From Verrucomicrobia bacterium S94 (lineage in GTDB: Bacteria; Verrucomicrobiota; Kiritimatiellia; Kiritimatiellales; Pontiellaceae), in NCBI GenBank assembly GCA_004299845.1, contig CP036201.1, positions 3,410,001 to 3,474,000 of the forward strand: a stretch of 64,000 nucleotides of DNA, in the 5' to 3' direction. Position 1 is the first letter of the stretch. Every line of letters begins with the position of its first letter. The position numbers and the translations under genes were made by a program. This document shows, piece by piece, positions 1 to 64,000 of the stretch. The notes below the pieces were generated by a model. The model worked only from the letters and a program-made list of their open reading frames with translations. It did not search any database and was not told the DNA's origin.

Positions 1-528
1 ACCAATGTAATATCGATTACCGACGGTCAGATTTTTCTGGAATCGGATCTGTTTAATTCCGGGCAGCGTCCGGCCATTAACCCGGGACTTTCGGTTTCGC
101 GTGTCGGCGGCGATGCGCAGATCAAAGCGATGAAACAGACCGCCGGTACGCTCCGTCTGGATCTGGCCCAGTATAGGGAGCTGGCTGCTTTCTCCCAGTT
201 TGCTTCGGACCTCGATGAATCGACGCGGAAGCTGCTGGAACGCGGACAGCGACTGATGGAAATCATTAAGCAGGGTGTTCATGTTCCGCTTGAAGCGGCG
301 AAACAGATCGTGATTATTTTTGCGGGAACAGAGGGTTTTCTGGACGATATTCCGGTCGATAAAGTCGGTGCTTTTGAGGCTGCGCTGTATGAGGCGATGG
401 ATTCAAATTATGCCGATGTACTGCGCCGTATCCGCGAAGAAAAAGCCATGAGCGACGATCTTAAGGAAGAGCTTCGGGCGGCTCTGGAAGCATTTAAAAA
501 AACTACACCGTATAAAAAGATCCGGTAA
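1..528 (+). CDS. atpA: F1 ATP synthase subunit alpha, C-terminal part (gene starts before the window)
   Basis: Frame 1 is open from the first base and ends at 526-528. The translation opens with the [15 protein letters not shown] and [14 protein letters not shown] motifs of the alpha subunit, which lie just after the nucleotide-binding core and include the conserved Ser-Arg region, followed by the helical C-terminal domain ([17 protein letters not shown]). About 175 residues are present, roughly the last third of a typical 500-residue subunit. It is the non-catalytic nucleotide-binding partner of beta in the F1 head. atpG starts 7 bases after its stop, in the canonical alpha-gamma-beta-epsilon order. 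Confidence 0.97.
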
Positions 529-534
529 AAACGC

Positions 535-2840
<2,306 letters not shown>

Positions 2841-2842
2841 TT

Positions 2843-3157
2843 ATGGCAATGTTTCCCGTACAGATTATCAGTCCCGAAGGAACCGTCTGGTCCGGTTCTG
2901 CGGAAGCGGTTCAGGCATTCGGTATTGACGGGTCGTTCGGCGTAATGGCGAATCATCGGCCGATGATTGCCGCTCTGATTCCCGGAGCACTGAAGATTAC
3001 AGAAGCCGGGGGTCGGCTTCTCCATTATGCCGTCGGCGAAGGTATTCTTGAGGTACGCGATGATAAGCGAGTGGTTCTGCTGGTGGATTATGCCGAAGCC
3101 TTTGAATCCGCTGAAGAAGCCCGGCTCAAAGCCAAAGCGCTGCAGCACATGCTGTAG
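2843..3157 (+). CDS. atpC: F1 ATP synthase subunit epsilon, short form
   Basis: The 104 residues cover the N-terminal beta-sandwich (FPVQIISPEGTVWSG, GSFGVMANHRPMIAALIPG), which binds gamma and the c-ring, then one short C-terminal helix rich in Ala and Lys. Typical epsilon subunits have 130-140 residues with a two-helix C-terminal domain that inhibits ATP hydrolysis, so most of that domain is missing. The stop at 3155-3157 precedes a hairpin with a T run, so the short length appears natural. Loss of epsilon inhibition is an inference. Confidence 0.93.
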   Translation: MAMFPVQIISPEGTVWSGSAEAVQAFGIDGSFGVMANHRPMIAALIPGALKITEAGGRLLHYAVGEGILEVRDDKRVVLLVDYAEAFESAEEARLKAKALQHML

Positions 3158-3226
3158 AAAAAGATGGACGTTTCGCAGAAATACTGACGTTTTATGTTCC
3201 TTTCCTGCAGCTGTCCGTGTTAGCCC

Positions 3227-3251
3227 AAAAACCGTCAATAAACGGGTTTTT
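3227..3251. terminator. Terminator hairpin between the atp operon and a convergent lipoprotein gene
   Basis: AAAAACCGT and ACGGGTTTTT pair around a CAATAA loop with one bulged G. A and T runs flank both sides, so it could end transcription from both strands. Confidence 0.6.
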
Positions 3252-3253
3252 AC

Positions 3254-3436
3254 TTAATAGCCGCTGCTTCCGCTGATGCCGGGTATGGAGCGGGAGCCCT
3301 CCCAGTCCTGAGGCGTATTCCAGGGCATATTGGAATATTCCTGCTCGTCCTGATATTCATCATGTGTTGCACAGCCGCTGAATGTGAGAGCACCTGCTGC
3401 TGTGATGAGGGCGAAAATAGTTTTTATTGTTTTCAT
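3254..3436 (-). CDS. Small lipoprotein of unknown function
   Basis: A 60-residue protein with a lysine start, a hydrophobic segment (IFALITAAGALTF) and a lipobox FSGC at residues 19-22. This predicts cleavage by signal peptidase II and a mature peptide of about 39 residues, which is acidic, Tyr/Ser/Gly-rich and has no recognisable domain. It converges with the atp operon and is followed upstream by the terminator of the HU gene, so it is probably a single-gene unit. Small lipoproteins of this kind are common and poorly conserved; no function is proposed. Confidence 0.7.
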   Translation of the reverse strand: MKTIKTIFALITAAGALTFSGCATHDEYQDEQEYSNMPWNTPQDWEGSRSIPGISGSSGY

Positions 3437-3448
3437 CGGTAAAAAAGA

Positions 3449-3470
3449 ACCGTCCTGAAAACAGGACGGT
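3449..3470 (-). terminator. Terminator of the HU gene
   Basis: A perfect 9-bp stem (ACCGTCCTG / CAGGACGGT) with an AAAA loop, followed on the minus strand by TCTTTTTT. This is a classic rho-independent terminator just after the HU stop codon. Confidence 0.9.
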
Positions 3471-3491
3471 GCATTTCATGCAAAGCGGTGA

Positions 3492-3770
3492 TTAGAGTAC
3501 TGCGTCTTTTGCAGCTTTCGCGATGCGGAATTTCAGCACGGTTTTAGCCGGAATCTGAATGGTTTCACCGGTAGCCGGGTTACGGCCCTGACGTGCAGCA
3601 CGTTCAACTTTAACCAGTTTGCCGATGCCGGGGATGGTGAAGCCGTCAGCGGCACCTTCGTATGCGAGTTCGGCGAGGCCTTCGAGGGCGTCTTTGGCCT
3701 GAGCTTTAGAAATATCTGCTTTTTCAGCAACGGCTGCGATGATTTGCGATTTGGTCATAGGTTTTCCCAT
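3492..3770 (-). CDS. HU-family nucleoid DNA-binding protein
   Basis: The 92 residues match HU/IHF: an N-terminal helical part (MTKSQIIAAVAEKADISKAQAKDAL), the GFTIPGIGKLV beta segment, and the DNA-contacting arm with GRNPATGETI. HU dimers bend and compact DNA without strong sequence preference. A GAGGAGT ribosome-binding site sits 6-12 bases before the ATG at 3770; the internal ATG at codon 5 is an alternative start. The gene has its own terminator and a leader hairpin at 3818-3836, so it is probably monocistronic. A second HU-like gene lies at 23896-24189. Confidence 0.95.
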   Translation of the reverse strand: MGKPMTKSQIIAAVAEKADISKAQAKDALEGLAELAYEGAADGFTIPGIGKLVKVERAARQGRNPATGETIQIPAKTVLKFRIAKAAKDAVL

Positions 3771-4126
3771 TTTATGAACTCCTCATACTTTCCTGGTTAA
3801 AATTTCCAACAACTGAAGGCTGACTCCGTATCAGCCCATGTGACCGCAATTTCTAAGGTATTCAGAAGCGGTTCGCAACAGCAAAATGGCTAAAAAGCCA
3901 ATATTTACAGGGGTGATATGAATGTTTTGGCCGGAACAGGACGCCGTTCGGAAGAAGGATCATGCCGCCCGGCGACCGGGATCGGCCACAGGAAGGAGGC
4001 GGGGGAGTCTGCTGTGGAACGCGGTAATGGCGTCACTATTCCGAGTCGGAACCATAAAACTATTGACCTTGTGCGTAATCTCATCAAAATGTTCTGCTAA
4101 CTTTGCCAAGGTAGGGGCTGGCGGGA
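3771..4126. other. Intergenic region between divergent HU and EIIA genes
   Basis: The HU-proximal half holds the ribosome-binding site and a leader hairpin (GGCTGA / TCAGCC, 3818-3836) about 50 bases before the HU start. Open frames continue upstream of EIIA (from 3922), but their translation resembles no EIIA N-terminus and is Arg/Gly-rich, so I do not call a gene. The rest presumably carries divergent promoters; I see no clear -35/-10 pair. Confidence 0.5.
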
Positions 4127-4575
4127 ATGAATCTGAAAAAAGTGTTAACACCGGAAACCGTATGGATCGATCTGAAGAGCGATTCAAAATCGGGGTTATT
4201 GAGGAGATGGTGGACCGTCTTGTAGATGCAGGAAAAGTGCAGGAACGCGATGCGGTGCTGAAAGCGGTACTGGACCGCGAATCCAAAATGTCGACCGGGA
4301 TGCAGAACGGGGTGGCTATACCGCATGGAAAAACCGATGCGGTGAGTGAGCTGGTTGCGGCCATCGGCGTACATAAGGAGGGCGTGGATTTTGACTCCAT
4401 GGACGGTATGCCCTCGCATATTTTCATCATGACGCTGTCGCCGGAAAAGCGTACCGGTCCGCATATTCAGTTTCTGGCCGAAGTCAGCCGGGCCATCAGT
4501 CAGCCGGCAGAACGGGAAAAGCTGCTGCAGGCGAAAACGCGCGCTGAAATGTACGAACTCCTCACGGGAAAATAA
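4127..4575 (+). CDS. PTS fructose/nitrogen-type EIIA domain protein, frameshifted
   Basis: The family start MNLKKVLTPETVWIDLKSDSK is encoded in frame 2 from the ATG at 4127, while the rest (IGVIEEMVDRLVDAGK onward) is in frame 1. The two join at the A run 4186-4189; one extra A gives a continuous 149-residue EIIA of normal length. STGMQNGVAIPHGK contains the phospho-accepting His. Such proteins receive phosphate from HPr/NPr and often act as regulators. The downstream antiporter starts 4 bases after the stop, which suggests EIIA controls its activity or expression. A GTAGGGG stretch ahead of 4127 can serve as ribosome-binding site. The indel may be a sequencing error. Confidence 0.85.
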
Positions 4576-4579
4576 GCTG

Positions 4580-6400
4580 ATGTTCAAAAGTCTTCTCGCC
4601 GCGTTCCTGATCATTCTTCCATTAACCGGGTCCGTCAGCGCGGCAGACGGGGTGCATCGGGACCGGGAAATCCATGCGGTTGAACTGCAGGAACATGCCG
4701 GGGCCGAGCGATCAGCCGATGAGCGGGGGGGGGCTGCTGAACAGCAGGCCATCGAGACCGAACTGGAAGAACATTTTGCCGCCGAAGCTGAACACGGCAT
4801 TACCCACATGATGATGCATCTGATCATCCAGCTTGCGGTGATCATTGTCTTTGCAAAAATCGGCGGTTTTTTTGCGCAGCATTATTTCAGAATGCCGTCT
4901 GTTCTGGGCGAGCTTGCTTCCGGGATGATTATCGGTCCTTATGCGCTTGGCGGTCTGATTCATCTTCCGGTTCTGGGACAGCTTTTTGTGGAAAATCATG
5001 GGTTTGCTGCGTCGGCGGAGCTTTACGGTATTGCCACGCTGGCTTCGATCATTCTTCTGTTTCTTGCCGGGCTCGAAACCGATATTGCGGCGTTTCTCCG
5101 GTATTCCGTTGTGGGTTCCATTGTCGGTCTGGGCGGTCTGGTTACGGCGTTTGTAATCGGAGATCTCGTGGCGGTTGTGTGGCCGGGGAACGGGATCGAT
5201 CATTTCATGCAGCCGCCTGCGCTGTTTCTGGGGGTCATTTCGGTGGCGACTTCTGTGGGAATCACGGCGCGAATTCTGGCGGAAAAACGGAAAATGGCCT
5301 CACCGGAAGGAGTGACAATTCTGGCCGGGGCGGTATTTGATGATGTTTTCGGGATTATTACGCTGGCAATTGTCATGGGGATGGCGAAGGCGGGTTCGGG
5401 CGGTGGACCTGTGGCGTGGGGGGCTATCGGACTGATTGCGCTTAAAGCCGTAGGCTTTTTTGTGGTGGTTACCGGGATGGGGCTCGCTTTCAGCCGCAGA
5501 ATCACGGCATTGATTAAACGCTTTAAATCCAAAGATATGATTGTGGCGATCTGTTTCGGGCTGGCTTTGCTGCTGGCCGGGCTGGCGGAAATGGCGGGGC
5601 TTGCGATGATCATCGGGGCCTACATTATGGGGCTGGCTCTTTCCCGGACGGATCTGGTGAACGAAATCGAACATCATCTTCAGGGCGTATATAATATTCT
5701 TGTTCCGATTTTTTTCTGTGTAATGGGAATGATGGTCGATTTTACCGCCATGAAACCGGTGCTGTTTTTCGGCTCCGTTTATTCGCTGTTCGCAGTGTTT
5801 TCAAAGGTTTTCGGCTGCGGTCTGCCGGCACTGCTGACGCGGTTCAATCTGCGCGGGGCGCTGCGTATCGGTCTGGGTATGCTGCCGCGTGGTGAAGTGG
5901 CCCTGATTGTGGCCGGGATCGGTCTGGCGGGCGGTGTGATTGACCAGGGGATTTTCGGCGTGGCCATTATGATGACGGTGGTGACGACGATGCTTGCGCC
6001 GCCGCTGCTGGTGAAATCGTTTGAAGGCGGGTCCGGGCTGCGGAAAGAGATGGCGGAGGGTGATGAGGATATTGAGGTGATTGAACTTGAATTTCCGTCG
6101 CACGATATTGCCGAATTTCTGGTGAACCGGTTTGTTCGGGCTCTGCAGCGCGAAGAATTCTTTGTTCACCATCTGCACACGGATGAACCGACTTTCCGGG
6201 TACTTAAAGACGATATTGCGTTTACTCTGGTGGAGGGAAAAAACCGGATCATTATCCATGTGCCGAAACCGAACCAGCATGTCGCCCGGATGATCCTGCT
6301 TGAAGAGCTGCTTTCGCTCACCGACCTGCTCGAATCGACCAAACAGATGAAATCGGTTGATGAAATGGGCAGCGACCTGATGAAGGGTCTGTTTGCCTGA
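4580..6400 (+). CDS. CPA2-family cation:proton antiporter (KefB/NapA-like)
   Basis: The 606-residue protein starts with a cleavable-looking signal segment (ending VSAADG) and an acidic/His-rich linker of about 55 residues. About 12 membrane segments follow from residue ~75, typical of the Na_H_Exchanger domain (MPSVLGELASGMIIGPYALGG, FLAGLETD, GAVFDDVFGI with the paired Asp residues used for ion exchange). The cytosolic tail (about residues 490-606) is not a recognisable TrkA-N domain. It probably exchanges Na+ or K+ for protons at the inner membrane. It is coupled to the EIIA gene. A run of nine G bases (4725-4733) lies in the linker. Confidence 0.9.
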   Translation: MFKSLLAAFLIILPLTGSVSAADGVHRDREIHAVELQEHAGAERSADERGGAAEQQAIETELEEHFAAEAEHGITHMMMHLIIQLAVIIVFAKIGGFFAQHYFRMPSVLGELASGMIIGPYALGGLIHLPVLGQLFVENHGFAASAELYGIATLASIILLFLAGLETDIAAFLRYSVVGSIVGLGGLVTAFVIGDLVAVVWPGNGIDHFMQPPALFLGVISVATSVGITARILAEKRKMASPEGVTILAGAVFDDVFGIITLAIVMGMAKAGSGGGPVAWGAIGLIALKAVGFFVVVTGMGLAFSRRITALIKRFKSKDMIVAICFGLALLLAGLAEMAGLAMIIGAYIMGLALSRTDLVNEIEHHLQGVYNILVPIFFCVMGMMVDFTAMKPVLFFGSVYSLFAVFSKVFGCGLPALLTRFNLRGALRIGLGMLPRGEVALIVAGIGLAGGVIDQGIFGVAIMMTVVTTMLAPPLLVKSFEGGSGLRKEMAEGDEDIEVIELEFPSHDIAEFLVNRFVRALQREEFFVHHLHTDEPTFRVLKDDIAFTLVEGKNRIIIHVPKPNQHVARMILLEELLSLTDLLESTKQMKSVDEMGSDLMKGLFA

Positions 6401-6416
6401 CCGCTCCGGAAACCAT

Positions 6417-6444
6417 AAAGCTCCCGCGTTTTCGCGGAAGCTTT
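6417..6444 (+). terminator. Terminator after the antiporter gene
   Basis: AAAGCTCCCGCG / CGCGGAAGCTTT with a TTTT loop forms an 12-bp stem with one mismatch, 17 bases after the stop codon. The A/T-rich stem base could serve both strands, since the convergent DUF2490 gene ends at 6473. Confidence 0.75.
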
Positions 6445-6472
6445 ACGGCCGGGATTTTCTGTTCGGAATGGC

Positions 6473-7129
6473 TTAAAAACTCTGAATCAGAGCCAGATAG
6501 AGTTCGTTTGAACTGCTCCATTCATGTGTTGCGCTGGAGGAGCGGGAGGCGACCCAGCGGTACGCGACGCGAATTTTTGTTTTGTCCGCCGGTTTAAAAT
6601 AAACACCGCCGGTGAGCCAGTTCTGATGAATGTTGTCGGCATTGAAGCTGTAGAAGAATTCTTCTTCGAGGTAGGGCTTCACGCCGTAAATACCCCACGG
6701 AAATTCGGCCCGGGTCTGGTTCCGGAAGCGCACATCGTCATCGCGGTCAAAATCATAATAGCGGAATTCAAACCGGCAGCGGTTACGAAGACTGATATCG
6801 GCCACCTTACCGAACCAGTGGCCCTGAATCATCGGACGGTTTTCCGCCTCCCATTCGCCTCCGACACGGTATTCGAGATAACGGTATGCCGCACCGATAT
6901 TGAAGTTTTTGTGAAATCTGTAGTGTGCCCCGATATCCGCAAACCACATATTGAAGGTGTCGAAATCCTCGCCGAAGCGAAGGCGGGAATTGGAGAAGAT
7001 CTGCCATTCCGGATTGATGTTATACAGCAGAATCAGCTCGCTGGTCGAAGCCCACGGCCGTTCTGCAATGGTGGTTGTTGATATGGATGCGAGTGACAAC
7101 AGTGCGAGTAGTGCCGTTCTTTTAAACAT
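6473..7129 (-). CDS. DUF2490 family outer-membrane beta-barrel protein
   Basis: The 218-residue protein has a signal peptide (ending TTTIAERP) and alternating aromatic strands typical of a small beta-barrel: NPEWQIFSNSRLRFGED, FADIGAHYRFHKNFNIGAAYRY and FRNQTRAEF. It ends in Phe (LALIQSF), a usual signal for BAM-dependent insertion. DUF2490 proteins are predicted porin-like outer-membrane proteins with no proven substrate. Its start overlaps the end of the DUF502 gene by 8 bases, so the two are co-transcribed. Confidence 0.85.
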   Translation of the reverse strand: MFKRTALLALLSLASISTTTIAERPWASTSELILLYNINPEWQIFSNSRLRFGEDFDTFNMWFADIGAHYRFHKNFNIGAAYRYLEYRVGGEWEAENRPMIQGHWFGKVADISLRNRCRFEFRYYDFDRDDDVRFRNQTRAEFPWGIYGVKPYLEEEFFYSFNADNIHQNWLTGGVYFKPADKTKIRVAYRWVASRSSSATHEWSSSNELYLALIQSF

Positions 7130-7742
7130 TTTCCTTTAATCCCTTAATTAGTTTTTCCGATCCCGCCCCACACGAGATCACTGAACGCATGGCATCCTCC
7201 ACCGAAACATCGACGGGATGCACATATTTTTCATTGAGATGATAAATAAAACCGGAAGTCGGATTCGGTCCTGTCGGAACAAATACCGTAACGGTTCCAT
7301 CGTCATGCCGATCTGTAATGAAGGCCGTGACCTTTACATCATTTTCAAAAATACGGACCAGTGCTACCGAGGAAAAGGGCGAGCCCTTTTTCTGCAACAG
7401 CTGATTAATGGTTTCCTTGACCATTTTATAGCCGGGTGCCCGGTTCAGTATGCTGTTTTCGAGGCCGTTGAAAATCCACTGGCCGAGCCGCGTGCGGACA
7501 AACAGTCCGACCAGAAAGCAGCCGAGAATAATGACCGAAATTACAAGGGCTTTGGCGATGGCTTCGTCGTAGCGGCTCGGGAGATCAATATTTCGAATCA
7601 CCAGATCGGTCAAAGGGCGAATGCCTTCGCTGACGATCCCGAAAAGCCAGCGGAATGCAAAAACCAGGACCATTGTCGGCAGGATGACAATCACTCCACC
7701 GATAATCGTGGTCCGAAAGAAATTTTTTGTTCTGCTGAGCAT
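7122..7742 (-). CDS. DUF502 family membrane protein
   Basis: A 206-residue protein with two N-terminal membrane segments (TTIIGGVIVILPTMVLVFAFRWLF and ALVISVIILGCFLVGLFV), then a soluble domain containing GPGTPT-like FVPTGPNPTSGFIY and IPHG-less DUF502 features. The upstream ATG at 7754 is in frame, but a GGAG site overlapping it suits the ATG at 7742 better. DUF502 proteins are widespread inner-membrane proteins of unknown role. It overlaps the following DUF2490 gene. Confidence 0.88.
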   Translation of the reverse strand: MLSRTKNFFRTTIIGGVIVILPTMVLVFAFRWLFGIVSEGIRPLTDLVIRNIDLPSRYDEAIAKALVISVIILGCFLVGLFVRTRLGQWIFNGLENSILNRAPGYKMVKETINQLLQKKGSPFSSVALVRIFENDVKVTAFITDRHDDGTVTVFVPTGPNPTSGFIYHLNEKYVHPVDVSVEDAMRSVISCGAGSEKLIKGLKENV

Positions 7743-7878
7743 GAAAATCTCCATGTAAGCGGCGCAGTGTATCTAAACCGTTCCCGGCGAAAAGATAAAA
7801 TTGTATCGATTGAGCTGAAAATAAGCGAACGCAATTCTGTTTTGCGCTCATCGGGGGAATGGTGTCTATTGTCACATT

Positions 7879-8667
7879 ATGAAGATTTTGCTGAACGAAC
7901 GGAAACTTGAGGTGGATGAACAGGAAACGCTCCTGGGCATTAAGCAAAAAATCAAGCCGGATGCAGATGTCATCATCTATAACGGTGCCGCTGTGACCGA
8001 TGACCATTGGCTGAAAGAGGGAGACCGCGTAAACCTCATTAAACGGGGAGAGGTTCCGCCGCCGGAGGAGCTGGAGGCCCTTATGGTTTCGCGCCACACC
8101 CCCGGGGTGCATGAGAAAATCAAAAAAGCAACGGTCGGGATTGCCGGTCTCGGCGGTCTCGGTTCCGCCATTGCCGTGGCTCTTGCGCGCATCGGAGTCG
8201 GCAGACTGATTCTTGCTGATTTTGATGTGGTGGAGCCCAGTAACCTCAACCGGCAGCAGTTTTTTATTGATCAGCTCGGTATGACCAAAACCGAGGCTCT
8301 GGAGGCCAATCTGAAGCGGATTAATCCCTATGTCACTTACGAAACCCACTGCGTGAAAGTTACACCGGAAAATATTCCGGATCTTTTCGGATCGGTTGAC
8401 GTCATGGTCGAGGCTTTCGACCGGGCGGATCAGAAAGCGATGCTCATGCAGCATTTCAAATCGGCTCCGCTGGTTGCCGCCTCCGGCCTGGCGGGTTACG
8501 GTCCGGGCGAAACGATCGGTGTGCGTAAAATGGGGGACCGGCTTTATATTGTCGGTGATCTGGAAACCGGGGCCGTTCCCGGCTGCGGTCTGATGGCGCC
8601 GCGAGTCGGTATTGCCGCTCATATGCAGGCCAATACCGTGCTCAGAATTCTGTTAGGCGAAGCATGA
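7879..8667 (+). CDS. thiF: ThiF/MoeB-type adenylyltransferase with N-terminal ThiS-like domain
   Basis: Residues 1-60 resemble a ThiS-like beta-grasp (VIIYNGAAVTDDHWLKEGDRVNLIKRGE) but lack the C-terminal Gly-Gly that carries sulfur. Residues 75-262 form an E1-like Rossmann domain with GLGGLGSAIAVALARIG, DFDVVEPSNLNRQQF and the DRADQKAM region. The classical CxxC zinc motifs are not seen. Such fused 'family 2' ThiF proteins adenylate the C-terminus of a separate ThiS for thiazole synthesis. No other thi gene is in the window, so the pathway assignment is from family only. The stop overlaps the cupin start (ATGA-type). Confidence 0.85.
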   Translation: MKILLNERKLEVDEQETLLGIKQKIKPDADVIIYNGAAVTDDHWLKEGDRVNLIKRGEVPPPEELEALMVSRHTPGVHEKIKKATVGIAGLGGLGSAIAVALARIGVGRLILADFDVVEPSNLNRQQFFIDQLGMTKTEALEANLKRINPYVTYETHCVKVTPENIPDLFGSVDVMVEAFDRADQKAMLMQHFKSAPLVAASGLAGYGPGETIGVRKMGDRLYIVGDLETGAVPGCGLMAPRVGIAAHMQANTVLRILLGEA

Positions 8668-8969
8668 ACCTGTTTGAAGATATTCCCGGGCAACTGCCGG
8701 AGGAGCTGGTGGACGTACTGGCTGAAGGTTCCGGAATCCGGATTGAACGGATTGTTTCCGATGGCCACGCTTCGCCGGCCGGTTTCTGGTATGATCAGGA
8801 TCAGAATGAATGGGTGCTTTTAATTTCGGGGTCCGCTGTTCTGGAATTTGAAGATCGGAAACTTGAAATGAATCCCGGTGACCACATACTCATACCCGCT
8901 CATGAAAAACACCGTGTAGCTTCAACCGCGCAAACCGGAAAAACGGTCTGGCTGGCGGTGTTCTTCTGA
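8664..8969 (+). CDS. Small cupin-domain protein
   Basis: The 101-residue protein is a single cupin barrel: HASPAGFWYDQDQNEWVLLISGSAVLEFE matches cupin motif 1 (with Gln/Glu at metal positions) and MNPGDHILIPAHEKHRV matches motif 2, with HxxH-like spacing. It starts 4 bases inside the thiF stop, so the two are translationally coupled. Cupins of this size bind metals or small ligands; the substrate cannot be told from sequence. Confidence 0.85.
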   Translation: MNLFEDIPGQLPEELVDVLAEGSGIRIERIVSDGHASPAGFWYDQDQNEWVLLISGSAVLEFEDRKLEMNPGDHILIPAHEKHRVASTAQTGKTVWLAVFF

Positions 8970-8980
8970 ACACGCGGTAT

Positions 8981-10669
8981 TTATTGATTCTGTTTTTCGG
9001 ATTCCGGAAAGGTTTCGCTGCCGTCGGCTCCAAAGGGGAAGGCGCCGTTCGGCATCAGCTCGCGAAGCTCCGGAGTAACCCGTTCGGTAATATCTTCGTT
9101 CGTGGCATCCGGATGTTGATAGAGGTATTTATATAATGCGGTGCGGTCCGCCTCATTCAGGCCCAGGCTGTTGGCGAGTTCATTGGTTCGTTTGTAGGCG
9201 GCCTCTTCTTTCTTTCGGTTTTTCTGTTCTTCGATTTGGATAGCCAGCTCTTCCTGCTGCTCTATGGTCAGGTTTTCATTCAGCGAATCAATTACCTCTT
9301 CTACCTCATACCATTGGCGCGGGGCTTGAGTGTTTCCTGCATCCAGACCCATATGGACATTGTTTTCCGCCATTTTTTTTGTGTAGGTCTGAACATATTC
9401 TTCCTGCGCCGCCGAGAGGGGCTGTCCGGCTTTCTGCATGGTTTGCAGTGCAACGAAATTCACTAATCCTTCCCGGTCTGTTTTCAGAAGGTTTTTCAGG
9501 GCTTCAGAGGATGCCGTTACGGCATCCTGCAAGCGTTGCTTTTCTGTTGCGGCATGTTCGGCCAGAATTTCATCAAATCGTTCGACCGCTTCCGGATCAA
9601 GTGAAAGCCGGTGCCGGAGTTTTTTGGAAGGATTTTCGATCTGTTTTGCCAACGCGGCCTGTACCATTTGATTACCCATCATGGGCAGGGCCATTTCCAG
9701 GATACCGGTGGCCTGTTCTGCCTGCCGGTAATAGACCGGATCAATGTCGAGTGATGCAGGCTCAGGTTCGGGAATAAACGCATCTGTGGTTTCTGCTTTT
9801 ACGGTTTTCTGGATTGCTGCCGGCTCTACCCTTGCAGGCTCGACCGCTGCGGGAGGAGCAGAAACGGAAGGATGATCAGTATGGGCTGTTTCTGTATGTC
9901 GGGAGGATAGGTAAACTCCGGTTCCGGTGATAGCCGTTGTCGCGACAACGGCTGAGATAAGTACGGTCTTTGTTTTCATGATGGTAATGACTGCTCCTGT
10001 TAGGGTTGAGGTTCCTGAAAGCGTGACTCCTGCACCGGCAAGAACGGAAGTTGAAATGGTTTTGGCCAACTCTGCCGGTGCCGCGACCATGGCATGCGTT
10101 GGAAGGGCTGCGGCCAGTGCTGCCGCCGTTGAGGAGATTCCGCGCAGGGCCATCTGGCGGTTCAGTCGCTCCAGCGCCCGGTTCAGCCGCATACGTGCGG
10201 CATCGGCCGTAATGCCGAGAACCGAGCCCACTTCGGCCAGACTTTTCTGCTGGAAGAATCGCAGCAGAATGGCCTCACGCTCGGCGGCATTAAGTTGATC
10301 AATAGCTTCGTGGATCTCCGGCATCAGCCGGCTCCAATCCGGTTCACGGTCCTGCTGCATATTCATATCGTCCACATATCGTTGTTCGCGTGTTTGGCGG
10401 CGTGCTTCCGAGTGCTGGATTTTTTTGGAGAAATGACGGGCCGTCGCATGAATCCATCCGCCCAGTTGAACGGAGTCCGACAGTTTTCCGGCTTTTTTAG
10501 ACAGTTCCAGGAAGGTGAGCTGACAGGCATCTCCGGCCTGGTCTGCATTGCCCAGGCAGGAAAGAGCGGCCGAGTAGGCCAGATTGATGTAGCTTTCGAC
10601 GATCTGCGCAAAGGCGGTCTGGTCGCCATGCTCTGCATACTGTTTCAATAATTCGATGTTTTCATTCAT
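8981..10669 (-). CDS. ECF-type RNA polymerase sigma factor with membrane and extracytoplasmic extension
   Basis: Residues 1-175 are an ECF sigma: region 2 (AFAQIVESYINLAYSAALSCL, with GDACQLTFLELSKK) and region 4 helix-turn-helix (AEREAILLRFFQQKSLAEVGSVLGITADAARMRLNRALERL). A linker rich in Ala/Thr follows, then one membrane segment near residue 235 (TVLISAVVATTAITGTGVYL), a Pro-rich stretch, and a helical, Gln/Glu-rich domain of about 280 residues (ending QNQ). At 562 residues it is about three times the length of a plain ECF factor. The tail may take the place of an anti-sigma factor, sensing the periplasm; this is an inference. No separate anti-sigma gene is next to it. Confidence 0.9.
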   Translation of the reverse strand: MNENIELLKQYAEHGDQTAFAQIVESYINLAYSAALSCLGNADQAGDACQLTFLELSKKAGKLSDSVQLGGWIHATARHFSKKIQHSEARRQTREQRYVDDMNMQQDREPDWSRLMPEIHEAIDQLNAAEREAILLRFFQQKSLAEVGSVLGITADAARMRLNRALERLNRQMALRGISSTAAALAAALPTHAMVAAPAELAKTISTSVLAGAGVTLSGTSTLTGAVITIMKTKTVLISAVVATTAITGTGVYLSSRHTETAHTDHPSVSAPPAAVEPARVEPAAIQKTVKAETTDAFIPEPEPASLDIDPVYYRQAEQATGILEMALPMMGNQMVQAALAKQIENPSKKLRHRLSLDPEAVERFDEILAEHAATEKQRLQDAVTASSEALKNLLKTDREGLVNFVALQTMQKAGQPLSAAQEEYVQTYTKKMAENNVHMGLDAGNTQAPRQWYEVEEVIDSLNENLTIEQQEELAIQIEEQKNRKKEEAAYKRTNELANSLGLNEADRTALYKYLYQHPDATNEDITERVTPELRELMPNGAFPFGADGSETFPESEKQNQ

Positions 10670-10791
10670 TTGATTGATAATCCCCGCTCAAAGGTTAAAC
10701 CGAACGGAAATTATTTAATATTTTTTGAGCGGCCGAAGTATGTTCATGTTTTTTACGTGTGTTTTGTGTATTTCGTGGTTCAATCCAGAAC

Positions 10792-11498
10792 ATGATTCGA
10801 GCAACATATTCTATTGGAGTCTATAAACTCATTGTGGTGCAGGTGCTGCTGGATTCTTACGAAACCTTCAATTATCTGCTCTGCAAAGACGGGCGGGCCA
10901 TTCTTATCGACTGCGGGGAAGCGGAACCGGTTTTTCAGGCGCTGGAAAAAGGAGCGTTTCAGCTGACCGATATTCTGATCACACATAACCACGGGGACCA
11001 CGTCGGTGGATGCCGTGCCGTGCAGGATCGGCTGGGCGTGCTGTCCATCAGTCCGGCAGTGGAGAGTCGTACGCTTGAAATCCTCGGAACAACGTGTCGG
11101 TCATTGGCCACGCCGGGACATCTGGATGTCTGTAAAAGTTACTATTTTCCGGATCTTAAGCTCCTGTTTGCCGGGGACACGATTATCGGCGGTGCTGTGG
11201 GACGGATGATGGGGGAACGGCGGAGCAGTTTTTTCAGTCCTTGGAAACCATTAAAGCCCTACCGGATGAAACCGTTGTTTTCGGAGGGCATGATTATCTG
11301 GAGGAAAATGCGGCGTTTGCGCTTTCGGTCAATCCGGAGAATGAAGCTATAAAAGAGCGGTTGGAGCTGTACGAAGCGGAACCGCTGGCCGCGGTTTTCC
11401 AGACCCTGGGCCATGAAAAAAAATCCAACCCGTTTCTTCAGGTGAAATCGCCGGAGGAATTTGCTGTGTTACGTGCAAAGAAAGATGTGTTTGGGTAA
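10792..11498 (+). CDS. Glyoxalase-II-like metallo-beta-lactamase-fold hydrolase, frameshifted
   Basis: The first part in frame 1 carries the metal motif THNHGDHVGG and TPGHLD and the GDTIIGG loop. The second part (GTAEQFFQSLETIKALPDETVVFGGHDY, ending at 11498) is in frame 3. They join in the G run at 11211-11215: with one more G the reading frame is a single 235-residue protein, with HEY-like GGHDY placed as in hydroxyacylglutathione hydrolases. Such enzymes hydrolyse S-lactoylglutathione or related thioesters using two metals. The 5' start is uncertain; the ATG at 10792 is chosen. Confidence 0.85.
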
Positions 11499-11529
11499 GG
11501 CGTGACTGCCGCCGGTCAGTTTCCGCTTC

Positions 11530-12282
11530 TTACAGTCCGCGTTCTTTTTTGATGACGTCGTAGGCTTCGTTGACCTTGGCGAGCTGTTCGTGGGCATAGG
11601 TCATGAATTCTTCCGGCAGGCCTTTTGAGGCCAGTTTGTCGGGATGGAATTCCATGCATTTCTGACGGTAGATTTTTTTGATTTCCGCGTCGGATGCATC
11701 GGGGGAAACATCGAGTACTTTATAGGCGTTTTCAACTGCATTGACCTGTGCCGGCCGGGTTCCGCCTGCACTGCCGCCGCCGAACCCGCCGTTGAGCATG
11801 GCATCGATGGTGCCGGGACGCAGGCGGAAGGCGCGTTCGGCCTGCAGCAGAATTTCGCGTTCATTGGCATGAATGGCACCGTCGGCCGCGGCTACGGCGT
11901 GCAGTGCGCCGATAAAGGTCATGGCAATCTGCGGATTAAACTGAATGACGTCGGCGAGCTGGTTGATGTAATCCGCCGCCGTGTGCGGATCGTCTTTAGC
12001 GCGGCGGAAAATTTCGATGGCCTGTTTGCGGGTTTCGCCGGTGTAGCGGAACCGGGCCATAATGGCTTCAACCGCATCGATCTCGTCCTGTGTAATTTTT
12101 CCGTCGGCCCGCGCCATTTTGGCCAGACAGCCGAAGAAGGCGACCTGGAAGGTCTGGGAAATCTGTTTAACTTTACTGGTACCTTTGTCGAACTGATGGC
12201 CGATGCCAACGCCGACGACGGTGCCGATCGGGCCGAGCAGTGAGCCGAGTACGCCGCCGATAATTTTACCTGTCCATGCCAT
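11530..12282 (-). CDS. TerB-DnaJ domain protein (DjlA-like)
   Basis: A 250-residue protein with an N-terminal Gly-rich hydrophobic segment (IIGGVLGSLLGPIGTVVGVGIG), a TerB-like helical domain (AFFGCLAKMARADGKITQDEIDAVE, residues 50-150), a Gly linker, and a C-terminal J domain with HPDK (residues 190-250). This is the DjlA order: membrane anchor, TerB, J domain. It should stimulate DnaK at the membrane. The ATG at 12282 is preceded by AGGA; an upstream open frame runs to 12399 but is not family-like. Confidence 0.85.
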   Translation of the reverse strand: MAWTGKIIGGVLGSLLGPIGTVVGVGIGHQFDKGTSKVKQISQTFQVAFFGCLAKMARADGKITQDEIDAVEAIMARFRYTGETRKQAIEIFRRAKDDPHTAADYINQLADVIQFNPQIAMTFIGALHAVAAADGAIHANEREILLQAERAFRLRPGTIDAMLNGGFGGGSAGGTRPAQVNAVENAYKVLDVSPDASDAEIKKIYRQKCMEFHPDKLASKGLPEEFMTYAHEQLAKVNEAYDVIKKERGL

Positions 12283-12300
12283 AGAAAAATCCTGTTCGTT

Positions 12301-12325
12301 GCAGCCGGCTGGAAACCGGCAGTAC
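12301..12325. repeat. GTA-led GC-rich hairpin
   Basis: GCCGG..CCGGC (12304-12320) forms a hairpin with GTACT on the minus strand just outside it. It resembles the GTAGG-led hairpins at 35524-35585 and 40221-40242, but the flank is only partly the same, so membership is tentative. Confidence 0.4.
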
Positions 12326-12416
12326 GTATCTCCGCCATTCTGACGGTTTCGTAAAAAGAAGATACATCGTAGCGGTTTAGCTGGTTCTTTCAACGGCAAT
12401 CCTTCAGCATGCTTTC

Positions 12417-12863
12417 ATGAATATATACGGATTTGCATTCAACCGGCGGGGAATTTTCCGATGGGCCCAGGTGGGGGCTTCCGCTTCTCTGCTGTTTTTA
12501 ACGGGCTGTGCCGCGCCGGAGATGCAGATTGTCGGCGGCGGCTTCCGTAATCTCACCGATTTTCCGATCAGGGATGTTGAACTGTGTGTGATTGAAAACC
12601 ATAGGGTGGTTTCCTGCAGTTACATTGGAGCCCGGGGTTTCTTTTCCACACTTATTCCGGTGCGGGCGTATGAGCAGAACGAGGTGGAAGTGAGCTGGAA
12701 CTTCAGAGGCAGAACTCTGAAATCCGGCCCTTTTAAGGTAGAGGTTCCCGATCCGGTGCCCTCCGAGCCGGTTGTGGCGGTGATCCGTTTTTATCCAACC
12801 GGTCGGGTTTCGGCAATTTTCGTTCCGAAGTCGGTTATCCCTCCGGAATATATGGCGCATTAG
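12417..12863 (+). CDS. Putative lipoprotein of unknown function
   Basis: The 148-residue protein has an N-terminal basic segment, a hydrophobic stretch and a lipobox LTGC near residue 30, so the mature protein is probably lipid-anchored. The remainder looks beta-rich and resembles no family I recognise ([36 protein letters not shown]). The spacing of 23 bases to the next gene suggests they may be co-transcribed. Confidence 0.7.
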
Positions 12864-12886
12864 TTCCGGACAGTGGAGAAGAAAGA

Positions 12887-13102
12887 ATGGACAAACAACC
12901 GAATAATCCATTGCATGGCATTACGCTGGAAAAACTGCTGATCCGTCTGGTTGATCATTATGGTTGGGAAAAGCTGGGGCAGCAGATTGATATCCGTTGT
13001 TTCAACTGGGAACCGAGCATTAAATCGAGTCTGAAATTTCTGCGTAAACACCAATGGGCGCGGGATGAAGTTGAAGCGCTGTATCTGAATACCGAGTGGT
13101 GA
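12887..13102 (+). CDS. VF530 family (DUF2132) protein
   Basis: A 71-residue protein that matches VF530-type proteins throughout: [21 protein letters not shown], INCFxxxPSI-like [19 protein letters not shown] and a C-terminal [11 protein letters not shown]. The family is small, DNA-binding-like by fold and common in gamma-proteobacteria and elsewhere; its role is unknown. A GGAGAAGAAAG site precedes the start. Confidence 0.85.
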
Positions 13103-13143
13103 AAATGCCGGTGGGTACCGATTGGCCGTTTTCGGATGATCCT

Positions 13144-13749
13144 TTATCGAAGTCCTTCAAGGTGTGTTGTGAGCGGTTGACCTTTGTGGTCGATTGCATC
13201 GGGAAAATGGTTTTTCAGCTCTTCAAACAGCTGTGCAGCCTTTTCTTTTTTACCGTCTTTAAGATAGCGCATTCCGAGATAGAGGCGGGCATAGGCGCCG
13301 ACATTTACGCCGTTTAAAAAGTAGCAGGTACCGTGTTCGTTGATGGCTTTTTCCAGCAGTTCGATCTGTTCGTTTCCGGATTTGGTCTGGGCCATACTCA
13401 GCACCGCGCAGCCGGTCCGGTTTGCCTGCGGATATTTTTCGATGAGCAGTTTAAAAGCTCGGGCGGCTTCTTCTGTGGTCCAGTCTTTACTGCCGGTCTG
13501 ATACGCTTTTTCAATGAGGTTGAGATCAATGCGTTTCAGGTATTCCGCATCAAGCAGCATGCGTTCTCGGGCGAGGGCTTTCTGTTCCTCCGCAATGGCT
13601 TTAACCCGTTCTTCTTCCAGAACCGGTGCCAGTTTTTCCTCCAGTTCGGCCACCCGTTTTTCGAGGGCGACAATGCGCTGTAGCAGAATGCTTTCATCGG
13701 CGTAAACCGACACGGTGAGCAGACAGGTCAATGCAATAAGCGGTTTCAT
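13144..13749 (-). CDS. Secreted coiled-coil/TPR-like protein
   Basis: From the ATG at 13749 the protein has 201 residues, with a signal peptide (LIALTCLLTVSVYADE). A coiled coil follows (LQRIVALEKRVAELEEKLAPVLEEER), then an alpha-helical part with repeats like TPRs (AFKLLIEKYPQANRTGCAVL, AQLFEELKNHFPD). This matches the layout of CpoB/YbgF-like periplasmic proteins, though no specific homology is claimed. The next gene on the same strand (13751) ends one base away, and an upstream in-frame ATG at 13782 lies inside that gene. Confidence 0.75.
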   Translation of the reverse strand: MKPLIALTCLLTVSVYADESILLQRIVALEKRVAELEEKLAPVLEEERVKAIAEEQKALARERMLLDAEYLKRIDLNLIEKAYQTGSKDWTTEEAARAFKLLIEKYPQANRTGCAVLSMAQTKSGNEQIELLEKAINEHGTCYFLNGVNVGAYARLYLGMRYLKDGKKEKAAQLFEELKNHFPDAIDHKGQPLTTHLEGLR

Positions 13750-13750
13750 A

Positions 13751-13945
13751 TCAGTTTCCCAGCTTCGGGGGTTCGATGACACCGGCCTGCACCAGAAAAT
13801 AAACTACGAACAGAAGCATCACAAAAATGACCGCGAGTTTCAGCAGGAATTTCACCGCCTTGTTGAACAGTACAAAGGTGCTGATCAGCACAGCAGCTCC
13901 GATGATTATCCATATCATGGGTGTGATTGATTGTAGTTTCTCCAT
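13751..13945 (-). CDS. Small single-pass or two-pass membrane protein
   Basis: A 64-residue protein with two strongly hydrophobic segments (MIWIIIGAAVLISTFVLF and LAVIFVMLLFVVYFLVQAGVI). No domain is recognised. It is directly upstream of the secreted coiled-coil gene and is presumably co-transcribed with it. Confidence 0.65.
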   Translation of the reverse strand: MEKLQSITPMIWIIIGAAVLISTFVLFNKAVKFLLKLAVIFVMLLFVVYFLVQAGVIEPPKLGN

Positions 13946-14452
13946 GACGGCACCTTTAGGTTAAACGGGGGAAGTGTAGACGGAACCCGCCCGTATGTCT
14001 GTCCGTTAATCAGAATTTTGAAGGCGTTTCCGCACGCCGGTTTCCGGGATGTGAGTCAGAAGTTCTTTCGTTGGTTTTCACCGGGTTTCTCTATTACAAA
14101 TATGTCGAGGTTGCTCAAAGTTGTCTGATAAGTTCCGGTGCCGGGCGGTGAGGATATATTGTATATTATCCTTAGTCTACAACGGGTTAGGTCAAAATAA
14201 GGCCGAATTTCGGAAATCCTTTTCCGGAAAGACCGGATACACTTTTTTCGGTGAACAGGAGATATGATCAATCGCGGGTTTTTCCGGAAATATGTTATTA
14301 GCTGTTGTAAAACAGGTGGTTAAAATAGTTTGTTTAAATATAAATCTTGACGATCTTTTCTTTATGAAAAAGTGATCAACATATGTGGGATTTGGCGTAT
14401 TGTTTGCTAGGATTCAGTCTAAAGAAACGTACATTCTATGTTAGGAGATCAA
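13946..14452. other. Long intergenic region upstream of a secreted-protein gene
   Basis: About 500 bases that are noticeably AT-rich toward the end (14300-14420). No convincing gene is seen: the minus-strand frame at 14056-14271 has no signal, motif or ribosome-binding site. The AT-rich part probably holds the promoter of the gene at 14453. Confidence 0.5.
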
Positions 14453-16890
14453 ATGAAAAATTCCACCTTTGCAGGTTTGGCCCTGCTGTGTTCTGTTGTT
14501 CCCGCAGTCTATTCAGAGGTTGATTTCTGGGAAGTGACGAAAGCGGAGATTTATGATCAGACGGCTGATCACACCGTTCCGGAGTCAGCGGTCAACTGGG
14601 TGCTGTATGCCGCTGTGGAGACGATGGATCCCGGAGATGCGACTTCGGTTGTGCTGGAGGGCGGGAATATTTCCGGATCGTATGCGTTTGATCAGGATGG
14701 AGCGTATTGGGAGCTGCTGGTGGAGTATTCTTCAGCAGCGGCGATGGAGAGCGAGCTTCCGGGTGAGGATGACTATCGCCTGATTCTTACAGGTGCGGGA
14801 GGATCGATTACTCAGGAATTTTCATTCGGTGAGAATAATTTCCCGGAAATTCCGTTTCTGATCGGGGAAGGTTTTTCTCAGGCTGCGGAGCTGGATCTGG
14901 CTGATCCGCTGGAGCTGTACTGGAATAATCCGGAATCTGAAACTGCGATGACGGTACAGATCAGTGAAGGTTCATTGCTCGAAGGGGATGAATTTTTTTA
15001 TGAGGAGATGGATGAAAATCATATTGGAAGCTGGGATCTGGGACCGGGTCTTACCAATGAACTGTATACCGGTGCGATTGAGTTTGTCCATGGAACCAAC
15101 TATTTCGGAAGCGGCTTTTCGGCGGACGGCGAAATTACGTTTAATCGTCTGACGCAGTTCCCTGTGCAGTGGGTGAATCATGCCGTGCAGGGAGATGATT
15201 TTAACGATAATACAGTGGATACCGGAAAGTGGCAGGAGCTGTTTGCCGATGAAGGGCAGTCTCTGAGCGAAACGAACGGGCAGCTGGAATGCAGCAGCAA
15301 CCTCAATTCCGAGGGTGACGTTGCCTGGAAATGGAACGCAGGAAATCTGAGCCTGACCCAGGACTGGTCGGTGGCTCTGGATGTCAACTGCCTGGTGGAT
15401 TCCGCATCGATGACCAATCGCGAATTCTGGTTTGGTCTGGCGCTGCTGGCTGATGGCGATCTGGACGGGGTGATGACCATGGAGTATCTGCTGAATGAGT
15501 GGGGGCAGAGGTGAAAACCTATGTGACCACTAACGAGACGGATGTTATTGAGGCGGAAGAGAATCATGATTTTGAAAAACTTTCGTTGAAACTCTCGTAT
15601 GATTCCAAAGCGGGGATGCTGAGCAGTGCATACAGTTCCGGAGGGGATTATATTGTGCATACGAATGTATCGGTTGAAGCGTTTTCCTCTATTGATCCGG
15701 AAGGATTCTGTCCGGCCGTTTTCTTCGGTGCGGAAAACAGTCCGGAAATTGCGGGACAGGTTTTTGTGGATAATTTCCGCATCTACGGGGGGCAGACGCT
15801 GAGCAACCATGTGGAACTGGTGCAGATTGAATATACCAAGGCATTCGGCACTCCGGGAGCATTGGATGATGAGCAGATTTACGACATTGAGGTGCTGACC
15901 GGGTACGGCGTTACTTCGGTCCGTCTGGAAACCTCAGCCGGTGACGTGGTGGAGGAATTCGAGCAGGAGTTTGCAGATGCGGGTGTGGTTGAGTGGGACT
16001 TTGAAGCGTCGGATCCGATGAGTGAACCTTATGCGTCGGCCCGGGACGGTGAGTGGCTGGTTACGCTCGGCTTAAACAACGGGACTTTTGTTTCAACCTA
16101 TATCCCGTTTCTACAGCAGAATGACGCGCCGATTCCGGACATCGGAACGGCACCTGAATTTACGGTTCCGGTAGATCTGCATGGATCGCTTACCGCGGCA
16201 TCGGCAATCGATGTAGAATGGAGTGAGCCGGATTCCAACGCGGTGCTGATTGGCCTTGAAGTTACGTCCGAATACGATGACCAGGAATTTCTTTACTACG
16301 ATGCGCTGGATGATGCGGTCGGGCTTGCCCCGTCCGCAGAGGGGCCGCTCAGTACCCGTGCGCAGGGTTCCGTTCCGCTTGAGGAAGGTGAAAATGAGCT
16401 GCTGATTTATAACGGCTGGGTACGCACCGGTTTTAATGAAGACAACGTGGCTTTTGTGGTCGGTAAATATGCGGAATCAATGGCGGTTGTTATTCGGACG
16501 GATGCGTCGGATGCCGATGCCGACCTATTACCGGATGCCTGGGAAATTCAGTATTTCGGTTCGACGAATGCATTGAATGGGGGCACTTATGAGGATTATG
16601 ACGGCGATGCTTCCGGGAACCTGGATGAATATATTGCCGGAACGAATCCAACAAATGCCGCCTCGTATTTCAAAATCTCGCAGATCGAGGCGGATCCTTA
16701 TGCCTTTACCCTTCAGTGGCCTTCTGTAGAGGGCCGGGAATATGAGGTATACTGGAAATCGAGCCTGACCAACAGCAGCGCGGAATCGCTCGGCACCGTT
16801 CAGTGGCCGCAGTCGGAATTCACCGATTGGTCGAAAATTTATGATGAACCGCAGGGCTTTTATCTGATTCGTGTCCGGCTGGCGGAATAA
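14453..16890 (+). CDS. Large secreted protein with C-terminal Asp-rich repeat module, frameshifted
   Basis: The ATG at 14453 has an AGGAG site 8 bases upstream and opens a signal peptide (FAGLALLCSVVPAVYSEVDF). The first part stops at 15514 in frame 2, and the rest is in frame 1. They join at the G run 15501-15505; one extra G gives 812 residues. The C-terminus has DADADLLPDAWEIQYFG and DYDGDASGNLDEYIAGTNPTN, the calcium-binding-like segment followed by a terminal beta domain that many secreted proteins of Verrucomicrobia and Kiritimatiellota carry. The central parts look beta-rich and concanavalin-like (GFNDNTVDTGKW-type motif at ~250). Role unknown. Confidence 0.75.
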
Positions 16891-16894
16891 TCGG

Positions 16895-18355
16895 GTGAAA
16901 TTTATTCTTCATTTCCGCATGGGGGCCGCCCTTCTGTTTCTGGCAGGGGCGGCGGTCGGCATAGATACCGCGTTTGCCGGAGTAACGGAATTCAAGGGAC
17001 GCTTCCGGCAGGAGGGGCTGGAAGCGGGGCTGGTGGATTCCAATGGGAAGGGTTGCGGTAAAGCGGTTTTTAAATTCACCGATTTCCGTTACAGTTTTTT
17101 TATCCTCATGGGTGAGCTGTGCGAGGTGTTTCAGTTTAATCATGAGTTCCGGTATCTGAAGTATCGATGCCCGATGAACGGGCATACGATTTATATTGAA
17201 CCGACAGACGAGCCGGAAGCGGTCTATGAGCCATCGTATGCGACAGGCCATCACGGTACACTGAAACTGCCGCGTGCGGATTTCCTTCGGCTGAAGGTGA
17301 CGGATTTTAATTTTACGCTTCATTTTTTCGATGCGGATCTGCCGCTTCTCATCATCCGGGATTTCCCGGGGTACATTAAAGCGCAGCGGAAAGGTTCGTT
17401 TGACGTGCCGGGATCGCCTAACTGGGATTCGTGGGGGAATTTGCCTGTATTTTTGCGGATACCGGGCAAAGAGTTTATCGAGGAGGACCATGCCAAGGCG
17501 GCTTTTGCACGACAGGTGGTTAAGCATAAAGGTTCGACCGTCATTCACGGGAATTTTTCCTGGGGCCGAACCCTTGAGCTGAAAGATTTTGAGTTCAGTT
17601 ACAGCGAACTGGTTTCGATCTGCGCGAAGTATGGTCTGCTGGATGTGCTCTATGAAAAGGATGCACCGGAGGTTGAATATCAGGCCTTAATCCGCAGTTT
17701 TGCGCAAGGGGCGGAATCGCCCGAGCGGCAGCTGAAAACCTATGAGGCAGTCAGGCAGGTACTGGATACAGCCGGTGCGCCGGCATCTACACTTGAAATG
17801 GTCGGGCAACTGAACCGGGAGTGGTTCAACGGCTACATCAGCCAGCGTGCTCCGATGAGTTTTGACGGCGACAGCTATACGCAGCCGGAAAAGATGAATA
17901 CCTTACTGGATCTGTATGAGGAAAAGTACGGCGAGTGGCTGCCCTATTCGGATCTGTCGTTTGATTTCAGCCTTCAAATGAACGTTTCGTTCCGGATGAC
18001 CGCTTATCTGTATTACCGTCAGGGTCTTACATTGCAGACCGAGTCCTATGCCAAGCTGCCTGAAGAGGAAAAGCGGCGGCGAAAAGAAAGAGCAGCTGAA
18101 AAACGGCGGCGCCTCAAAGCGAATTATCCGCCGCCGGAACCTTACGTCAGTAAAGAATATACCGTAACGATTCCGTATCAGGCGATGGGGGATAAAGAAT
18201 CTGCGGTCAAACATAATGAGGCATTGAATAAGGAAATTAATGAAATCCGCAAACGCTGGCAGCAGCGCCCTAAACCCGAAGGCTGGAACTGGGAATGGGT
18301 TGTGGATGTTGAGTGGATGTTTTCGGAAGAGGACTCGGATGTTGAGGAGAAATGA
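16895..18355 (+). CDS. Secreted protein of unknown function
   Basis: From the GTG at 16895 this is 486 residues, with a signal peptide (MGAALLFLAGAAVGIDTAFAG). The body is rich in aromatic and charged residues with no domain I recognise; the C-terminal part carries a Lys/Arg-rich stretch (EEEKRRRKERAAEKRRR) and ends acidic. ATG at 16919 is an alternative start. It begins 4 bases after the preceding stop and ends 1 base before the next gene, so the three genes form an operon. Confidence 0.65.
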   Translation: MKFILHFRMGAALLFLAGAAVGIDTAFAGVTEFKGRFRQEGLEAGLVDSNGKGCGKAVFKFTDFRYSFFILMGELCEVFQFNHEFRYLKYRCPMNGHTIYIEPTDEPEAVYEPSYATGHHGTLKLPRADFLRLKVTDFNFTLHFFDADLPLLIIRDFPGYIKAQRKGSFDVPGSPNWDSWGNLPVFLRIPGKEFIEEDHAKAAFARQVVKHKGSTVIHGNFSWGRTLELKDFEFSYSELVSICAKYGLLDVLYEKDAPEVEYQALIRSFAQGAESPERQLKTYEAVRQVLDTAGAPASTLEMVGQLNREWFNGYISQRAPMSFDGDSYTQPEKMNTLLDLYEEKYGEWLPYSDLSFDFSLQMNVSFRMTAYLYYRQGLTLQTESYAKLPEEEKRRRKERAAEKRRRLKANYPPPEPYVSKEYTVTIPYQAMGDKESAVKHNEALNKEINEIRKRWQQRPKPEGWNWEWVVDVEWMFSEEDSDVEEK

Positions 18356-18356
18356 A

Positions 18357-19391
18357 ATGTTACAGAACAGCGTGAAAAAAAGCTTCGTTGCTGCAGGCGG
18401 AATGGCACTGCTGCTGGTTGCCGGGTGCACCACAAAAACCGTGGAACCGTGGAGTAAATGGCGGGAGAGCAGTCGGAAGCAGGTTTCGCTTCAGCCGGAA
18501 GGGGGATATCCGGTGGAAATCCGTGCGCTGGAGATAGAAGAGAGCTGGACATCATCGGAGCGTCCGGAACCGGTGCTGATCTCGGAGCTTGCGGTGCAGT
18601 GCATCGTTGAAGAGGATGTGCGTTTCAGACGGTCGCGCACCCACACCACTAAAAAACACATTCCTCTGGTAGGAAAACCCAGCACCGGCAATATCATTTC
18701 CTTCTACCTGGATATCGCGGTGAATATCGTTACGTATCCGCTGAGATGGAAATCATATGAATATAATTCCACCGACTATGATTATGAAAATGAAGAAAAG
18801 ACCGAGCGCGAGAGCGATGTCCGCTGGATCAGTGCTGGCGATCTTCCCGTGGAGGAACGTCCGTATGTTAATCTGCCGGACCTGAAAAAGCATGCTGTGC
18901 AAAACTATAATAGCATGCGCTGGAATCTTTCTTCGTATGAGGAGGACCTGCTGGAACTTTCCGTATTGAATGTGGAAATCAGCCGGCCGCTTCCGGATGA
19001 TCAGCGGGAGGTTGTAGCCACGGATACTGTAGAGCTGAAAGCCTACCAGGAAGCAGTGGCCGCTTACCGGAAACATCAGGAGCAGCTCATTGCCGCCGAG
19101 GCGGAACGCAAGGCGGAGCGCAGCCGGAAGATTGCCGGGTGGATCAGTCATGCGCGTGAAGAGCAGGAGGCCATCATCCGCTTTGAGGAAAACGGGGAGT
19201 ATAAAAAGGCGCTGGATGCTGTGTCGGACCTGTTGCGTTTTCTGGACCAGGACACCGGGTACGATTTTGAGATGGCGACGCTGATTCGGGAGGAAACAGG
19301 AATTACAAAAGCCGATCTGAAAGCGCGCCGGCTTGAGCTTGCCGGCCTGTCGGGCGATCTGGATCTGCTGATGAAACTGCAGCAGGAGTAG
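18357..19391 (+). CDS. Lipoprotein of unknown function
   Basis: The ATG at 18357 directly follows the previous stop. Residues 1-25 include a lipobox (LLLVAGC). The 344-residue protein has an Arg/Lys-rich helical segment near the C-terminus (AYRKHQEQLIAAEAERKAERSRK), which may form a coiled coil, and ends with a helical part. No known domain is seen. It is the third gene of the operon starting at 14453; secretion of all three suggests work at the envelope. Confidence 0.65.
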   Translation: MLQNSVKKSFVAAGGMALLLVAGCTTKTVEPWSKWRESSRKQVSLQPEGGYPVEIRALEIEESWTSSERPEPVLISELAVQCIVEEDVRFRRSRTHTTKKHIPLVGKPSTGNIISFYLDIAVNIVTYPLRWKSYEYNSTDYDYENEEKTERESDVRWISAGDLPVEERPYVNLPDLKKHAVQNYNSMRWNLSSYEEDLLELSVLNVEISRPLPDDQREVVATDTVELKAYQEAVAAYRKHQEQLIAAEAERKAERSRKIAGWISHAREEQEAIIRFEENGEYKKALDAVSDLLRFLDQDTGYDFEMATLIREETGITKADLKARRLELAGLSGDLDLLMKLQQE

Positions 19392-19412
19392 ATTTTATCC
19401 GGCTCGTATGAA

Positions 19413-19446
19413 TGCGGCTTCCGGTTCCCGGGCGCCGCGTTTTTTA
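19413..19446 (+). terminator. Terminator hairpin between convergent genes
   Basis: GCGGC and GCCGC pair around a GC-rich loop and are followed by GTTTTTTA. It ends transcription from the lipoprotein gene and lies at the stop of the convergent der gene. Confidence 0.55.
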
Positions 19447-20808
19447 TTTCTGCTTCGGGCGGGAGCGGGCAACGAGCTTGATAAAGATCGGGGCGCCCTC
19501 CAGACCGAAGGCTTCGCGGAACTGGTTCTGCAGATAGGCCAGCCAGTTGGAACGGGCGTTGGCAGGATCGTTGACGAAAATTTTGAAATAGATCGGGTTG
19601 GTTCCCGACTGCGTGGCGTAGAAAATCTTGAGGCGTTTGCCTTTGGCGATCGGCGGGGGATATTTGGCGACCGCCTGTTCAATGACGCGGTTGAGGACGC
19701 CGGTGGTGATTTCGGTGCGGGTCATGGCGGCGACATAGTCGATGGCCTCGACGGAGCGTTTGATGTTGTAGCCGCTTTTAGCGGAAACAAACAGCACCGG
19801 AGCAAATCCCATAAACGGCAGTGCTTCGCGCAAGGCCGGAAGATACTGTGTCTGCGTGATTTCCTGGTCCGCTTCTTCGGCGAGGTCCCATTTGTTGCAG
19901 AGAATCAGGCAGCCTTTCTGGGCATCGATGATTTTTGCCGCAACCTTTTTATCCCGACTGGTCGGGCCGGTTTCGGCATCGAGAATCATGACCACGACGT
20001 CAGCCCGCTCAATGGCCTTATCTGTTCGGAGATTGGAAAACCAGTCAACGGCCCCTTTGCCCCGCGTATCTTTCTGGACACCTGCGGTGTCGATTAACTC
20101 ATAGTGCCGGGCGCTTTCGCCTTTCCCGATCGTGAAAGGAACTTCGATGCTGTCGCGTGTCGTTCCCGGAATATCGGAGACAATCACACGTTCATCTTTC
20201 AGCAGGCGGTTAATATAGGACGATTTGCCGGCATTCGGTCGGCCGACCACGGCGACACGCAACGGTTTTTTTTCTGTCGGATTGTCTTCTTTCGGCAGCT
20301 GGGGAATCAGTGCGTCCATCAAATCACTAATCCCGCGGTTCTGAATGGCGGAAACCGGATAGGTAGGGAAACCGAGCTGATCAAAATCATAGATATGCTC
20401 TTCACGTTCCGGATTATCGGTTTTGTTGGCGGCCAGCAGAACAGGAATTCCGCTTTCGTGCAGAATACGTGCAACTTCTTCGTCGAGCGGTGTGAGTCCG
20501 GCGGTGATATCGGTGACGAATATAATGAAAGAGGCATCGGCAATGGCGATTTTCGCCTGTGCCTCTGTGCCGGCCACAATCTGGTCATCGGAAACCTGTT
20601 TATCAAAATGGCCCAGTCCACCGGTATCGATCAGCTCAAAGCGTTCATTATTCCAGCGGGCTTCGCACGCCACGCGGTCGCGTGTAACACCGACCTCTTC
20701 GTGCACGATGGACACACGACGGCCCACGAGCCGGTTGAACAGTGCTGATTTTCCAACATTCGGCCGGCCTACAATTGCCACAACTCTTTTGCTTTTCGTC
20801 TCTTCCAT
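19444..20808 (-). CDS. der: Ribosome-associated GTPase Der (EngA)
   Basis: From the ATG at 20808 it is 454 residues, typical of Der. Two GTPase domains in tandem are the family hallmark: the first P-loop GRPNVGKSA near residue 15 and the second GRPNAGKSS near residue 190, with NKTD and NKWD in the right places, and the KH-like C-terminal domain (IYFKIFVNDPANA...). It works in 50S ribosome assembly. Upstream in-frame codons (to 20901) are not family-like. It is transcribed toward 19444, convergent with the lipoprotein gene. Confidence 0.97.
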   Translation of the reverse strand: MEETKSKRVVAIVGRPNVGKSALFNRLVGRRVSIVHEEVGVTRDRVACEARWNNERFELIDTGGLGHFDKQVSDDQIVAGTEAQAKIAIADASFIIFVTDITAGLTPLDEEVARILHESGIPVLLAANKTDNPEREEHIYDFDQLGFPTYPVSAIQNRGISDLMDALIPQLPKEDNPTEKKPLRVAVVGRPNAGKSSYINRLLKDERVIVSDIPGTTRDSIEVPFTIGKGESARHYELIDTAGVQKDTRGKGAVDWFSNLRTDKAIERADVVVMILDAETGPTSRDKKVAAKIIDAQKGCLILCNKWDLAEEADQEITQTQYLPALREALPFMGFAPVLFVSAKSGYNIKRSVEAIDYVAAMTRTEITTGVLNRVIEQAVAKYPPPIAKGKRLKIFYATQSGTNPIYFKIFVNDPANARSNWLAYLQNQFREAFGLEGAPIFIKLVARSRPKQK

Positions 20809-20935
20809 AGCGCGAAGGGTGATACGTGAATCCGCTTCAGCGGTCAACGGGAAAGGGAAAAAGAATGGATTAATGAAGACGGCAGGAAATGGATTGTGCA
20901 TCCCGTCAGTGGCGGTTCTGTTATCCGGTATTTCG

Positions 20936-22957
20936 TTAATTCATACTGACGGGAGTAACCCAGGGCGGGACGGGGCAGTCGAGCGTGGCGGCAACAGCGC
21001 GGAAGAGCTCAACTTCAGAAACAGAGATTTCGTGGTCGTGCATCATGCAGGCGAGAGCGGCAGCAAGAAGCTCCTTTTTTACCTGGCTGGAGGATTCATT
21101 GAATTTGGTCAGGGCGGTTTCAAGCTGTTTCCAGGTACATTGTTCCGGTTCTGTCATCTGCAGTTCGGCTCTCGGATCCTGAATGATGTTTTTACCGGCG
21201 TGGAAGGCGGATGCGGCTTCTTCTTCGGTGTCATGGCATTTCCGGGCAAGCATCGAAAGCAGTACAGAGGCTTCGGGCAGGAGGCCCCGAATGGCATAAT
21301 AATTTACCACCGGTTTTTTTCCGACCTTTTCAAAAACGGGGTCCAGATGGTGTTTCAGGACACGCTGCAGCGCAAACTCAAAGACATCGGTTTGCTGATC
21401 GGCCTCAACCAGCGCCTTCACCACCTGCATGAAGGTGTCGTACTGGGCTTCCGAGAGAAAACGTAACGAGGGAATGGTGAGGTCGATAACCGGAAGCCGG
21501 AGCGCGGGATCGAGTTTTCCAAGGTTTGGAAGCGCACGTTCCAGGGTCTGGAAAACCTCGGTTTCGGCCTGGGTTTTCAGCAGCTCCATTTGTGCATCGA
21601 GAATTTCTTTACGTGAATCGAGCAGAAGGAAATAGATGAGCATGCGTGCACCGTAGGGGCTGGAGGCATGTTCACGTATGGTTTCCGGAATGGACGCAAT
21701 GAGTGCTTTTGCGGTTTCCGCATGTTTTTCCATAGGTCGGCCGATGGATTCAAGCAGCTGGTGTCCGTTTAGTTTAGGACTGTTTTTCCGGGATTTTCCC
21801 GGCTTTCTTTTTGCGGTGCGCACTTGTGCGGGGGAAGGGGGTATTGTTTGGGCGACGCAGGAATAATTTTCCGTAAGACCGGCGATCCCTTCCTCCGGCA
21901 GCGGCGCACCTTCGATGGTATGCAGGTGTTGATGCAGTGTTTCAAGATTTACCGGTTCAAAGGTTCCTGAAAAACCGGGTTCCAGCCATTGGATCCGCTG
22001 TCTGAGCGGCGGATGGGTCGAAAACATACTGCGGACGCCGCTGCCGAAAAACATATGGCTGGCCTGTCCGGCCTGAGGAGATTGTATATGTGAACCATGG
22101 ACCAGCCCGCCGATCTTTTTCAGAGCCGCTGCCAAACCGTCGGGATTCCGCGTAAACTGAACGGCCGAGGCATCGGCCAGGCGTTCGCGGTGCCGGGAGA
22201 TGGAGGCTTTAATCAGATTACCGAAAAAGTAGCCGGTGAATCCGACCGCGATCAGTATGAGCCCGGCGGCCAGGAGGGGAGCGGCCGCTCTGGCTCCGTC
22301 ACGGGAGCGGCCGATATCGCCACTGAAATGCAGCAGCACCCGTCCGGTGAGGCCGATGATCAGCAACCCGTGGAGAAAACCGATCAGCTGGATATTCAGG
22401 GCCATATCCTTATTGAGAATATGGCTGAATTCATGGGCGATCACCCCCTGCAGTTCATCGCGGGAAAGGCCGGTCATCGTACCGTAGGTTACCGCAACAA
22501 CGGCATCATTTATTCCGAAACCGGCAGCAAAAGCATTAATACCTTTTTCATGTGGCATCACATAGACCGGAGGAACGGGAACGCCGGAGGCAATTGCCAT
22601 CTCTTCAACCACATTGCGCAGACGGCGCTCGAAAAAGTCATCGGTGGATGGAAGAATCTCGCGTCCACCGAGCATCATAGCTACCGATGATCCCCCGCCC
22701 CGTCGCAGTTCAGCGATTTTCAGTAGCGCTCCGCCGAGTACCACCATCAGCGTGACACCGCATACGCCGATAAACAGATGGGGATACCACCACTGAAAAT
22801 CCGGTGGCACGGTGGCCTGCGCAGTTTTGTAGAAGTGCCAGAAGGCAACCGGCAGAAAATAGACGAGCAGAATGGTTCCGGCCACTGCAATTGAAAACTG
22901 CACCGTCAGCAGCAGTGTGCTCCGCCGTGCCTGATCCTGTTGGGCAAAAAAATCCAT
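20936..22957 (-). CDS. M48-family membrane metallopeptidase (HtpX-like) with long C-terminal domain
   Basis: The 673-residue protein has two N-terminal membrane segments, then an M48 domain with the zinc motif HEFSH near residue 177 and two further membrane segments (IQLIGFLHGLLIIGL and AAPLLAAGLILIAVGF). The last 300 residues form a helical domain with no catalytic motif. Ordinary HtpX is about 290 residues. It presumably degrades membrane proteins. It lies beside lemA (23089), and M48/LemA pairs are frequent in bacteria, so the two are likely functionally linked. Two copies of the TTCCA..TGGAA palindrome lie inside it (21517-21553). Confidence 0.88.
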   Translation of the reverse strand: MDFFAQQDQARRSTLLLTVQFSIAVAGTILLVYFLPVAFWHFYKTAQATVPPDFQWWYPHLFIGVCGVTLMVVLGGALLKIAELRRGGGSSVAMMLGGREILPSTDDFFERRLRNVVEEMAIASGVPVPPVYVMPHEKGINAFAAGFGINDAVVAVTYGTMTGLSRDELQGVIAHEFSHILNKDMALNIQLIGFLHGLLIIGLTGRVLLHFSGDIGRSRDGARAAAPLLAAGLILIAVGFTGYFFGNLIKASISRHRERLADASAVQFTRNPDGLAAALKKIGGLVHGSHIQSPQAGQASHMFFGSGVRSMFSTHPPLRQRIQWLEPGFSGTFEPVNLETLHQHLHTIEGAPLPEEGIAGLTENYSCVAQTIPPSPAQVRTAKRKPGKSRKNSPKLNGHQLLESIGRPMEKHAETAKALIASIPETIREHASSPYGARMLIYFLLLDSRKEILDAQMELLKTQAETEVFQTLERALPNLGKLDPALRLPVIDLTIPSLRFLSEAQYDTFMQVVKALVEADQQTDVFEFALQRVLKHHLDPVFEKVGKKPVVNYYAIRGLLPEASVLLSMLARKCHDTEEEAASAFHAGKNIIQDPRAELQMTEPEQCTWKQLETALTKFNESSSQVKKELLAAALACMMHDHEISVSEVELFRAVAATLDCPVPPWVTPVSMN
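21517..21553. repeat. Two copies of the TTCCA-N4-YTGGAA palindrome inside the protease gene
   Basis: TTCCAAGGTTTGGAA (21517-21531) and TTCCAGGGTCTGGAA (21539-21553) are two exact members of the interspersed palindrome described in the findings. One encodes part of F-Q-T-L-E. Confidence 0.8.
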
Positions 22958-23025
22958 GGGAATGGAAGGTGAAACTGAAATCGGAAATGTGAATATGGAC
23001 TTTGAACTACGGAAACGCGTGATTT

Positions 23026-23088
23026 ATTTCAGATTTCAGATTTCAGATTTCAGATTTCAGATTTCAGATTTCCGGTTTCCGGTTTCGA
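23026..23088. repeat. Tandem heptamer repeat (ATTTCAG)
   Basis: Six exact ATTTCAG units in a row (23026-23067) followed by three degenerate units (ATTTCCG, GTTTCCG, GTTTCGA) directly after the lemA stop and before the protease gene. It is a short 7-bp microsatellite-like array in a non-coding spacer; each gene has its own start so the repeat is outside coding sequence. Confidence 0.9.
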
Positions 23089-23676
23089 TTAGAAACTCAC
23101 TTTCGGGGCATCTTTGACGGCGCTGTCTTCGACTTCGAACAGTACGGCCGGAGTAAAGTTGAACATGCCGGCGATGATGTTGGAAGGGAATACTTCGCGC
23201 TTTGTATTGTATACGGTAACCGCGTCGTTATAGGCCTGACGGGCGAAGGAGATTTTATTTTCGGTGGAGGTCAGCTCCTCAGTCAGCTGCATCATGTTCT
23301 GATTGGCTTTGAGATCCGGATAGGCTTCGGAGAGCGCGAACAGTTTGCCGAGGGCACCGGTCAGCATGCCTTCCGCACCGAGCAGACCGGCCATGGCCCC
23401 GGCATCGCCCGGATTTGTCGCGGCGGCTTTGCCGGCTGATGCCGCCTGGTTACGAGCCTGAATGACGGCCTCGAGCGTTTCGCGCTCGTGCTCCATATAG
23501 CCCTTGGCGGTTTCAACGAGATTGGGAATCAGGTCGTAGCGGCGTTTCAGTTGGACATCAATCTGGGCAAAGGCGTTTTTAAAGCGGTTGCGCAGCACCA
23601 CGAGGCCATTGTACATCCCGACGATCCACAGAGCCAGCACTACGATGAGTCCGAGCAGTACGAGTAAAGCAATCAT
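23089..23676 (-). CDS. LemA family protein
   Basis: A 195-residue LemA-type protein from the ATG at 23676 (GGAGGAGAC site upstream; the earlier frame start at 23721 is not needed). One N-terminal membrane segment (IALLVLLGLIVVLALWIVGM) precedes the conserved YNGLVVLRNRFKNAFAQIDVQLKRRYDLIPNLVE and KISFARQAYNDAV motifs. LemA proteins are membrane-anchored helical proteins, often next to M48 proteases, as here. Function is poorly known. Confidence 0.93.
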   Translation of the reverse strand: MIALLVLLGLIVVLALWIVGMYNGLVVLRNRFKNAFAQIDVQLKRRYDLIPNLVETAKGYMEHERETLEAVIQARNQAASAGKAAATNPGDAGAMAGLLGAEGMLTGALGKLFALSEAYPDLKANQNMMQLTEELTSTENKISFARQAYNDAVTVYNTKREVFPSNIIAGMFNFTPAVLFEVEDSAVKDAPKVSF

Positions 23677-23851
23677 GTCTCCTCCTTGGTTAATAACGTG
23701 TCGGCATAGTAGATAAAGCACCGCATATTTTCACTTATAAAAGCTGTAGGTATTTGTAATTCATTTTTCCCGGGCAGGTGCCGAAAGTCTGCCGATCAGG
23801 AGTGATACTGTGCCGGGCTGTGCAGCACAGTGTGATGGATGAGGAAGCAAA

Positions 23852-23874
23852 AAAGGAGCCGCTCGGGCTCCTTT
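23852..23874 (-). terminator. Terminator of the second HU gene
   Basis: AAAGGAGCC / GGCTCCTTT stem with a 5-base loop; on the minus strand it is followed by a T run, right after the HU stop at 23896. Confidence 0.85.
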
Positions 23875-23895
23875 ATCGTTACCAAAAAACGCTGG

Positions 23896-24189
23896 TTATT
23901 TCTTTTTCGGCGGGACGATGGCGTCCTGACAGGCTTTGAGGGTTTTGATTTTAACAATAGTTTTCGCAGCGATTTTGATGGTTTCGCCGGTAGCGGGGTT
24001 GCGGCCTTTACGGGCTTTACGACGGGATTTAGTGATTTTTCCAATACCCGGGATGGTGAAGCCGTCTTTGGACTTTCCGCCTTTATAGGCCTGTGCAACG
24101 AGCGATTCGAGTGCGGCTTTGGCCTGTACTTTTGTAATGCCGGCGTCATCCGCCATTTTGGCGATGATGTCACTTTTGGTTGCTGCCAT
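23896..24189 (-). CDS. HU-like DNA-binding protein (second copy)
   Basis: 97 residues with the HU fold: ATKSDIIAKMADDAGITKVQAKAAL helical part, DGFTIPGIGKI beta segment and GRNPATGETIKIAAKT arm. Its tail is more basic (ending PPKKK). It differs enough from the HU at 3492 to be a paralogue. It is followed by a terminator and preceded by a long intergenic region, so it stands alone. Confidence 0.92.
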   Translation of the reverse strand: MAATKSDIIAKMADDAGITKVQAKAALESLVAQAYKGGKSKDGFTIPGIGKITKSRRKARKGRNPATGETIKIAAKTIVKIKTLKACQDAIVPPKKK

Positions 24190-24430
24190 GTAATTACTCC
24201 TTGTTATGATTTATGGCTTTCTGCAGATGTCCTCTCCACCCTCTGGTGAAATAAGCATCCTTATAGAGAGGTATAGAAGATTTGTTTGTCTTTCTGCAAG
24301 AACAGAAATGCCTTGAAAGGCGTTTTTTTCAGGTTGTCGGTTTCGGAATCCTCAATACAGGCGGGGGGATCGAAGGGCCTGCTCTGCGAAGAGTTAATAA
24401 AATCAAGCATGAAAGGATACCGGTGCTGCG

Positions 24431-24464
24431 AAAAAAAGAAGAGAGCGCCCCGCGGAGGACTCTC
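24431..24464 (-). terminator. Terminator retained after the glnB remnant
   Basis: GAGAG / CTCTC stem with a GC-rich loop. On the minus strand it is followed by TTCTTTTTTT. It lies just after the stop of the glnB fragment and fits as its original terminator. Confidence 0.6.
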
Positions 24465-24475
24465 CCTTTTTGTTT

Positions 24476-24579
24476 TCAACCACTGAAAAACGAAAGGGCT
24501 TTGCTGCCGCGCTCACCGGTGCGGATACGCTTTTCAAACGGGGTGATGGACATCTTGCCGTCGCCCACTCTTTCGTCTT
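24476..24579 (-). pseudogene. glnB: C-terminal remnant of a P-II signalling protein gene
   Basis: On the minus strand, codons ending at the stop 24476-24478 read GDGKMSITPFEKRIRTGERG and then a short tail. GDGK-(I/M)-x-x-x-P-x-E-x-x-I-R-I-R-T-G-E-R-G is the signature of the end of GlnB/GlnK. Only about 34 of ~112 codons are present: the sequence 5' of it (24580 onward on the plus map) is unrelated and Arg-rich. A terminator follows at 24431-24464. This looks like a broken gene whose 5' two thirds were lost. Confidence 0.7.
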
Positions 24580-24690
24580 CGCTATGCCGGCGCAGGCGAG
24601 TGAGACGGGGCGCCGCCGCATCGTAAAAGGAGCCGATTAACATAGATACCATTTACTAAAACATTCGGGTCTTAACGACAGCGTTATTCC

Positions 24691-24760
24691 GCGCAGCGAC
24701 GCAGAGCGCGCGGAGCCATTTATGACTGAATTTCTCTGCGCTCTCTGCGCCTCTGCGAGG
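24691..24760. repeat. Inverted pair of CGCAGAG-type repeats (CACAGAG family)
   Basis: The left arm (24691-24715) reads GCAGCGACGCAGAGCGCGCG and the right arm (24734-24760) is its imperfect reverse complement, with the heptad-like CTCTGCG unit repeated three times. They are separated by 18 bases and could fold into a hairpin. It is the GC-rich form of the repeat at 33581 and 42018. Confidence 0.65.
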
Positions 24761-25112
24761 GATCAAATTTATAACGGATAGTTTTAACGTTTGGTATGAG
24801 ATGTTTCCCCAAAGGTTGACTGTGCTGTAACCTACCTGTTTTTATACTGAATAATATAAACGAATAAAAATAAACCCTCTCTAAACACCGGAGCAAACCG
24901 AAGTGCTGAGGTTTATAAAATACAAATGTACGGGAATCCGTCCGCGATCAGAAGCGTGAGAACAGATCTGCCGTTCAGGGAACGGATAAACATCATGTTT
25001 TCCAAACGCAGGAAGTGTATCGAATTGTGCGCCACAACACCGGGGTTGAATATTCCGGTAAAAAACGATTGATTTTCCTGCCGTTCCCGTTATCTTCTTC
25101 GCTCTTTCGGTT
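24761..25112. other. Intergenic region between repeat pair and tRNA-His
   Basis: About 350 bases with no credible gene: the frames present lack a ribosome-binding site and any motif. It is AT-rich around 24830-24890. I see no RNA gene other than the tRNA at 25113. Confidence 0.5.
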
Positions 25113-25190
25113 GGTGATTGTAGCTCAGTTGGTTAGAGCGCCTGGTTGTGGCCCAGGAGGTCGCGGGTTCGAATCCCGTCTTTCACCCCA
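25113..25190 (+). tRNA. tRNA-His (GTG)
   Basis: A full cloverleaf: TA-GCTC D-arm, anticodon loop TTGTGGC with GTG at 25148-25150, TTCGAAT T-loop, and encoded CCA (25188-25190). The extra G at -1 (25113) that pairs with C73 is the tRNA-His identity element. The acceptor stem is unusual: positions 5-68 and 6-67 are U-U mismatches (5' GTGATTG against 3' CTTTCAC). Confidence 0.95.
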
Positions 25191-25196
25191 GTTTTC

Positions 25197-25228
25197 AGCT
25201 CCCTCGCAACCGCGCGGGAGCTTTTTTT
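25197..25228 (+). terminator. Terminator of tRNA-His
   Basis: AGCTCCC / GGGAGCT stem followed by a T7 run, 6 bases after the CCA end. Confidence 0.9.
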
Positions 25229-25268
25229 GGCTCTTTTGCAAATTACGGTGCAGAGCTTGTTTTGTACC

Positions 25269-27341
25269 TTACTTTGAAAGCATCTTCAGCAGGTAGACAT
25301 AGCTGATGGCGGTGGATTGGGCGCGCTGTTCGTTGGTGACGCCGGCGCCGTGGCCGCCTTCGGTGTTTTCAAAGTAGAAAACGGGGTGGCCCATGGCGGC
25401 CATTTTCGCGGCCATTTTACGGGCGTGGCCGGGATGGACCCGATCGTCGCGCGTGGTGGTTTTGAAGAAGATTTCCGGATATTTCCGATCCTTGGACAAC
25501 TTCTGGTAGGGCGAATATTTTTTGATGTAGGCCCATTCGTCGGGGTTGTCGGGATCGCCGTATTCCGCCATCCAGCTGGCCCCGGCGAGCAGTTTGTGAT
25601 AGCGCTTCATATCCAGCAGGGGCACTTCGCAGACCACTGCGCGGAAAAGGTCGGGCCGCTGCATGGTGACGGCCCCGACGAGCAGGCCGCCGTTGCTGCC
25701 GCCCTGAATGCCGAGGGTTTCCGGCGAGGCATAGCCGTGTTTGATCAGGTCTTCCGAAACGGCGATAAAATCATCGTAGGATTTCTGTTTGTTTTCTTTC
25801 CGGGCGGCTTCGTGCCAGGCCGGGCCGAACTCGCCGCCGCCGCGGATATTGGCCACCGCAAACGCGCCGCCGTTGGCCAGCCAGGTGGAGCCCATGACCG
25901 GGGAATAGAACGGACGCAGAGAAACTTCAAATCCGCCGTAACCGTAGAGCAGGGTCGGGGTGGAGCCATCCATTTTTCCGGATTTTGGAAAGACGATGGA
26001 GTAGGGGATTTTTGTGCCGTCTTTGGAAACCGCTTCATGCAGTTTGACTTCGAATCCGGAGGGATCAAAAAATTCCGGCATACTTTTCATTTTCACGATT
26101 TCGGATTCCGGCTTTTCCGAAAAGTAGAGGGCGCGTGCCCGCAGAGCGCTTTCGTGGGTGAAGAAAAAGCGGTCGGAATAATCGTCGGCCGAAACCACGG
26201 AAAGCGTGCCGAATTCCGGGGCATCGATTTTTTCCGCCGCCCATTTTCCATTGCTGAACGTATGGCGCTCAAATTCATCGAAACGGCCGCCTTTGAAGAT
26301 CCGTACAATCAGCTGGTTTTCCGTGGAGGAGACATCGCCGAGGCTGTCCTTTTCCGAGGGCTGGAAAAGGATGGAAACCGCATGTTTTCCCTTCAGCAAG
26401 GCCTCGTAATCCAGCGCAACCAGCGATCCCGCCGCAATGGTTTTTCCCGCGACGTTCCACTCTTTTTTCGGGGTTACCAGCAGATGGTTTTTAAAGATAC
26501 CGCTGAGGTCGGCGGTCAGCGGAATATCGAGCGGGATCAGTTTCCCGTTTTCATAGGCGCGGTATTTCGATTCATAAAATGAAATTCCCCGGTAAACCAT
26601 CACATAGTTCCGCTCTGCGGTCCGCTGCACATAGGCCCCGACGCTGACGTCGGAGCTTTCCCCTTCAAAGATCAGTTCCGCTTCACTCAGCGGGGTGCCG
26701 CGTTTCCACTTTTTCACCTGGCGCGGATAGCCGGACGACGTCAGGGAACCTTCGCCGAAATCGGTGCCGACCAGCAGGGTGTCGCGGTCCAGCCAGCTGA
26801 CGCGTGTTTTGGCTTCATCGAGTTTAAAGCCGTTTTCAATGAAGGCTTTTTTATGCATATCAAATTCGCGCACCACGACGGCATCTCCGCCGCCGCGCGA
26901 CAGTTTAACCAGCGCAACGTCAAAGTCCGGGGCCAGCACATCAACGCCCTTGTAGGACCATTTTTCATTTTCTTTTTCGGCCAGTTCGGCGACGTCGAGC
27001 ATCACTTCCCACTCAGGATTTTTCTTTGCATATTCGGTCGGCGTGGTGCGCCGCCAGACGCCGCGCGGGTATTCGGCGTCCTGCCAGAAATTATAATAAT
27101 ACCCGTCGCGGATTCCGGGATAGGCGATACGCTCCTGCGAGTTCAGAATTTCCAGTGTCTTTTCATAGACCGCTTTATATTTCGGATAGTTGGTCAGCAC
27201 ATTGAGGGTGTCAGCATTCTGCTGCTCCACCCACGCCATCGCTTTTTCGCTGTCGACCTCTTCCAGCCATTGGAAAGGGTCATTCTGTGCCGTTGCCGCT
27301 ATCGTCATGATCAGTAGTCCCGTTGTCAGTTGTTTCATCAT
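25269..27341 (-). CDS. Prolyl oligopeptidase family serine peptidase (S9A), secreted
   Basis: 690 residues, with a signal peptide (TGLLIMTIAATAQND) and the S9A layout: N-terminal helix, a seven-bladed propeller, and a C-terminal alpha/beta hydrolase domain. The nucleophile lies in GGSNGGLL near residue 548, the Asp in DDRVHPGH near residue 640 and the His in EGGHGAG near residue 670. It should cleave short peptides after proline in the periplasm or outside the cell. It overlaps nothing and ends 36 bases after the tRNA terminator, convergent with it. A TTCCAGCCATTGGAA palindrome (27261-27275) encodes FQWLE at its start. Confidence 0.95.
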   Translation of the reverse strand: MMKQLTTGLLIMTIAATAQNDPFQWLEEVDSEKAMAWVEQQNADTLNVLTNYPKYKAVYEKTLEILNSQERIAYPGIRDGYYYNFWQDAEYPRGVWRRTTPTEYAKKNPEWEVMLDVAELAEKENEKWSYKGVDVLAPDFDVALVKLSRGGGDAVVVREFDMHKKAFIENGFKLDEAKTRVSWLDRDTLLVGTDFGEGSLTSSGYPRQVKKWKRGTPLSEAELIFEGESSDVSVGAYVQRTAERNYVMVYRGISFYESKYRAYENGKLIPLDIPLTADLSGIFKNHLLVTPKKEWNVAGKTIAAGSLVALDYEALLKGKHAVSILFQPSEKDSLGDVSSTENQLIVRIFKGGRFDEFERHTFSNGKWAAEKIDAPEFGTLSVVSADDYSDRFFFTHESALRARALYFSEKPESEIVKMKSMPEFFDPSGFEVKLHEAVSKDGTKIPYSIVFPKSGKMDGSTPTLLYGYGGFEVSLRPFYSPVMGSTWLANGGAFAVANIRGGGEFGPAWHEAARKENKQKSYDDFIAVSEDLIKHGYASPETLGIQGGSNGGLLVGAVTMQRPDLFRAVVCEVPLLDMKRYHKLLAGASWMAEYGDPDNPDEWAYIKKYSPYQKLSKDRKYPEIFFKTTTRDDRVHPGHARKMAAKMAAMGHPVFYFENTEGGHGAGVTNEQRAQSTAISYVYLLKMLSK

Positions 27342-27434
27342 TATTCAGATCCTTTGGAAAATAGGTTATGCGTCGCGCCTGCTGAAAAAGGCCGTCCACA
27401 GGCCGCCGCATTCACGCGTCAGCAAACCGCCTGT

Positions 27435-28277
27435 TCACGGCTGTATCTGTTCCTTCAGTTGAATCACCCGGCGGGCCAGCTCCGGATCGGTTGCAAACAG
27501 AATGCCGACGCGGTTGAACCGGTTATATTCGGCATTAAAATTCAGGGGATTGCCGCTCATATCGGAAACGACCGCCCCGATTTCGGTATACATGCAGGCC
27601 GTTGCGGCATAATCCCAGAAGCAGCCGCCGCCCGGCTGCTCTTTCGGAAATTTGAAATAGCAGGCCGGCGGACTTTCCAGGCACCAGAGGGCATTCATGA
27701 CGCCGCCGCCCTGAGCTTTTACACGTGCTCCGAGCGCATCGGCAACCTGCCCGCAATATGGAAATTCCGCCACGCTGCGGTCGGTAATGATTTGTAGCTG
27801 CGATCCATGAACGCGGATCTTCCAGGGTTTGGAATTCCGAAATGCGCCGCCGCCCCGGACGGCATGATAAAGCGTGTGTTCCACCGGGTCATACACCACA
27901 CCGATCTCAGGAATACCGGTTTTCGAAACCAGCGCAATCGAAACCGAATAGCCCGGTACGGCCTCAATAAACGGAAGCGTTCCATCGATGGGATCAATGC
28001 ACCAGAAATAATCCTTTTCCAGCCGGCTGCCGTCATCCGGGCTCTCCTCGGTCAGCAGCGCGAGATCAAATTCGGCAAACGTCGGCTCCAGTATCCGCAG
28101 CACGATGTCCTGACTCTGGCCGTCGACTTCCGTCAGCACCTGCGACGCCAGATTATCGCCTTCTTTATCCTGCCGGATGTCCAGCGGCCGTGTTTCGGCA
28201 ATATGCTTTCCCGCCGCCTCTGCGGCTTCAATGGCGATACTGCACAGCGAATTCAAGTGGTTTGCATTCAGTTTCAT
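27435..28277 (-). CDS. Inositol monophosphatase / CysQ family phosphatase
   Basis: From the ATG at 28277 (280 residues), with IMPase motifs: VTEVDGQSQ-like TEVDGQSQDIV, EES at LLTEESPDD, DPIDGTLPF and the C-terminal WDYAATACMYTEIG with the metal-binding Asp. These bind Mg2+ for phosphate-ester hydrolysis of inositol-1-phosphate or 3'-phosphoadenosine compounds; which one cannot be told. The upstream frame to 28406 is not family-like. A palindrome TTCCAGGGTTTGGAA lies within (27820-27834). Confidence 0.9.
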   Translation of the reverse strand: MKLNANHLNSLCSIAIEAAEAAGKHIAETRPLDIRQDKEGDNLASQVLTEVDGQSQDIVLRILEPTFAEFDLALLTEESPDDGSRLEKDYFWCIDPIDGTLPFIEAVPGYSVSIALVSKTGIPEIGVVYDPVEHTLYHAVRGGGAFRNSKPWKIRVHGSQLQIITDRSVAEFPYCGQVADALGARVKAQGGGVMNALWCLESPPACYFKFPKEQPGGGCFWDYAATACMYTEIGAVVSDMSGNPLNFNAEYNRFNRVGILFATDPELARRVIQLKEQIQP

Positions 28278-28686
28278 GGGAAAGAAGAGTAGCAACGAAT
28301 GAATAGAAAGCAACGAATCAGCAGGTATAGATTTGCGGGCATGATGCAGGCTGCTGCAGTACTTCGTGCGCCGGCTTTTCCAATGATTGGAAAATAAGAT
28401 CGGCAATCGGAAAGCCCGCGGGAAGCAGGGCAGTGCGTCGGGAACGCCGTTTTGTTATTGCTTCCCTTTTCCTCTTTCTGAAAAAAGTAAATGCAGCGCA
28501 AAAAGATTTTTTCAATCCAAGTCTTTAAGTTGTTATGGGCATGCTCTACACTGCATTTCATTCATTGACGGAACCGGTTACCGGGGATATACAGCGCGGA
28601 CTGCTGAATGCATACATCGATGCAACGTATACTCCATACATCGCATCCGTTTAACACACTGTTATGTAAAAAAATAAAGGACAAAT
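28278..28686. other. Intergenic region before the integron-like island
   Basis: 409 bases with no credible gene. It contains a perfect copy of the palindrome TTCCAATGATTGGAA (28378-28392). Near the end, GTTATGT (28661-28667) preceded by a TTTAAC stretch is a weak candidate for the right half of an attC-like site; it lacks the conserved arm. An AAGGA site serves the gene at 28687. Confidence 0.5.
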
Positions 28687-28906
28687 ATGGCCTCTGAAAT
28701 AAATAGAATACGCGATCAATTTCAATCAGGGCTTTGGCCTCAGTTTGTTGAGCACATAGAGCTTGAAAACCTAAGAAGTTGGAAACAACAGGGAGTAAAC
28801 TTTAAGTTCCCAGTAACAGCGGTTGTTGGAGAGAATGGAACAGGAAAGAGCACCTTACTCAAAGCTCTTGCTTGTGCATATGAAAATCCTGTTGATGTGA
28901 AAAAAA
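28687..28906 (+). pseudogene. OLD-family-like ATPase, 5' part, interrupted by IS66
   Basis: The ATG at 28687 opens a frame with a Walker A motif GENGTGKST near residue 48, followed by FALAC-like AALACAYENP. At 28907 an IS66 element begins. Joining 28687-28906 to 31300-32534 gives one intact frame of 484 residues. The 5' part holds the N-terminal ATPase half of an SMC/AAA-type protein related to the OLD (overcoming lysogenization defect) family. It is AT-rich compared with its flanks and lies in the integron-like island. Confidence 0.85.
28899..28906. repeat. Left copy of IS66 target-site duplication
   Basis: GAAAAAAA, 8 bases, directly before the element's GTAAGCG end. Identical to 31292-31299. 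Eight-base duplications are the rule for IS66 family elements. Confidence 0.9.
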
Positions 28907-28929
28907 GTAAGCGTCTTTTGGATCACCCC

Positions 28930-30516
28930 CTATGCAGCCTCGCGAGATGCTGATAAGGTCTTGGATGATGGAGCAGGTTCGGCGTTTTCCCGGCGCGCCT
29001 TCCATTGGGCTGGCGTCCAGTCGGGGGCATCCCGACTGTCCATGGTCGGCAGGGCGTCCAGGACTTCTCTCAGATAGTCGGCGGGGTTGATATCGAGTTT
29101 GCGACAGGTTTCGACCAGGCTGTAAATGACTGCGCTGGTCTGTCCGGAGTCCGGGCTGCCGAAGAACAGGAAGTTCTTCTTGCCGATGGCCGTGGGCCGG
29201 ATGGCATTCTCCACGAGGTTGTTGTCGATTTCCAGGCGGCTGTGATCGACATAATGAGTGAGGCTGTCCCACCGGCTCAGAGTGTAGCGAATGGCTTCGC
29301 CGAGTTTGCTTTTCGGGAGCTGACGTGTCTTTTCTCGCTCCAGAATGGTTTTCAGTTTTTCCAGGATGGGTGATGCGTCCTTCTGACGAACTGCGGATCG
29401 GTCGAGTTCAGGCGTCTTCCGCAGGTCGGTTTCGATGCGGTAGAGCTTGGCGATGTGTTTGACGATTTTGCGCGAGATGGAGTCGCCGGCCTCTACGAAC
29501 TTGCGACGTGCATGGGCCCAGCACCCTGCATGGATGATGGATTCTTTTTCTTCAGTGTGGTCCGGTTTATTCAACCAGCATGGATACGCTTCGTAGCCGT
29601 CGCTTTGCAGATAGCCGGAAAAATCCGTGAGCATTCCGTCCAGACACTCATTGGCCCGGCTTGCGAACCATTCGAACAGCGCGCCGACCCCCGGGCTGTG
29701 ATAAACCCATAGGTATCCGTTAGGACAGTAGTCCTTTTGCTTGTCCTGATGCTTGATAACAGTTTCGTCGGCCTGAATATATCCACTTTGTCGAATTTCA
29801 TTTCGAAGGGATTCATAAATCATCGTCAGCCAATTGGCCGTCAGATACATCCAGTTGCCCATCGTTTTCCGACTGACTTCGATATCGTACCGATACTTTA
29901 AAATCCATTCCTGTCGATACAGGGGAAGATGGTCGCAGTATTTGTTCAGAATAATCTGTGCGATGAGTCCGGCTGAGGCATAGCTGTTTTGAATCAGTCG
30001 CTCCGGGGCCGGGGCAATCACCGGAGCGGCTTCACGATCATCGATCAGGACATATTTTTCGCGGACAATAATACGACGAAAGTAACGGGACGGAACCACG
30101 TCGAGTTCTTCAACCGTTTCTTCGCCAATTTTCTTATAGAGCTCCGGTTCTTCCTGTACTTCATCCGGAATGATCACAACCCGTTCAACAGGCAGATCTT
30201 CCGGCACCCGTTCTTTCAGTGGTTTACGTTTCCCGCGACGAGAGTCTTTTGGATCCTCCGGTTGCGGCATCTCATCCGCCGACTCTTCGGCCTCCTCCAG
30301 CTGCTTCTGCAATGCGTAGAGTTCTTCAAAGGCCAGCTCCATCTGATCCGGACTCAGTTTTTCCGAACTGCGCCCGAACAGTTTCTTCAGCAGATACTGA
30401 ACCTTCTCTTCCAGGATTTTTATTTTGGATTTAAGCTGCTCACTTTCGGATTCGAGCGCTTCAAAAGAAGCGCTCTTCTCCAGCAGCAGATCGAAGTTTT
30501 CCCGATTAAAATCCAT
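28930..30516 (-). CDS. tnpC: IS66 transposase (TnpC)
   Basis: 528 residues from the ATG at 30516. An N-terminal leucine zipper-like segment (LESESEQLKSKIKILEEKVQYLLKKLFGRSSEKLSPDQ) is followed by the IS66 DDE domain: IQADETVI (first Asp), LQSDGYEAYP (second Asp), and DNNLVENAIRPTAIGKKNFLFFGS with the Glu. The C-terminal part carries the usual IS66 tail. It catalyses cut-and-paste transposition of the element. Confidence 0.95.
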   Translation of the reverse strand: MDFNRENFDLLLEKSASFEALESESEQLKSKIKILEEKVQYLLKKLFGRSSEKLSPDQMELAFEELYALQKQLEEAEESADEMPQPEDPKDSRRGKRKPLKERVPEDLPVERVVIIPDEVQEEPELYKKIGEETVEELDVVPSRYFRRIIVREKYVLIDDREAAPVIAPAPERLIQNSYASAGLIAQIILNKYCDHLPLYRQEWILKYRYDIEVSRKTMGNWMYLTANWLTMIYESLRNEIRQSGYIQADETVIKHQDKQKDYCPNGYLWVYHSPGVGALFEWFASRANECLDGMLTDFSGYLQSDGYEAYPCWLNKPDHTEEKESIIHAGCWAHARRKFVEAGDSISRKIVKHIAKLYRIETDLRKTPELDRSAVRQKDASPILEKLKTILEREKTRQLPKSKLGEAIRYTLSRWDSLTHYVDHSRLEIDNNLVENAIRPTAIGKKNFLFFGSPDSGQTSAVIYSLVETCRKLDINPADYLREVLDALPTMDSRDAPDWTPAQWKARRENAEPAPSSKTLSASREAA

Positions 30517-30567
30517 GGGATGTATTATACCAAAACCCGGCGGAAAATCTGATAGAAACTTCAATAA

Positions 30568-30918
30568 TTATCGCTGATACCACGGCTTGAGAGAGCCGCG
30601 TCTGAGATCCACTCCGTCCAGTAGAAGCGATAGGGATTCCGGGGCAAGCTCCAGCTTTTTATCATCGCCCGTTACGCCTTTCGGCCAGGTAAAGCGCCCC
30701 TGCTCCAACCGCTTAATCATCACCCACATTCCCGTTCCATCCCAGTAAAGCGATTTGATCAAGGTTCTTCGCCGGTTCGTAAAAACAAACAACGCCCCGG
30801 AACAGGGATCTTCCTTCAGTTGTTCGAGCACAACGGTATGCAACCCGTTAAAACTCTTCCGCAAATCAACCGGCTCCACGGCAAGAAACACCCGCAGCGA
30901 TCCTGTTAGGCTCAGCAT
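30568..30918 (-). CDS. tnpB: IS66 accessory protein TnpB
   Basis: 116 residues matching IS66 Orf2: LRVFLAVEPVDLRKSFNGLHTVV, LFVFTNRRRTLIKSLYWDGTGMWVMIKRLEQGRF and WP. It is needed for transposition in many IS66 elements, with unknown biochemical role. It overlaps tnpA by 7 bases and ends 51 bases before tnpC. Confidence 0.95.
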   Translation of the reverse strand: MLSLTGSLRVFLAVEPVDLRKSFNGLHTVVLEQLKEDPCSGALFVFTNRRRTLIKSLYWDGTGMWVMIKRLEQGRFTWPKGVTGDDKKLELAPESLSLLLDGVDLRRGSLKPWYQR

Positions 30919-31232
30919 TGTGCAGCCTCACGAAACACTGTCCCCAATGCCGAGGGAGAATCCACCTGCATGCGAACCTCCACCTGATTGGGGAAACAGA
31001 CCCGAACTTCCAGTCTCGGAGTAGGCAGATTCACTTGAACTTCCTGCATCGGCGGTGAGTTCTTGCGCTCTTTTGCGAGCCAGCTGTAGAACGTCTGCAG
31101 ATTGATCTCGTGCTCCGCACAGAACTTCACCGCCGAAAGGCCGCTCCGATGAAACTGAGCTACGAACTCCTGACGAACTGCCGCGCTGCGGTAAACTCGT
31201 CTCCGACATGTTTCTTGAGTATTGTTATCCAT
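30912..31232 (-). CDS. tnpA: IS66 protein TnpA (helix-turn-helix, DNA-binding)
   Basis: 106 residues with an N-terminal helix-turn-helix (SGLSAVKFCAEHEINLQTFYSWLAKER) like other IS66 Orf1/Orf A proteins and IS3-type transposase A subunits. It precedes tnpB with a 7-base overlap. Confidence 0.92.
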   Translation of the reverse strand: MDNNTQETCRRRVYRSAAVRQEFVAQFHRSGLSAVKFCAEHEINLQTFYSWLAKERKNSPPMQEVQVNLPTPRLEVRVCFPNQVEVRMQVDSPSALGTVFREAAQC

Positions 31233-31291
31233 GCCGATACCGTATCAGCGAATCGCAAGCCTGACTACGGGGTCGACGAAGAGACGTTTAC

Positions 31292-31299
31292 GAAAAAAA
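31292..31299. repeat. Right copy of IS66 target-site duplication
   Basis: GAAAAAAA, identical to 28899-28906, directly after the IS66 right end. Confidence 0.9.
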
Positions 31300-32534
31300 C
31301 ATACTATCCATCTCAATTTTTCATTGATACTCAGTGGGAAACTTTAACGAATTGCAAAATATCATACAGAGTAAAGCTGGGTGATACGATTCGATCATTC
31401 AATATCAGAAAGCCTTCCCAAAGGTGGAAATATCCCAAGGAACGGTTACAGCGAAATGTTTTCATTTTAGACATATCCAGAACACTCCCTTTAGATGCTA
31501 CCGTTGGATATGCTAAGTTAGCAAAACAAGCGCAAGAAGAGGTTTCTGATGTAGCATTAAGCAAAGAGAATAGAGATTATTTATCCTTTATTCTAGGAAG
31601 AAAGTATTCAAGCGCCAGATTCGCAACCACAGACTTTGATGATAGTAAGCAAGTCGGCTTGCTTACACGTGAGTTTGGAGAAATGTCTCAATTTCATCAA
31701 GGCGCAGGAGAAGATGCTACGCTTGACTTGTTTCAGTTATTCGAGACTCTTCCAAATCATTCTCTACTGATTATTGATGAGGTTGAAGCATCGCTTCATC
31801 CCAAGGCGCAAAGGCGCTTAACTAAATACCTCTTGTCTCTTTCTAGATTAAAAAGAATTCAAGTCGTTCTTAGCACCCATAGCCCGTATGTTTTAGAAGA
31901 ATTACCTTCTGAGGCAAGAATACTCCTAACTCCAAATGAGCAAGGTTCAATAAGTGTTGTTCCCAATGTTTCAACTGAATTCTCAATGAGTAAAATGGAT
32001 GATTCTGATAATCCCGAATTGCACATATATGTTGAGGATAGTGACGCTCAAATTTTAGCTTATGAAATATTGAAAAAGCATGATCCTGACGATCAGGTTT
32101 TGCCTAGAGCAAAATGCGTAGTAGTCGGGCCTGCCAATGTTGTTCAGACTATGGGTATGCTGTCACATAGAAAACAGCTTCCCTATTCTGGATTAGGTTT
32201 ACTAGATGGTGATATCGAGGAATCTGAAGGATGCATCAATTTACCAGGCACGACACCACCAGAAATACTGGTTTTTAATGATCTAAAAATAATGAACTGG
32301 CCAAATCTAGATTCGAGATTTGGTGTCGGAGCAGGAACTTTGTTTACAATCCTCGACGAATCAATGCTAGAGCCTGATCATCATAATTGGACAAGAATCG
32401 TCGGAGATAAAATCCGAATGAGCGCGAAGAACGTATGGCAAATACTCTGCAAGGAATGGGTTTATGAATGTATGGATCAAACAACTGGAGAAACAATAAA
32501 AGAAGCCATTCTTGCTAAACTCAATGCAGCATAA
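31300..32534 (+). pseudogene. OLD-family-like ATPase/TOPRIM nuclease, 3' part
   Basis: In frame with the 5' part once the element and one duplication copy are removed (VKK joins TYYPSQFF). It carries the ABC/SMC-type Walker B and flanks, LLIIDEVEASLHPKAQRRLTK, then LSTHSPYVLEELP (H-loop), and a C-terminal TOPRIM-like domain: IYVEDSDAQILA with the catalytic Glu and LGLLDGDIEES with the DxD. This ATPase plus TOPRIM order is that of the OLD nucleases, including those of several anti-phage systems. The whole would be 484 residues. Bases differ from neighbouring genes by low GC. Role in defence is inferred. Confidence 0.85.
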
Positions 32535-32540
32535 CAGTGC

Positions 32541-32650
32541 ACATAACCAGTGGTTGGAGCCTACGCATAAAACGTCCGCAGTTTTAATGTTTGAGAGCAT
32601 ACATCTAAACCACTCTCCACCCTCTGCGAGGCTCACCCATAACGTTCGCA
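32541..32650 (+). other. attC-like integron recombination site 1
   Basis: Left half: AAC (32545-32547), then 13 bases (CAGTGGTTGGAGC). Right half: 13 bases (GCTCACCCATAAC, 32631-32643) then GTT (32644). In standard attC sites the distance from AAC to the end of the left L-box and from the right L-box to GTT is also 13. The outer arms are identical in site 2 (one base differs: TTKGAGC). Inside, GAGCCT pairs with AGGCTC and further CGCA/TGCG after one unpaired base, as in folded attC. Middle sequence differs from site 2, as expected. It lies 10 bases after the stop of the ATPase gene. Confidence 0.8.
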
Positions 32651-32672
32651 AGAAAAATATGAGGATCAAAAG

Positions 32673-33545
32673 ATGAAACGACTATTTCTCCTAACTCTTT
32701 CTTTGTTTAGCATGTCCGCAGTTTTGGCAGCTGATTACCGTCTATTCACAGATCAGGATGGTCGAACAATAGAAGCAAAAATTATCAAGCTCGATGCGAG
32801 CATGAAGAAGGTAACGCTTGAGCGAAGGAATAAGAAAAAAGCCACTGTTCCTGTCAATGTTTTCTCAGAAGAAGACCAAAAATATATATTAGCGTGGAAG
32901 CCAGATACTTCTTTAAGGGAAGCTCCGCAAACTGAAAACCCTAAGCCATTGAAAAAAAGTGAGCTAAAACAAATTGCGAAGAGATATGAAGAGGAAATGA
33001 ATAATAAGGAGTGGCGTATAAGCGACAGCAGGTCGATCTACGTACTTCAGGTATTGAACGATGCAAAATACTATTATGATGTCGGTACAAAGACCATCAG
33101 CGTGATCGATATTGAAGACTCTGCGTTCGAATTAGAACTGGAAATTAATGCAACTCCAAAAAGAAATGTAGTAGAGCAAGGTAAACACGATAGAGTTTAC
33201 CGTGGCTGGGCTATTCTCTGTTCCAATGGAGATGTTAAGTACAATTCATTTATCAACCCTCACCCTGTCGAAATAGCAACTCATGTCATATCAAAAACAG
33301 GATGGAAGTATAAATTTAAGGAACCAATCGATATAGGAGCCTTTGTAGGCACATTAGAGTCATGTGGCATTCCAACATTTAATTTAACCTCTAACAGCAC
33401 AAGAGAAGATTTAATTGATGAAGTACCTAAAATTGCTGACTGGGTAATGGAAAATGGACACAAACACGACACAACACAGCCTATCGCCTATTACCCTGAA
33501 GATTTAATTGAAGATAAATTAAAGAAGGTTGATCAGTACTTCTAA
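32673..33545 (+). CDS. Secreted protein with SHD1-like domain (cassette gene)
   Basis: 290 residues with a signal peptide (LFLLTLSLFSMSAVLAAD). Residues 23-75 (YRLFTDQDGRTIEAKIIKLDASMKKVTLERRNKKKATVPVNVFSEEDQKYI) match the SLA1-homology-domain-1 pattern common in secreted proteins of planctomycetes and verrucomicrobia. The remainder (about 200 residues) has no domain I recognise. It begins about 20 bases after attC site 1 and ends into a half-site, so it forms a cassette of the kind seen in integrons. Low GC. Confidence 0.75.
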   Translation: MKRLFLLTLSLFSMSAVLAADYRLFTDQDGRTIEAKIIKLDASMKKVTLERRNKKKATVPVNVFSEEDQKYILAWKPDTSLREAPQTENPKPLKKSELKQIAKRYEEEMNNKEWRISDSRSIYVLQVLNDAKYYYDVGTKTISVIDIEDSAFELELEINATPKRNVVEQGKHDRVYRGWAILCSNGDVKYNSFINPHPVEIATHVISKTGWKYKFKEPIDIGAFVGTLESCGIPTFNLTSNSTREDLIDEVPKIADWVMENGHKHDTTQPIAYYPEDLIEDKLKKVDQYF

Positions 33546-33565
33546 CCAAGGTTTGATTAATGGAA
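33540..33565 (+). other. Left half of a broken attC-like site
   Basis: Right after the stop, AACCAAGGTTTGATTAA (AAC at 33544-33546) follows the same pattern as the left arm of sites 1 and 2 (AACCAGTGGTTKGAGC), but one base shorter and with no right half. The following bases are unrelated repeat sequence and a truncated brnT, so the right half seems lost by deletion. Confidence 0.55.
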
Positions 33566-33580
33566 AAACATACAAGGATA

Positions 33581-33628
33581 CAGAGAAACACAGGGGAAGG
33601 ACTCTGTGTTCTCCGAGTCCTCCAGCGG
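33581..33628. repeat. CACAGAG-type inverted repeat pair
   Basis: CAGAGAAACACAGG (33581-33594) and CTCTGTGTTCTCCGAG (33602-33617) are imperfect reverse complements 7 bases apart. This is the same unit as in the pair at 42018-42224. It lies where the right half of an attC site and the start of brnT would be expected. Confidence 0.6.
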
Positions 33629-33660
33629 AGAGGGGATAAAAATATACCTGGATGTTTTAG

Positions 33661-33873
33661 CAAACCGTATTCTTTGATGAATCCGCGATGGAGTTTTTCA
33701 ACTCTGACCATTCAGAAATTGAAGATCGATTTTTACTCTTAGGTCAGAGTTTCAGTTTAAGAACATTAATGGTGTGTCACTGTTACAGAGAAGATGAATC
33801 GGTAATCCGAATCATCTCTGCCCGAAAAGCAACGACCAAGGAACGAAATATTTACCGGAGGAACAAGCGATGA
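33661..33873 (+). pseudogene. brnT: BrnT toxin gene, 5'-truncated
   Basis: The reading frame begins after a stop at 33658-33660 and reads QTVFFDESAMEFF, then NSDHSEIEDRFLLLG and RIISARKATTKERNIYRR, the second half of BrnT (RelE-fold RNase of type II toxin-antitoxin pairs). The first ~30 residues, with FEWDxxK and KHGVSF, are absent, so toxin activity is probably lost. It overlaps brnA by 4 bases (ATGA), as in intact brnTA operons. Low-GC cassette. Confidence 0.8.
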
Positions 33874-34088
33874 AAAAAGAATATGATTTAGAAAATATGG
33901 AATGGAGAAGAAATCCATACGCCAAACAGTTGAAAAAGCAAATCACAATCCGGATGGGTGTTGATATTATTGATTACTTTAAATCATTGGCAGAGGAAAC
34001 GGGTATCCCCTACCAAAACCTGATCAATTCATACCTTCGTGATTGTGTTGTCCATCACAAGAAACCATCCATGAAATGGGCATCATAA
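33870..34088 (+). CDS. brnA: BrnA-type antitoxin
   Basis: 72 residues with a ribbon-helix-helix DNA-binding C-terminus (KKQITIRMGVDIIDYFKSLAEETGIPYQNLINSYLRD). The N-terminal WRRNPYAKQLKK resembles the toxin-binding part. BrnA neutralises BrnT and represses the operon. Here the toxin is truncated but the antitoxin frame is intact. attC site 2 begins 6 bases after its stop. Confidence 0.85.
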   Translation: MKKEYDLENMEWRRNPYAKQLKKQITIRMGVDIIDYFKSLAEETGIPYQNLINSYLRDCVVHHKKPSMKWAS

Positions 34089-34093
34089 AATTC

Positions 34094-34184
34094 GCAGAAC
34101 CAGTGGTTTGAGCTGACACGGTATGACGCACAGTTTTCATGCCTGAAGTTTTAACCCCGTGTCAGCTCACCCATAACGTTGGAA
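34094..34184 (+). other. attC-like integron recombination site 2
   Basis: Left half: GCAGAAC (34094-34100) then 13 bases (CAGTGGTTTGAGC). Right half: 13 bases (GCTCACCCATAAC, 34165-34177) then GTTGGAA. The inner arms GAGCTGACACGG and CCGTGTCAGCTC are a perfect 12-bp inverted repeat (34110-34121 with 34157-34168), the extended stem expected of a folded attC bottom strand. Outer arms are shared with site 1 (see there). The centre between the arms is unlike site 1. It sits 5 bases after brnA. Confidence 0.85.
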
Positions 34185-34199
34185 CGAAAGGGAAATGAA

Positions 34200-34613
34200 A
34201 TGATCGTTAACACATTGTCGGCATGCATAGCCACAGAGAAGGTTGAAGAATCACGCGATTTCTATGTGAAGTATTTCGATGCCGAAGTCACATTTGATTG
34301 CGGGTGGTATGTGAATCTGCAGTTTGGAAAAGAAACATCGGAACTGCAGTTTATGGCCCCTCAAGATCCCGCTCCGCCGGCCTGTAATCCGGCCGGGTTG
34401 ATTTATAATTTTTCCGTAGATGATGTTGATTCAGAATATCAACGTCTCACGGAGGCGGGCCTCACTCCGGTTATGCCTCTCGAAGATCATCCCTGGGGCG
34501 ATCGAGGCTTTTCCGTCCTCGATCCCAATGGAGTCAGCCTTTACATCTTTTCTGAACGAGAACCCTCTGAGGAATTCAAACACTATTACAAAAACCCGGT
34601 GGGTGACGTTTGA
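34200..34613 (+). CDS. VOC-family protein (glyoxalase/bleomycin-resistance fold), cassette gene
   Basis: 137 residues from the ATG at 34200, with an AAAGGGA site upstream. The VOC fold is visible: IATEKVEESRDFYVKYFDAEV, VDDVDSEYQRLTEAGLTPV, HPWGDRGFSVLDPNGVSLYIF. Such proteins bind a metal and may act as lyases, dioxygenases or drug-binding proteins. It begins 15 bases after attC site 2 and is a typical cassette cargo. No attC-like site follows before the next gene (34683). Confidence 0.85.
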   Translation: MIVNTLSACIATEKVEESRDFYVKYFDAEVTFDCGWYVNLQFGKETSELQFMAPQDPAPPACNPAGLIYNFSVDDVDSEYQRLTEAGLTPVMPLEDHPWGDRGFSVLDPNGVSLYIFSEREPSEEFKHYYKNPVGDV

Positions 34614-34682
34614 GCGGCAGCAACAGCTCGAGGAAAAACTGAGCACCGTGGATTCGTTGTCATTCCTGCATTCGCTGGCGGT

Positions 34683-35711
34683 TTACAGCTGTTCCAGCAC
34701 TTCGCGGGCGAGCCGTTTGCTGTAGGCATGGATTTTCCAGTGCCCCGGACTCCAGCCCTGCAGGAAGCGGAAAAAATCGGTCCAGGCCACGGGGTACAAC
34801 GCGCGCCAGTTTTTTTCCAATGATTGGAAGTCGATGTTTTTTCCGCGTTTTTCCAGCGCCTTTTCCAGGCATTGGAAATAAACATCAAGCAGCCGGGTTT
34901 CCTGCTGTTCGCATTCATCTTCGCTCAGGCAGCTGCTGATAAAATAGGCAACGTCTTTCATGCCGCACCCGCCGCCGACATATTGAAAATCGACCGCCGC
35001 GACGTCCCCGTTTTCCGCAAAACAGAAATTGGCCAGTTTGGCATCGCCGTGCACAAAGGTCTGGAAGGGCGAATTTTTCAGTTGCTGATCGATCGCAGCG
35101 GCGGCGTTTTTCAGCTTCAGATCATCGAGTTCCTGCAATTCGTCGGGGCGGGTTTCGAGGTGCCAGTAGGTGCCGGTTTTCCAAAGGTTGGAAGGTTCCT
35201 CGTGCATAAACTCGGCGTGAAAGTGGGCGAGCCACGAAAGGCAGGTTTCGATGTCGTCCTGCGTCACATGGCTTTTCCGCAAATGAAACCCGGATGCATC
35301 GAGGTCTTCCATCACCATGAACACTTCATCGCCGCGGGTTTCGAGGGCATAGCATTCCGGAACGCGGCAGGAATCATCGCAGCGCGTGGCGAAATCGCGA
35401 TAAAACGCAGTTTCCACCTGATAGGATTTCACTTTGCGTTCGTGCGAACGTCCCGTATTCCAGCCGCGCGGATGGCGGTTTGATGTCGGCCACTGCACAT
35501 GTTTGACGACGACGCTGGCAGGGGTAGGGCGCGATCGCCGAGCGCGCTTATCGGTACCGGGAACAGCCCGGCGGTCTGTTCCTACCTCATATTCCAGGCC
35601 TACACGCACAATTTTTCCATAGCCGCTCCACAGATTCTGGATGATTGCCGATTCAGCAAGCGCGGAAGCGCCGGTGGCATTCAGGGTGATTTCTGTAAAA
35701 TGTTGATTCAT
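34683..35711 (-). CDS. Aminoglycoside/choline-type phosphotransferase (DUF1679-like) with in-frame palindromic insertion
   Basis: 342 residues. The kinase motifs are [13 protein letters not shown] (Brenner HxDxxxxN motif) near residue 225 and [10 protein letters not shown] with the metal-binding Asp near residue 245; [12 protein letters not shown] is the N-lobe hinge. It is related to ecdysteroid-kinase-like/choline-kinase-fold enzymes; substrate unknown. Residues ~42-62 ([20 protein letters not shown]) come from a GC-rich palindromic insertion (35524-35585), unlike flanking protein. Three TTCCA..TGGAA palindromes lie within. The start at 35711 is uncertain. Confidence 0.85.
34815..35193. repeat. 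Three copies of the TTCCA-N4-YTGGAA palindrome in the phosphotransferase gene
   Basis: Exact copies at 34815-34829 (TTCCAATGATTGGAA), 34863-34877 (TTCCAGGCATTGGAA) and 35179-35193 (TTCCAAAGGTTGGAA). The first two encode FQSLE and FQCLE. Copies elsewhere: 27261, 27820, 28378, 36643, 62256, 62596. Confidence 0.85.
35524..35585. repeat. In-frame double palindromic element (GTAGG-led hairpins, opposed)
   Basis: GTAGGGCGCG...CGAGCGCGC (35524-35547) forms one hairpin, and GGAACAG (35560-35566) pairs with CTGTTCC (35576-35582), the second ending in CCTAC. The two are in opposite orientation, head to head, with GTAGG at each outer end. The 62 bases sit inside the phosphotransferase gene, leaving the reading frame open, and make a basic 20-residue insertion. 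Confidence 0.75.
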
Positions 35712-35818
35712 ATGGCGGGGGAGCGTTGCAGAATCCAGGACGATAGAAAAGAAGAGGGCAGGAAAATCATGCAGCGAGAAGCGGTGTTTTGGAGTACTCC
35801 GACCCTTGAAGGCAGGGT

Positions 35819-36124
35819 TCAGAGGGCATGTTTGAGTTCGCCGGGAGTTGCTCCGAGTGCGAGATTGGCACGCACAAGCAGATCGATGGATACAGTTTTT
35901 TCAGCGTGTTCCATCTTCGCGAAACGGCTCTGACTGGTGTGCATCAGTTTAGCGGCCTGGCTCTGGGTAAGTTTTTTCGACTTCCGTTTTTCACGTAGGT
36001 GCTGGCTGAGGGCGCGCTTAATTTCGATATAGGCCATCTCCTCATCGGTCAGATTCAGGAATTCCTGTGCATCTCCTACGGTAAATCCAGCAGCTTCAAG
36101 TTTTTTTATTTTTTCGGCGTTCAT
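35819..36124 (-). CDS. HigA-type antitoxin, XRE-family helix-turn-helix
   Basis: 101 residues with an N-terminal helical part and a helix-turn-helix ([23 protein letters not shown]) near residues 50-75, then [17 protein letters not shown]. This is the HigA/XRE antitoxin pattern, downstream of its toxin with 16 bases between. It should bind HigB and repress the operon, probably through the palindrome at 36481-36502. Confidence 0.88.
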
Positions 36125-36140
36125 GATGCTTTTCTCCTGT

Positions 36141-36473
36141 CTAGATCAGATCGTATTGTTTGAGCCTGCGTTTGCTTTCGTCGACCACTCGCTTGGGTGT
36201 TTGCTGTGTTTTCTTTTGAAATACATCAGCAATGACGATGGCATCAGGATCTATACGGTAGACAATTCTCCAAATCGAATTTTCATCTGTGATTCTCAAC
36301 TCATGGCACCTTTTCCCGATTGCGGGCATTGGGCGTGAATGGGGCAGGGAGAGACGAATTCCTTCCTGCAAATCTCTCAGCAGGCAGCCAGCTTCAATCC
36401 GGGCTTCCTTGCTGAGGGGTGGCGTTTTAATTTCGCCCTTCAGCCATACAAGCGGTTTGGGGTGCTTGTTCAT
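36141..36473 (-). CDS. HigB-type toxin (RelE superfamily, phage Gp49-like)
   Basis: 110 residues with the HigB/Gp49 core: LRDLQEGIRLSLPHSRPMPAIGKRCHELRI and WRIVYRIDPDAIVIADVFQKKTQQTP, which contains the conserved basic/aromatic residues of the RNase. Such toxins cut mRNA at the ribosome. The toxin-before-antitoxin order is typical for higBA. A 22-bp palindrome lies 8 bases upstream of the ATG. Confidence 0.88.
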   Translation of the reverse strand: MNKHPKPLVWLKGEIKTPPLSKEARIEAGCLLRDLQEGIRLSLPHSRPMPAIGKRCHELRITDENSIWRIVYRIDPDAIVIADVFQKKTQQTPKRVVDESKRRLKQYDLI

Positions 36474-36480
36474 GGTTATA

Positions 36481-36502
36481 AATATGTCATATATGACATA
36501 TT
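36481..36502. promoter_or_regulatory. Perfect 22-bp palindrome, likely operator of the HigBA pair
   Basis: AATATGTCAT followed by its extended reverse complement, ATATGACATATT, with no mismatch. It is 8 bases upstream of the toxin start, where the HigBA complex usually represses its own promoter. Confidence 0.75.
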
Positions 36503-36513
36503 CCGCAAGTTCT

Positions 36514-37059
36514 TTATGGCAGCAATTGAAGCCACTTCCGTTTCATGCGAAGCATGGATTCTTCATGGGTAAATTTTTCCAGGGATTGGATGTCGACCCA
36601 TTGGAGATCGTGCGATTCTTCGGATACGATGTAGTCCTCGTTTTCCAGACATTGGAACACAAAGCGGATATCGTGGTGAAAATGTGCCGGTTCATTTTTA
36701 CGCTCAGGAATCCGGTGAATATCGATGTCGAAGATTTCGGGATTCCACAGGGTCAGATTGCGGATGCCGGATTCTTCGAGGGCTTCCAGCCGGGCGGCAT
36801 CGATGATGTCGGTGTTGCCGTCGGCATGTCCGCCGAGCTGCAGCCACATATCGAGTTTTCTGTGATGGGTGAGCAGGACGTGCGTTCCCGCCTTATTCAC
36901 CAGCCAGGCGGAGCCGGTAACGTGGCCAACCTGCAAAGAGCGTTCAAAACAGTCGGGATGGGTTTCAACAAAACCGATCAGCCGGTCCGCTGTGTCTTTT
37001 TCATTCGGCCACGTTTTGCGATAGTTCCGGAGTCTGGAAAGCAGGTCATTGCGGTGCAT
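36514..37059 (-). CDS. Nudix hydrolase
   Basis: 181 residues from the ATG at 37059, preceded by GAGG. The Nudix box is GGHADGNTDIIDAARLEALEESGI, a variant of GX5EX7REUXEEXGU with the E of GX5E missing and RLEALEES in place of REUXEE. The remainder resembles ADP-ribose/mutT-type proteins. It hydrolyses a nucleoside diphosphate linked to another group; the substrate is unknown. The first 14 bases overlap the acetyltransferase gene, so the two are coupled. A TTG codon upstream (37071) is not needed. Confidence 0.85.
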   Translation of the reverse strand: MHRNDLLSRLRNYRKTWPNEKDTADRLIGFVETHPDCFERSLQVGHVTGSAWLVNKAGTHVLLTHHRKLDMWLQLGGHADGNTDIIDAARLEALEESGIRNLTLWNPEIFDIDIHRIPERKNEPAHFHHDIRFVFQCLENEDYIVSEESHDLQWVDIQSLEKFTHEESMLRMKRKWLQLLP

Positions 37060-37624
37060 CGTTTTCCTCAATGTTCCGGATGACCTTTGCAGGATTGCCT
37101 ACGGCCAATGCATCGGAAGGGATATCCTTTGTGACGACAGAACCGGCTCCGATCACCACGCGGTCACCGATCGTGACGCCCGGAAGGACAATGACGTTCC
37201 CGCCCAGCCAGCAGTCTTTGCCGATGGTGATGGGTTGGCCGAATTCCAGTTCGGCCGCCCGCTGCGTGGCGGATAAGGGATGGCCGGCGGTGTAGAGCTG
37301 CACATTCGGGGCGAAAAGGGTCCGTGCACCGATGCGGATTTCGCAGACATCGAGAAAAACGCAGTTGAAATTCAGGTAAACCTTTTCTTCGCAGTGAATA
37401 TTATAGCCGTAATCGCAATAGAAGGGCGGGGTCACATAAATATCATCCGCGCAGTTGGGCAGCAGCTTCCGAAGGGTTTCCCGGCGTCCTTCGGGGTCAT
37501 CGAACTGCTCGATATTCATTTTTTTCAGCAGCGCCCGGGCCGTTTCGCGTTCGGCAGCCAGTTCGCCGCCCATGGAATAATAGGGTTCGCCGGCGAGCAT
37601 TTTTTCTTTTTCGGATTTCATCAT
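37046..37624 (-). CDS. maa: Maltose/galactoside O-acetyltransferase family (left-handed beta-helix)
   Basis: 192 residues in the NodL/LacA/Maa pattern: MLAGEPYYSMGGELAAER start, the hexapeptide-repeat region (IGKDCWLGGNVIVLPGVTIGDRVVIGAGSVVTKDIPSDALAVGNPAKVIR) and YVTPPFYCDYGYNIHCEEKVYLNFNC with the catalytic His region. It transfers acetyl from acetyl-CoA to a sugar; exact sugar unknown. Its stop codon overlaps the start of the Nudix gene, and its start overlaps the HIT gene by one base. Confidence 0.93.
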   Translation of the reverse strand: MMKSEKEKMLAGEPYYSMGGELAAERETARALLKKMNIEQFDDPEGRRETLRKLLPNCADDIYVTPPFYCDYGYNIHCEEKVYLNFNCVFLDVCEIRIGARTLFAPNVQLYTAGHPLSATQRAAELEFGQPITIGKDCWLGGNVIVLPGVTIGDRVVIGAGSVVTKDIPSDALAVGNPAKVIRNIEENDAPQ

Positions 37625-38109
37625 CAGGCCGGATTAAAGAGGGGATAAAGAATATCATACTGTTCGAGCAGGGCCTGCGGCATCACGCGGGTGTCGGCCA
37701 GCACCGGCATAAAATTGGTGTCACCGGTCCAGCGCGGTACAATGTGCTGGTGGATATGATCCTTCAATCCGGCTCCGGCGGGTTCGCCCAGATTAAACCC
37801 GAGGTTGAGGCCTTGCGGATGCAGTTCCGCCTTTAAAATATCCACGGCTTCGGCGGTGAGATCCATCAGTTCCAGCCGCTCCTCCGCCGTGAGATCCGAC
37901 AGATTGTCAAGGTGGCGGTACGGAGTGACCATCAGATGCCCGGAATTATAGGGATAGCGGTTCATGACCACGGCACAGGTTTTTCCGCGTTTAAGCAGCA
38001 GGTTTCCACGGTCGTCGTTTTCCGCAAACATGCGGCAGAGAAAACAGCCGCCTTCTTTTTCGCCCAGAATGTATTCAATGCGCCACGGCGCCCAGATCGT
38101 TTTGTTCAT
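37624..38109 (-). CDS. HIT-family hydrolase
   Basis: 161 residues, with CLFC-like GGCFLCRM at residue ~20, the central VVMNRYPYNSGHLMVTPYRH and the HIT triad in DHIHQHIVPRW (HxHxHxx). It belongs to the Fhit/DcpS-like branch of histidine-triad nucleotide-binding proteins, which cleave dinucleoside polyphosphates or AMP-lysine-like substrates. Last of the compact acetyltransferase-Nudix run reading right to left, so it is the first gene transcribed of this operon. Confidence 0.93.
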   Translation of the reverse strand: MNKTIWAPWRIEYILGEKEGGCFLCRMFAENDDRGNLLLKRGKTCAVVMNRYPYNSGHLMVTPYRHLDNLSDLTAEERLELMDLTAEAVDILKAELHPQGLNLGFNLGEPAGAGLKDHIHQHIVPRWTGDTNFMPVLADTRVMPQALLEQYDILYPLFNPA

Positions 38110-38204
38110 ATTTTCTGCTCTACAGTTTTACTTGCATTCATTTAATAAAATCGATTTATTCAATTTGAACCACTGAAAGCGCGAATGCGTCGTAGGTGGT
38201 GTTT

Positions 38205-38989
38205 TTATTTAGGGTACATGACAATTCCAAATGGATTATCGGTCGACGCTTCCGTATTGAGCGTAGGTTTAATGAGCTCTAACCAATCCTCGATTTTCTC
38301 TGAAGTGACTAAATCAGGAATACGATTCCCGAATTTATGGCCTATCTTTCCCAAAGAATACAAGTGAACTATGTAAGAGATGAAATCGGAAATCTGTATG
38401 AAGTACGATTCCTTGGAATCCTTTTGTAAGGGGTCTTCTATTAAGCTTTTGATTTCTTCTCTGTAAGGGGCATTTCCGAATCTACTCGGTATATAATTTA
38501 TTCGTTGTATTTTCCGTGAAGTCTTACGCATCTTACCAACCCTACCTGGGTCAGTAATTATCATAAACCTCTTTTCGGGCCGATTTTCTGAAGATGATTC
38601 TCAATACGTTGAATTGAGTAGGTGAATGCTCTGTCTAATATCTCGTACTTCAGACTTCTAATATTTGGTTTAAGGATAGCGACATTGACGACATCAGCTT
38701 GAAGGCCGGCAATCATTTTGTAAAAGAGATCCATGATCTCTATCCGTTCAGCATCAGATAGATTTAATTGTCGATAGGGTTGTTTGTTTAACAGAAATTT
38801 CTTTGTGTGCATTTCCCATTTAACTGGAAATGCAAAATCAGTATGAAGCTGTTTTCGGAACGAGTGGACATGTTCATAGTTCGATTTCCAATTCTGAAAA
38901 TGAGTGTAAACCGTTGATAGTACGAAAAGCGGTGATGAATAGTCAGGAAATCCATCATCACCAGCTTCATCATAATAAGCTAAATACAT
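38205..38989 (-). CDS. DUF3800 domain protein, frameshifted
   Basis: The N-terminal part (38989 to 38561) begins with MYLAYYDEAGDDG, the DUF3800 start with two acidic residues, and the C-terminal part (38564 to 38205) holds FIQISDFISYIVHLY, the second conserved block. They are in different frames and overlap by 4 bases; one extra base near 38563 (in the TTT of ggtttatga) joins them into one 261-residue protein. DUF3800 proteins are found near mobile elements and defence genes. Low GC relative to neighbours, so probably acquired. Confidence 0.82.
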
Positions 38990-39073
38990 ATCAATACCTG
39001 ATGCAGTATAATTTCATTTTCAAATGCGGAGATTAAATCATATCTTCCGGGGATTGGAAGTTTGGAAGGACCT

Positions 39074-40177
39074 ATGGCGGACAACGTATATTTTTACTGC
39101 GGAAACGATGAATACCTGGTGGCGACGAATGCGCGCAAAAAGGTGGATCAGATCTGCCCTGCGGAGGAGCAGTCGCTCTCGCTGGAAGTGATCGACGGCA
39201 GTGCATCGAAGGTGGACGAGGCCATTGCGGCGATTGATCAATGTGTGGCGGCATTCCGGACCGTGGGGCTTTTCGGCGGCAGAAAAGTGGTCTGGCTGCG
39301 CGATGCCGGGTTTCTTAAAAATCAGGTCATGATGAAGAATGCCGATGTGAAACGGCTGCTGGCTGAACTTTCCAATGACCTGAAAGCGGGGCTGTCGCCG
39401 GACCAGTTTCTGATAGTTTCCGCGCCGGGGATTTACAAGGTTTCGGGTTTTTATAAGGCGATTAAGGATATCGTTGAATTCGAGGAGTATGATATTCCCG
39501 AACGCGACTATGAGGCGCGGCCGGTGGCGTTGAAACGGGCGAAATCGTTGTTTAAGCGCGAAGGGTACAGCATCGATTCCGATGCGATGGATCTGTTCAT
39601 TGACCGCGCCGGTTTTGAAACCCGTCAGATCATGAATGAGGTGGAGAAGCTGGTGCTCTATAAAGGCGAGGATAAGAACATCGTATTGCAGGATGTACAG
39701 CTGATGACGGCGGCTTCTCATGAAGCGGTGGCCTGGGATTTTACGGATGCCATCGCCGAACGCAAACTCGGGGAGGCGATCCGGATTTTCCGGCAGCTGC
39801 TGTTTCAGAAACAGACGGCAATCGGTCTGATTATCCAGATCGAAAATCTGTTTCAGAATCTGCTGCGCTTCCGGGAATATATGGAAATCGGCTGGTTGCG
39901 CATGAACGGCAACCGGATTCAGTGGGCGAATGATCCAGAGATTGATGACTATTTTGCGGCTATGCCGGATGATCCGCGGAAAATGCACTGGTTCCGGGCT
40001 TCGAAATTTGCCAACCAGGCGGCTCCCTACACGGTCGCCCGCCTGGCGGCGAGCAAGCGGCTGGTGGTGGATACCCACGAAAAAATGCTCTCCGGCGGCG
40101 GCGCTGTTTCGCATGAGCTGATGCTCGAAACGCTGCTGGCCAAACTCTGTGCCCCACCGCGGCGCCGGCGTGCCTGA
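39074..40177 (+). CDS. holA: DNA polymerase III delta subunit
   Basis: 367 residues from the ATG at 39074. The HolA pattern is seen: FYCGNDEYLVATNARKKV at the start, the LFGGRKVVWLRD segment, and KLVLYKGEDKNIVLQDVQLMTAASHEAVAWDFTDAIAERKLGEAIRIFRQLLFQKQ, typical of delta's domain III. It is the clamp-loader subunit that opens the beta ring. An upstream in-frame ATG at 39062 is weaker. Confidence 0.93.
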   Translation: MADNVYFYCGNDEYLVATNARKKVDQICPAEEQSLSLEVIDGSASKVDEAIAAIDQCVAAFRTVGLFGGRKVVWLRDAGFLKNQVMMKNADVKRLLAELSNDLKAGLSPDQFLIVSAPGIYKVSGFYKAIKDIVEFEEYDIPERDYEARPVALKRAKSLFKREGYSIDSDAMDLFIDRAGFETRQIMNEVEKLVLYKGEDKNIVLQDVQLMTAASHEAVAWDFTDAIAERKLGEAIRIFRQLLFQKQTAIGLIIQIENLFQNLLRFREYMEIGWLRMNGNRIQWANDPEIDDYFAAMPDDPRKMHWFRASKFANQAAPYTVARLAASKRLVVDTHEKMLSGGGAVSHELMLETLLAKLCAPPRRRRA

Positions 40178-40220
40178 TGCGGGTTGGCTTCCGGCTACAC
40201 CCTTCGGATGAAAAAACGTT

Positions 40221-40242
40221 GTAGGCCCGGTCCCCGACCGGG
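40221..40242. repeat. GTAGG-led hairpin
   Basis: GTAGG followed by CCCGGTC-CCC-GACCGGG, a perfect 7-bp stem with a CCC loop, in the intergenic region after holA. It is the same type as the elements in 35524-35585. Confidence 0.7.
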
Positions 40243-40298
40243 TGGTCCGTGCATTATCCTGCCTGAAGACAATGATTCGGGGTTGATTTTGTGCGACG

Positions 40299-40330
40299 AA
40301 AAAAAACCGCCTCCGATGAATCGGGGCGGC
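40299..40330 (-). terminator. Terminator of the surface-protein gene
   Basis: GCCGCCCCGATTCATCGGAGGC as read on the minus strand forms a stem with a small loop, followed by a T8 run. Confidence 0.8.
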
Positions 40331-40359
40331 TTTTCCTATGCGTTTAATTCAGGGCTGAA

Positions 40360-40920
40360 TTATTCGCCGAAGGTCCAGTTGGCAATAATCATGCCTTTTG
40401 AAAGATCACTCGGGAAATCGGTAAACCATTCGTTGTCGGAAATAATGTTTACGAGACCGAGCTGGAACAGGTTATGGGCGGTTTCTGCATAGTTTACAAA
40501 TCCCCACTGGAAGGCTCCGTCCACTTCTTTACCGATATTCACGAAGCCCAGCTGTGCGCCGGTCAGTGCTTGTGCATAGTTTACAAATCCCCACTGGAGA
40601 CCGACGAATTCGCCGGAGGCATAGTTGACCAGACCGAGGGAAGCACCGGTGTAGTCTTCTGCGTAGTTGTAAATGGTCGGAAGGAATACGAACCATTTCA
40701 CGCCTACACTGTCGCCGGTTGAACCGTTTACAAAACCGAACTGCCACTGGAATTCCGGGCTTGGGTTTTCGTTCCAGACCCCGATCGATACCCCTTTGAT
40801 TTCAGTTGCACGATCCTGAAGGGCGATATCGGGGGTCAGCGAAAGCTGGAAACCTGCGGTTTCAGCAAACGATCCTGCGGTGAGTGCACACGCTGCAGCT
40901 GCAATCATCAATTTTTTCAT
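40360..40920 (-). CDS. Secreted surface protein with FVNYA repeats (LA_2272-like)
   Basis: 186 residues with a signal peptide (AAAACALTAGSFAET). The mature part has repeated blocks of the form LGLVNYASGEFVGLQWGFVNYAQ, LGFVNIGKEVDGAFQWGFVNYAE, FQLGLVNI, where a Gly-x-Val-Asn core is repeated about every 20 residues. This is the pattern of LA_2272-type surface repeat proteins. Its beta-strand-rich body suggests an outer-membrane or cell-surface location. Terminator present. Confidence 0.75.
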   Translation of the reverse strand: MKKLMIAAAACALTAGSFAETAGFQLSLTPDIALQDRATEIKGVSIGVWNENPSPEFQWQFGFVNGSTGDSVGVKWFVFLPTIYNYAEDYTGASLGLVNYASGEFVGLQWGFVNYAQALTGAQLGFVNIGKEVDGAFQWGFVNYAETAHNLFQLGLVNIISDNEWFTDFPSDLSKGMIIANWTFGE

Positions 40921-41335
40921 ACTCTCTTCTCCTTATGGTTTACGTACTACTTATGAATTCAGTGCATAAGAGCATAGGAACAACAGAAAGAGACTGCAAC
41001 CGCTTTTCATTTATTTTACGGGGTGAAGGTTACATCTATTTGTCGCAATCACATGTTTGGCGCCAGGTATTGTAACGTGTAGAGGGGAAGGGTGTTAGCT
41101 TATTCAAGCTTCGGTCGCTTGGCGGAATACTTCCGGTAAACGGGGATGACGGCCCGAAGGACTGGATGTCGGATCCGGTTGTTTTAAGCGGGATATGTGC
41201 TCCGATCTGCAGAGCCGGCTGAAATTCCGCTGTAGTGTTTTCGGTATGATATGAAGCTGGTGAGTTTCGCGGTTTTCCTGCTTTATTCGCCCTCGATTCC
41301 CCGGTAAAGCTGTTGGGTCGAAAAGGACGTGAATT
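40921..41335. other. Intergenic region between divergent surface-protein and yggS genes
   Basis: 415 bases. Frames present here lack any motif. The minus side holds the promoter of the surface protein and an AGGAGA site; the yggS side carries AAAAGGACG upstream of 41336. Nothing else is seen. Confidence 0.5.
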
Positions 41336-42013
41336 ATGGAAACAACATTTGCAGATCGACTGGAACTGGTGGAGCAGCGGATTCGCGCCGCCTGTGAAAA
41401 AGCGGGGCGGGCGCGTGAAGAGGTGACGTTGCTTGCCGTCTCCAAAACCAAACCGCCGGAAGCGGTGCGCGAGGCCGCGGAATGCGGGCTGCGGCTGTTC
41501 GGTGAAAATAAAGTGCAGGAGGCGCAGTCGAAAATTTCGATGTGTCCTTCCGGGCTGGAGTGGCATCTGATCGGACATCTTCAGAGCAACAAGGCCAGGA
41601 TAGCGGCCAATCTGTTTCATATGATTCATTCGGTGGATTCTCTGAAACTGCTTCAGACCCTGGACAACCATGCAAACACTACATTGCCGGTATTGCTCCA
41701 GGTTAATATTGCGGGTGAGGCGGCGAAGTATGGTTTAAAACCCGACGAAGTGGCCGGAGTCATTGAGGCCGCCAACCGGATGAGCAAATGCGAGGTGCAC
41801 GGTCTGATGCTCATTCCGCCGTTTTCGCCGGATCCCGAAAAAACGCGCGCTCATTTTGCCGACCTCCGTAAACTGCGCGATCAGCTGCAGGACGAAACCG
41901 GCACGCCGCTGCCTGAGCTTTCCATGGGGATGTCGCACGACCTGGAAGTGGCAGTTGAAGAGGGCAGCACCTGGGTCCGCATCGGCACCGATCTGTTCGG
42001 GCATAGAGACTGA
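41336..42013 (+). CDS. yggS: PLP homeostasis protein YggS
   Basis: 225 residues of the YggS/PROSC family: VTLLAVSKTKPPEAVREAAECG with the PLP-binding Lys, FGENKVQEAQSK, WHLIGHLQSNKA, LLQVNIAGEAAKYGL and LSMGMSHDLEVAVEEGSTWVRIGTDLFG. It binds pyridoxal phosphate and keeps free PLP levels balanced. It lies about 220 bases before proC, which is its common neighbour, with the repeat pair between. Confidence 0.96.
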   Translation: METTFADRLELVEQRIRAACEKAGRAREEVTLLAVSKTKPPEAVREAAECGLRLFGENKVQEAQSKISMCPSGLEWHLIGHLQSNKARIAANLFHMIHSVDSLKLLQTLDNHANTTLPVLLQVNIAGEAAKYGLKPDEVAGVIEAANRMSKCEVHGLMLIPPFSPDPEKTRAHFADLRKLRDQLQDETGTPLPELSMGMSHDLEVAVEEGSTWVRIGTDLFGHRD

Positions 42014-42017
42014 ATAA

Positions 42018-42224
42018 CCTCAGAGGACACCGAGAGCTCAGAGAATGGATAAGGATCCACTAACTGAAAAAGTTATAGGTTGTGCCGTTGAAGTGCATCT
42101 GACTGTCGGCTCGATAGGTTGTTGAAGGTTCTTTAAGTTCAATGTTGTGTGCTTAATAGACGGTATTAAACGTATAAGTAATTAATCAAAACACCCTCTG
42201 TGCTCTCTGTGGCCTCTGTGGTAG
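42018..42224. repeat. Inverted CACAGAG repeats around a GxxExxY gene remnant
   Basis: The left arm (42018-42048) CTCAGAGGACACCGAGAG... and the right arm (42193-42224, rc CACAGAGGCCACAGAGAG...) agree at about 22 of 28 bases in inverted orientation. They flank 42045-42192. The right arm reaches to 12 bases from the proC start. Confidence 0.75.
42045..42125 (+). pseudogene. N-terminal remnant of a GxxExxY protein gene
   Basis: ATG at 42045 begins a 26-codon frame with LTEKVIGCAVEVHLTVGS, ending at a stop (42123-42125). LTEKVIGxAxEVHxxLGPG is the start of GxxExxY proteins (small PD-(D/E)XK-related family). The expected PGLLESxYE continuation and some 100 further residues are missing. It lies inside the inverted CACAGAG arms. 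Confidence 0.75.
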
Positions 42225-42235
42225 AAAGTTTCATT

Positions 42236-43033
42236 ATGAATATTGTATTTATCGGAGCGGGTAACATGGCTGAAGCCATTGTTGCGGGAATCATCAGACA
42301 GAACGTGGTAGAACCGTCGGACGTCTGTGTAACGGATATCAGCGAAGAGCGGCTTGACCATTTTTCGCAACAGTACGGTGTCGGCCGTTCCACGGATAAT
42401 GCTGCCGCGGTGGCGCAGGCGGATGTGGTGGTGCTTTCGGTCAAACCGCAGATTTTTCCGGACGTCTGGCCGGGAATTGAGGGTGCACTTAAATCCGATG
42501 CGCTGGTCGTCAGCATTATGGCCGGGATTCCCTCCGCAAAAATCGCCAAAGATAAACCGATCCGTGTGGTGCGGGTGATGCCCAATACGCCGGCGTTGAT
42601 CGGTGAAGGGGCAGCGGGCATCGCCGCCGGTGAATATGCCACGGAAGCCGATGTAAAAATCGCAGAAAAACTGCTCGGTGCGGTTGGAGTTGCCGTGGTG
42701 GTGAAAGAAGAGGAAATCGATGCGGTAACGGCGCTGAGCGGCAGCGGCCCGGCCTATGTCTTTTATCTGCTCGAAAGTATGCTTGAAGCCGCGGAACAGA
42801 TGGGGCTCGAAAAAGGAGTTTCCCGCGATCTCGCACTCGCAACCGTCATTGGAGCCGCAAAGCTGATGAAAGAGTCGGGTGAGGATGCGGCCGATCTGCG
42901 AGCAAAGGTAACGTCGAAGGGCGGCACCACACATGCCGCGATTTCCACAATGGAAGAACACGGCGTGAAGGATTCCGTTGTTGCGGCACTCAAAGCTGCG
43001 CAGACACGGTCCGTCGAACTGGCAAATGGCTAA
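42236..43033 (+). CDS. proC: Pyrroline-5-carboxylate reductase
   Basis: 265 residues from the ATG at 42236 (an earlier ATG at 42200 is inside the repeat). MNIVFIGAGNMAEAIVAGII gives the NAD(P)-binding fold, VVLSVKPQIFPDV, VVRVMPNTPALIGEGA, ALSGSGPAYVFYLLESMLEAAEQMGL and SKGGTTHAAI are signature motifs. It reduces P5C to proline, the last step of proline synthesis. It overlaps the next gene by 8 bases. Confidence 0.97.
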   Translation: MNIVFIGAGNMAEAIVAGIIRQNVVEPSDVCVTDISEERLDHFSQQYGVGRSTDNAAAVAQADVVVLSVKPQIFPDVWPGIEGALKSDALVVSIMAGIPSAKIAKDKPIRVVRVMPNTPALIGEGAAGIAAGEYATEADVKIAEKLLGAVGVAVVVKEEEIDAVTALSGSGPAYVFYLLESMLEAAEQMGLEKGVSRDLALATVIGAAKLMKESGEDAADLRAKVTSKGGTTHAAISTMEEHGVKDSVVAALKAAQTRSVELANG

Positions 43034-43849
43034 AAAAAAAGCAGCTCCACCGAAAAAGAACCGCTGGCAGCGGTTTAAACGCAACGCCGTAACGGCGCTG
43101 ATCATTCTGATTATTCTCTATATCGGCGGCCATGTGATTTCGCGGCTCGAGGGAACGCGGCAGGCTATTGCGGATAAACTTTCCAACGGCAGCCGCCAGC
43201 CGATCTCCATCGAAAAAGCCGGTATGACACTCTTGTGCGGGCTGCGGCTTCAGGGGGTCCGTTTTCAGGGGTGGAAATACCCGATGTGAAAATGAAGTTC
43301 AACGGGCTGTTCTTTCTTTCCAAAGAGACGCCGTTTGTGCGGGAATTAAACATCAGGGATATGGAAATGACGTTCCGGCAGGTTCCGTCGACCGGAAACT
43401 GGGAACCGCTGATTCTCAGCGGCATCGGTCGGCGGCTCGGGGCCGTGGTGGGGTTTCACCCGCCGGATAAACCGGATGATTCGCTGCCCGAATTTCCGCC
43501 CTATGCCATCAATACCAAAACGCTGCTGCAGCTCGAAAACGCCAAAGTGGTCTGGAAAGATGTCAACGGGCGCGAGGTGGCCTATATCACCGATGCCCAT
43601 CTTCGGTTTAAAACCGGCCGTTTTATTAAACGCAAAGTGATCCAGACTATTTTTCAATGCGAGCATCTGAAGCTGGCCAACGGCCGGAGTCTCCGGAAGT
43701 TCCGTCTTGAAGCTTTCAGGGTTGACGGCTCTCCGTGGGTCACCGTCATGGATATGGCGGATATTACCGGACAGTATGAGGAGTTTGCCACCGCTACTCT
43801 CTGGCAGGATTTGAACAATCATCTGAACCTGCTTTCCTCGATGCATTGA
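43026..43849 (+). CDS. AsmA-like inner-membrane protein, frameshifted
   Basis: ATG at 43026 lies inside the proC end (8-base overlap). Part 1 (to 43289) has a Lys-rich start, one membrane segment (AVTALIILIILYIGGHVI) and QPISIEKAGMTLLCGLRLQGVRF. Part 2, in frame 2 (VEIPDVKMKFNGLFFLSKET...), continues it after the G run at 43267-43270; one extra G gives 274 residues. This start-segment, then a beta-strand-like region with a repeated 'L-x-L-x-G' feel, is AsmA/DUF748-like. It may help envelope lipid or protein transport. Coupled to proC by overlap. Confidence 0.7.
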
Positions 43850-44094
43850 TCCCGGCTTTCCTCAGCTTTCAATGGTTTTCAGTTATTCGGCGGAAGAGGA
43901 CCGGAACGTGGAAATATGCTGATCGACAGCATTCTGCGGTCTGAACTCGGCCTCTGCTGCAAGAGCAAAAGGGTTCTTCCATAAGGCTTGAAAAGGCGGT
44001 GCATCAGATTTTAGACATTCATACTTGCAAACATGTGCATACGTGTAATTATCGCGCGGTCGTTTTTAAATTAACCCTTAAACAAGGCTGAAAA

Positions 44095-45057
44095 ATGAAT
44101 GCTGAAAAACTGACTGTTGCATTAGAAGAATTCGTTCATGTGGGCGGAGCCCTCGTTATCGTTATTGCTGTGGTATCGGTGCTGACCGGGTTTATGCGGG
44201 AATATATTCCGCAGGATAAACTGCAGAAAAAACTGACTAAACATGAAAAATTCGGTCCGCTGCTCGGGGCCTTTCTGGGCATGCTTACGCCGTTCTGCAG
44301 CGCTTCCGTTGTACCGCTGACGATGGGAATGGCCACAATGGGGGTAAATCTGGGCACAGTGCTGAGTTTTCTGATTTCGGCCCCGCTCTGTAATTTTGTT
44401 GTTGTGGCTATGGTGTACACCGTTTTCGGACTTAAAATTACCGCCGGCTATTTTGCGATCACCTTCATTGCGGCAGTTATCGGCGGCTGGCTGATCACGA
44501 AAACCCCCTGGAGAAATGAGATCCGACGGGGCGAAGAGCTGGGCGATAAAAAGGCGGATTCCGGTTGTGCTCCTGCGTCCTGCTGTGGCGAGCAGCCCAA
44601 ACCGCAGCCGAGCTGCTGTCCGGGCAGTGCTGCTGGTTCCGGCGAGGTGAAAAAGCCGGTGCTGGCGATGCGTTTTGCTTGGGTGCTGTTCAAAAAAATC
44701 ATTCCCTACGTCCTGATCGGTGCGTTGATCAGCGGGGTTTCTGCGGCCTATCTTCCGCCGGACGTGGTTGAAAAATATGTCGGTGGCGACAGTCTGCTTT
44801 CGATTATTATTGCTGCTGTAATCGGAGTGCCTGTGTATCTGCGCATCGAAATGGCAGTTCCGCTGCTGAAGGTGCTGATTGCAAAAGGCATGGGGCTCGG
44901 TCCGGCCATTGCCCTGATTATCGGGGGAACCGGAGCCAGTCTGCCGGAAATTGCCCTGGTCTCCTCCGTGCTCAAACCCAAAGCCGTGGCGGCCTTTATT
45001 ACCATTGTGCTGATCACCGCGGTAATCGGAGGGGTGCTTATTCAATACGTGCTCTAG
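44095..45057 (+). CDS. Permease of the ArsP/DUF318 type with Cys-rich cytosolic loop
   Basis: 320 residues with about 8 membrane segments in two halves. TPFCSASVVPLTMGMATMG with its Cys and the GGTGASLPEIALVSSVLK-like motif are the family pattern. The central cytosolic loop carries paired Cys (GCAPASCCGEQPKPQPSCC), a metal-binding pattern. ArsP-type permeases export trivalent organoarsenicals; SO_0444-like relatives export Cu/Zn. The ArsR-type regulator downstream supports metal or metalloid control. Confidence 0.88.
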   Translation: MNAEKLTVALEEFVHVGGALVIVIAVVSVLTGFMREYIPQDKLQKKLTKHEKFGPLLGAFLGMLTPFCSASVVPLTMGMATMGVNLGTVLSFLISAPLCNFVVVAMVYTVFGLKITAGYFAITFIAAVIGGWLITKTPWRNEIRRGEELGDKKADSGCAPASCCGEQPKPQPSCCPGSAAGSGEVKKPVLAMRFAWVLFKKIIPYVLIGALISGVSAAYLPPDVVEKYVGGDSLLSIIIAAVIGVPVYLRIEMAVPLLKVLIAKGMGLGPAIALIIGGTGASLPEIALVSSVLKPKAVAAFITIVLITAVIGGVLIQYVL

Positions 45058-45141
45058 GCCGGAAATGAATCCCTCTTTCCGTCGGCCTGCTGGCGGAGGG
45101 AGGGCTTTGTGTTTCTCACATTGATCTGAAAAAGGAGTCGT

Positions 45142-45453
45142 ATGAAATGCCAAGGTAATGATGAACTAAAAACCGGAAAACGGGGTCTGTTGGGTTTTCG
45201 CAGGTGGTGTGCATATCACCACCTCTACAACGTGATTTCCGCCCTCATCAAAGGAGAGAAATTATCCGCACAGATTAAAGCCGGCCGGAATATCGCGCTG
45301 CTCGGAATCTTCTGCCCCTTTTTCTGGATGGCCCTGCTCTCCGGAGAACGGGGGTCCGCACTTGCTTTTCATGCTCTGCATTCCGGGATGGTATGTTTAA
45401 TCGGAATTGCTATCATGATTGCAGGTTTAGCGAATCAGAAGGACCGCTCATGA
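45142..45453 (+). CDS. Small membrane protein linked to the permease operon
   Basis: 103 residues with a Cys at residue 3 and a GFRRWCAYHHLYN segment, then two membrane segments. No known family. Its stop overlaps the ArsR gene (ATGA), so it is co-translated. The role may be metal handling; not established. Confidence 0.65.
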   Translation: MKCQGNDELKTGKRGLLGFRRWCAYHHLYNVISALIKGEKLSAQIKAGRNIALLGIFCPFFWMALLSGERGSALAFHALHSGMVCLIGIAIMIAGLANQKDRS

Positions 45454-45845
45454 ATGAACAATTTATCGATGCGCTGAAAGCCCTGGCAGAGCCCCACCGG
45501 CTGCGTCTGTTCTGGCTGCTCATCCATGTGGATCAATGCATTACCGTTGCTGAAGCCATGGATGTGACCGGCGACACGCAATACAACGCTTCACGCAATC
45601 TGAAAATGCTGTATAAAGCCGGTCTGCTCACCCAGATGAAATCCGGCAAATGGGTTTACTATCAGCTGGCGGAACAGAATGAACCGCAATGGAAAGCCTT
45701 GGTCGAATCCATCGGCGCCATTCCGCCGGACGAATTTTCCGATGTCGTTTCAAAATGCAGAAAACGCCTTGCCATGCGGGTGAATAACGAATGTGTGGTC
45801 GGTCCCAACAGCGAAGCATGGCAGGCGGCGATTTCATCCCGATAA
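45450..45845 (+). CDS. ArsR-family transcriptional regulator
   Basis: 131 residues from the ATG at 45450. A winged helix-turn-helix of the ArsR type: FIDALKALAEPHRLRLFWLLIHVDQCITVAEAMDVTGDTQYNASRNLKMLYKAGLLTQMKSGKWVYYQLA. The usual ELCVC metal motif is replaced by VDQCITV, so a metal ligand is at least Cys30. It probably represses the permease operon until metal binds. C-terminal Cys (ECVVG) may be a second ligand. Confidence 0.9.
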   Translation: MNEQFIDALKALAEPHRLRLFWLLIHVDQCITVAEAMDVTGDTQYNASRNLKMLYKAGLLTQMKSGKWVYYQLAEQNEPQWKALVESIGAIPPDEFSDVVSKCRKRLAMRVNNECVVGPNSEAWQAAISSR

Positions 45846-46014
45846 AACACCGACATCCCGATATAACCCGTGAAAACCGCATATTTTCGGGGGAATATTT
45901 CAAGAAAGATAAAGCATCTGCTCGATCCGGTTTGCGGCCCGGCATGAAAATGCGTGAAAACCGGGTTGACCCGCCCCGCCGATTTTCGTAAACACTCAGG
46001 CCTTCTTTCAAGTG

Positions 46015-46090
46015 GCCAATGTAGCTCAGTTGGTAGAGCAATTCACTCGTAATGAATAGGTCATCGGTTCGACTCCGATCATTGGCTCCA
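46015..46090 (+). tRNA. tRNA-Thr (CGT)
   Basis: GCCAATG acceptor pairs with CATTGGC, D-arm GCTCAGTTGGTAGAGC, anticodon CGT (46048-46050) in loop CTCGTAA, TTCGACT T-loop, encoded CCA. All stems pair well. Confidence 0.96.
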
Positions 46091-46479
46091 CTTTCTCCTT
46101 CTTTTTTTTCTGGAATAACGCGTTGTTTCGAACGTTCAAGTTCCGGCTTTGTCATCGGCGCTTCGGTTGGGCTTGTTTACAGCCTCCATCTTGCTCCGGA
46201 GGAGGATCCGTCCCGAATATTTCATGAGTGGGTATTTTCAACCTTGAAGCTGTCCCCGGCACCGGAAAAACAACGGAGGGCGACGGACGGAGTCTGCCCA
46301 AATCCGGTAAATTCTGCTCATTCCACCCAAAACTCACCAGCAAAAAAGCTTTCCTCGCGTCCTTCGGATCTTGGTGGTCATAAATGACTGCTCATGAAAT
46401 ATCCGGGTTAGATGTGCCTTGTTTATATTAATTAATTATTTGTTGATATTTGCATGGTTTAATTAAAGGATTCATCAGA
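46091..46479. other. Intergenic region after tRNA-Thr
   Basis: About 390 bases. The first 20 bases have a T-rich run after the tRNA. Later 46420-46450 is AT-rich (TATTAATTAATTATTTG) and may include the regulator's promoter. No gene is convincing; short frames on both strands have no motif. Confidence 0.5.
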
Positions 46480-47193
46480 ATGATAAAAGATAACTTTATT
46501 TATGTGCTTTCTGTTGATGACGATCCGATCCACTGCCATGTGTTGGGGCTCATATGTGCGAATATTCCTTTGATTGTGTTGAATTCAGTTCCGGAATTCG
46601 GGTGGGTGGAAAACATTCCGCCGGATTTGATTTTAATCCATTTGAATCATCAAAAATCCTGTGTTCGTCATTTGCTGGGATTGTCTGCGGATCGTTTTCC
46701 TGATGTTCCAATCATTGGGTACCTGCATTCATTCAATGCTGATGCATTGAGTGATTATTCTGAGATGATCTCAGGTTCTTTCATTTTGATGACCTATCAG
46801 GAAATTCTTCTGCAGCTCAAAGAATATATCAGCCTGTTTCATGCGACAGGTGCTCTGCAGGAAAGTTCTGTTACGAGAAGTGATGGGGTAACAACGGATT
46901 TTATGAGGTTTAAGAACCTTTCGCCGCGGGAAAAAGATGTGTTTTGCTTAATGGGCAAAGGTCTTAGTTCGCCTGAGATCGCGGAAATGCTGCATTGCTC
47001 TCCCCGCACAGTGGAAACACATCAGCGAAAAATTGGTTATAAACTGAATGTCTCCGGCCAGTTTGAAATACGCCGTATGGCATTCAGCTTGATGCGTGGA
47101 AGCTCCTGTCATGTGCTCTCCCGAACTGAAAATCATTACTGCGATTATATCGGAGACTCCATAGGTCACTGCCCCTATTTAAAAGCGCAGTGA
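46480..47193 (+). CDS. LuxR-type response-regulator-like transcription factor with degenerate receiver
   Basis: 237 residues from the ATG at 46480. The N-terminal 120 residues look like a receiver (YVLSVDDDPIHCHVLGLI with the acidic pocket), but the phospho-accepting Asp position (PDLILIHLN) is occupied by His/Leu, so it may not be phosphorylated. The C-terminus is a GerE/LuxR helix-turn-helix (LSPREKDVFCLMGKGLSSPEIAEMLHCSPRTVETHQRKIGYKL). No kinase gene is adjacent. It may control the secreted-protein genes after it; that is a guess by position. Confidence 0.8.
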   Translation: MIKDNFIYVLSVDDDPIHCHVLGLICANIPLIVLNSVPEFGWVENIPPDLILIHLNHQKSCVRHLLGLSADRFPDVPIIGYLHSFNADALSDYSEMISGSFILMTYQEILLQLKEYISLFHATGALQESSVTRSDGVTTDFMRFKNLSPREKDVFCLMGKGLSSPEIAEMLHCSPRTVETHQRKIGYKLNVSGQFEIRRMAFSLMRGSSCHVLSRTENHYCDYIGDSIGHCPYLKAQ

Positions 47194-47499
47194 TGTGGTG
47201 CAGAGATGGAGAGAACGGCCTGATTTTTCCGGATTAGTAAAAAATATTACGTAAATTCCCTGACTGTTCGACTCTGCTACCTATGGCTATTCTCAATTGC
47301 GATGCTGTCTGGAAGGATAAGTACTCTTTCGTTTTCGTGAGCGGAATTTCTATGGAGCGTTGCTGTTTCAACCGGGTATTCTGAAGATGCGGGGTTGACG
47401 TGAACCGGGTCGACGGATTCGGGATCGGATGTGTTTTTTGTACACCGGCCGGATGACAGCCGCTTTGTTTGGTGGGGTAAATGATATCAGGGGAAGGGA
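47194..47499. other. Intergenic region upstream of the large secreted-protein gene
   Basis: 306 bases with no gene. AGGGGAAGGGA just upstream of 47500 is a strong ribosome-binding site. Probably holds the promoter. Confidence 0.5.
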
Positions 47500-50400
47500 A
47501 TGAATAAATTAAGCGGATTTCCAGGGTGGCAATATTTGCGTCTGATTTTCGGAACCGCGGGGATGATAGGGTGCATTGTCGTACCTATGGCCGGAACGGA
47601 TTCCGGAGGATGGGTCGATGACGTGACGGGATCGGCTGCAGAGGCTGAGGATACTCGCGTGCTGTATCTGGACGGTATGCTGTTTGGTATTTCAACGAAT
47701 AGCGGAAGCTGTTGCTGGCGGCTGAACGGCACTGTTCCCGGCCACGTTTATGAATTCTATTTTGCACAGAGTCTGAGCATCGGACATCCGGATGGGTACT
47801 TTGCATCACAGTATGATGGACATCGGTTTGCGTTGGCCGAACGCGGATTTCCCGGAACAGATAATGGAATAATCGACTGGTATACCTGGGATGAAGGACC
47901 GGGACGAAATCCATCAATGAATCAGTTTTATCTGTATGCCGGAGTTGCAGATGATTCCGATGGTGACGGATTAAGCGACGGTTATGAAACGGGATTGCTC
48001 GGAACAAGTCCGGATGTGGTGGATACCGATACGCTGAGCCGTCCGGAAGGCAACGGGATTTCCGATGCCGATGAGGATTTCGACGGTGATGGACTCAGTA
48101 ATCTCGAAGAGTACATCGGTACGCCATATGGAGGCGCCTCGAGTCCGAAGCATCCGGATACCGATCTGGACGGAATATGTGACGGGCCGACCGTTCCCGA
48201 AGGATGGGAACATCTGGTTCCCGGTCCGGATGCCTTTCCGCTCGATCCCGCAGCAGGCATTGATACAGACGGCGACGGCATGCCGGATGAGCTGACCGGA
48301 AGCTCAAATAGTAATCCTCCGTTGGTTGCCGACGATGACGATGATAACGATGGAATGCCTGACTTGTGGGAAATAGCGCATGACCTCGATCTGAAAGATC
48401 CAGCGGATGCAGCAGATGATCAGGATCAGGACGGCCTCACCAACCTTGCCGAATATCTCAACCAGACGGATCCGGGGCTGGCGGATTCGGATGGAGATGG
48501 GTTGGGGGATGGTTTTGAGGTAGAGAGCGATTTTAATCCCTTATCTCTTCCGGGGCAGAGCGAAATTGATGAAGACATTGATGAGGATGGTTTGCCTGAT
48601 TCTTTGGAATATCTCTTTTTTACCAATTTAAATCAAAGTGCAACCAACGATTTCGACGGGGATGGATTGCTGAATAATGAAGAACTCAGTTTTTCTAAAA
48701 GTAACGGCACTCCTATCGAGATTGAATCCAGCTGGGTATTTGATGCTTCGGCGACAAATGTGATTTTCTGGACTAATGGTGTAGAGATTATTTCTGATCG
48801 GGATGGATATACGGATTATGAGCCGGATGATGAGGGGGCAAAACTGCTGAATCTTGGATTTGGATTTCCATTCTTTGGTGAAATTCACAGTAATGCTTAT
48901 ATTGGAGTGAACGGAACGATATCTTTCGGCAGTCCATTTGGATCCTACGACTATATAGTTGAGATTGATTCGACGGGTGAGCTTTCCGAATTTTTCCCTT
49001 CAAATTATCCCGGATTTCTAGCGCCTTTCTGGTGTGATATGGAGGTTATGGATGGTCAGGTGTTCTGGCAGTCAAACAGTTCTCATTCTTCATCGAACAG
49101 TATGGTAATCACGTGGAGCGGGGTGTCATTTTATGATTGCACAAACTCTTCGCTGACCTTCCAGGCAGAACTGTTCGAGTCCGGTGATGTCATCTATCGT
49201 TACGGCAATATGGAGTTCGATGAAGCAGAATTTCAGTATGTGGATGCTGCAGGTGAAACAAACTACTGGTGGTATGATGCAGTTTCTGCTCTGACGGGTT
49301 CCAACGGCAATGACTGGGTTGTCTGGAGTTATGAAGAAGAGGCTCCCGGATCACTGACAAACGGTCTTGAGGTCTCGATGTTCCCGACTGAATATTCGTT
49401 CTCCCTTAACTCCTACCCTCATATACAAGATTCGGATGCTGACGGCTTGGGCGACTATGAAGAGAGTCGCATTTATTCCACCGATGCAATGATTTTTGAC
49501 ACCGATTCTGACGGCTTGGGAGACGGAGAAGAGGTGTTCCGGCAAAATCCAACCGATCCGCTCGACTGGGACACAGATGATGATCTACTGTCCGATGGAG
49601 ATGAGGTTCATCGGACTGTAACTGATCCTTTAGACGCAGATACCGACGGCGATTTAATGAGTGACGGATGGGAAGATGCGTATGGTCAGGATCCAACGAC
49701 GAATTCGGTTGATGAGGCTTATGCGGATGTGGACGGCGACGGGCTTAACAGTTACGAAGAGTTTCTGCAGGGTAGCAATCCGGAGATGCGGGATAGCGAT
49801 TCAGACGGAATGGATGACGGTGTGGATGTTTGTCCTGTTGAATACTCTTATGTCAGCAGCGCAAGTACGCCCTTTATTGTGACGGCGGATAGTTACGTGA
49901 AAAGTTGGGGCGTTGGAAACGGATTTTGGAACCCTTTATCAGAGACTGAATATGCTGCTGTTTCCATTGAATGGGAGGATAGCTGGTGGCATGGAACGGA
50001 AACAAATGAATCCATCCTGTGTGCAGGATCCGAAACGATTTATTATGATGAAAGCAGTGAGAGCTTTTGGGTGCAGGGGTTTTTGCAAGACATGATCCCG
50101 TATGAGTTGTATTTTCATGAGGATGCTTACAGCCAGGAACTTTCCGAAGAGTATGGGTTTTCGGTTTGGGTGATTGATGAGAGTTATGATGATGAGGATG
50201 TGCTTATTGGCCGGGAGTGCATTGCAGTCCCCGAAATCGAATATCTGAACCCTGTTCCCGCAAATTGTTTTACATTTGATTATAACGATCTTGAGCCTTG
50301 GGAAAGTCATGAACTTTACGCGTATAAATATTCATCAGGTTTGTATTTGGGCGGGGATGATGAACGGAGGGTTCGGTTCCAGTTTATGTTCCCGAATCCG

Positions 50401-53046
50401 GTGACCAACCACACCGTGAAATGGGTGGAATATGATGTGGTCAACGATGAACGCACTAATCCGCAGGTTCAGTCCTTAACGGTCACCGGAACCAATAGTA
50501 CCGTAGTGGAACTGGCGGCTGATTCCGGCTGTGAGGTAGAAGCGGTAATTCCCCATGTGGTGCTGATCGGGGATCTTGATCATAACGGAAGCATTGGAGA
50601 TCTTGATGAGGCTCTGCAGCAGGCGGCAAGCGGGGAACCGCTCATGCTGCCTCCGCCGACAGAAGAGACTTTGGATTCTTCCGTAGAGCGTTGCGTGAAC
50701 CTCTATGTTGATGCAATAGGTTTTGAGGAACCTTGGAATGAGGAGCGCACGGTGATCGAGTTTTACGGCGTTGATCCCGGCGAACGCTTCAGGCTCTGGG
50801 GCTCACCCGCGGCGACGGCAAGCATCGGTACAGTGTTTCAGGCGGGAGAACCCCTGACGCTGGATACCGACGAGGCGCTGGCGGCCGAATGGATCTACTC
50901 CAGCAATACCTATACATACGCGGCATTCCCCGACCGCATTCAGTGCGTCTCCTGTGCGGCAACCAACGACGGCTATGCCGTGGTTGAGCTCAGGCACGAA
51001 CTGGCCGACGGCACCCTCTATGCCGTCTCACTGCCCGTTCAGGTTGCCAAAGCGCGCCTCGCACCTGATTTCGACCGCGACGGCGAAATCGACGAAGGCG
51101 ACGACCTTCGCGCCTTAACCAACGAGATTTTCCGCTTCTGGGTCAACGACGATAATGACGATCCCGATTCCGAGGTTGAGGGGGATGACCTGCCGGGGCA
51201 GGAGGAGTCGTCAGCCGACGCGCACTACGATCACAACTCCCAAGTAGACGGCATGCGCGATCTGGTTGACTTTTTTCCGCTTAAAATCGAAATCGACGAA
51301 CTGCTGTGTGATACCGAGAAGTATGAGTACTGGATCGGAAACGAGGGCAGTGAACTGTATCTGGGCCTCAACTATATCCTCACCGATCTGCAGAAAGACG
51401 ATGTTTCGGCCTATCTCTTCGATCCGGAAACGGCGGCGGATTTTGCCGATGCCGAAGTTCAGCGGCTGGGGGCCGGTGGAAATGTTCTGGACGATGCGGC
51501 CTTCCTGCAGAGCATCCAGGATAACGGGACTGCGGTTCTGCTGGTCGAGGCCTGGGCAGAGGCCGACCCCGATACGCCGCTGGTATTCGAGGTGCGGGAA
51601 AAGAATTACGGCTTCATCGCCGCATCAGCGGAACTTCAGCTCTCGATTTCGAGTGTAACGAATATGTTCCGGTTTAAAAGTTTGCGCGGCGATAGAACGG
51701 ATAACCTCGAAGAACCGGAGAATTATCCCGACCATCTGACCGACGGGAACGATTTCGTGTTTATCCACGGCTACAACGTCGATGCCGACTCCGGTGATGC
51801 CACGCACGCCGAAGTATTCAAGCGGATGTACCAGAGCGGGTTCGATGGAAAGTTCTGGGGCGTTTCGTGGTATGGGGATCCTTATGCCCCGTTACTGGAT
51901 ACCGCCCATTATCACCATGCAGTTGTTGAAGCATTTTCTGCAGCCTATGGTTTAAGAGGTTTTCTGGAGGGATTCAGCTCTCCTCCGGATTTGGCGGCGC
52001 ATAGTCTGGGTAACGGTGTTGTGGGAATCGCGCTGAATGATGCCGATGGCACAAGTGCTCTGATCCGAAACTATTTTGCACTGGATGCGGCGATGCCGCT
52101 GGAGGCCTACGGGGAAACCAATACCGCCACGCACATGACCTTCGGCAATTCGATTGATGTGACCGACGAAGACACACTGGCGATTGATTATCGAACATGG
52201 TCAGAATACCCGGAGGCTACATGGGCAAGCGAGTGGTATCGACTGTTTGACTCCTCAGATGCGCGCAGCGGGCTGACGTGGAGAAACCGAATGAGTAATG
52301 CAGTCAACAGGGTAGAGTCAGCCTATAACTTTTACTCATCTACCGAAGAGGTGCTTCGGGTTGATGACGGATGCGACAGTTATATCTCATCTGCCATACA
52401 GCCCGGCTACTATTCGTGGATGATCCAGGAGTGGTACAAAGGCTTGAAGGGGTACCGCTGGTGGCTCGATAATTCCCTTGCAGACTGGGTCGCGGGCGGT
52501 TCCAGCGAACAGTGCGGGTGGGCGTTTACACGGGATCCAAATTCCGGCAACACCTATCTGGCTCATGACGGCAGATGGTTTTATGACACACTGCGCCCGC
52601 CTGAGTGGGTGGCCGGGCAATTGTCAACCAATGCGGCTGCTTACAAGGAAACGCTCAAAACCGATCCGCTGTTTAAGGCGGAGCCAAGCATTCTGTTCAC
52701 GGCCTCTGGAAACAGTTTCGTAAACAGTTTTGTAACGGAGCAGGCTGCACATCTGGACTATACTGAAAGCTGGTTGGATAATGTTCTGGTGCGCGACTGG
52801 CTGCTGGCGAAAGGTTTTCCGGCACGGACACGACCGATGGGGTCGACGAGAAGTTTATCAGTAGATTGGGCAAACTATAACATGGCCTCAGACGACCCTT
52901 ACGATAACGGTTTGATGCTCCATGGTTGGCCGCGGGATACTGAGTACAATGGATTATTGGAATGGTTTCATGGTGATTATAAGGATGTGGCTTATCCATA
53001 TGTCCAAGAGCTATATAAGAAGTGGGTTCAAATAATTGAGGAGTAG
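47500..53046 (+). CDS. Very large secreted protein: Asp-rich TSP3-like repeats, NIDO-like domain and alpha/beta-hydrolase domain
   Basis: 1848 residues with a signal segment. Residues ~150-400 and ~620-780 have many DxDxDGxxD and SDGDGLSDGxE repeats, calcium-binding thrombospondin-type-3-like. Residues ~410-560 (LGFGFPFFG, YIGVNGTISFG, APFWCDMEV, FQAELFESGDVIYRYG) look like a NIDO domain. Residues ~1020-1040 and ~1185-1200 add DLDHNGSIGD and DFDRDGEIDEGDD EF-hand-like loops. From ~1410, FVFIHGYN and, near 1499, AHSLGNG (nucleophile elbow) mark an alpha/beta-hydrolase. It may be a cell-surface esterase or adhesin; substrate unknown. Confidence 0.85.
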   Translation: MNKLSGFPGWQYLRLIFGTAGMIGCIVVPMAGTDSGGWVDDVTGSAAEAEDTRVLYLDGMLFGISTNSGSCCWRLNGTVPGHVYEFYFAQSLSIGHPDGYFASQYDGHRFALAERGFPGTDNGIIDWYTWDEGPGRNPSMNQFYLYAGVADDSDGDGLSDGYETGLLGTSPDVVDTDTLSRPEGNGISDADEDFDGDGLSNLEEYIGTPYGGASSPKHPDTDLDGICDGPTVPEGWEHLVPGPDAFPLDPAAGIDTDGDGMPDELTGSSNSNPPLVADDDDDNDGMPDLWEIAHDLDLKDPADAADDQDQDGLTNLAEYLNQTDPGLADSDGDGLGDGFEVESDFNPLSLPGQSEIDEDIDEDGLPDSLEYLFFTNLNQSATNDFDGDGLLNNEELSFSKSNGTPIEIESSWVFDASATNVIFWTNGVEIISDRDGYTDYEPDDEGAKLLNLGFGFPFFGEIHSNAYIGVNGTISFGSPFGSYDYIVEIDSTGELSEFFPSNYPGFLAPFWCDMEVMDGQVFWQSNSSHSSSNSMVITWSGVSFYDCTNSSLTFQAELFESGDVIYRYGNMEFDEAEFQYVDAAGETNYWWYDAVSALTGSNGNDWVVWSYEEEAPGSLTNGLEVSMFPTEYSFSLNSYPHIQDSDADGLGDYEESRIYSTDAMIFDTDSDGLGDGEEVFRQNPTDPLDWDTDDDLLSDGDEVHRTVTDPLDADTDGDLMSDGWEDAYGQDPTTNSVDEAYADVDGDGLNSYEEFLQGSNPEMRDSDSDGMDDGVDVCPVEYSYVSSASTPFIVTADSYVKSWGVGNGFWNPLSETEYAAVSIEWEDSWWHGTETNESILCAGSETIYYDESSESFWVQGFLQDMIPYELYFHEDAYSQELSEEYGFSVWVIDESYDDEDVLIGRECIAVPEIEYLNPVPANCFTFDYNDLEPWESHELYAYKYSSGLYLGGDDERRVRFQFMFPNPVTNHTVKWVEYDVVNDERTNPQVQSLTVTGTNSTVVELAADSGCEVEAVIPHVVLIGDLDHNGSIGDLDEALQQAASGEPLMLPPPTEETLDSSVERCVNLYVDAIGFEEPWNEERTVIEFYGVDPGERFRLWGSPAATASIGTVFQAGEPLTLDTDEALAAEWIYSSNTYTYAAFPDRIQCVSCAATNDGYAVVELRHELADGTLYAVSLPVQVAKARLAPDFDRDGEIDEGDDLRALTNEIFRFWVNDDNDDPDSEVEGDDLPGQEESSADAHYDHNSQVDGMRDLVDFFPLKIEIDELLCDTEKYEYWIGNEGSELYLGLNYILTDLQKDDVSAYLFDPETAADFADAEVQRLGAGGNVLDDAAFLQSIQDNGTAVLLVEAWAEADPDTPLVFEVREKNYGFIAASAELQLSISSVTNMFRFKSLRGDRTDNLEEPENYPDHLTDGNDFVFIHGYNVDADSGDATHAEVFKRMYQSGFDGKFWGVSWYGDPYAPLLDTAHYHHAVVEAFSAAYGLRGFLEGFSSPPDLAAHSLGNGVVGIALNDADGTSALIRNYFALDAAMPLEAYGETNTATHMTFGNSIDVTDEDTLAIDYRTWSEYPEATWASEWYRLFDSSDARSGLTWRNRMSNAVNRVESAYNFYSSTEEVLRVDDGCDSYISSAIQPGYYSWMIQEWYKGLKGYRWWLDNSLADWVAGGSSEQCGWAFTRDPNSGNTYLAHDGRWFYDTLRPPEWVAGQLSTNAAAYKETLKTDPLFKAEPSILFTASGNSFVNSFVTEQAAHLDYTESWLDNVLVRDWLLAKGFPARTRPMGSTRSLSVDWANYNMASDDPYDNGLMLHGWPRDTEYNGLLEWFHGDYKDVAYPYVQELYKKWVQIIEE

Positions 53047-53049
53047 AAA

Positions 53050-53955
53050 ATGAAGAATATTTTATTACTGAGTGTATGTTTTTGTCTGAGTAGTTGTGGA
53101 TTAGCTACGCCGGAAGGCTTTGTGAAGATTGCTGTCGTTGACGAGGACGGCCAGCGAATAGAAGGTTGTCATATTACGGTTTCTTTTGAAAAGGAGGGGA
53201 AGTATATCCGGAAAACTGGTTTCAGCCAAACAAATGCTTTTTTTGAAGCACAGGCGTCAGCCGACCTTCCAAGATGTACCGTCATTATAAATAAAGATGG
53301 ATATTATGAATCCCGCCAGACAAAAATGTTTACAGGAAGAGATCGAACTAAGAATCGTTATGAACCTTGGGGAGAGGTACGTACTTTGGTTTTGCGCAAA
53401 ATCATTGATCCCAATGATGGGATAAAAGGTGGTGTAAACGACCGAATTCCTAAGATGGATACTCCTCTGGGTTTTGACCTTATGGAAAATGATTGGGTTG
53501 CTCCGTTTGGAAAAGGAGTAAACTCGGATTTTTTTATTACCTGTTCATACGATGACGAAGGAAAAGTCGCATCATATAGTTTGTTGTTCCCAAATAAAGG
53601 GGATGGGGTTTTTACGTATCACCGTAAGAAAGGTATTCAGAGCACCTTTATATGGCCGCACAAGGCTCCTGCTAACGGATACCTACAAATGCTAAAGGCC
53701 AAACGTACCTATGCTTCAGGCGATAAAACAAAACTTCCTGATTTTATTGAACTTCCACGTGAGGCATCAGCCCTCCCGTATATTTTTAGAATACGCACAG
53801 AGTATGACGATGAAGGTAATATCATTTCAGCTTATTATGGAAAAATGCGCAGTGCTGTTCAGGTGAACTGGAACAAAACCGTTCAGTTTGGATATTGGTT
53901 AAACGATGATTCTCAATCCCGAAGTTTGGAAAGCACTCATCCAACATCACCATAA
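53050..53955 (+). CDS. Lipoprotein of unknown function
   Basis: 301 residues with a lipobox (LSSC) near residue 16. The early part (VKIAVVDEDGQRIEGCHITVSFE) looks like a carboxypeptidase-regulatory-like beta sandwich; the rest is unassigned. Starts 4 bases after the large secreted gene, so it is in the same operon and may attach to or partner it. Confidence 0.7.
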   Translation: MKNILLLSVCFCLSSCGLATPEGFVKIAVVDEDGQRIEGCHITVSFEKEGKYIRKTGFSQTNAFFEAQASADLPRCTVIINKDGYYESRQTKMFTGRDRTKNRYEPWGEVRTLVLRKIIDPNDGIKGGVNDRIPKMDTPLGFDLMENDWVAPFGKGVNSDFFITCSYDDEGKVASYSLLFPNKGDGVFTYHRKKGIQSTFIWPHKAPANGYLQMLKAKRTYASGDKTKLPDFIELPREASALPYIFRIRTEYDDEGNIISAYYGKMRSAVQVNWNKTVQFGYWLNDDSQSRSLESTHPTSP

Positions 53956-54075
53956 TGATTTTCCCCGCGCCCTTTGCCCTGTCTTCCGATGGTGAGAGTT
54001 TTAGTTAAAGGGGTCGGTCCGATATTTTAATATTCCCCAATTGCCTGCTGAGAATTGATTCGGTATAAATCCCTT

Positions 54076-54873
54076 ATGCCAAGGAAGCCGCGTATAGAGT
54101 TTGAGGGAGCGATCTATCATGTCATGAGCCGGGGAAACCGGGGTGATTCTGTTTTTCTGGATGATAAGGATCGTGAGATATTCCTGGATACGCTGGATGA
54201 GGCATGTGGCCGCTGCGGTTGGCGGATACATGCTTTTGTTTTAATGGGTAATCATTATCACCTGCTGCTTGAAACTCCGGAGGCCAACCTTGTTGCAGGC
54301 ATGAAGTGGCTGCAGGGCACGTATACCCAACGCTTTAATTCGCGGCATAAACAATGGGGCCATCTGTTTCAGGGGCGGTATAAAGCCCTGTTGGTAGACG
54401 GTTCGTCCGGAGAATATTTTCAGACGCTGGGCAGTTATATCCACCTGAATCCTGCGCGGGCAAAGTTGTTTGATTTAACGAACGGGAAATTAACAGATTA
54501 TTCCTGGAGCAGCTATCCGTTGTATTTCCGGCGCACTCAAAGACCGTCCTGGCTATGTGTGGATCGGTTGCTGGGTACTATGGGGGCTGCTGATGATCGC
54601 ACCGGCCATGCGGCATTTCGGTCAATGATGCAGAAGCGGGTTTTTGAGATAGCGCATGCGGATAATCCCATGGAGGCTGATTCAGCATGGCGGCGTATCA
54701 GACGGGGCTGGTACTTTGGTTCGGATACTTTTCGGGATGACCTGCTTGAAAAGCTGGATGATGAAGACCGCCGGACATTTATAAATACGTTGGAGGAGGC
54801 CTGTTCACAAACCGGCTGGCGGCTTCCGGATTTTGGCGCTTTGCCTCTTGACGGGAGACGGGCGCGGGCGTAG
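54076..54873 (+). CDS. REP-associated tyrosine transposase (RAYT, Y1 HUH)
   Basis: 265 residues from the ATG at 54076. HUH motif in NHYHLLLET, the catalytic Tyr in LGSYIHLNP, and start MPRKPRIEFEGAIYHVMSRGN are typical of TnpA-REP. The C-terminus (EEACSQTGWRLPDFGAL) is in place. AAAGGGGTCGG sequences lie on both sides (54007 and 54939), perhaps its ends. It may mobilise short REP-like palindromes. It sits right before nusA. Confidence 0.88.
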   Translation: MPRKPRIEFEGAIYHVMSRGNRGDSVFLDDKDREIFLDTLDEACGRCGWRIHAFVLMGNHYHLLLETPEANLVAGMKWLQGTYTQRFNSRHKQWGHLFQGRYKALLVDGSSGEYFQTLGSYIHLNPARAKLFDLTNGKLTDYSWSSYPLYFRRTQRPSWLCVDRLLGTMGAADDRTGHAAFRSMMQKRVFEIAHADNPMEADSAWRRIRRGWYFGSDTFRDDLLEKLDDEDRRTFINTLEEACSQTGWRLPDFGALPLDGRRARA

Positions 54874-54989
54874 TTTCCTTATCTTGTTGATATTTATGGC
54901 TCTGGTAAAGAGTGGCCCCATCGGCCGCTCTTTTTCGGTAAAGGGGCCGGTTATTTGAAATTGAAGGTTGAGTGAAGGAGGTAGCGGTT

Positions 54990-56177
54990 ATGAATCCTGC
55001 AGAGCTGAAAGCCGTTGTCGAGTACATGGAAAGCGAACGCGGTGTTGAGCGCGACGTGATTGTTCGTGCCATTGAGCTGGCGCTTCAGAGCGTAGCCGAA
55101 AAGAATGGCGTGGAAGACGATACCCTGCGTATTTCCATTGATCGTAAAACATTTGAACAGAAGGCTTATCGGAAGCTTTCAGACGGTTCTGAAATTGAAA
55201 CCACTCCTCCGCGTCTTGGACGTATTGCTGCACAGACGGCCAAACAGGTGATCATGCAGAAAATACGCAATGCTGAGAAAGAACAGATCTTCGATGAGTA
55301 TAAAGACCGCATCGGTGAAATTGTCACCGGTACCGTTACCCGCTTCGATCGTTCAGATGTGGTCATTGAGCTTGAGCACGGCGAGGCGATTATGCCTTCT
55401 AAAGAACGTGTTCCGACGGAAGAGTATGAAGTCGGCGAACGGATCCGTGCCATCATCCAGAATGTGCGTGAACGGGAACGCGGACCTGAAATTGTACTTT
55501 CGCGCAATCATCCCGATTTTGTCCGGCGCCTGTTTGAGCTGGAGGTGTCGGAGATTTCCGATGGTACGATGGAGATTAAGGGCATTGCCCGTGAGGCGGG
55601 TTACCGTTCCAAAGTGGCGGTGATTTCCTATGACGAACGTGTCGATCCGGTTGGTGCCTGTGTGGGCATGCGCGGTATGCGGGTTAAAAATATTGTGCGG
55701 GAACTCTCCGGTGAGAAAATTGATATTGTCCGCTGGAGCGATGACATCCATACGCTGATCACCAATGCGCTGGCGCCGGCACGCCTGAAAAGCGTGGATG
55801 CCGATGAAGAGACACAGACCGTTCAGGTTACGGTAGAGCCGGATCAGCTTTCGCTGGCGATCGGTAAGCGCGGCCAGAATGCGCGCCTGACCTCCAAACT
55901 GACGGGCTGGCGGGTCGATATCCAGAAGGATGAAGAAAGCATGGACTTTGAAGAGCGCGTTGCTGTTGCGGTCACAAAGCTGGCTGCAATCCCGGGCATC
56001 GGCGACGAATTTGCAGAAAAGCTGGTTTTCTCCGGCTTCCTGACCCTGGAAGGAATTCTGGCCGCCGATATGGACGACCTCTCTTCCATCGAGGGCATTT
56101 CCCGCGAGCAGGCCAAGTCGATCTGGTATGCTGCCGAAGGTGAATACATTAAAGAACATGGTGAGATTTCAGAATGA
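54990..56177 (+). CDS. nusA: Transcription termination/antitermination factor NusA
   Basis: 395 residues from the ATG at 54990 (GGAGG 10 bases upstream). N-terminal domain (MNPAELKAVVEYMESERGVERDVIVRAIELAL), S1 (GEIVTGTVTRFDRSDVVIEL), KH1/KH2 (CVGMRGMRVKNIVRELSGEKIDIVRW; LAIGKRGQNARLTSKLTGWRVDI) and a C-terminal helix-hairpin-helix region (IPGIGDEFAEKLVFSGFLTLEGIL). It ends 4 bases inside infB. The usual rimP gene does not precede it here; a RAYT gene does. Confidence 0.97.
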   Translation: MNPAELKAVVEYMESERGVERDVIVRAIELALQSVAEKNGVEDDTLRISIDRKTFEQKAYRKLSDGSEIETTPPRLGRIAAQTAKQVIMQKIRNAEKEQIFDEYKDRIGEIVTGTVTRFDRSDVVIELEHGEAIMPSKERVPTEEYEVGERIRAIIQNVRERERGPEIVLSRNHPDFVRRLFELEVSEISDGTMEIKGIAREAGYRSKVAVISYDERVDPVGACVGMRGMRVKNIVRELSGEKIDIVRWSDDIHTLITNALAPARLKSVDADEETQTVQVTVEPDQLSLAIGKRGQNARLTSKLTGWRVDIQKDEESMDFEERVAVAVTKLAAIPGIGDEFAEKLVFSGFLTLEGILAADMDDLSSIEGISREQAKSIWYAAEGEYIKEHGEISE

Positions 56178-58327
56178 TGACCGTATTACAAACCGCAAAA
56201 GATGTCGGCGTTTCAGCCGATGAACTGATCGAGATCCTTGGAGATATCGATATTGCCGTCGATGGCCCGGATGCCGAACTGAACGACGAACAGATTGCCC
56301 AGGTCTGCGATGAACTGGGCTATGCCTCGATAGAGGAGGCCCGCGCAGATAATGCCGGTTCCGAGGAGGAACCGGAAGCCCCTGCCGCCGAAAAGCCGGC
56401 GGAGGAAGTTGCTCCGGAACCTGCAGCACCGGCCGCTGAAAAAGCCGCCCTGGCGGAGGAGGTTCCTACCGCGGCGAAAACCGCTCCGGCTGCTGAAAAA
56501 TCTGTTCCGTCAAAGGAACCCGGCCTGATCGAGCTGAAGAAGCCGAAGGTGGTCGTGAAAGAGTTCGCTGAGATGATGGATCTTAAGCCGAACGTCGTGA
56601 TTGCCGAGCTGATGAAGATGAACGTCTTTGCTTCAATCAATGCAGAGATTGATCTGAAAGTGGCGAAGGAGATCGGCCAGAAGCACGGCTTTACTGTCCG
56701 TAAAGAAGAGAAGAAGAAAGCGCCGCCGCAGCCCAAAGCATCTGCGAAAAAAGCCGCGGCCAGGAAAAAGCAGGATGTTCCCGATACGCCGGATGCATTG
56801 CTTCCGCGTCCGCCGGTGGTTACGTTTATGGGCCACGTTGACCATGGTAAAACATCGTTGCTCGATAAAGTGCGTCATACACGGGTTACTGCCGGTGAGT
56901 CGGGAGGAATTACCCAGCATATCGGTGCCTACACGGTAGAACTTAATGATAATAAAATCACGTTTCTTGACACACCGGGCCATGCTGCTTTCACTGCAAT
57001 GCGCGCCCGTGGAGCAAACCTGACGGATATTGTTGTGCTGGTGGTTGCGGCCGACGATGGCGTGATGCCTCAGACGCTGGAAGCGCTGCGCCATGCAAAA
57101 GCGGCCGGCGTCTGCATTATTATTGCCATGAACAAAATGGACCTGCGTTCGGCCAATCCTGACCGCGTGAAACAGCAGTTGCAGGAACATGAAGTGATGG
57201 TTGAAGACTGGGGTGGCGATATTGGCTGCATTCCGGTCAGCGCTCAGACCGGCGAAGGAATTGACAGTCTGCTTGAACGCATTCTGCTTGAAGCTGAAAT
57301 GCTCGAACTGAAAGCCAATCCCAATAAACCGGCCAGCGGTTTTGTGGTGGAAGCTCAGATGGAACAGGGTATGGGACCGACGGCTTCCGTGCTGGTTAAA
57401 GAGGGTACTTTGAAGGTCGGCGATCCGGTGGTCTGCGGTAAATACTGGGGGCGCATCAAGGCATTGATTTCCGACCAGGGCAAAAAGATTCGTGCGGCCG
57501 GTCCTTCGACTGCGGTAAAAATTCTGGGTCTGACTAATGCGCCGGGAGCCGGTGATGAATTCCAGACGATGAGCAGTGATAAAGAAGCCCGGGCCATTTC
57601 CGAAGAGCTTCAGGCTGAAGAACGCCGGAATCAGCTGGGTGGTGCCGGAGCGGCTGCGCCGAAGAAGATGTCGCTGGATGATCTGTTCGGCACGGCCGGT
57701 GTCGGTGGTGAAAAGAAAGAGCTCAAGGTTATCATTAAAGCTGATGTGCAGGGATCGGTTGAGGCCATTGCCCATTCGCTCAGCGGCATTAAAAGCGATA
57801 AGGTTGAAATCAATATTATCTCCAATGATGTCGGCAATATCACTGTCAACGACGTTATGCTGGCGAGTGCTTCGGATGCCATTATTCTCGGTTTCCATAC
57901 CGGGAAGGAAAGCGGAGCCAATGCCGCTGCGAAACGCGAGGGCGTTGAGATTCGCCTGTACAGCATTATCTATGAGCTGATCGAAGATGTTGAAAGCGCA
58001 ATGAAGGGGCTGCTTGAACCGGAGCTGCGTGAACAGGTGATCGGCGAGGCGGAAATCAAGGAAGTGTTCGAGCTGAGTAAGAAGAGCAAGATTGCCGGCT
58101 GTATGGTAATGAGCGGACGGGTTACAGCGAAAGCCAGTATCCGGATTAAACGGGGCAGAGACATTCTGTTCGAAGGCCTTATCGGTTCGCTCAAGCGATT
58201 CCAGAACGATGCCGCTGAAGTGCGTCAGGGACAGGAGTGCGGTATTCGCCCGGACAACTTCACCAACTTTGAAGTCGGTGATACGATCGAAGCGTACATC
58301 GTTGAAAAGATAACACAGGAACTCTGA
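56174..58327 (+). CDS. infB: Translation initiation factor IF-2
   Basis: 717 residues. A short Ala/Glu/Lys-rich N-terminal region and IF2_N fold, then the GTPase domain ([31 protein letters not shown]), domain II ([31 protein letters not shown]) and C-terminal domains ([43 protein letters not shown]). It places fMet-tRNA on the 30S. Overlap with nusA is 4 bases. A terminator follows, so rbfA/truB are not part of this operon. Confidence 0.98.
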
Positions 58328-58348
58328 TCAGCACGTCATGCTGTCCGA

Positions 58349-58381
58349 TAAAAACCGTTCGTACTGCGAGCGGTTTTTTTT
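58349..58381 (+). terminator. Terminator of the nusA-infB operon
   Basis: AAAACCGTTCG / CGAGCGGTTTT stem with a TACTG loop and T8 run, about 25 bases after the infB stop. Confidence 0.88.
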
Positions 58382-58610
58382 GTCTGCATCCGGTGAGTTG
58401 AAGGGGAGATAAGAGCATCGGCTGAGTTGTCGTAACTCCAAGATCATCATGAGTTTTTATAGCTCAAACCGTTTGCATAAAATTAACATTGTGCTTATAA
58501 ACGTTTTTCAGAAAGACGATCATTCAAGCATCTTTAATAGCGTGCAACTCGGACAAGGCACACAGGGATGGGGGTGGTTGTCAGTCAGGAGTAAAACTAA
58601 GGAGGCAACA

Positions 58611-59249
58611 ATGGCAGCAAAGAAAAAAACAGCGAAGAAGAAGGCTGTGAAAAAGAAAGCGGTGAAAAAAGCCCCGGCAAAAAAGAAAGCCGCCAAGAAA
58701 GCACCGGCGAAAAAGAAGGCGGTGAAGAAAGCTCCGGTGAAAAAGAAAACCGCGAAGAAAACACCGGCAAAAAAGAAGGCGGTTAAAAAAGCCCCGGCTA
58801 AGAAAAAAGCTGCCAAGAAGGCTCCGGCCAGGAAAAAAGCCACGAAGAAAAAGGCGACTAAAAAGAAGGTCGTGAAAAAGGCGCCGGCGAAGAAGAAAGC
58901 CGCTAAGAAAAAAGTGATTAAAAAAGCACCGGCGAAAAAGAAGGCGGCCAAAAAGAAAGCGGTGAAGAAGGCTCCCGCTAAGAAAAAAGCTCCGGCGAAG
59001 AAGAAAGCCGCTAAGAAAAAAGCGGCCGGGAAGGCACCGGCCAAGAAAACAGCCACGAAGAAAAAGGCGACGAAAAAGAAAGTTGTGAAGAAGGCGCCGG
59101 CGAAGAAGAAAGCCACTAAGAAAAAAGCGGTGAAGAAAGCTCCGGCGAAAAAGAAAGCGGTGAAAAAGGCGCCGGCAAAGAAAGCTCCGGCGAAAAAGAA
59201 AGCGGTGAAAAAGGCGCCGGCAAAGAAGAAAGCCACCCGCCGAAAATAA
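58611..59249 (+). CDS. Histone H1-like Lys/Ala-rich protein
   Basis: 212 residues made almost only of Lys, Ala, Pro, with a few Val and Thr, in loose repeats of KKAPAKKKA and KKAVKK. The ATG at 58611 has AAGGAGG 8 bases before it. No globular domain. These H1-like proteins bind DNA non-specifically and may condense the nucleoid, as Hc1 does in chlamydiae. Repeats at DNA level (AAGAAAGC) make the gene prone to recombination. It is a single-gene unit with its own terminator. Confidence 0.88.
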   Translation: MAAKKKTAKKKAVKKKAVKKAPAKKKAAKKAPAKKKAVKKAPVKKKTAKKTPAKKKAVKKAPAKKKAAKKAPARKKATKKKATKKKVVKKAPAKKKAAKKKVIKKAPAKKKAAKKKAVKKAPAKKKAPAKKKAAKKKAAGKAPAKKTATKKKATKKKVVKKAPAKKKATKKKAVKKAPAKKKAVKKAPAKKAPAKKKAVKKAPAKKKATRRK

Positions 59250-59271
59250 AGTACAGTATAGAGCTGAGGTT

Positions 59272-59302
59272 AAAAACGCCCTGCATTCGCGGGGCGTTTT
59301 TT
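59272..59302 (+). terminator. Terminator of the H1-like gene
   Basis: AAAACGCCC / GGGGCGTTTT stem around TGCATTCGC, with T-run, 22 bases after the stop. Confidence 0.88.
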
Positions 59303-59362
59303 ATTGTTCGTATTCAGGCTTTAGGTCTATCTTCTGCCCAAATTAGCGAAGGGGTATGCTCC

Positions 59363-59818
59363 ATGAGATGTCCGAAATGTGAAGGTCGTGAAAACCGCGT
59401 GATTGACAGCCGGGAAGTGCGTAATGGCGATGCCATTCGACGGCGGCGGGTCTGTGTGGGGTGCGGTCATCGCTTCACAACCTATGAAGAAATTCAGCGT
59501 GCACAGCTTCAGGTGACCAAACGGGATGGACGTCGGGAGGAGCTCAGCCGGGATAAACTGGTGAAGAGTCTGAACATCGCCTGTCGTAAACGGCACATCA
59601 GTGTTGAGCAGATTGAGCGTGTCGCCGATGCGATTATTATGGAGGCTGAATCCGAATTTGAAAAAGAGATTCCTTCCATCATGCTCGGCAAGAAGGTGAT
59701 GACTGCACTCGAGAAAATTGATGAAGTGGCTTACATCCGCTATGCCTCGGTTTACCGTCGGTTCCGGGATGCAGGACAGTTTATGAACGAGGTTGAGCGC
59801 CTCATTGGACGCGAATGA
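59363..59818 (+). CDS. nrdR: Transcriptional repressor NrdR
   Basis: 151 residues: zinc ribbon CPKCEGRENRVIDSREVRNGDAIRRRRVCVGCGHRFTTYE and ATP-cone domain (LQVTKRDGRREELSRDKLVKSLNIACRKR). It senses (d)ATP and represses ribonucleotide reductase genes. No nrd gene is in the window. It overlaps the next gene by 4 bases. Confidence 0.97.
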   Translation: MRCPKCEGRENRVIDSREVRNGDAIRRRRVCVGCGHRFTTYEEIQRAQLQVTKRDGRREELSRDKLVKSLNIACRKRHISVEQIERVADAIIMEAESEFEKEIPSIMLGKKVMTALEKIDEVAYIRYASVYRRFRDAGQFMNEVERLIGRE

Positions 59819-60492
59819 GGTCCGCCGCTTTCCAGACATTGGATCTGCAGGATGCCTGGATGGCACATCTGCAGGAGATTTTCCGGTTCCTTGAAATTCC
59901 GAGCGGTCCTCTGGCGGATAATGTGGCGGCGAGTGTTGCGATGTATTGCCGGCAGTTTCATCCGCAGGGCTTGCAGCGGGAGGATCTGGTGCTGCTGATT
60001 GCGCGCGCCTTTTCTGCGATCAATGACCGTCATATTGCAAAGCGGGCGCTGACTTCGATGAAGCCGCACAGCCGGCATGTTGAGCGGTGGCTTGATATTC
60101 TTTCCGAGCTGGATCACTTCCCGCAGCTGCTGCCGTATTTCTCTTTAGGGGTGATCCGTCCGGCCGACTGGGCAGGGGCACAGCTTGACCGGATGTGGAC
60201 ACTGGATTTTTCGCTGCTGAAACTGAGTGATGCCGAGAAGCATGAGATGATGCTGTATAAAACCATCCGTGCGATTGTGGACCATATGTATGTATTCTGG
60301 GATGCCACATCCGGTGAGGGGGTGCTTGGTCTGAAAGGGCTGGATTCATTCAATATAGAACCGGATCGCAAATTGAAGCAGACGCTTACACAGCGGCATG
60401 ACCTGCTCGAGTATATCGCCGATCTGTTCGCCCGGCAGAAAACCGGGCGTGACTGGAAAGCGATACCTGCGCTGCTGAATCTTGATTTATAA
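59815..60492 (+). CDS. Protein of unknown function between nrdR and lnt
   Basis: 225 residues, mostly helical, no signal peptide, no motif I know. Starts within the nrdR stop (4-base overlap) and ends 16 bases before lnt, so it is co-transcribed. Contains conserved-looking stretches such as PADWAGAQLDRMW and LLEYIADLFARQ. Near start a degenerate palindrome (TTCCAGACATTGGAT, 59830) encodes FQTLD. Confidence 0.6.
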   Translation: MRSAAFQTLDLQDAWMAHLQEIFRFLEIPSGPLADNVAASVAMYCRQFHPQGLQREDLVLLIARAFSAINDRHIAKRALTSMKPHSRHVERWLDILSELDHFPQLLPYFSLGVIRPADWAGAQLDRMWTLDFSLLKLSDAEKHEMMLYKTIRAIVDHMYVFWDATSGEGVLGLKGLDSFNIEPDRKLKQTLTQRHDLLEYIADLFARQKTGRDWKAIPALLNLDL

Positions 60493-60508
60493 CAACCACG
60501 GATTTTCG

Positions 60509-62164
60509 ATGATTGGATCGTTTAAACAACTTGATGCAAAGCGGCGTGAGCGCGAAGCCGGAAAGCCGGGGATTAACCTGGAGCATCCGCTACTGAAGTC
60601 GCCGATTCTGCCATACGTTGGAAGTATTCTTTCGGGCATTTTTCTGGCGCTGGGATTTCCGGGTTTCGGGAACGCAACGCTGATGTTTGTTGCGCTGGTT
60701 CCGCTGATGTTTGCGGTGCATTCGGCTTCGGTGAAGCGTGCTGCGGGGCTATCGCTGCTGTCGGGGTTTGTCTTTTTTACCATGTCGCTCTGGTGGCTGA
60801 CGAATCTGACAGCCCGTGTGGAGGGAACGGGACTGAAGATCAGTGCGGTTCTCGGATTTGCGGTGCTGGCACTGTACTGTGCAATTTACTTTATTCCGTT
60901 TGGCATTGCTGTTGCGCTGGGTACGCGGAAATGGGTGGGCAATGTGCTGTGGAAAAATGTCCGGTTCATGTTTGCGGTTTCGCTGGTCTGGGTCGGTTCG
61001 GAGTATCTGCGCGGCATTCTGTTTACCGGTTTTCCGTGGAACCCGCTCGGCGTTTCGCAATATGCCAACGCCACGCTGATTCAGGTGGCGGAGTGGGGCG
61101 GGGTTTCCATTGTTTCGGCCTACATTGTTTTTATGAACGCCGGCGCGTTTATTACTTTCCGTCAGTATACGCATGGCAGCCGGGCGAAAATATACAAACC
61201 GCACTTTGAACTGATGATCGGTCTTGTTCCGATTGCACTTTCCGTTGCGCAGGGCATGAATACGCTGATGAACCGTCAGCCCCGGCATGAAAATGTTACT
61301 GTGGCGCTGGTTCAGCCGAATATTGAACAGCAGGCGAAATGGGATTCGGCCATGGAGCCGGAAATTAAAAAGCGTCTTTCCGAGCTTACTGCTACAGCAT
61401 CGCGGCTGGGGGAAGTGGATCTGATTATCTGGCCGGAGACTGCGCTGCCGCAGACAGTTAATCTGAGTGTCGGAAACCGCGACCGGCTTTCGTTTGCTGC
61501 CGGAGAGGGGATCCCGCTTCTGATCGGAGCGAATTCCTATCAGGACGGAAAGTATTTCAACAGTTCCATTCTGTTCGACAGTAAAGGTGAATATGCCGGG
61601 CACTACGACAAACAGCATCTGGTGCCGTTCGGGGAATATGTGCCGTTTCCGGGGTTGATGCGGAAGTTCACGCCGATTGAAATCGATTTCGGCCACGGGG
61701 CGGGAAGCAGCGTGATTCCGTTGCAGGGCAAAGCTTCGTTTTCTCCGCTCATCTGTTTTGAGGATATTGTCGCTCCGCTTTCACGCAACGCTGTACTGGC
61801 TGGTGCGCGCTGGCTGGTGAACCAGACGAACGACGGCTGGTTCGATCCGTCGGCGCAGTCGGAACAGCATCTTGCTCATGCGGTTTTCCGCTGTGTGGAA
61901 AACCGTGTTCCCATGGCGCGCTGCACCAATACCGGTGTGAGCGGAATCATTGACGCGTACGGGGTGGTTGACCGTCAGCTTAAACCCATGAGCGAAGGTT
62001 TTACGGCGGGCCTGCTTTATCCGCGGCCGATCGGTCAGGAAAAAACGTTCTACACTCGCAAGGGCAATGTGGTCGGTAAAACGGGGCTGATCGGCGGCAT
62101 CGGCGTACTTGTCATTCTGCGCGGCGGTATTCGTATAAAGCGGCGGAAAAATGAAGCTGAATAA
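60509..62164 (+). CDS. lnt: Apolipoprotein N-acyltransferase
   Basis: 551 residues from the ATG at 60509. About 6-7 membrane segments, then the periplasmic nitrilase-like domain: IWPETALPQ (catalytic Glu), GHYDKQHLVPFGEYVPFPG (catalytic Lys) and PLICFEDI (catalytic Cys). It adds the third acyl chain to lipoproteins, and several lipoproteins are present in the window. Full family length. Confidence 0.95.
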   Translation: MIGSFKQLDAKRREREAGKPGINLEHPLLKSPILPYVGSILSGIFLALGFPGFGNATLMFVALVPLMFAVHSASVKRAAGLSLLSGFVFFTMSLWWLTNLTARVEGTGLKISAVLGFAVLALYCAIYFIPFGIAVALGTRKWVGNVLWKNVRFMFAVSLVWVGSEYLRGILFTGFPWNPLGVSQYANATLIQVAEWGGVSIVSAYIVFMNAGAFITFRQYTHGSRAKIYKPHFELMIGLVPIALSVAQGMNTLMNRQPRHENVTVALVQPNIEQQAKWDSAMEPEIKKRLSELTATASRLGEVDLIIWPETALPQTVNLSVGNRDRLSFAAGEGIPLLIGANSYQDGKYFNSSILFDSKGEYAGHYDKQHLVPFGEYVPFPGLMRKFTPIEIDFGHGAGSSVIPLQGKASFSPLICFEDIVAPLSRNAVLAGARWLVNQTNDGWFDPSAQSEQHLAHAVFRCVENRVPMARCTNTGVSGIIDAYGVVDRQLKPMSEGFTAGLLYPRPIGQEKTFYTRKGNVVGKTGLIGGIGVLVILRGGIRIKRRKNEAE

Positions 62165-62277
62165 GAGCCGGTTCTTTTTGATGCGCCGGTGTGTTTTCCG
62201 AACTTTTCTTTATTGGGAGGTTTAGAACCGGGAGCGGTTCGGCTATATTTATGAGTTCCAACGATTGGAAGAATTTT

Positions 62278-63368
62278 ATGCAGGATGAACTGAAAACTAA
62301 AATTGCGGCCTTTCGGGAACAGCTGTCCGAAATGGAGGGCTATCTGGAAATTGCCGCTAAACGTGAAGAGCTGGCAAAACTGGAGGCGGTGGCGGCGGAG
62401 CCGGATTTCTGGAATGACCAGCAGAAGGCGCAGAAAAATATTGCGGCCACAAAGTCGCTGAAAATGGTGCTTGATCCGTTTGATACGATCAGTGCCGGTT
62501 TGGATGATGCCGAGATCATGCTGGAGCTGGCGGAGGCCGGTGAAGCGGAGGCGGTTGAGGAGGCGGCGACAGAGCTCGAAAAGGTGGAGAGCGGTTTCCA
62601 GTCTCTGGAAATGCAGTCGCTGCTCGGCAATGAGTTTGATGGAAACAGTGCCTATCTCACACTGCATGCCGGTGCGGGCGGCACGGAGAGCTGTGACTGG
62701 GCGGATATGCTTTACCGCATGTTTACGCGGTATGCGGAGAAAAAGGATTTCAAGGTTCAGGTTCTTGATTATCAGTCGGGCGAAGAGGCGGGTATTAAAA
62801 GTGTGTCGCTGCTGATTCAGGGGCGTATGCCTACGGCCTGCTGAAGTCGGAGCGCGGGGTGCATCGTCTGGTGCGCATCAGCCCGTTCGATTCGCAGTCG
62901 CGCCGTCACACATCGTTTGTTGCGGCGGATGTTACGCCGGAGATTGATGATGATATCGATATTGAAATTGTGGAATCCGATCTGCGTATTGATACCTACC
63001 GGGCGCAGGGTGCCGGCGGGCAGCATGTGAATACAACGGATTCGGCGGTGCGGATTGTGCATCTGCCGACCGGCGTGGTGGTGCAGTGTCAGGCGGAACG
63101 GTCGCAGCATAAAAATAAAGCCGCGGCGATGAAGATGCTGAAAGCGCGTCTTTATGAACGGGAACAGGACCTGAAACGTCAGGCCGTGGATCAGCTTTAT
63201 GGCGATAAAGGCGAGATTGCCTGGGGTTCGCAGATCCGGTCGTATGTGATGCAGCCATACACGATGGTGAAAGACCATCGCACCGATGTGCAGGTGGGGA
63301 ATGTGCAGGGTGTGCTCGACGGAAATATTGATCCTTTTATTGAAGCCTATTTGAAAAAGAACCGGTAA
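62278..63368 (+). CDS. prfB: Peptide chain release factor 2, frameshifted
   Basis: N-terminal helix [24 protein letters not shown] is followed by domain 2 up to SVSLLIQG in frame 1; then [25 protein letters not shown] is in frame 3. They join after one extra G in the G run near 62820-62823, giving 363 residues with GAGGQHVN (GGQ) and the SPF tripeptide that reads UGA/UAA. The usual programmed site (CUUUGA near codon 26) is absent: GYL continues as CTG GAA. Since RF2 is essential, a sequencing indel is likely. ATG at 62278 has GGAAG upstream; ATG at 62251 also possible. Confidence 0.88.
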
Positions 63369-63391
63369 GCCGTTTACTTAGGAGTGTTGTG

Positions 63392-63907
63392 ATGATCAGA
63401 AAAACAGTTATTGCTGTGATGTTCGTATGTTTTGGTCTGACGGCCTTTGCTGAAAAAGACCTTCCCGAGATCAAAGTGAGAGATCTGGAGCTGGAAGGGC
63501 TGATGGTCAAAAACGGACCGCTGTCGTTGATTGCGACCTTTGATGTAAGAAAAGAGGCCATCGTTGATGATCTTGTATTTGATTTTTATCTGTGGCTTGA
63601 GCCCCGCAATGATGATTATCCTGCCCAGTATTTCCATTGCCGAACGGTGCACCGCTTTCTAGAGGAGCAAAGCAATTATATCAGTGCAGTTGAGCTGAAT
63701 GCAATGGCACTGAAAATCATCAGTCCACGCAGGAGTAAATATGCGCTGGTCGTCAGTTATAAAGGCGAAGAGGTGGCTGTTGAAAATTCCGAAAACGAAA
63801 AGCGTTGGTGGGAAGAGCCTTCGATGGGGACTCCTATTGAAAACATGTTGAGTCGCAGTTCAACGGCACCCATTGTCCGGATATGGGAGAGCGCAGGAAA
63901 TCAGTAG
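63392..63907 (+). CDS. Secreted protein of unknown function
   Basis: 171 residues, AGGAG 8 bases before ATG 63392 (a GTG codon precedes it). Signal peptide (TVIAVMFVCFGLTAFAEKD). No domain known; beta-rich. Ends 1 base before the trpC ATG, so it shares the operon. Confidence 0.7.
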   Translation: MIRKTVIAVMFVCFGLTAFAEKDLPEIKVRDLELEGLMVKNGPLSLIATFDVRKEAIVDDLVFDFYLWLEPRNDDYPAQYFHCRTVHRFLEEQSNYISAVELNAMALKIISPRRSKYALVVSYKGEEVAVENSENEKRWWEEPSMGTPIENMLSRSSTAPIVRIWESAGNQ

Positions 63908-63908
63908 T

Positions 63909-64000
63909 ATGAATATTCTCGAACAGATCTGTGCGGATAAGCGTATTGAGATTGAAGAGCGGAAAAAGGTTCAGCCTTTGGAAGAACTGCAGGCAAAACT
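63909..64000 (+). CDS. trpC: Indole-3-glycerol phosphate synthase, N-terminal part (runs past window end)
   Basis: 30 codons visible: MNILEQICADKRIEIEERKK and PLEELQAK, the typical TrpC start with the conserved I-x-x-x-K-x-x-E-x-x-x-R-K pattern. TrpC closes the indole ring in tryptophan synthesis. The rest lies outside the window. Confidence 0.8.
   Translation, partial: MNILEQICADKRIEIEERKKVQPLEELQAK

Follow-up and report, generated by a model that had tools for sequence, protein, structure and literature searches.

The window analysed here, a stretch of 64,000 nucleotides (G000:C1:3410001-3474000), belongs to the 4.1-Mb genome of Verrucomicrobia bacterium S94, whose near relatives, by protein comparison, are Kiritimatiellales MAGs. 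Between a yggS-like gene of PLP homeostasis (41336-42013, plus strand; taken from the list of open reading frames and orthologous in context within the genus) and proC (42236-43033, plus strand; matched in 26 of the 28 genomes of the genus) lies, at 42017-42222, the relic of a GxxExxY (PF13366) element, which starts 3 bases past the stop codon of the yggS-like gene. Its left inverted arm (42017-42043, plus strand) consists of three units, ACCTCAGAGG, ACACCGAGAG and CTCAGAG, and pairs with the right arm, CTCTGTGCTCTCTGTGGCCTCTGTGGT (42196-42222, plus strand); the left arm and the reverse complement of the right are identical at 22 of 27 positions, and their local score of 34 exceeds the best score of 27 obtained among 5000 shuffles. 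The arms enclose two remnants of the gene, both on the plus strand: a 5' remnant of 26 codons (42045-42125), which runs from an ATG at 42045 to a TGA at 42123-42125 and is translated as MDKDPLTEKVIGCAVEVHLTVGSIGC, and a 3' remnant (42138-42185; FNVVCLIDGIKRISN, then a stop), which matches the C terminus typical of these proteins (LINFNVERLVDGITRF in the relative G008) and represents the last ~15 codons of the gene. An internal deletion separates the two. The inverted arms and the truncated gene reported here in a preliminary description are thereby corroborated.

The 26-residue relic by itself yielded no profile match in a TIGR04256/PF13366 search, so that its assignment to the family rests on alignment to an intact GxxExxY gene with CACAGAG arms, which is found in G008 at the same yggS|proC junction (L010/L183) and is the nearest to the relic among 190 GxxExxY proteins (score 126; next 104). 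This intact copy has arms of the same type. The earlier proposal that the arms delimit a discrete unit enclosing GxxExxY is supported, and the T-E-D-T-E stretch that had been proposed as a read-through of the arm is real, the G008 frame reading ...IFTTEDTEKMEKDPLTGKIIG. In G027, the closest relative, inspection shows the right arm alone at this junction. The window locus is a decayed element, probably either inherited at the yggS|proC site or reinserted there, the species being too distant to separate the two. No Rfam family was matched at the locus, a nearby tRNA being the sole Rfam match.

CACAGAG occurs 10 times in the window against 4.5 expected, a mild enrichment, and was rejected as the defining sequence of the element, being one among many arm types. 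Two other places in the window had been taken for empty copies. The one at 33581-33628 scores 14, which is chance level. The one at 24691-24760, with a score of 30, is a genuine palindrome, yet it forms the core of another repeat family, a MITE whose ends read TACCA...; neither place is therefore supported as a copy that has lost the gene. The MITE itself, with its CGCAGAG palindrome core, spans 24647-24796 (no strand assigned) and has 45 genomic matches with the common ends TACCATTTACTAAAAC / GTTTTAACGTTTGGTA; the family (L285-L314) numbers about 40 copies. The sequence CNCNGAGNNCNCNGAG, with 85 genomic occurrences against 1 for its reversed control, is matched mostly within this MITE family.

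The nuclease and its inverted arms

In an alignment of 60 GxxExxY sequences, residues D67, E77, K79, E27, Y30 and N108 are conserved, and the D...(D/E)xK active-site residues D67, E77 and K79 are invariant or nearly so. An AlphaFold2 model of the protein (pLDDT 95) found its best Foldseek matches in Cas4 SSO0001, LHK-Exo, RecE and lambda exonuclease (E 6e-4 to 1e-2), with the catalytic domain of I-Bth0305I as a weak match at rank 24. Residues and model support the prediction of a PD-(D/E)XK nuclease. A role as a defence system was considered and set aside, PADLOC giving Cas4-like matches below threshold only.

The window's genome carries six PF13366 genes above the Pfam cut-off, two of which, L003 and L002, reach 146 and 140 bits with TIGR04256 (cut-off 35), and by eye all six sit between inverted arms, each of a different sequence. 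For a systematic test, the 200 bases upstream of each gene were aligned to the reverse complement of the 200 bases downstream, with a threshold score of at least 30. Among 106 full GxxExxY genes of the window's genome and 57 related genomes, 71% of the loci reached this score, against 3% for mismatched flanks, taken from different loci, 2% for far flanks, taken further out, and 0 of 530 shuffles; in a second, independent sample of 78 genes, drawn from named genomes across many phyla (Verrucomicrobia, Planctomycetes, Acidobacteria, Bacteroidetes, Proteobacteria and others), arms were present at 65% of the loci, against 6% for mismatched and 1% for far flanks, and since the loci are best-scoring matches and the alignment itself defined the arms, it is the mismatched and far controls that bear the argument. 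The statistical link between arms and GxxExxY genes, on which the preliminary description had made its proposal depend, is very strong in the relatives as well as in other phyla. About 30% of the GxxExxY genes have no detectable arms. Eight plasmid records were matched, and phages gave no match. The open-access literature, in which a full-text search turned up two papers naming the family, yielded no description of the link between GxxExxY and its arms, and the term "undescribed" is therefore provisional.

With a median length of 30 bases, the arms are composed of about three direct units, here called iterons, with a period of 9 (8-10), as in three repeats of CACGAAATA, of CACTAATnnn or of CGCAAAGn; they start with ACCAC, TCTCGC, TTTTGACAGG and others, a GTAG-type head being missing. 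Departures from a single pair of arms are also seen, as in the window's genome, where one GxxExxY gene (L005, ~1101-2300) lies inside a long tandem array of CCACGGATGGCACGGATTTACACAGATG. At the trpE|trpG junction (L318/L322) the right arm has four units in G017 and three in G001, a 9-bp indel in elements that are otherwise 98% identical, which indicates that the number of units changes fast.

The elements are placed just past stop codons, between co-directional genes, and 89 of 154 genes are co-oriented with both neighbours, an approximate count in which the neighbour is the longest open frame. This placement would suit arms that were transcription terminators or RNA stems lying by chance around a small gene. 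Such an explanation appears exceedingly improbable: mismatches between left and right arms comprise 145 G-U-compatible changes against 145, and with no excess on the sense strand, selection to maintain an RNA stem enclosing the gene is unlikely. Direct viewing shows that the right arm is typically followed by A-rich, not T-rich, sequence and that this arm can overlap the ribosome site of the next gene, and the build of three iterons is unlike that of a terminator, nor does the locus have an Rfam family.

The sequence of the arms follows that of the protein. Over 120 loci, the more alike two proteins are, the more alike are their arms (Mantel rho 0.32, p 0.001): arm similarity rises from a mean of 0.26 below 40% protein identity to 0.52 at 60-70% and 0.80 at 70-80%, and the trend is also present for the window's relatives versus other phyla. 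Arms of orthologues at the same site are 88-92% identical (33 pairs), with gene DNA mostly at ~65-85% and flanking genes at 73-91%; in the pair L035/L098 the protein is 96% and the gene DNA 81% identical. Concerted evolution of the two arms was rejected, as identity within an element is lower than between orthologues. The architecture, the co-variation of arm and protein, and the constraint on the arms are shown by these comparisons.

Gene-less palindromes and their cognate nucleases

Palindromes with the same iterons also occur without a gene. Those of the CACTAAT type (CACTAATNNNCACTAAT), counted in 58 genomes, are most numerous in G005 (56), G013 (51), G042 (37), G017 (35), G037 (31) and G031 (23); the other genomes have a median of 0 and a maximum of 21, and reversed controls gave 0 or 1. 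The six highest counts fall in the six genomes whose proteins come nearest to the nuclease of the CACTAAT clade (100%, 85%, 74%, 72%, 73% and 62% identity, in the same order), of which the five carriers at 65% identity or more were known before counting and G031 was added after its count had been seen; expressed per megabase, the ordering is less clean. The six genomes represent two families, and G003 and G021, near relatives of G013, have 3 and 0 copies. For the ACAGAAG type (ACAGAAGNNCGCRAAG) the top three genomes are G014 (65), G017 (31) and G005 (27), each with a cognate gene at 87-100%, the copy in G014 being cut by a contig end. The association with a cognate gene covers these two arm types. 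Despite the lack of a detected cognate, 11-22 palindromes were counted in some genomes, namely G028, G039, G022 and G036 for the first type and G010, G022 and G002 for the second, some of these genomes being incomplete; most relatives are draft genomes, in which carriers may be missed where sequence is incomplete.

Most of the ACAGAAG copies inspected in G014 lie in one MITE (L535-L553), unrelated to the family of the window's genome, with the palindrome in its interior, and such palindromes seem repeatedly to hitch-hike in MITEs. The presence of palindrome-bearing MITEs in both genomes could suggest that GxxExxY is the passenger of an ordinary DDE/HUH transposon or MITE, with the arms as its ends and the transposase elsewhere. 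We consider this very unlikely, as the palindrome is interior in those MITEs and their ends differ, and as the arms vary with the GxxExxY clade and have no common end sequence. MITEs, which are mobilised in trans as the palindromes may be, resemble them in being short gene-less inverted-repeat elements, yet MITE copies are related over their whole length, whereas palindromes of the GxxExxY type share their iterons alone.

Across several genomes, 38 CACTAAT palindromes have iterons that match at 96% and pair at 93%, and their facing spacers match at 13.6%, against 33.5% +/- 3.4% for permuted partners (0 of 5000 as low). The ACAGAAG type shows a weaker effect (18.8% versus 29.5%, p 0.02), its MITE copies not being independent, and five gene-bearing CACTAAT elements, mutually related, show no spacer anti-pairing. 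Judged by their sequences, the short palindromes resemble hairpins whose bubbles are held open, either as a recognised shape or through avoidance of perfect palindromes, which are poorly tolerated by cells. Gene-less CACTAAT copies have differing spacers and loops with shared iterons, and orthologous gene-less palindromes are common to G005, G017 and G015; spacers are similar among the orthologues and different within a genome, which indicates that copies in the same genome did not arise from each other by recent duplication.

The preliminary description had regarded the gene as the cargo of a small mobile unit. "Cargo" is probably the wrong word, since arm sequence tracks protein sequence and gene-less palindromes are commonest where the cognate gene is; gene and arms look instead like partners that work together. 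That gene-less copies of the two arm types are most numerous where the matching nuclease is present suggests an undescribed, nuclease-driven form of miniature mobile DNA. The strongest rival to this reading is a system of host-serving sites, in which the palindromes are binding or processing sites of the cell (at mRNA 3' ends, in chromosome organisation or in repair) and GxxExxY is a resident enzyme whose gene is autoregulated via its own arms. It owes this rank to well-conserved genes and arms and to palindromes that are not recent copies: inheritance is vertical and selection purifying (L035/L098), arms are kept over long times, and gene-less copies, some of them orthologous between genomes as described above, have in common their iterons and not their spacers or loops, as selected sites would. 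Palindrome number, however, differs strongly among congeners, and together with the observations on gene junctions below, this makes a host-serving system rather unlikely.

Occupied and empty gene junctions

The trpE|trpG junction holds a complete element in G000, G001, G005, G008, G015 and G017 and in G004, G009, G022, G024, G025 and G027 the element is cleanly absent; in G012 it has a stop, and in G014 it is internally deleted with both arms kept. G014 and the window relic are thus examples of the copies, postulated earlier, which have lost the gene and retained both arms. The element recurs in G029, a member of another family. Of what was to be looked for at such sites, full genes between arms were found, and target duplications were not: none was recognisable by inspection of full versus empty trpE|trpG sites, the species being too distant for short duplications to be seen at most sites. 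Neither an excision product nor a recent within-genome burst was seen. In the locus series L315-L331 the end of the right arm (GCGAGAGA) occupies the place of the trpG ribosome-binding site, and this substitution may explain why insertion into the operon is tolerated.

In G001 and G017 the trpE|trpG element is 97.9% identical, against 83.0% for trpE and 83.5% for trpG, and the stretch of high identity extends a few tens of bases beyond the arms into both genes. This reads as same-site transfer or conversion with short converted flanks, in one clear pair. The remaining same-site orthologues mostly diverge like their flanks, and on sequence divergence most of them appear to be vertically inherited. 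Conflict between trees was rejected as a proof of transfer at this junction, since it was not significant and the flank and element topologies are compatible; with vertical-like pairs and no significant conflict, the single pair G001/G017 makes the case for lateral transfer. At the ftsY junction, two unrelated clades are found whose arms differ; in other species the junction holds gene-less palindromes or nothing. Host-serving sites would accord poorly with the clean absence from trpE|trpG in many congeners, with the transfer between G001 and G017 and with an ftsY junction taken by unrelated nuclease clades.

Site sharing is frequent among similar proteins (76 of 150 pairs at 65% identity or more) and rare among dissimilar ones (11 of 5184 pairs below 50%). 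Such a distribution, like the G001/G017 element with its short converted flanks, would fit a plain free-standing homing gene, each clade of which cuts and is copied into one conserved junction, with arms that are incidental or serve expression in the operon. Free-standing homing endonucleases, PD-(D/E)XK types included, likewise have a nuclease gene placed at a fixed junction and flanks that are converted, a feature seen here in the pair G001/G017. The arms, however, are protein-specific and better conserved than the gene, gene-less palindromes of the same type occur at many other sites, and about half of the similar pairs are at different sites, so that plain homing seems improbable. To our knowledge, free-standing homing endonucleases have not been described as having iteron arms specific to the protein or gene-less copies that are dispersed.

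A candidate two-part miniature element

RAYT/REPIN systems have a transposase gene enclosed by inverted REPs, along with dispersed REPs that lack a gene (PMC2817692). The plan is similar: there, the gene is always or mostly between two inverted palindromic repeats, with dispersed gene-less palindromes and largely vertical inheritance (PMC2817692, PMC3116915, PMC8049555); here, the GxxExxY gene is flanked by inverted arms, each of which equals one half of a gene-less palindrome, and gene-less repeats are abundant together with the cognate gene for two arm types. The enzyme differs, however, being an HUH/Y1 transposase there and a protein of PF13366 PD-(D/E)XK fold here, and so do the repeats, as the GxxExxY arms have about three iterons each without a GTAG head and the gene-less copies vary in spacers and loop. 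With a similar plan and a different enzyme and repeats, the GxxExxY system works like RAYT/REPIN, its closest kind, and is not a member of it.

The best reading of the data, to which we assign a probability of about 0.6, is that a GxxExxY nuclease and the iteron palindromes cognate to it are the two parts of a miniature element that is mobile by means of the nuclease, a RAYT/REPIN-like pair in which a Cas4-like PD-(D/E)XK enzyme would replace the HUH transposase. Nuclease-driven mobility is the simplest way to explain at once why arms pair with proteins, why cognate palindromes are dispersed, why the element is present or absent at one site, and why same-site transfer is seen. A complete element comprises an arm, the nuclease gene and the inverted arm, with about three direct units of 8-10 bp per arm whose sequence differs from one nuclease clade to another. 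Binding of the nuclease to its own iterons, as duplex or extruded hairpin, is probable, as is cleavage at the iterons or at the target. Repair would then copy the unit, as a rule into the same junction between genes in a related cell and, less often, into new sites. Gene-less palindromes with the same iterons would be spread or maintained in trans. The elements occupy gaps between co-directional genes and decay by internal deletion, which leaves the arms, and the window locus is one such decayed copy.

A wider proposal is made tentatively, the odds being somewhat against it: that this is a novel class, mobile or genome-organising, in which a single-domain Cas4-like PD-(D/E)XK nuclease would act on its own imperfect hairpins (three 7-bp helices, with bubbles kept unpaired) using an iteron code private to each clade, in many bacterial phyla, and in which four-helix-bundle (23S IVS) proteins would share this design, their iterons being of 7 bp. 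For PF13366/GxxExxY, a common family without an assigned function, the present data supply a partner, the flanking iterons, and a testable biochemical substrate. If the reading is true, RAYT/REPIN-like biology arose with an enzyme unrelated to HUH transposases, many unexplained palindromes of environmental genomes gain an owner, and the clade-specific iteron code constitutes a natural library of nuclease-DNA specificities. The likeliest place for catching recent movement is the GxxExxY clade of L066, L067, L068, L014, L024, L017 and L008 (72-92% identical), which is found at differing sites, twice in G031, several of its members having arms of the ACCACCCG... type.

Known IVS are located in 23S rRNA and are excised by RNase III. 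Those with an S23/four-helix-bundle ORF (PF05635) resemble the GxxExxY elements in that a small ORF lies within terminal inverted repeats of ~28 bp, and differ in the fold of the protein and in the unit period, 7 versus 9. In Coxiella, the homologous ORF within 23S rRNA is enclosed by a terminal inverted repeat of 28 bp, and the whole is regarded as a selfish element (PMC4990558). Among 30 PF05635 genes at protein-coding junctions, 43% have inverted arms, against 3% for mismatched flanks, with a period of 7. A census of 40 evenly spaced stretches of the genome (864 kb), in which a strict-pattern search for iteron arrays proved too insensitive, recorded 63 inverted repeats, mainly simple palindromes, and the sole gene-sized iteron pair encloses a PF05635 gene (3309536-3309994; L411 ~9537-9994). 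The arms of the PF05635 genes (L146-L175) are built from 7-bp units of the TAGGCAT, GTCCAAA and GTTTGGA types.
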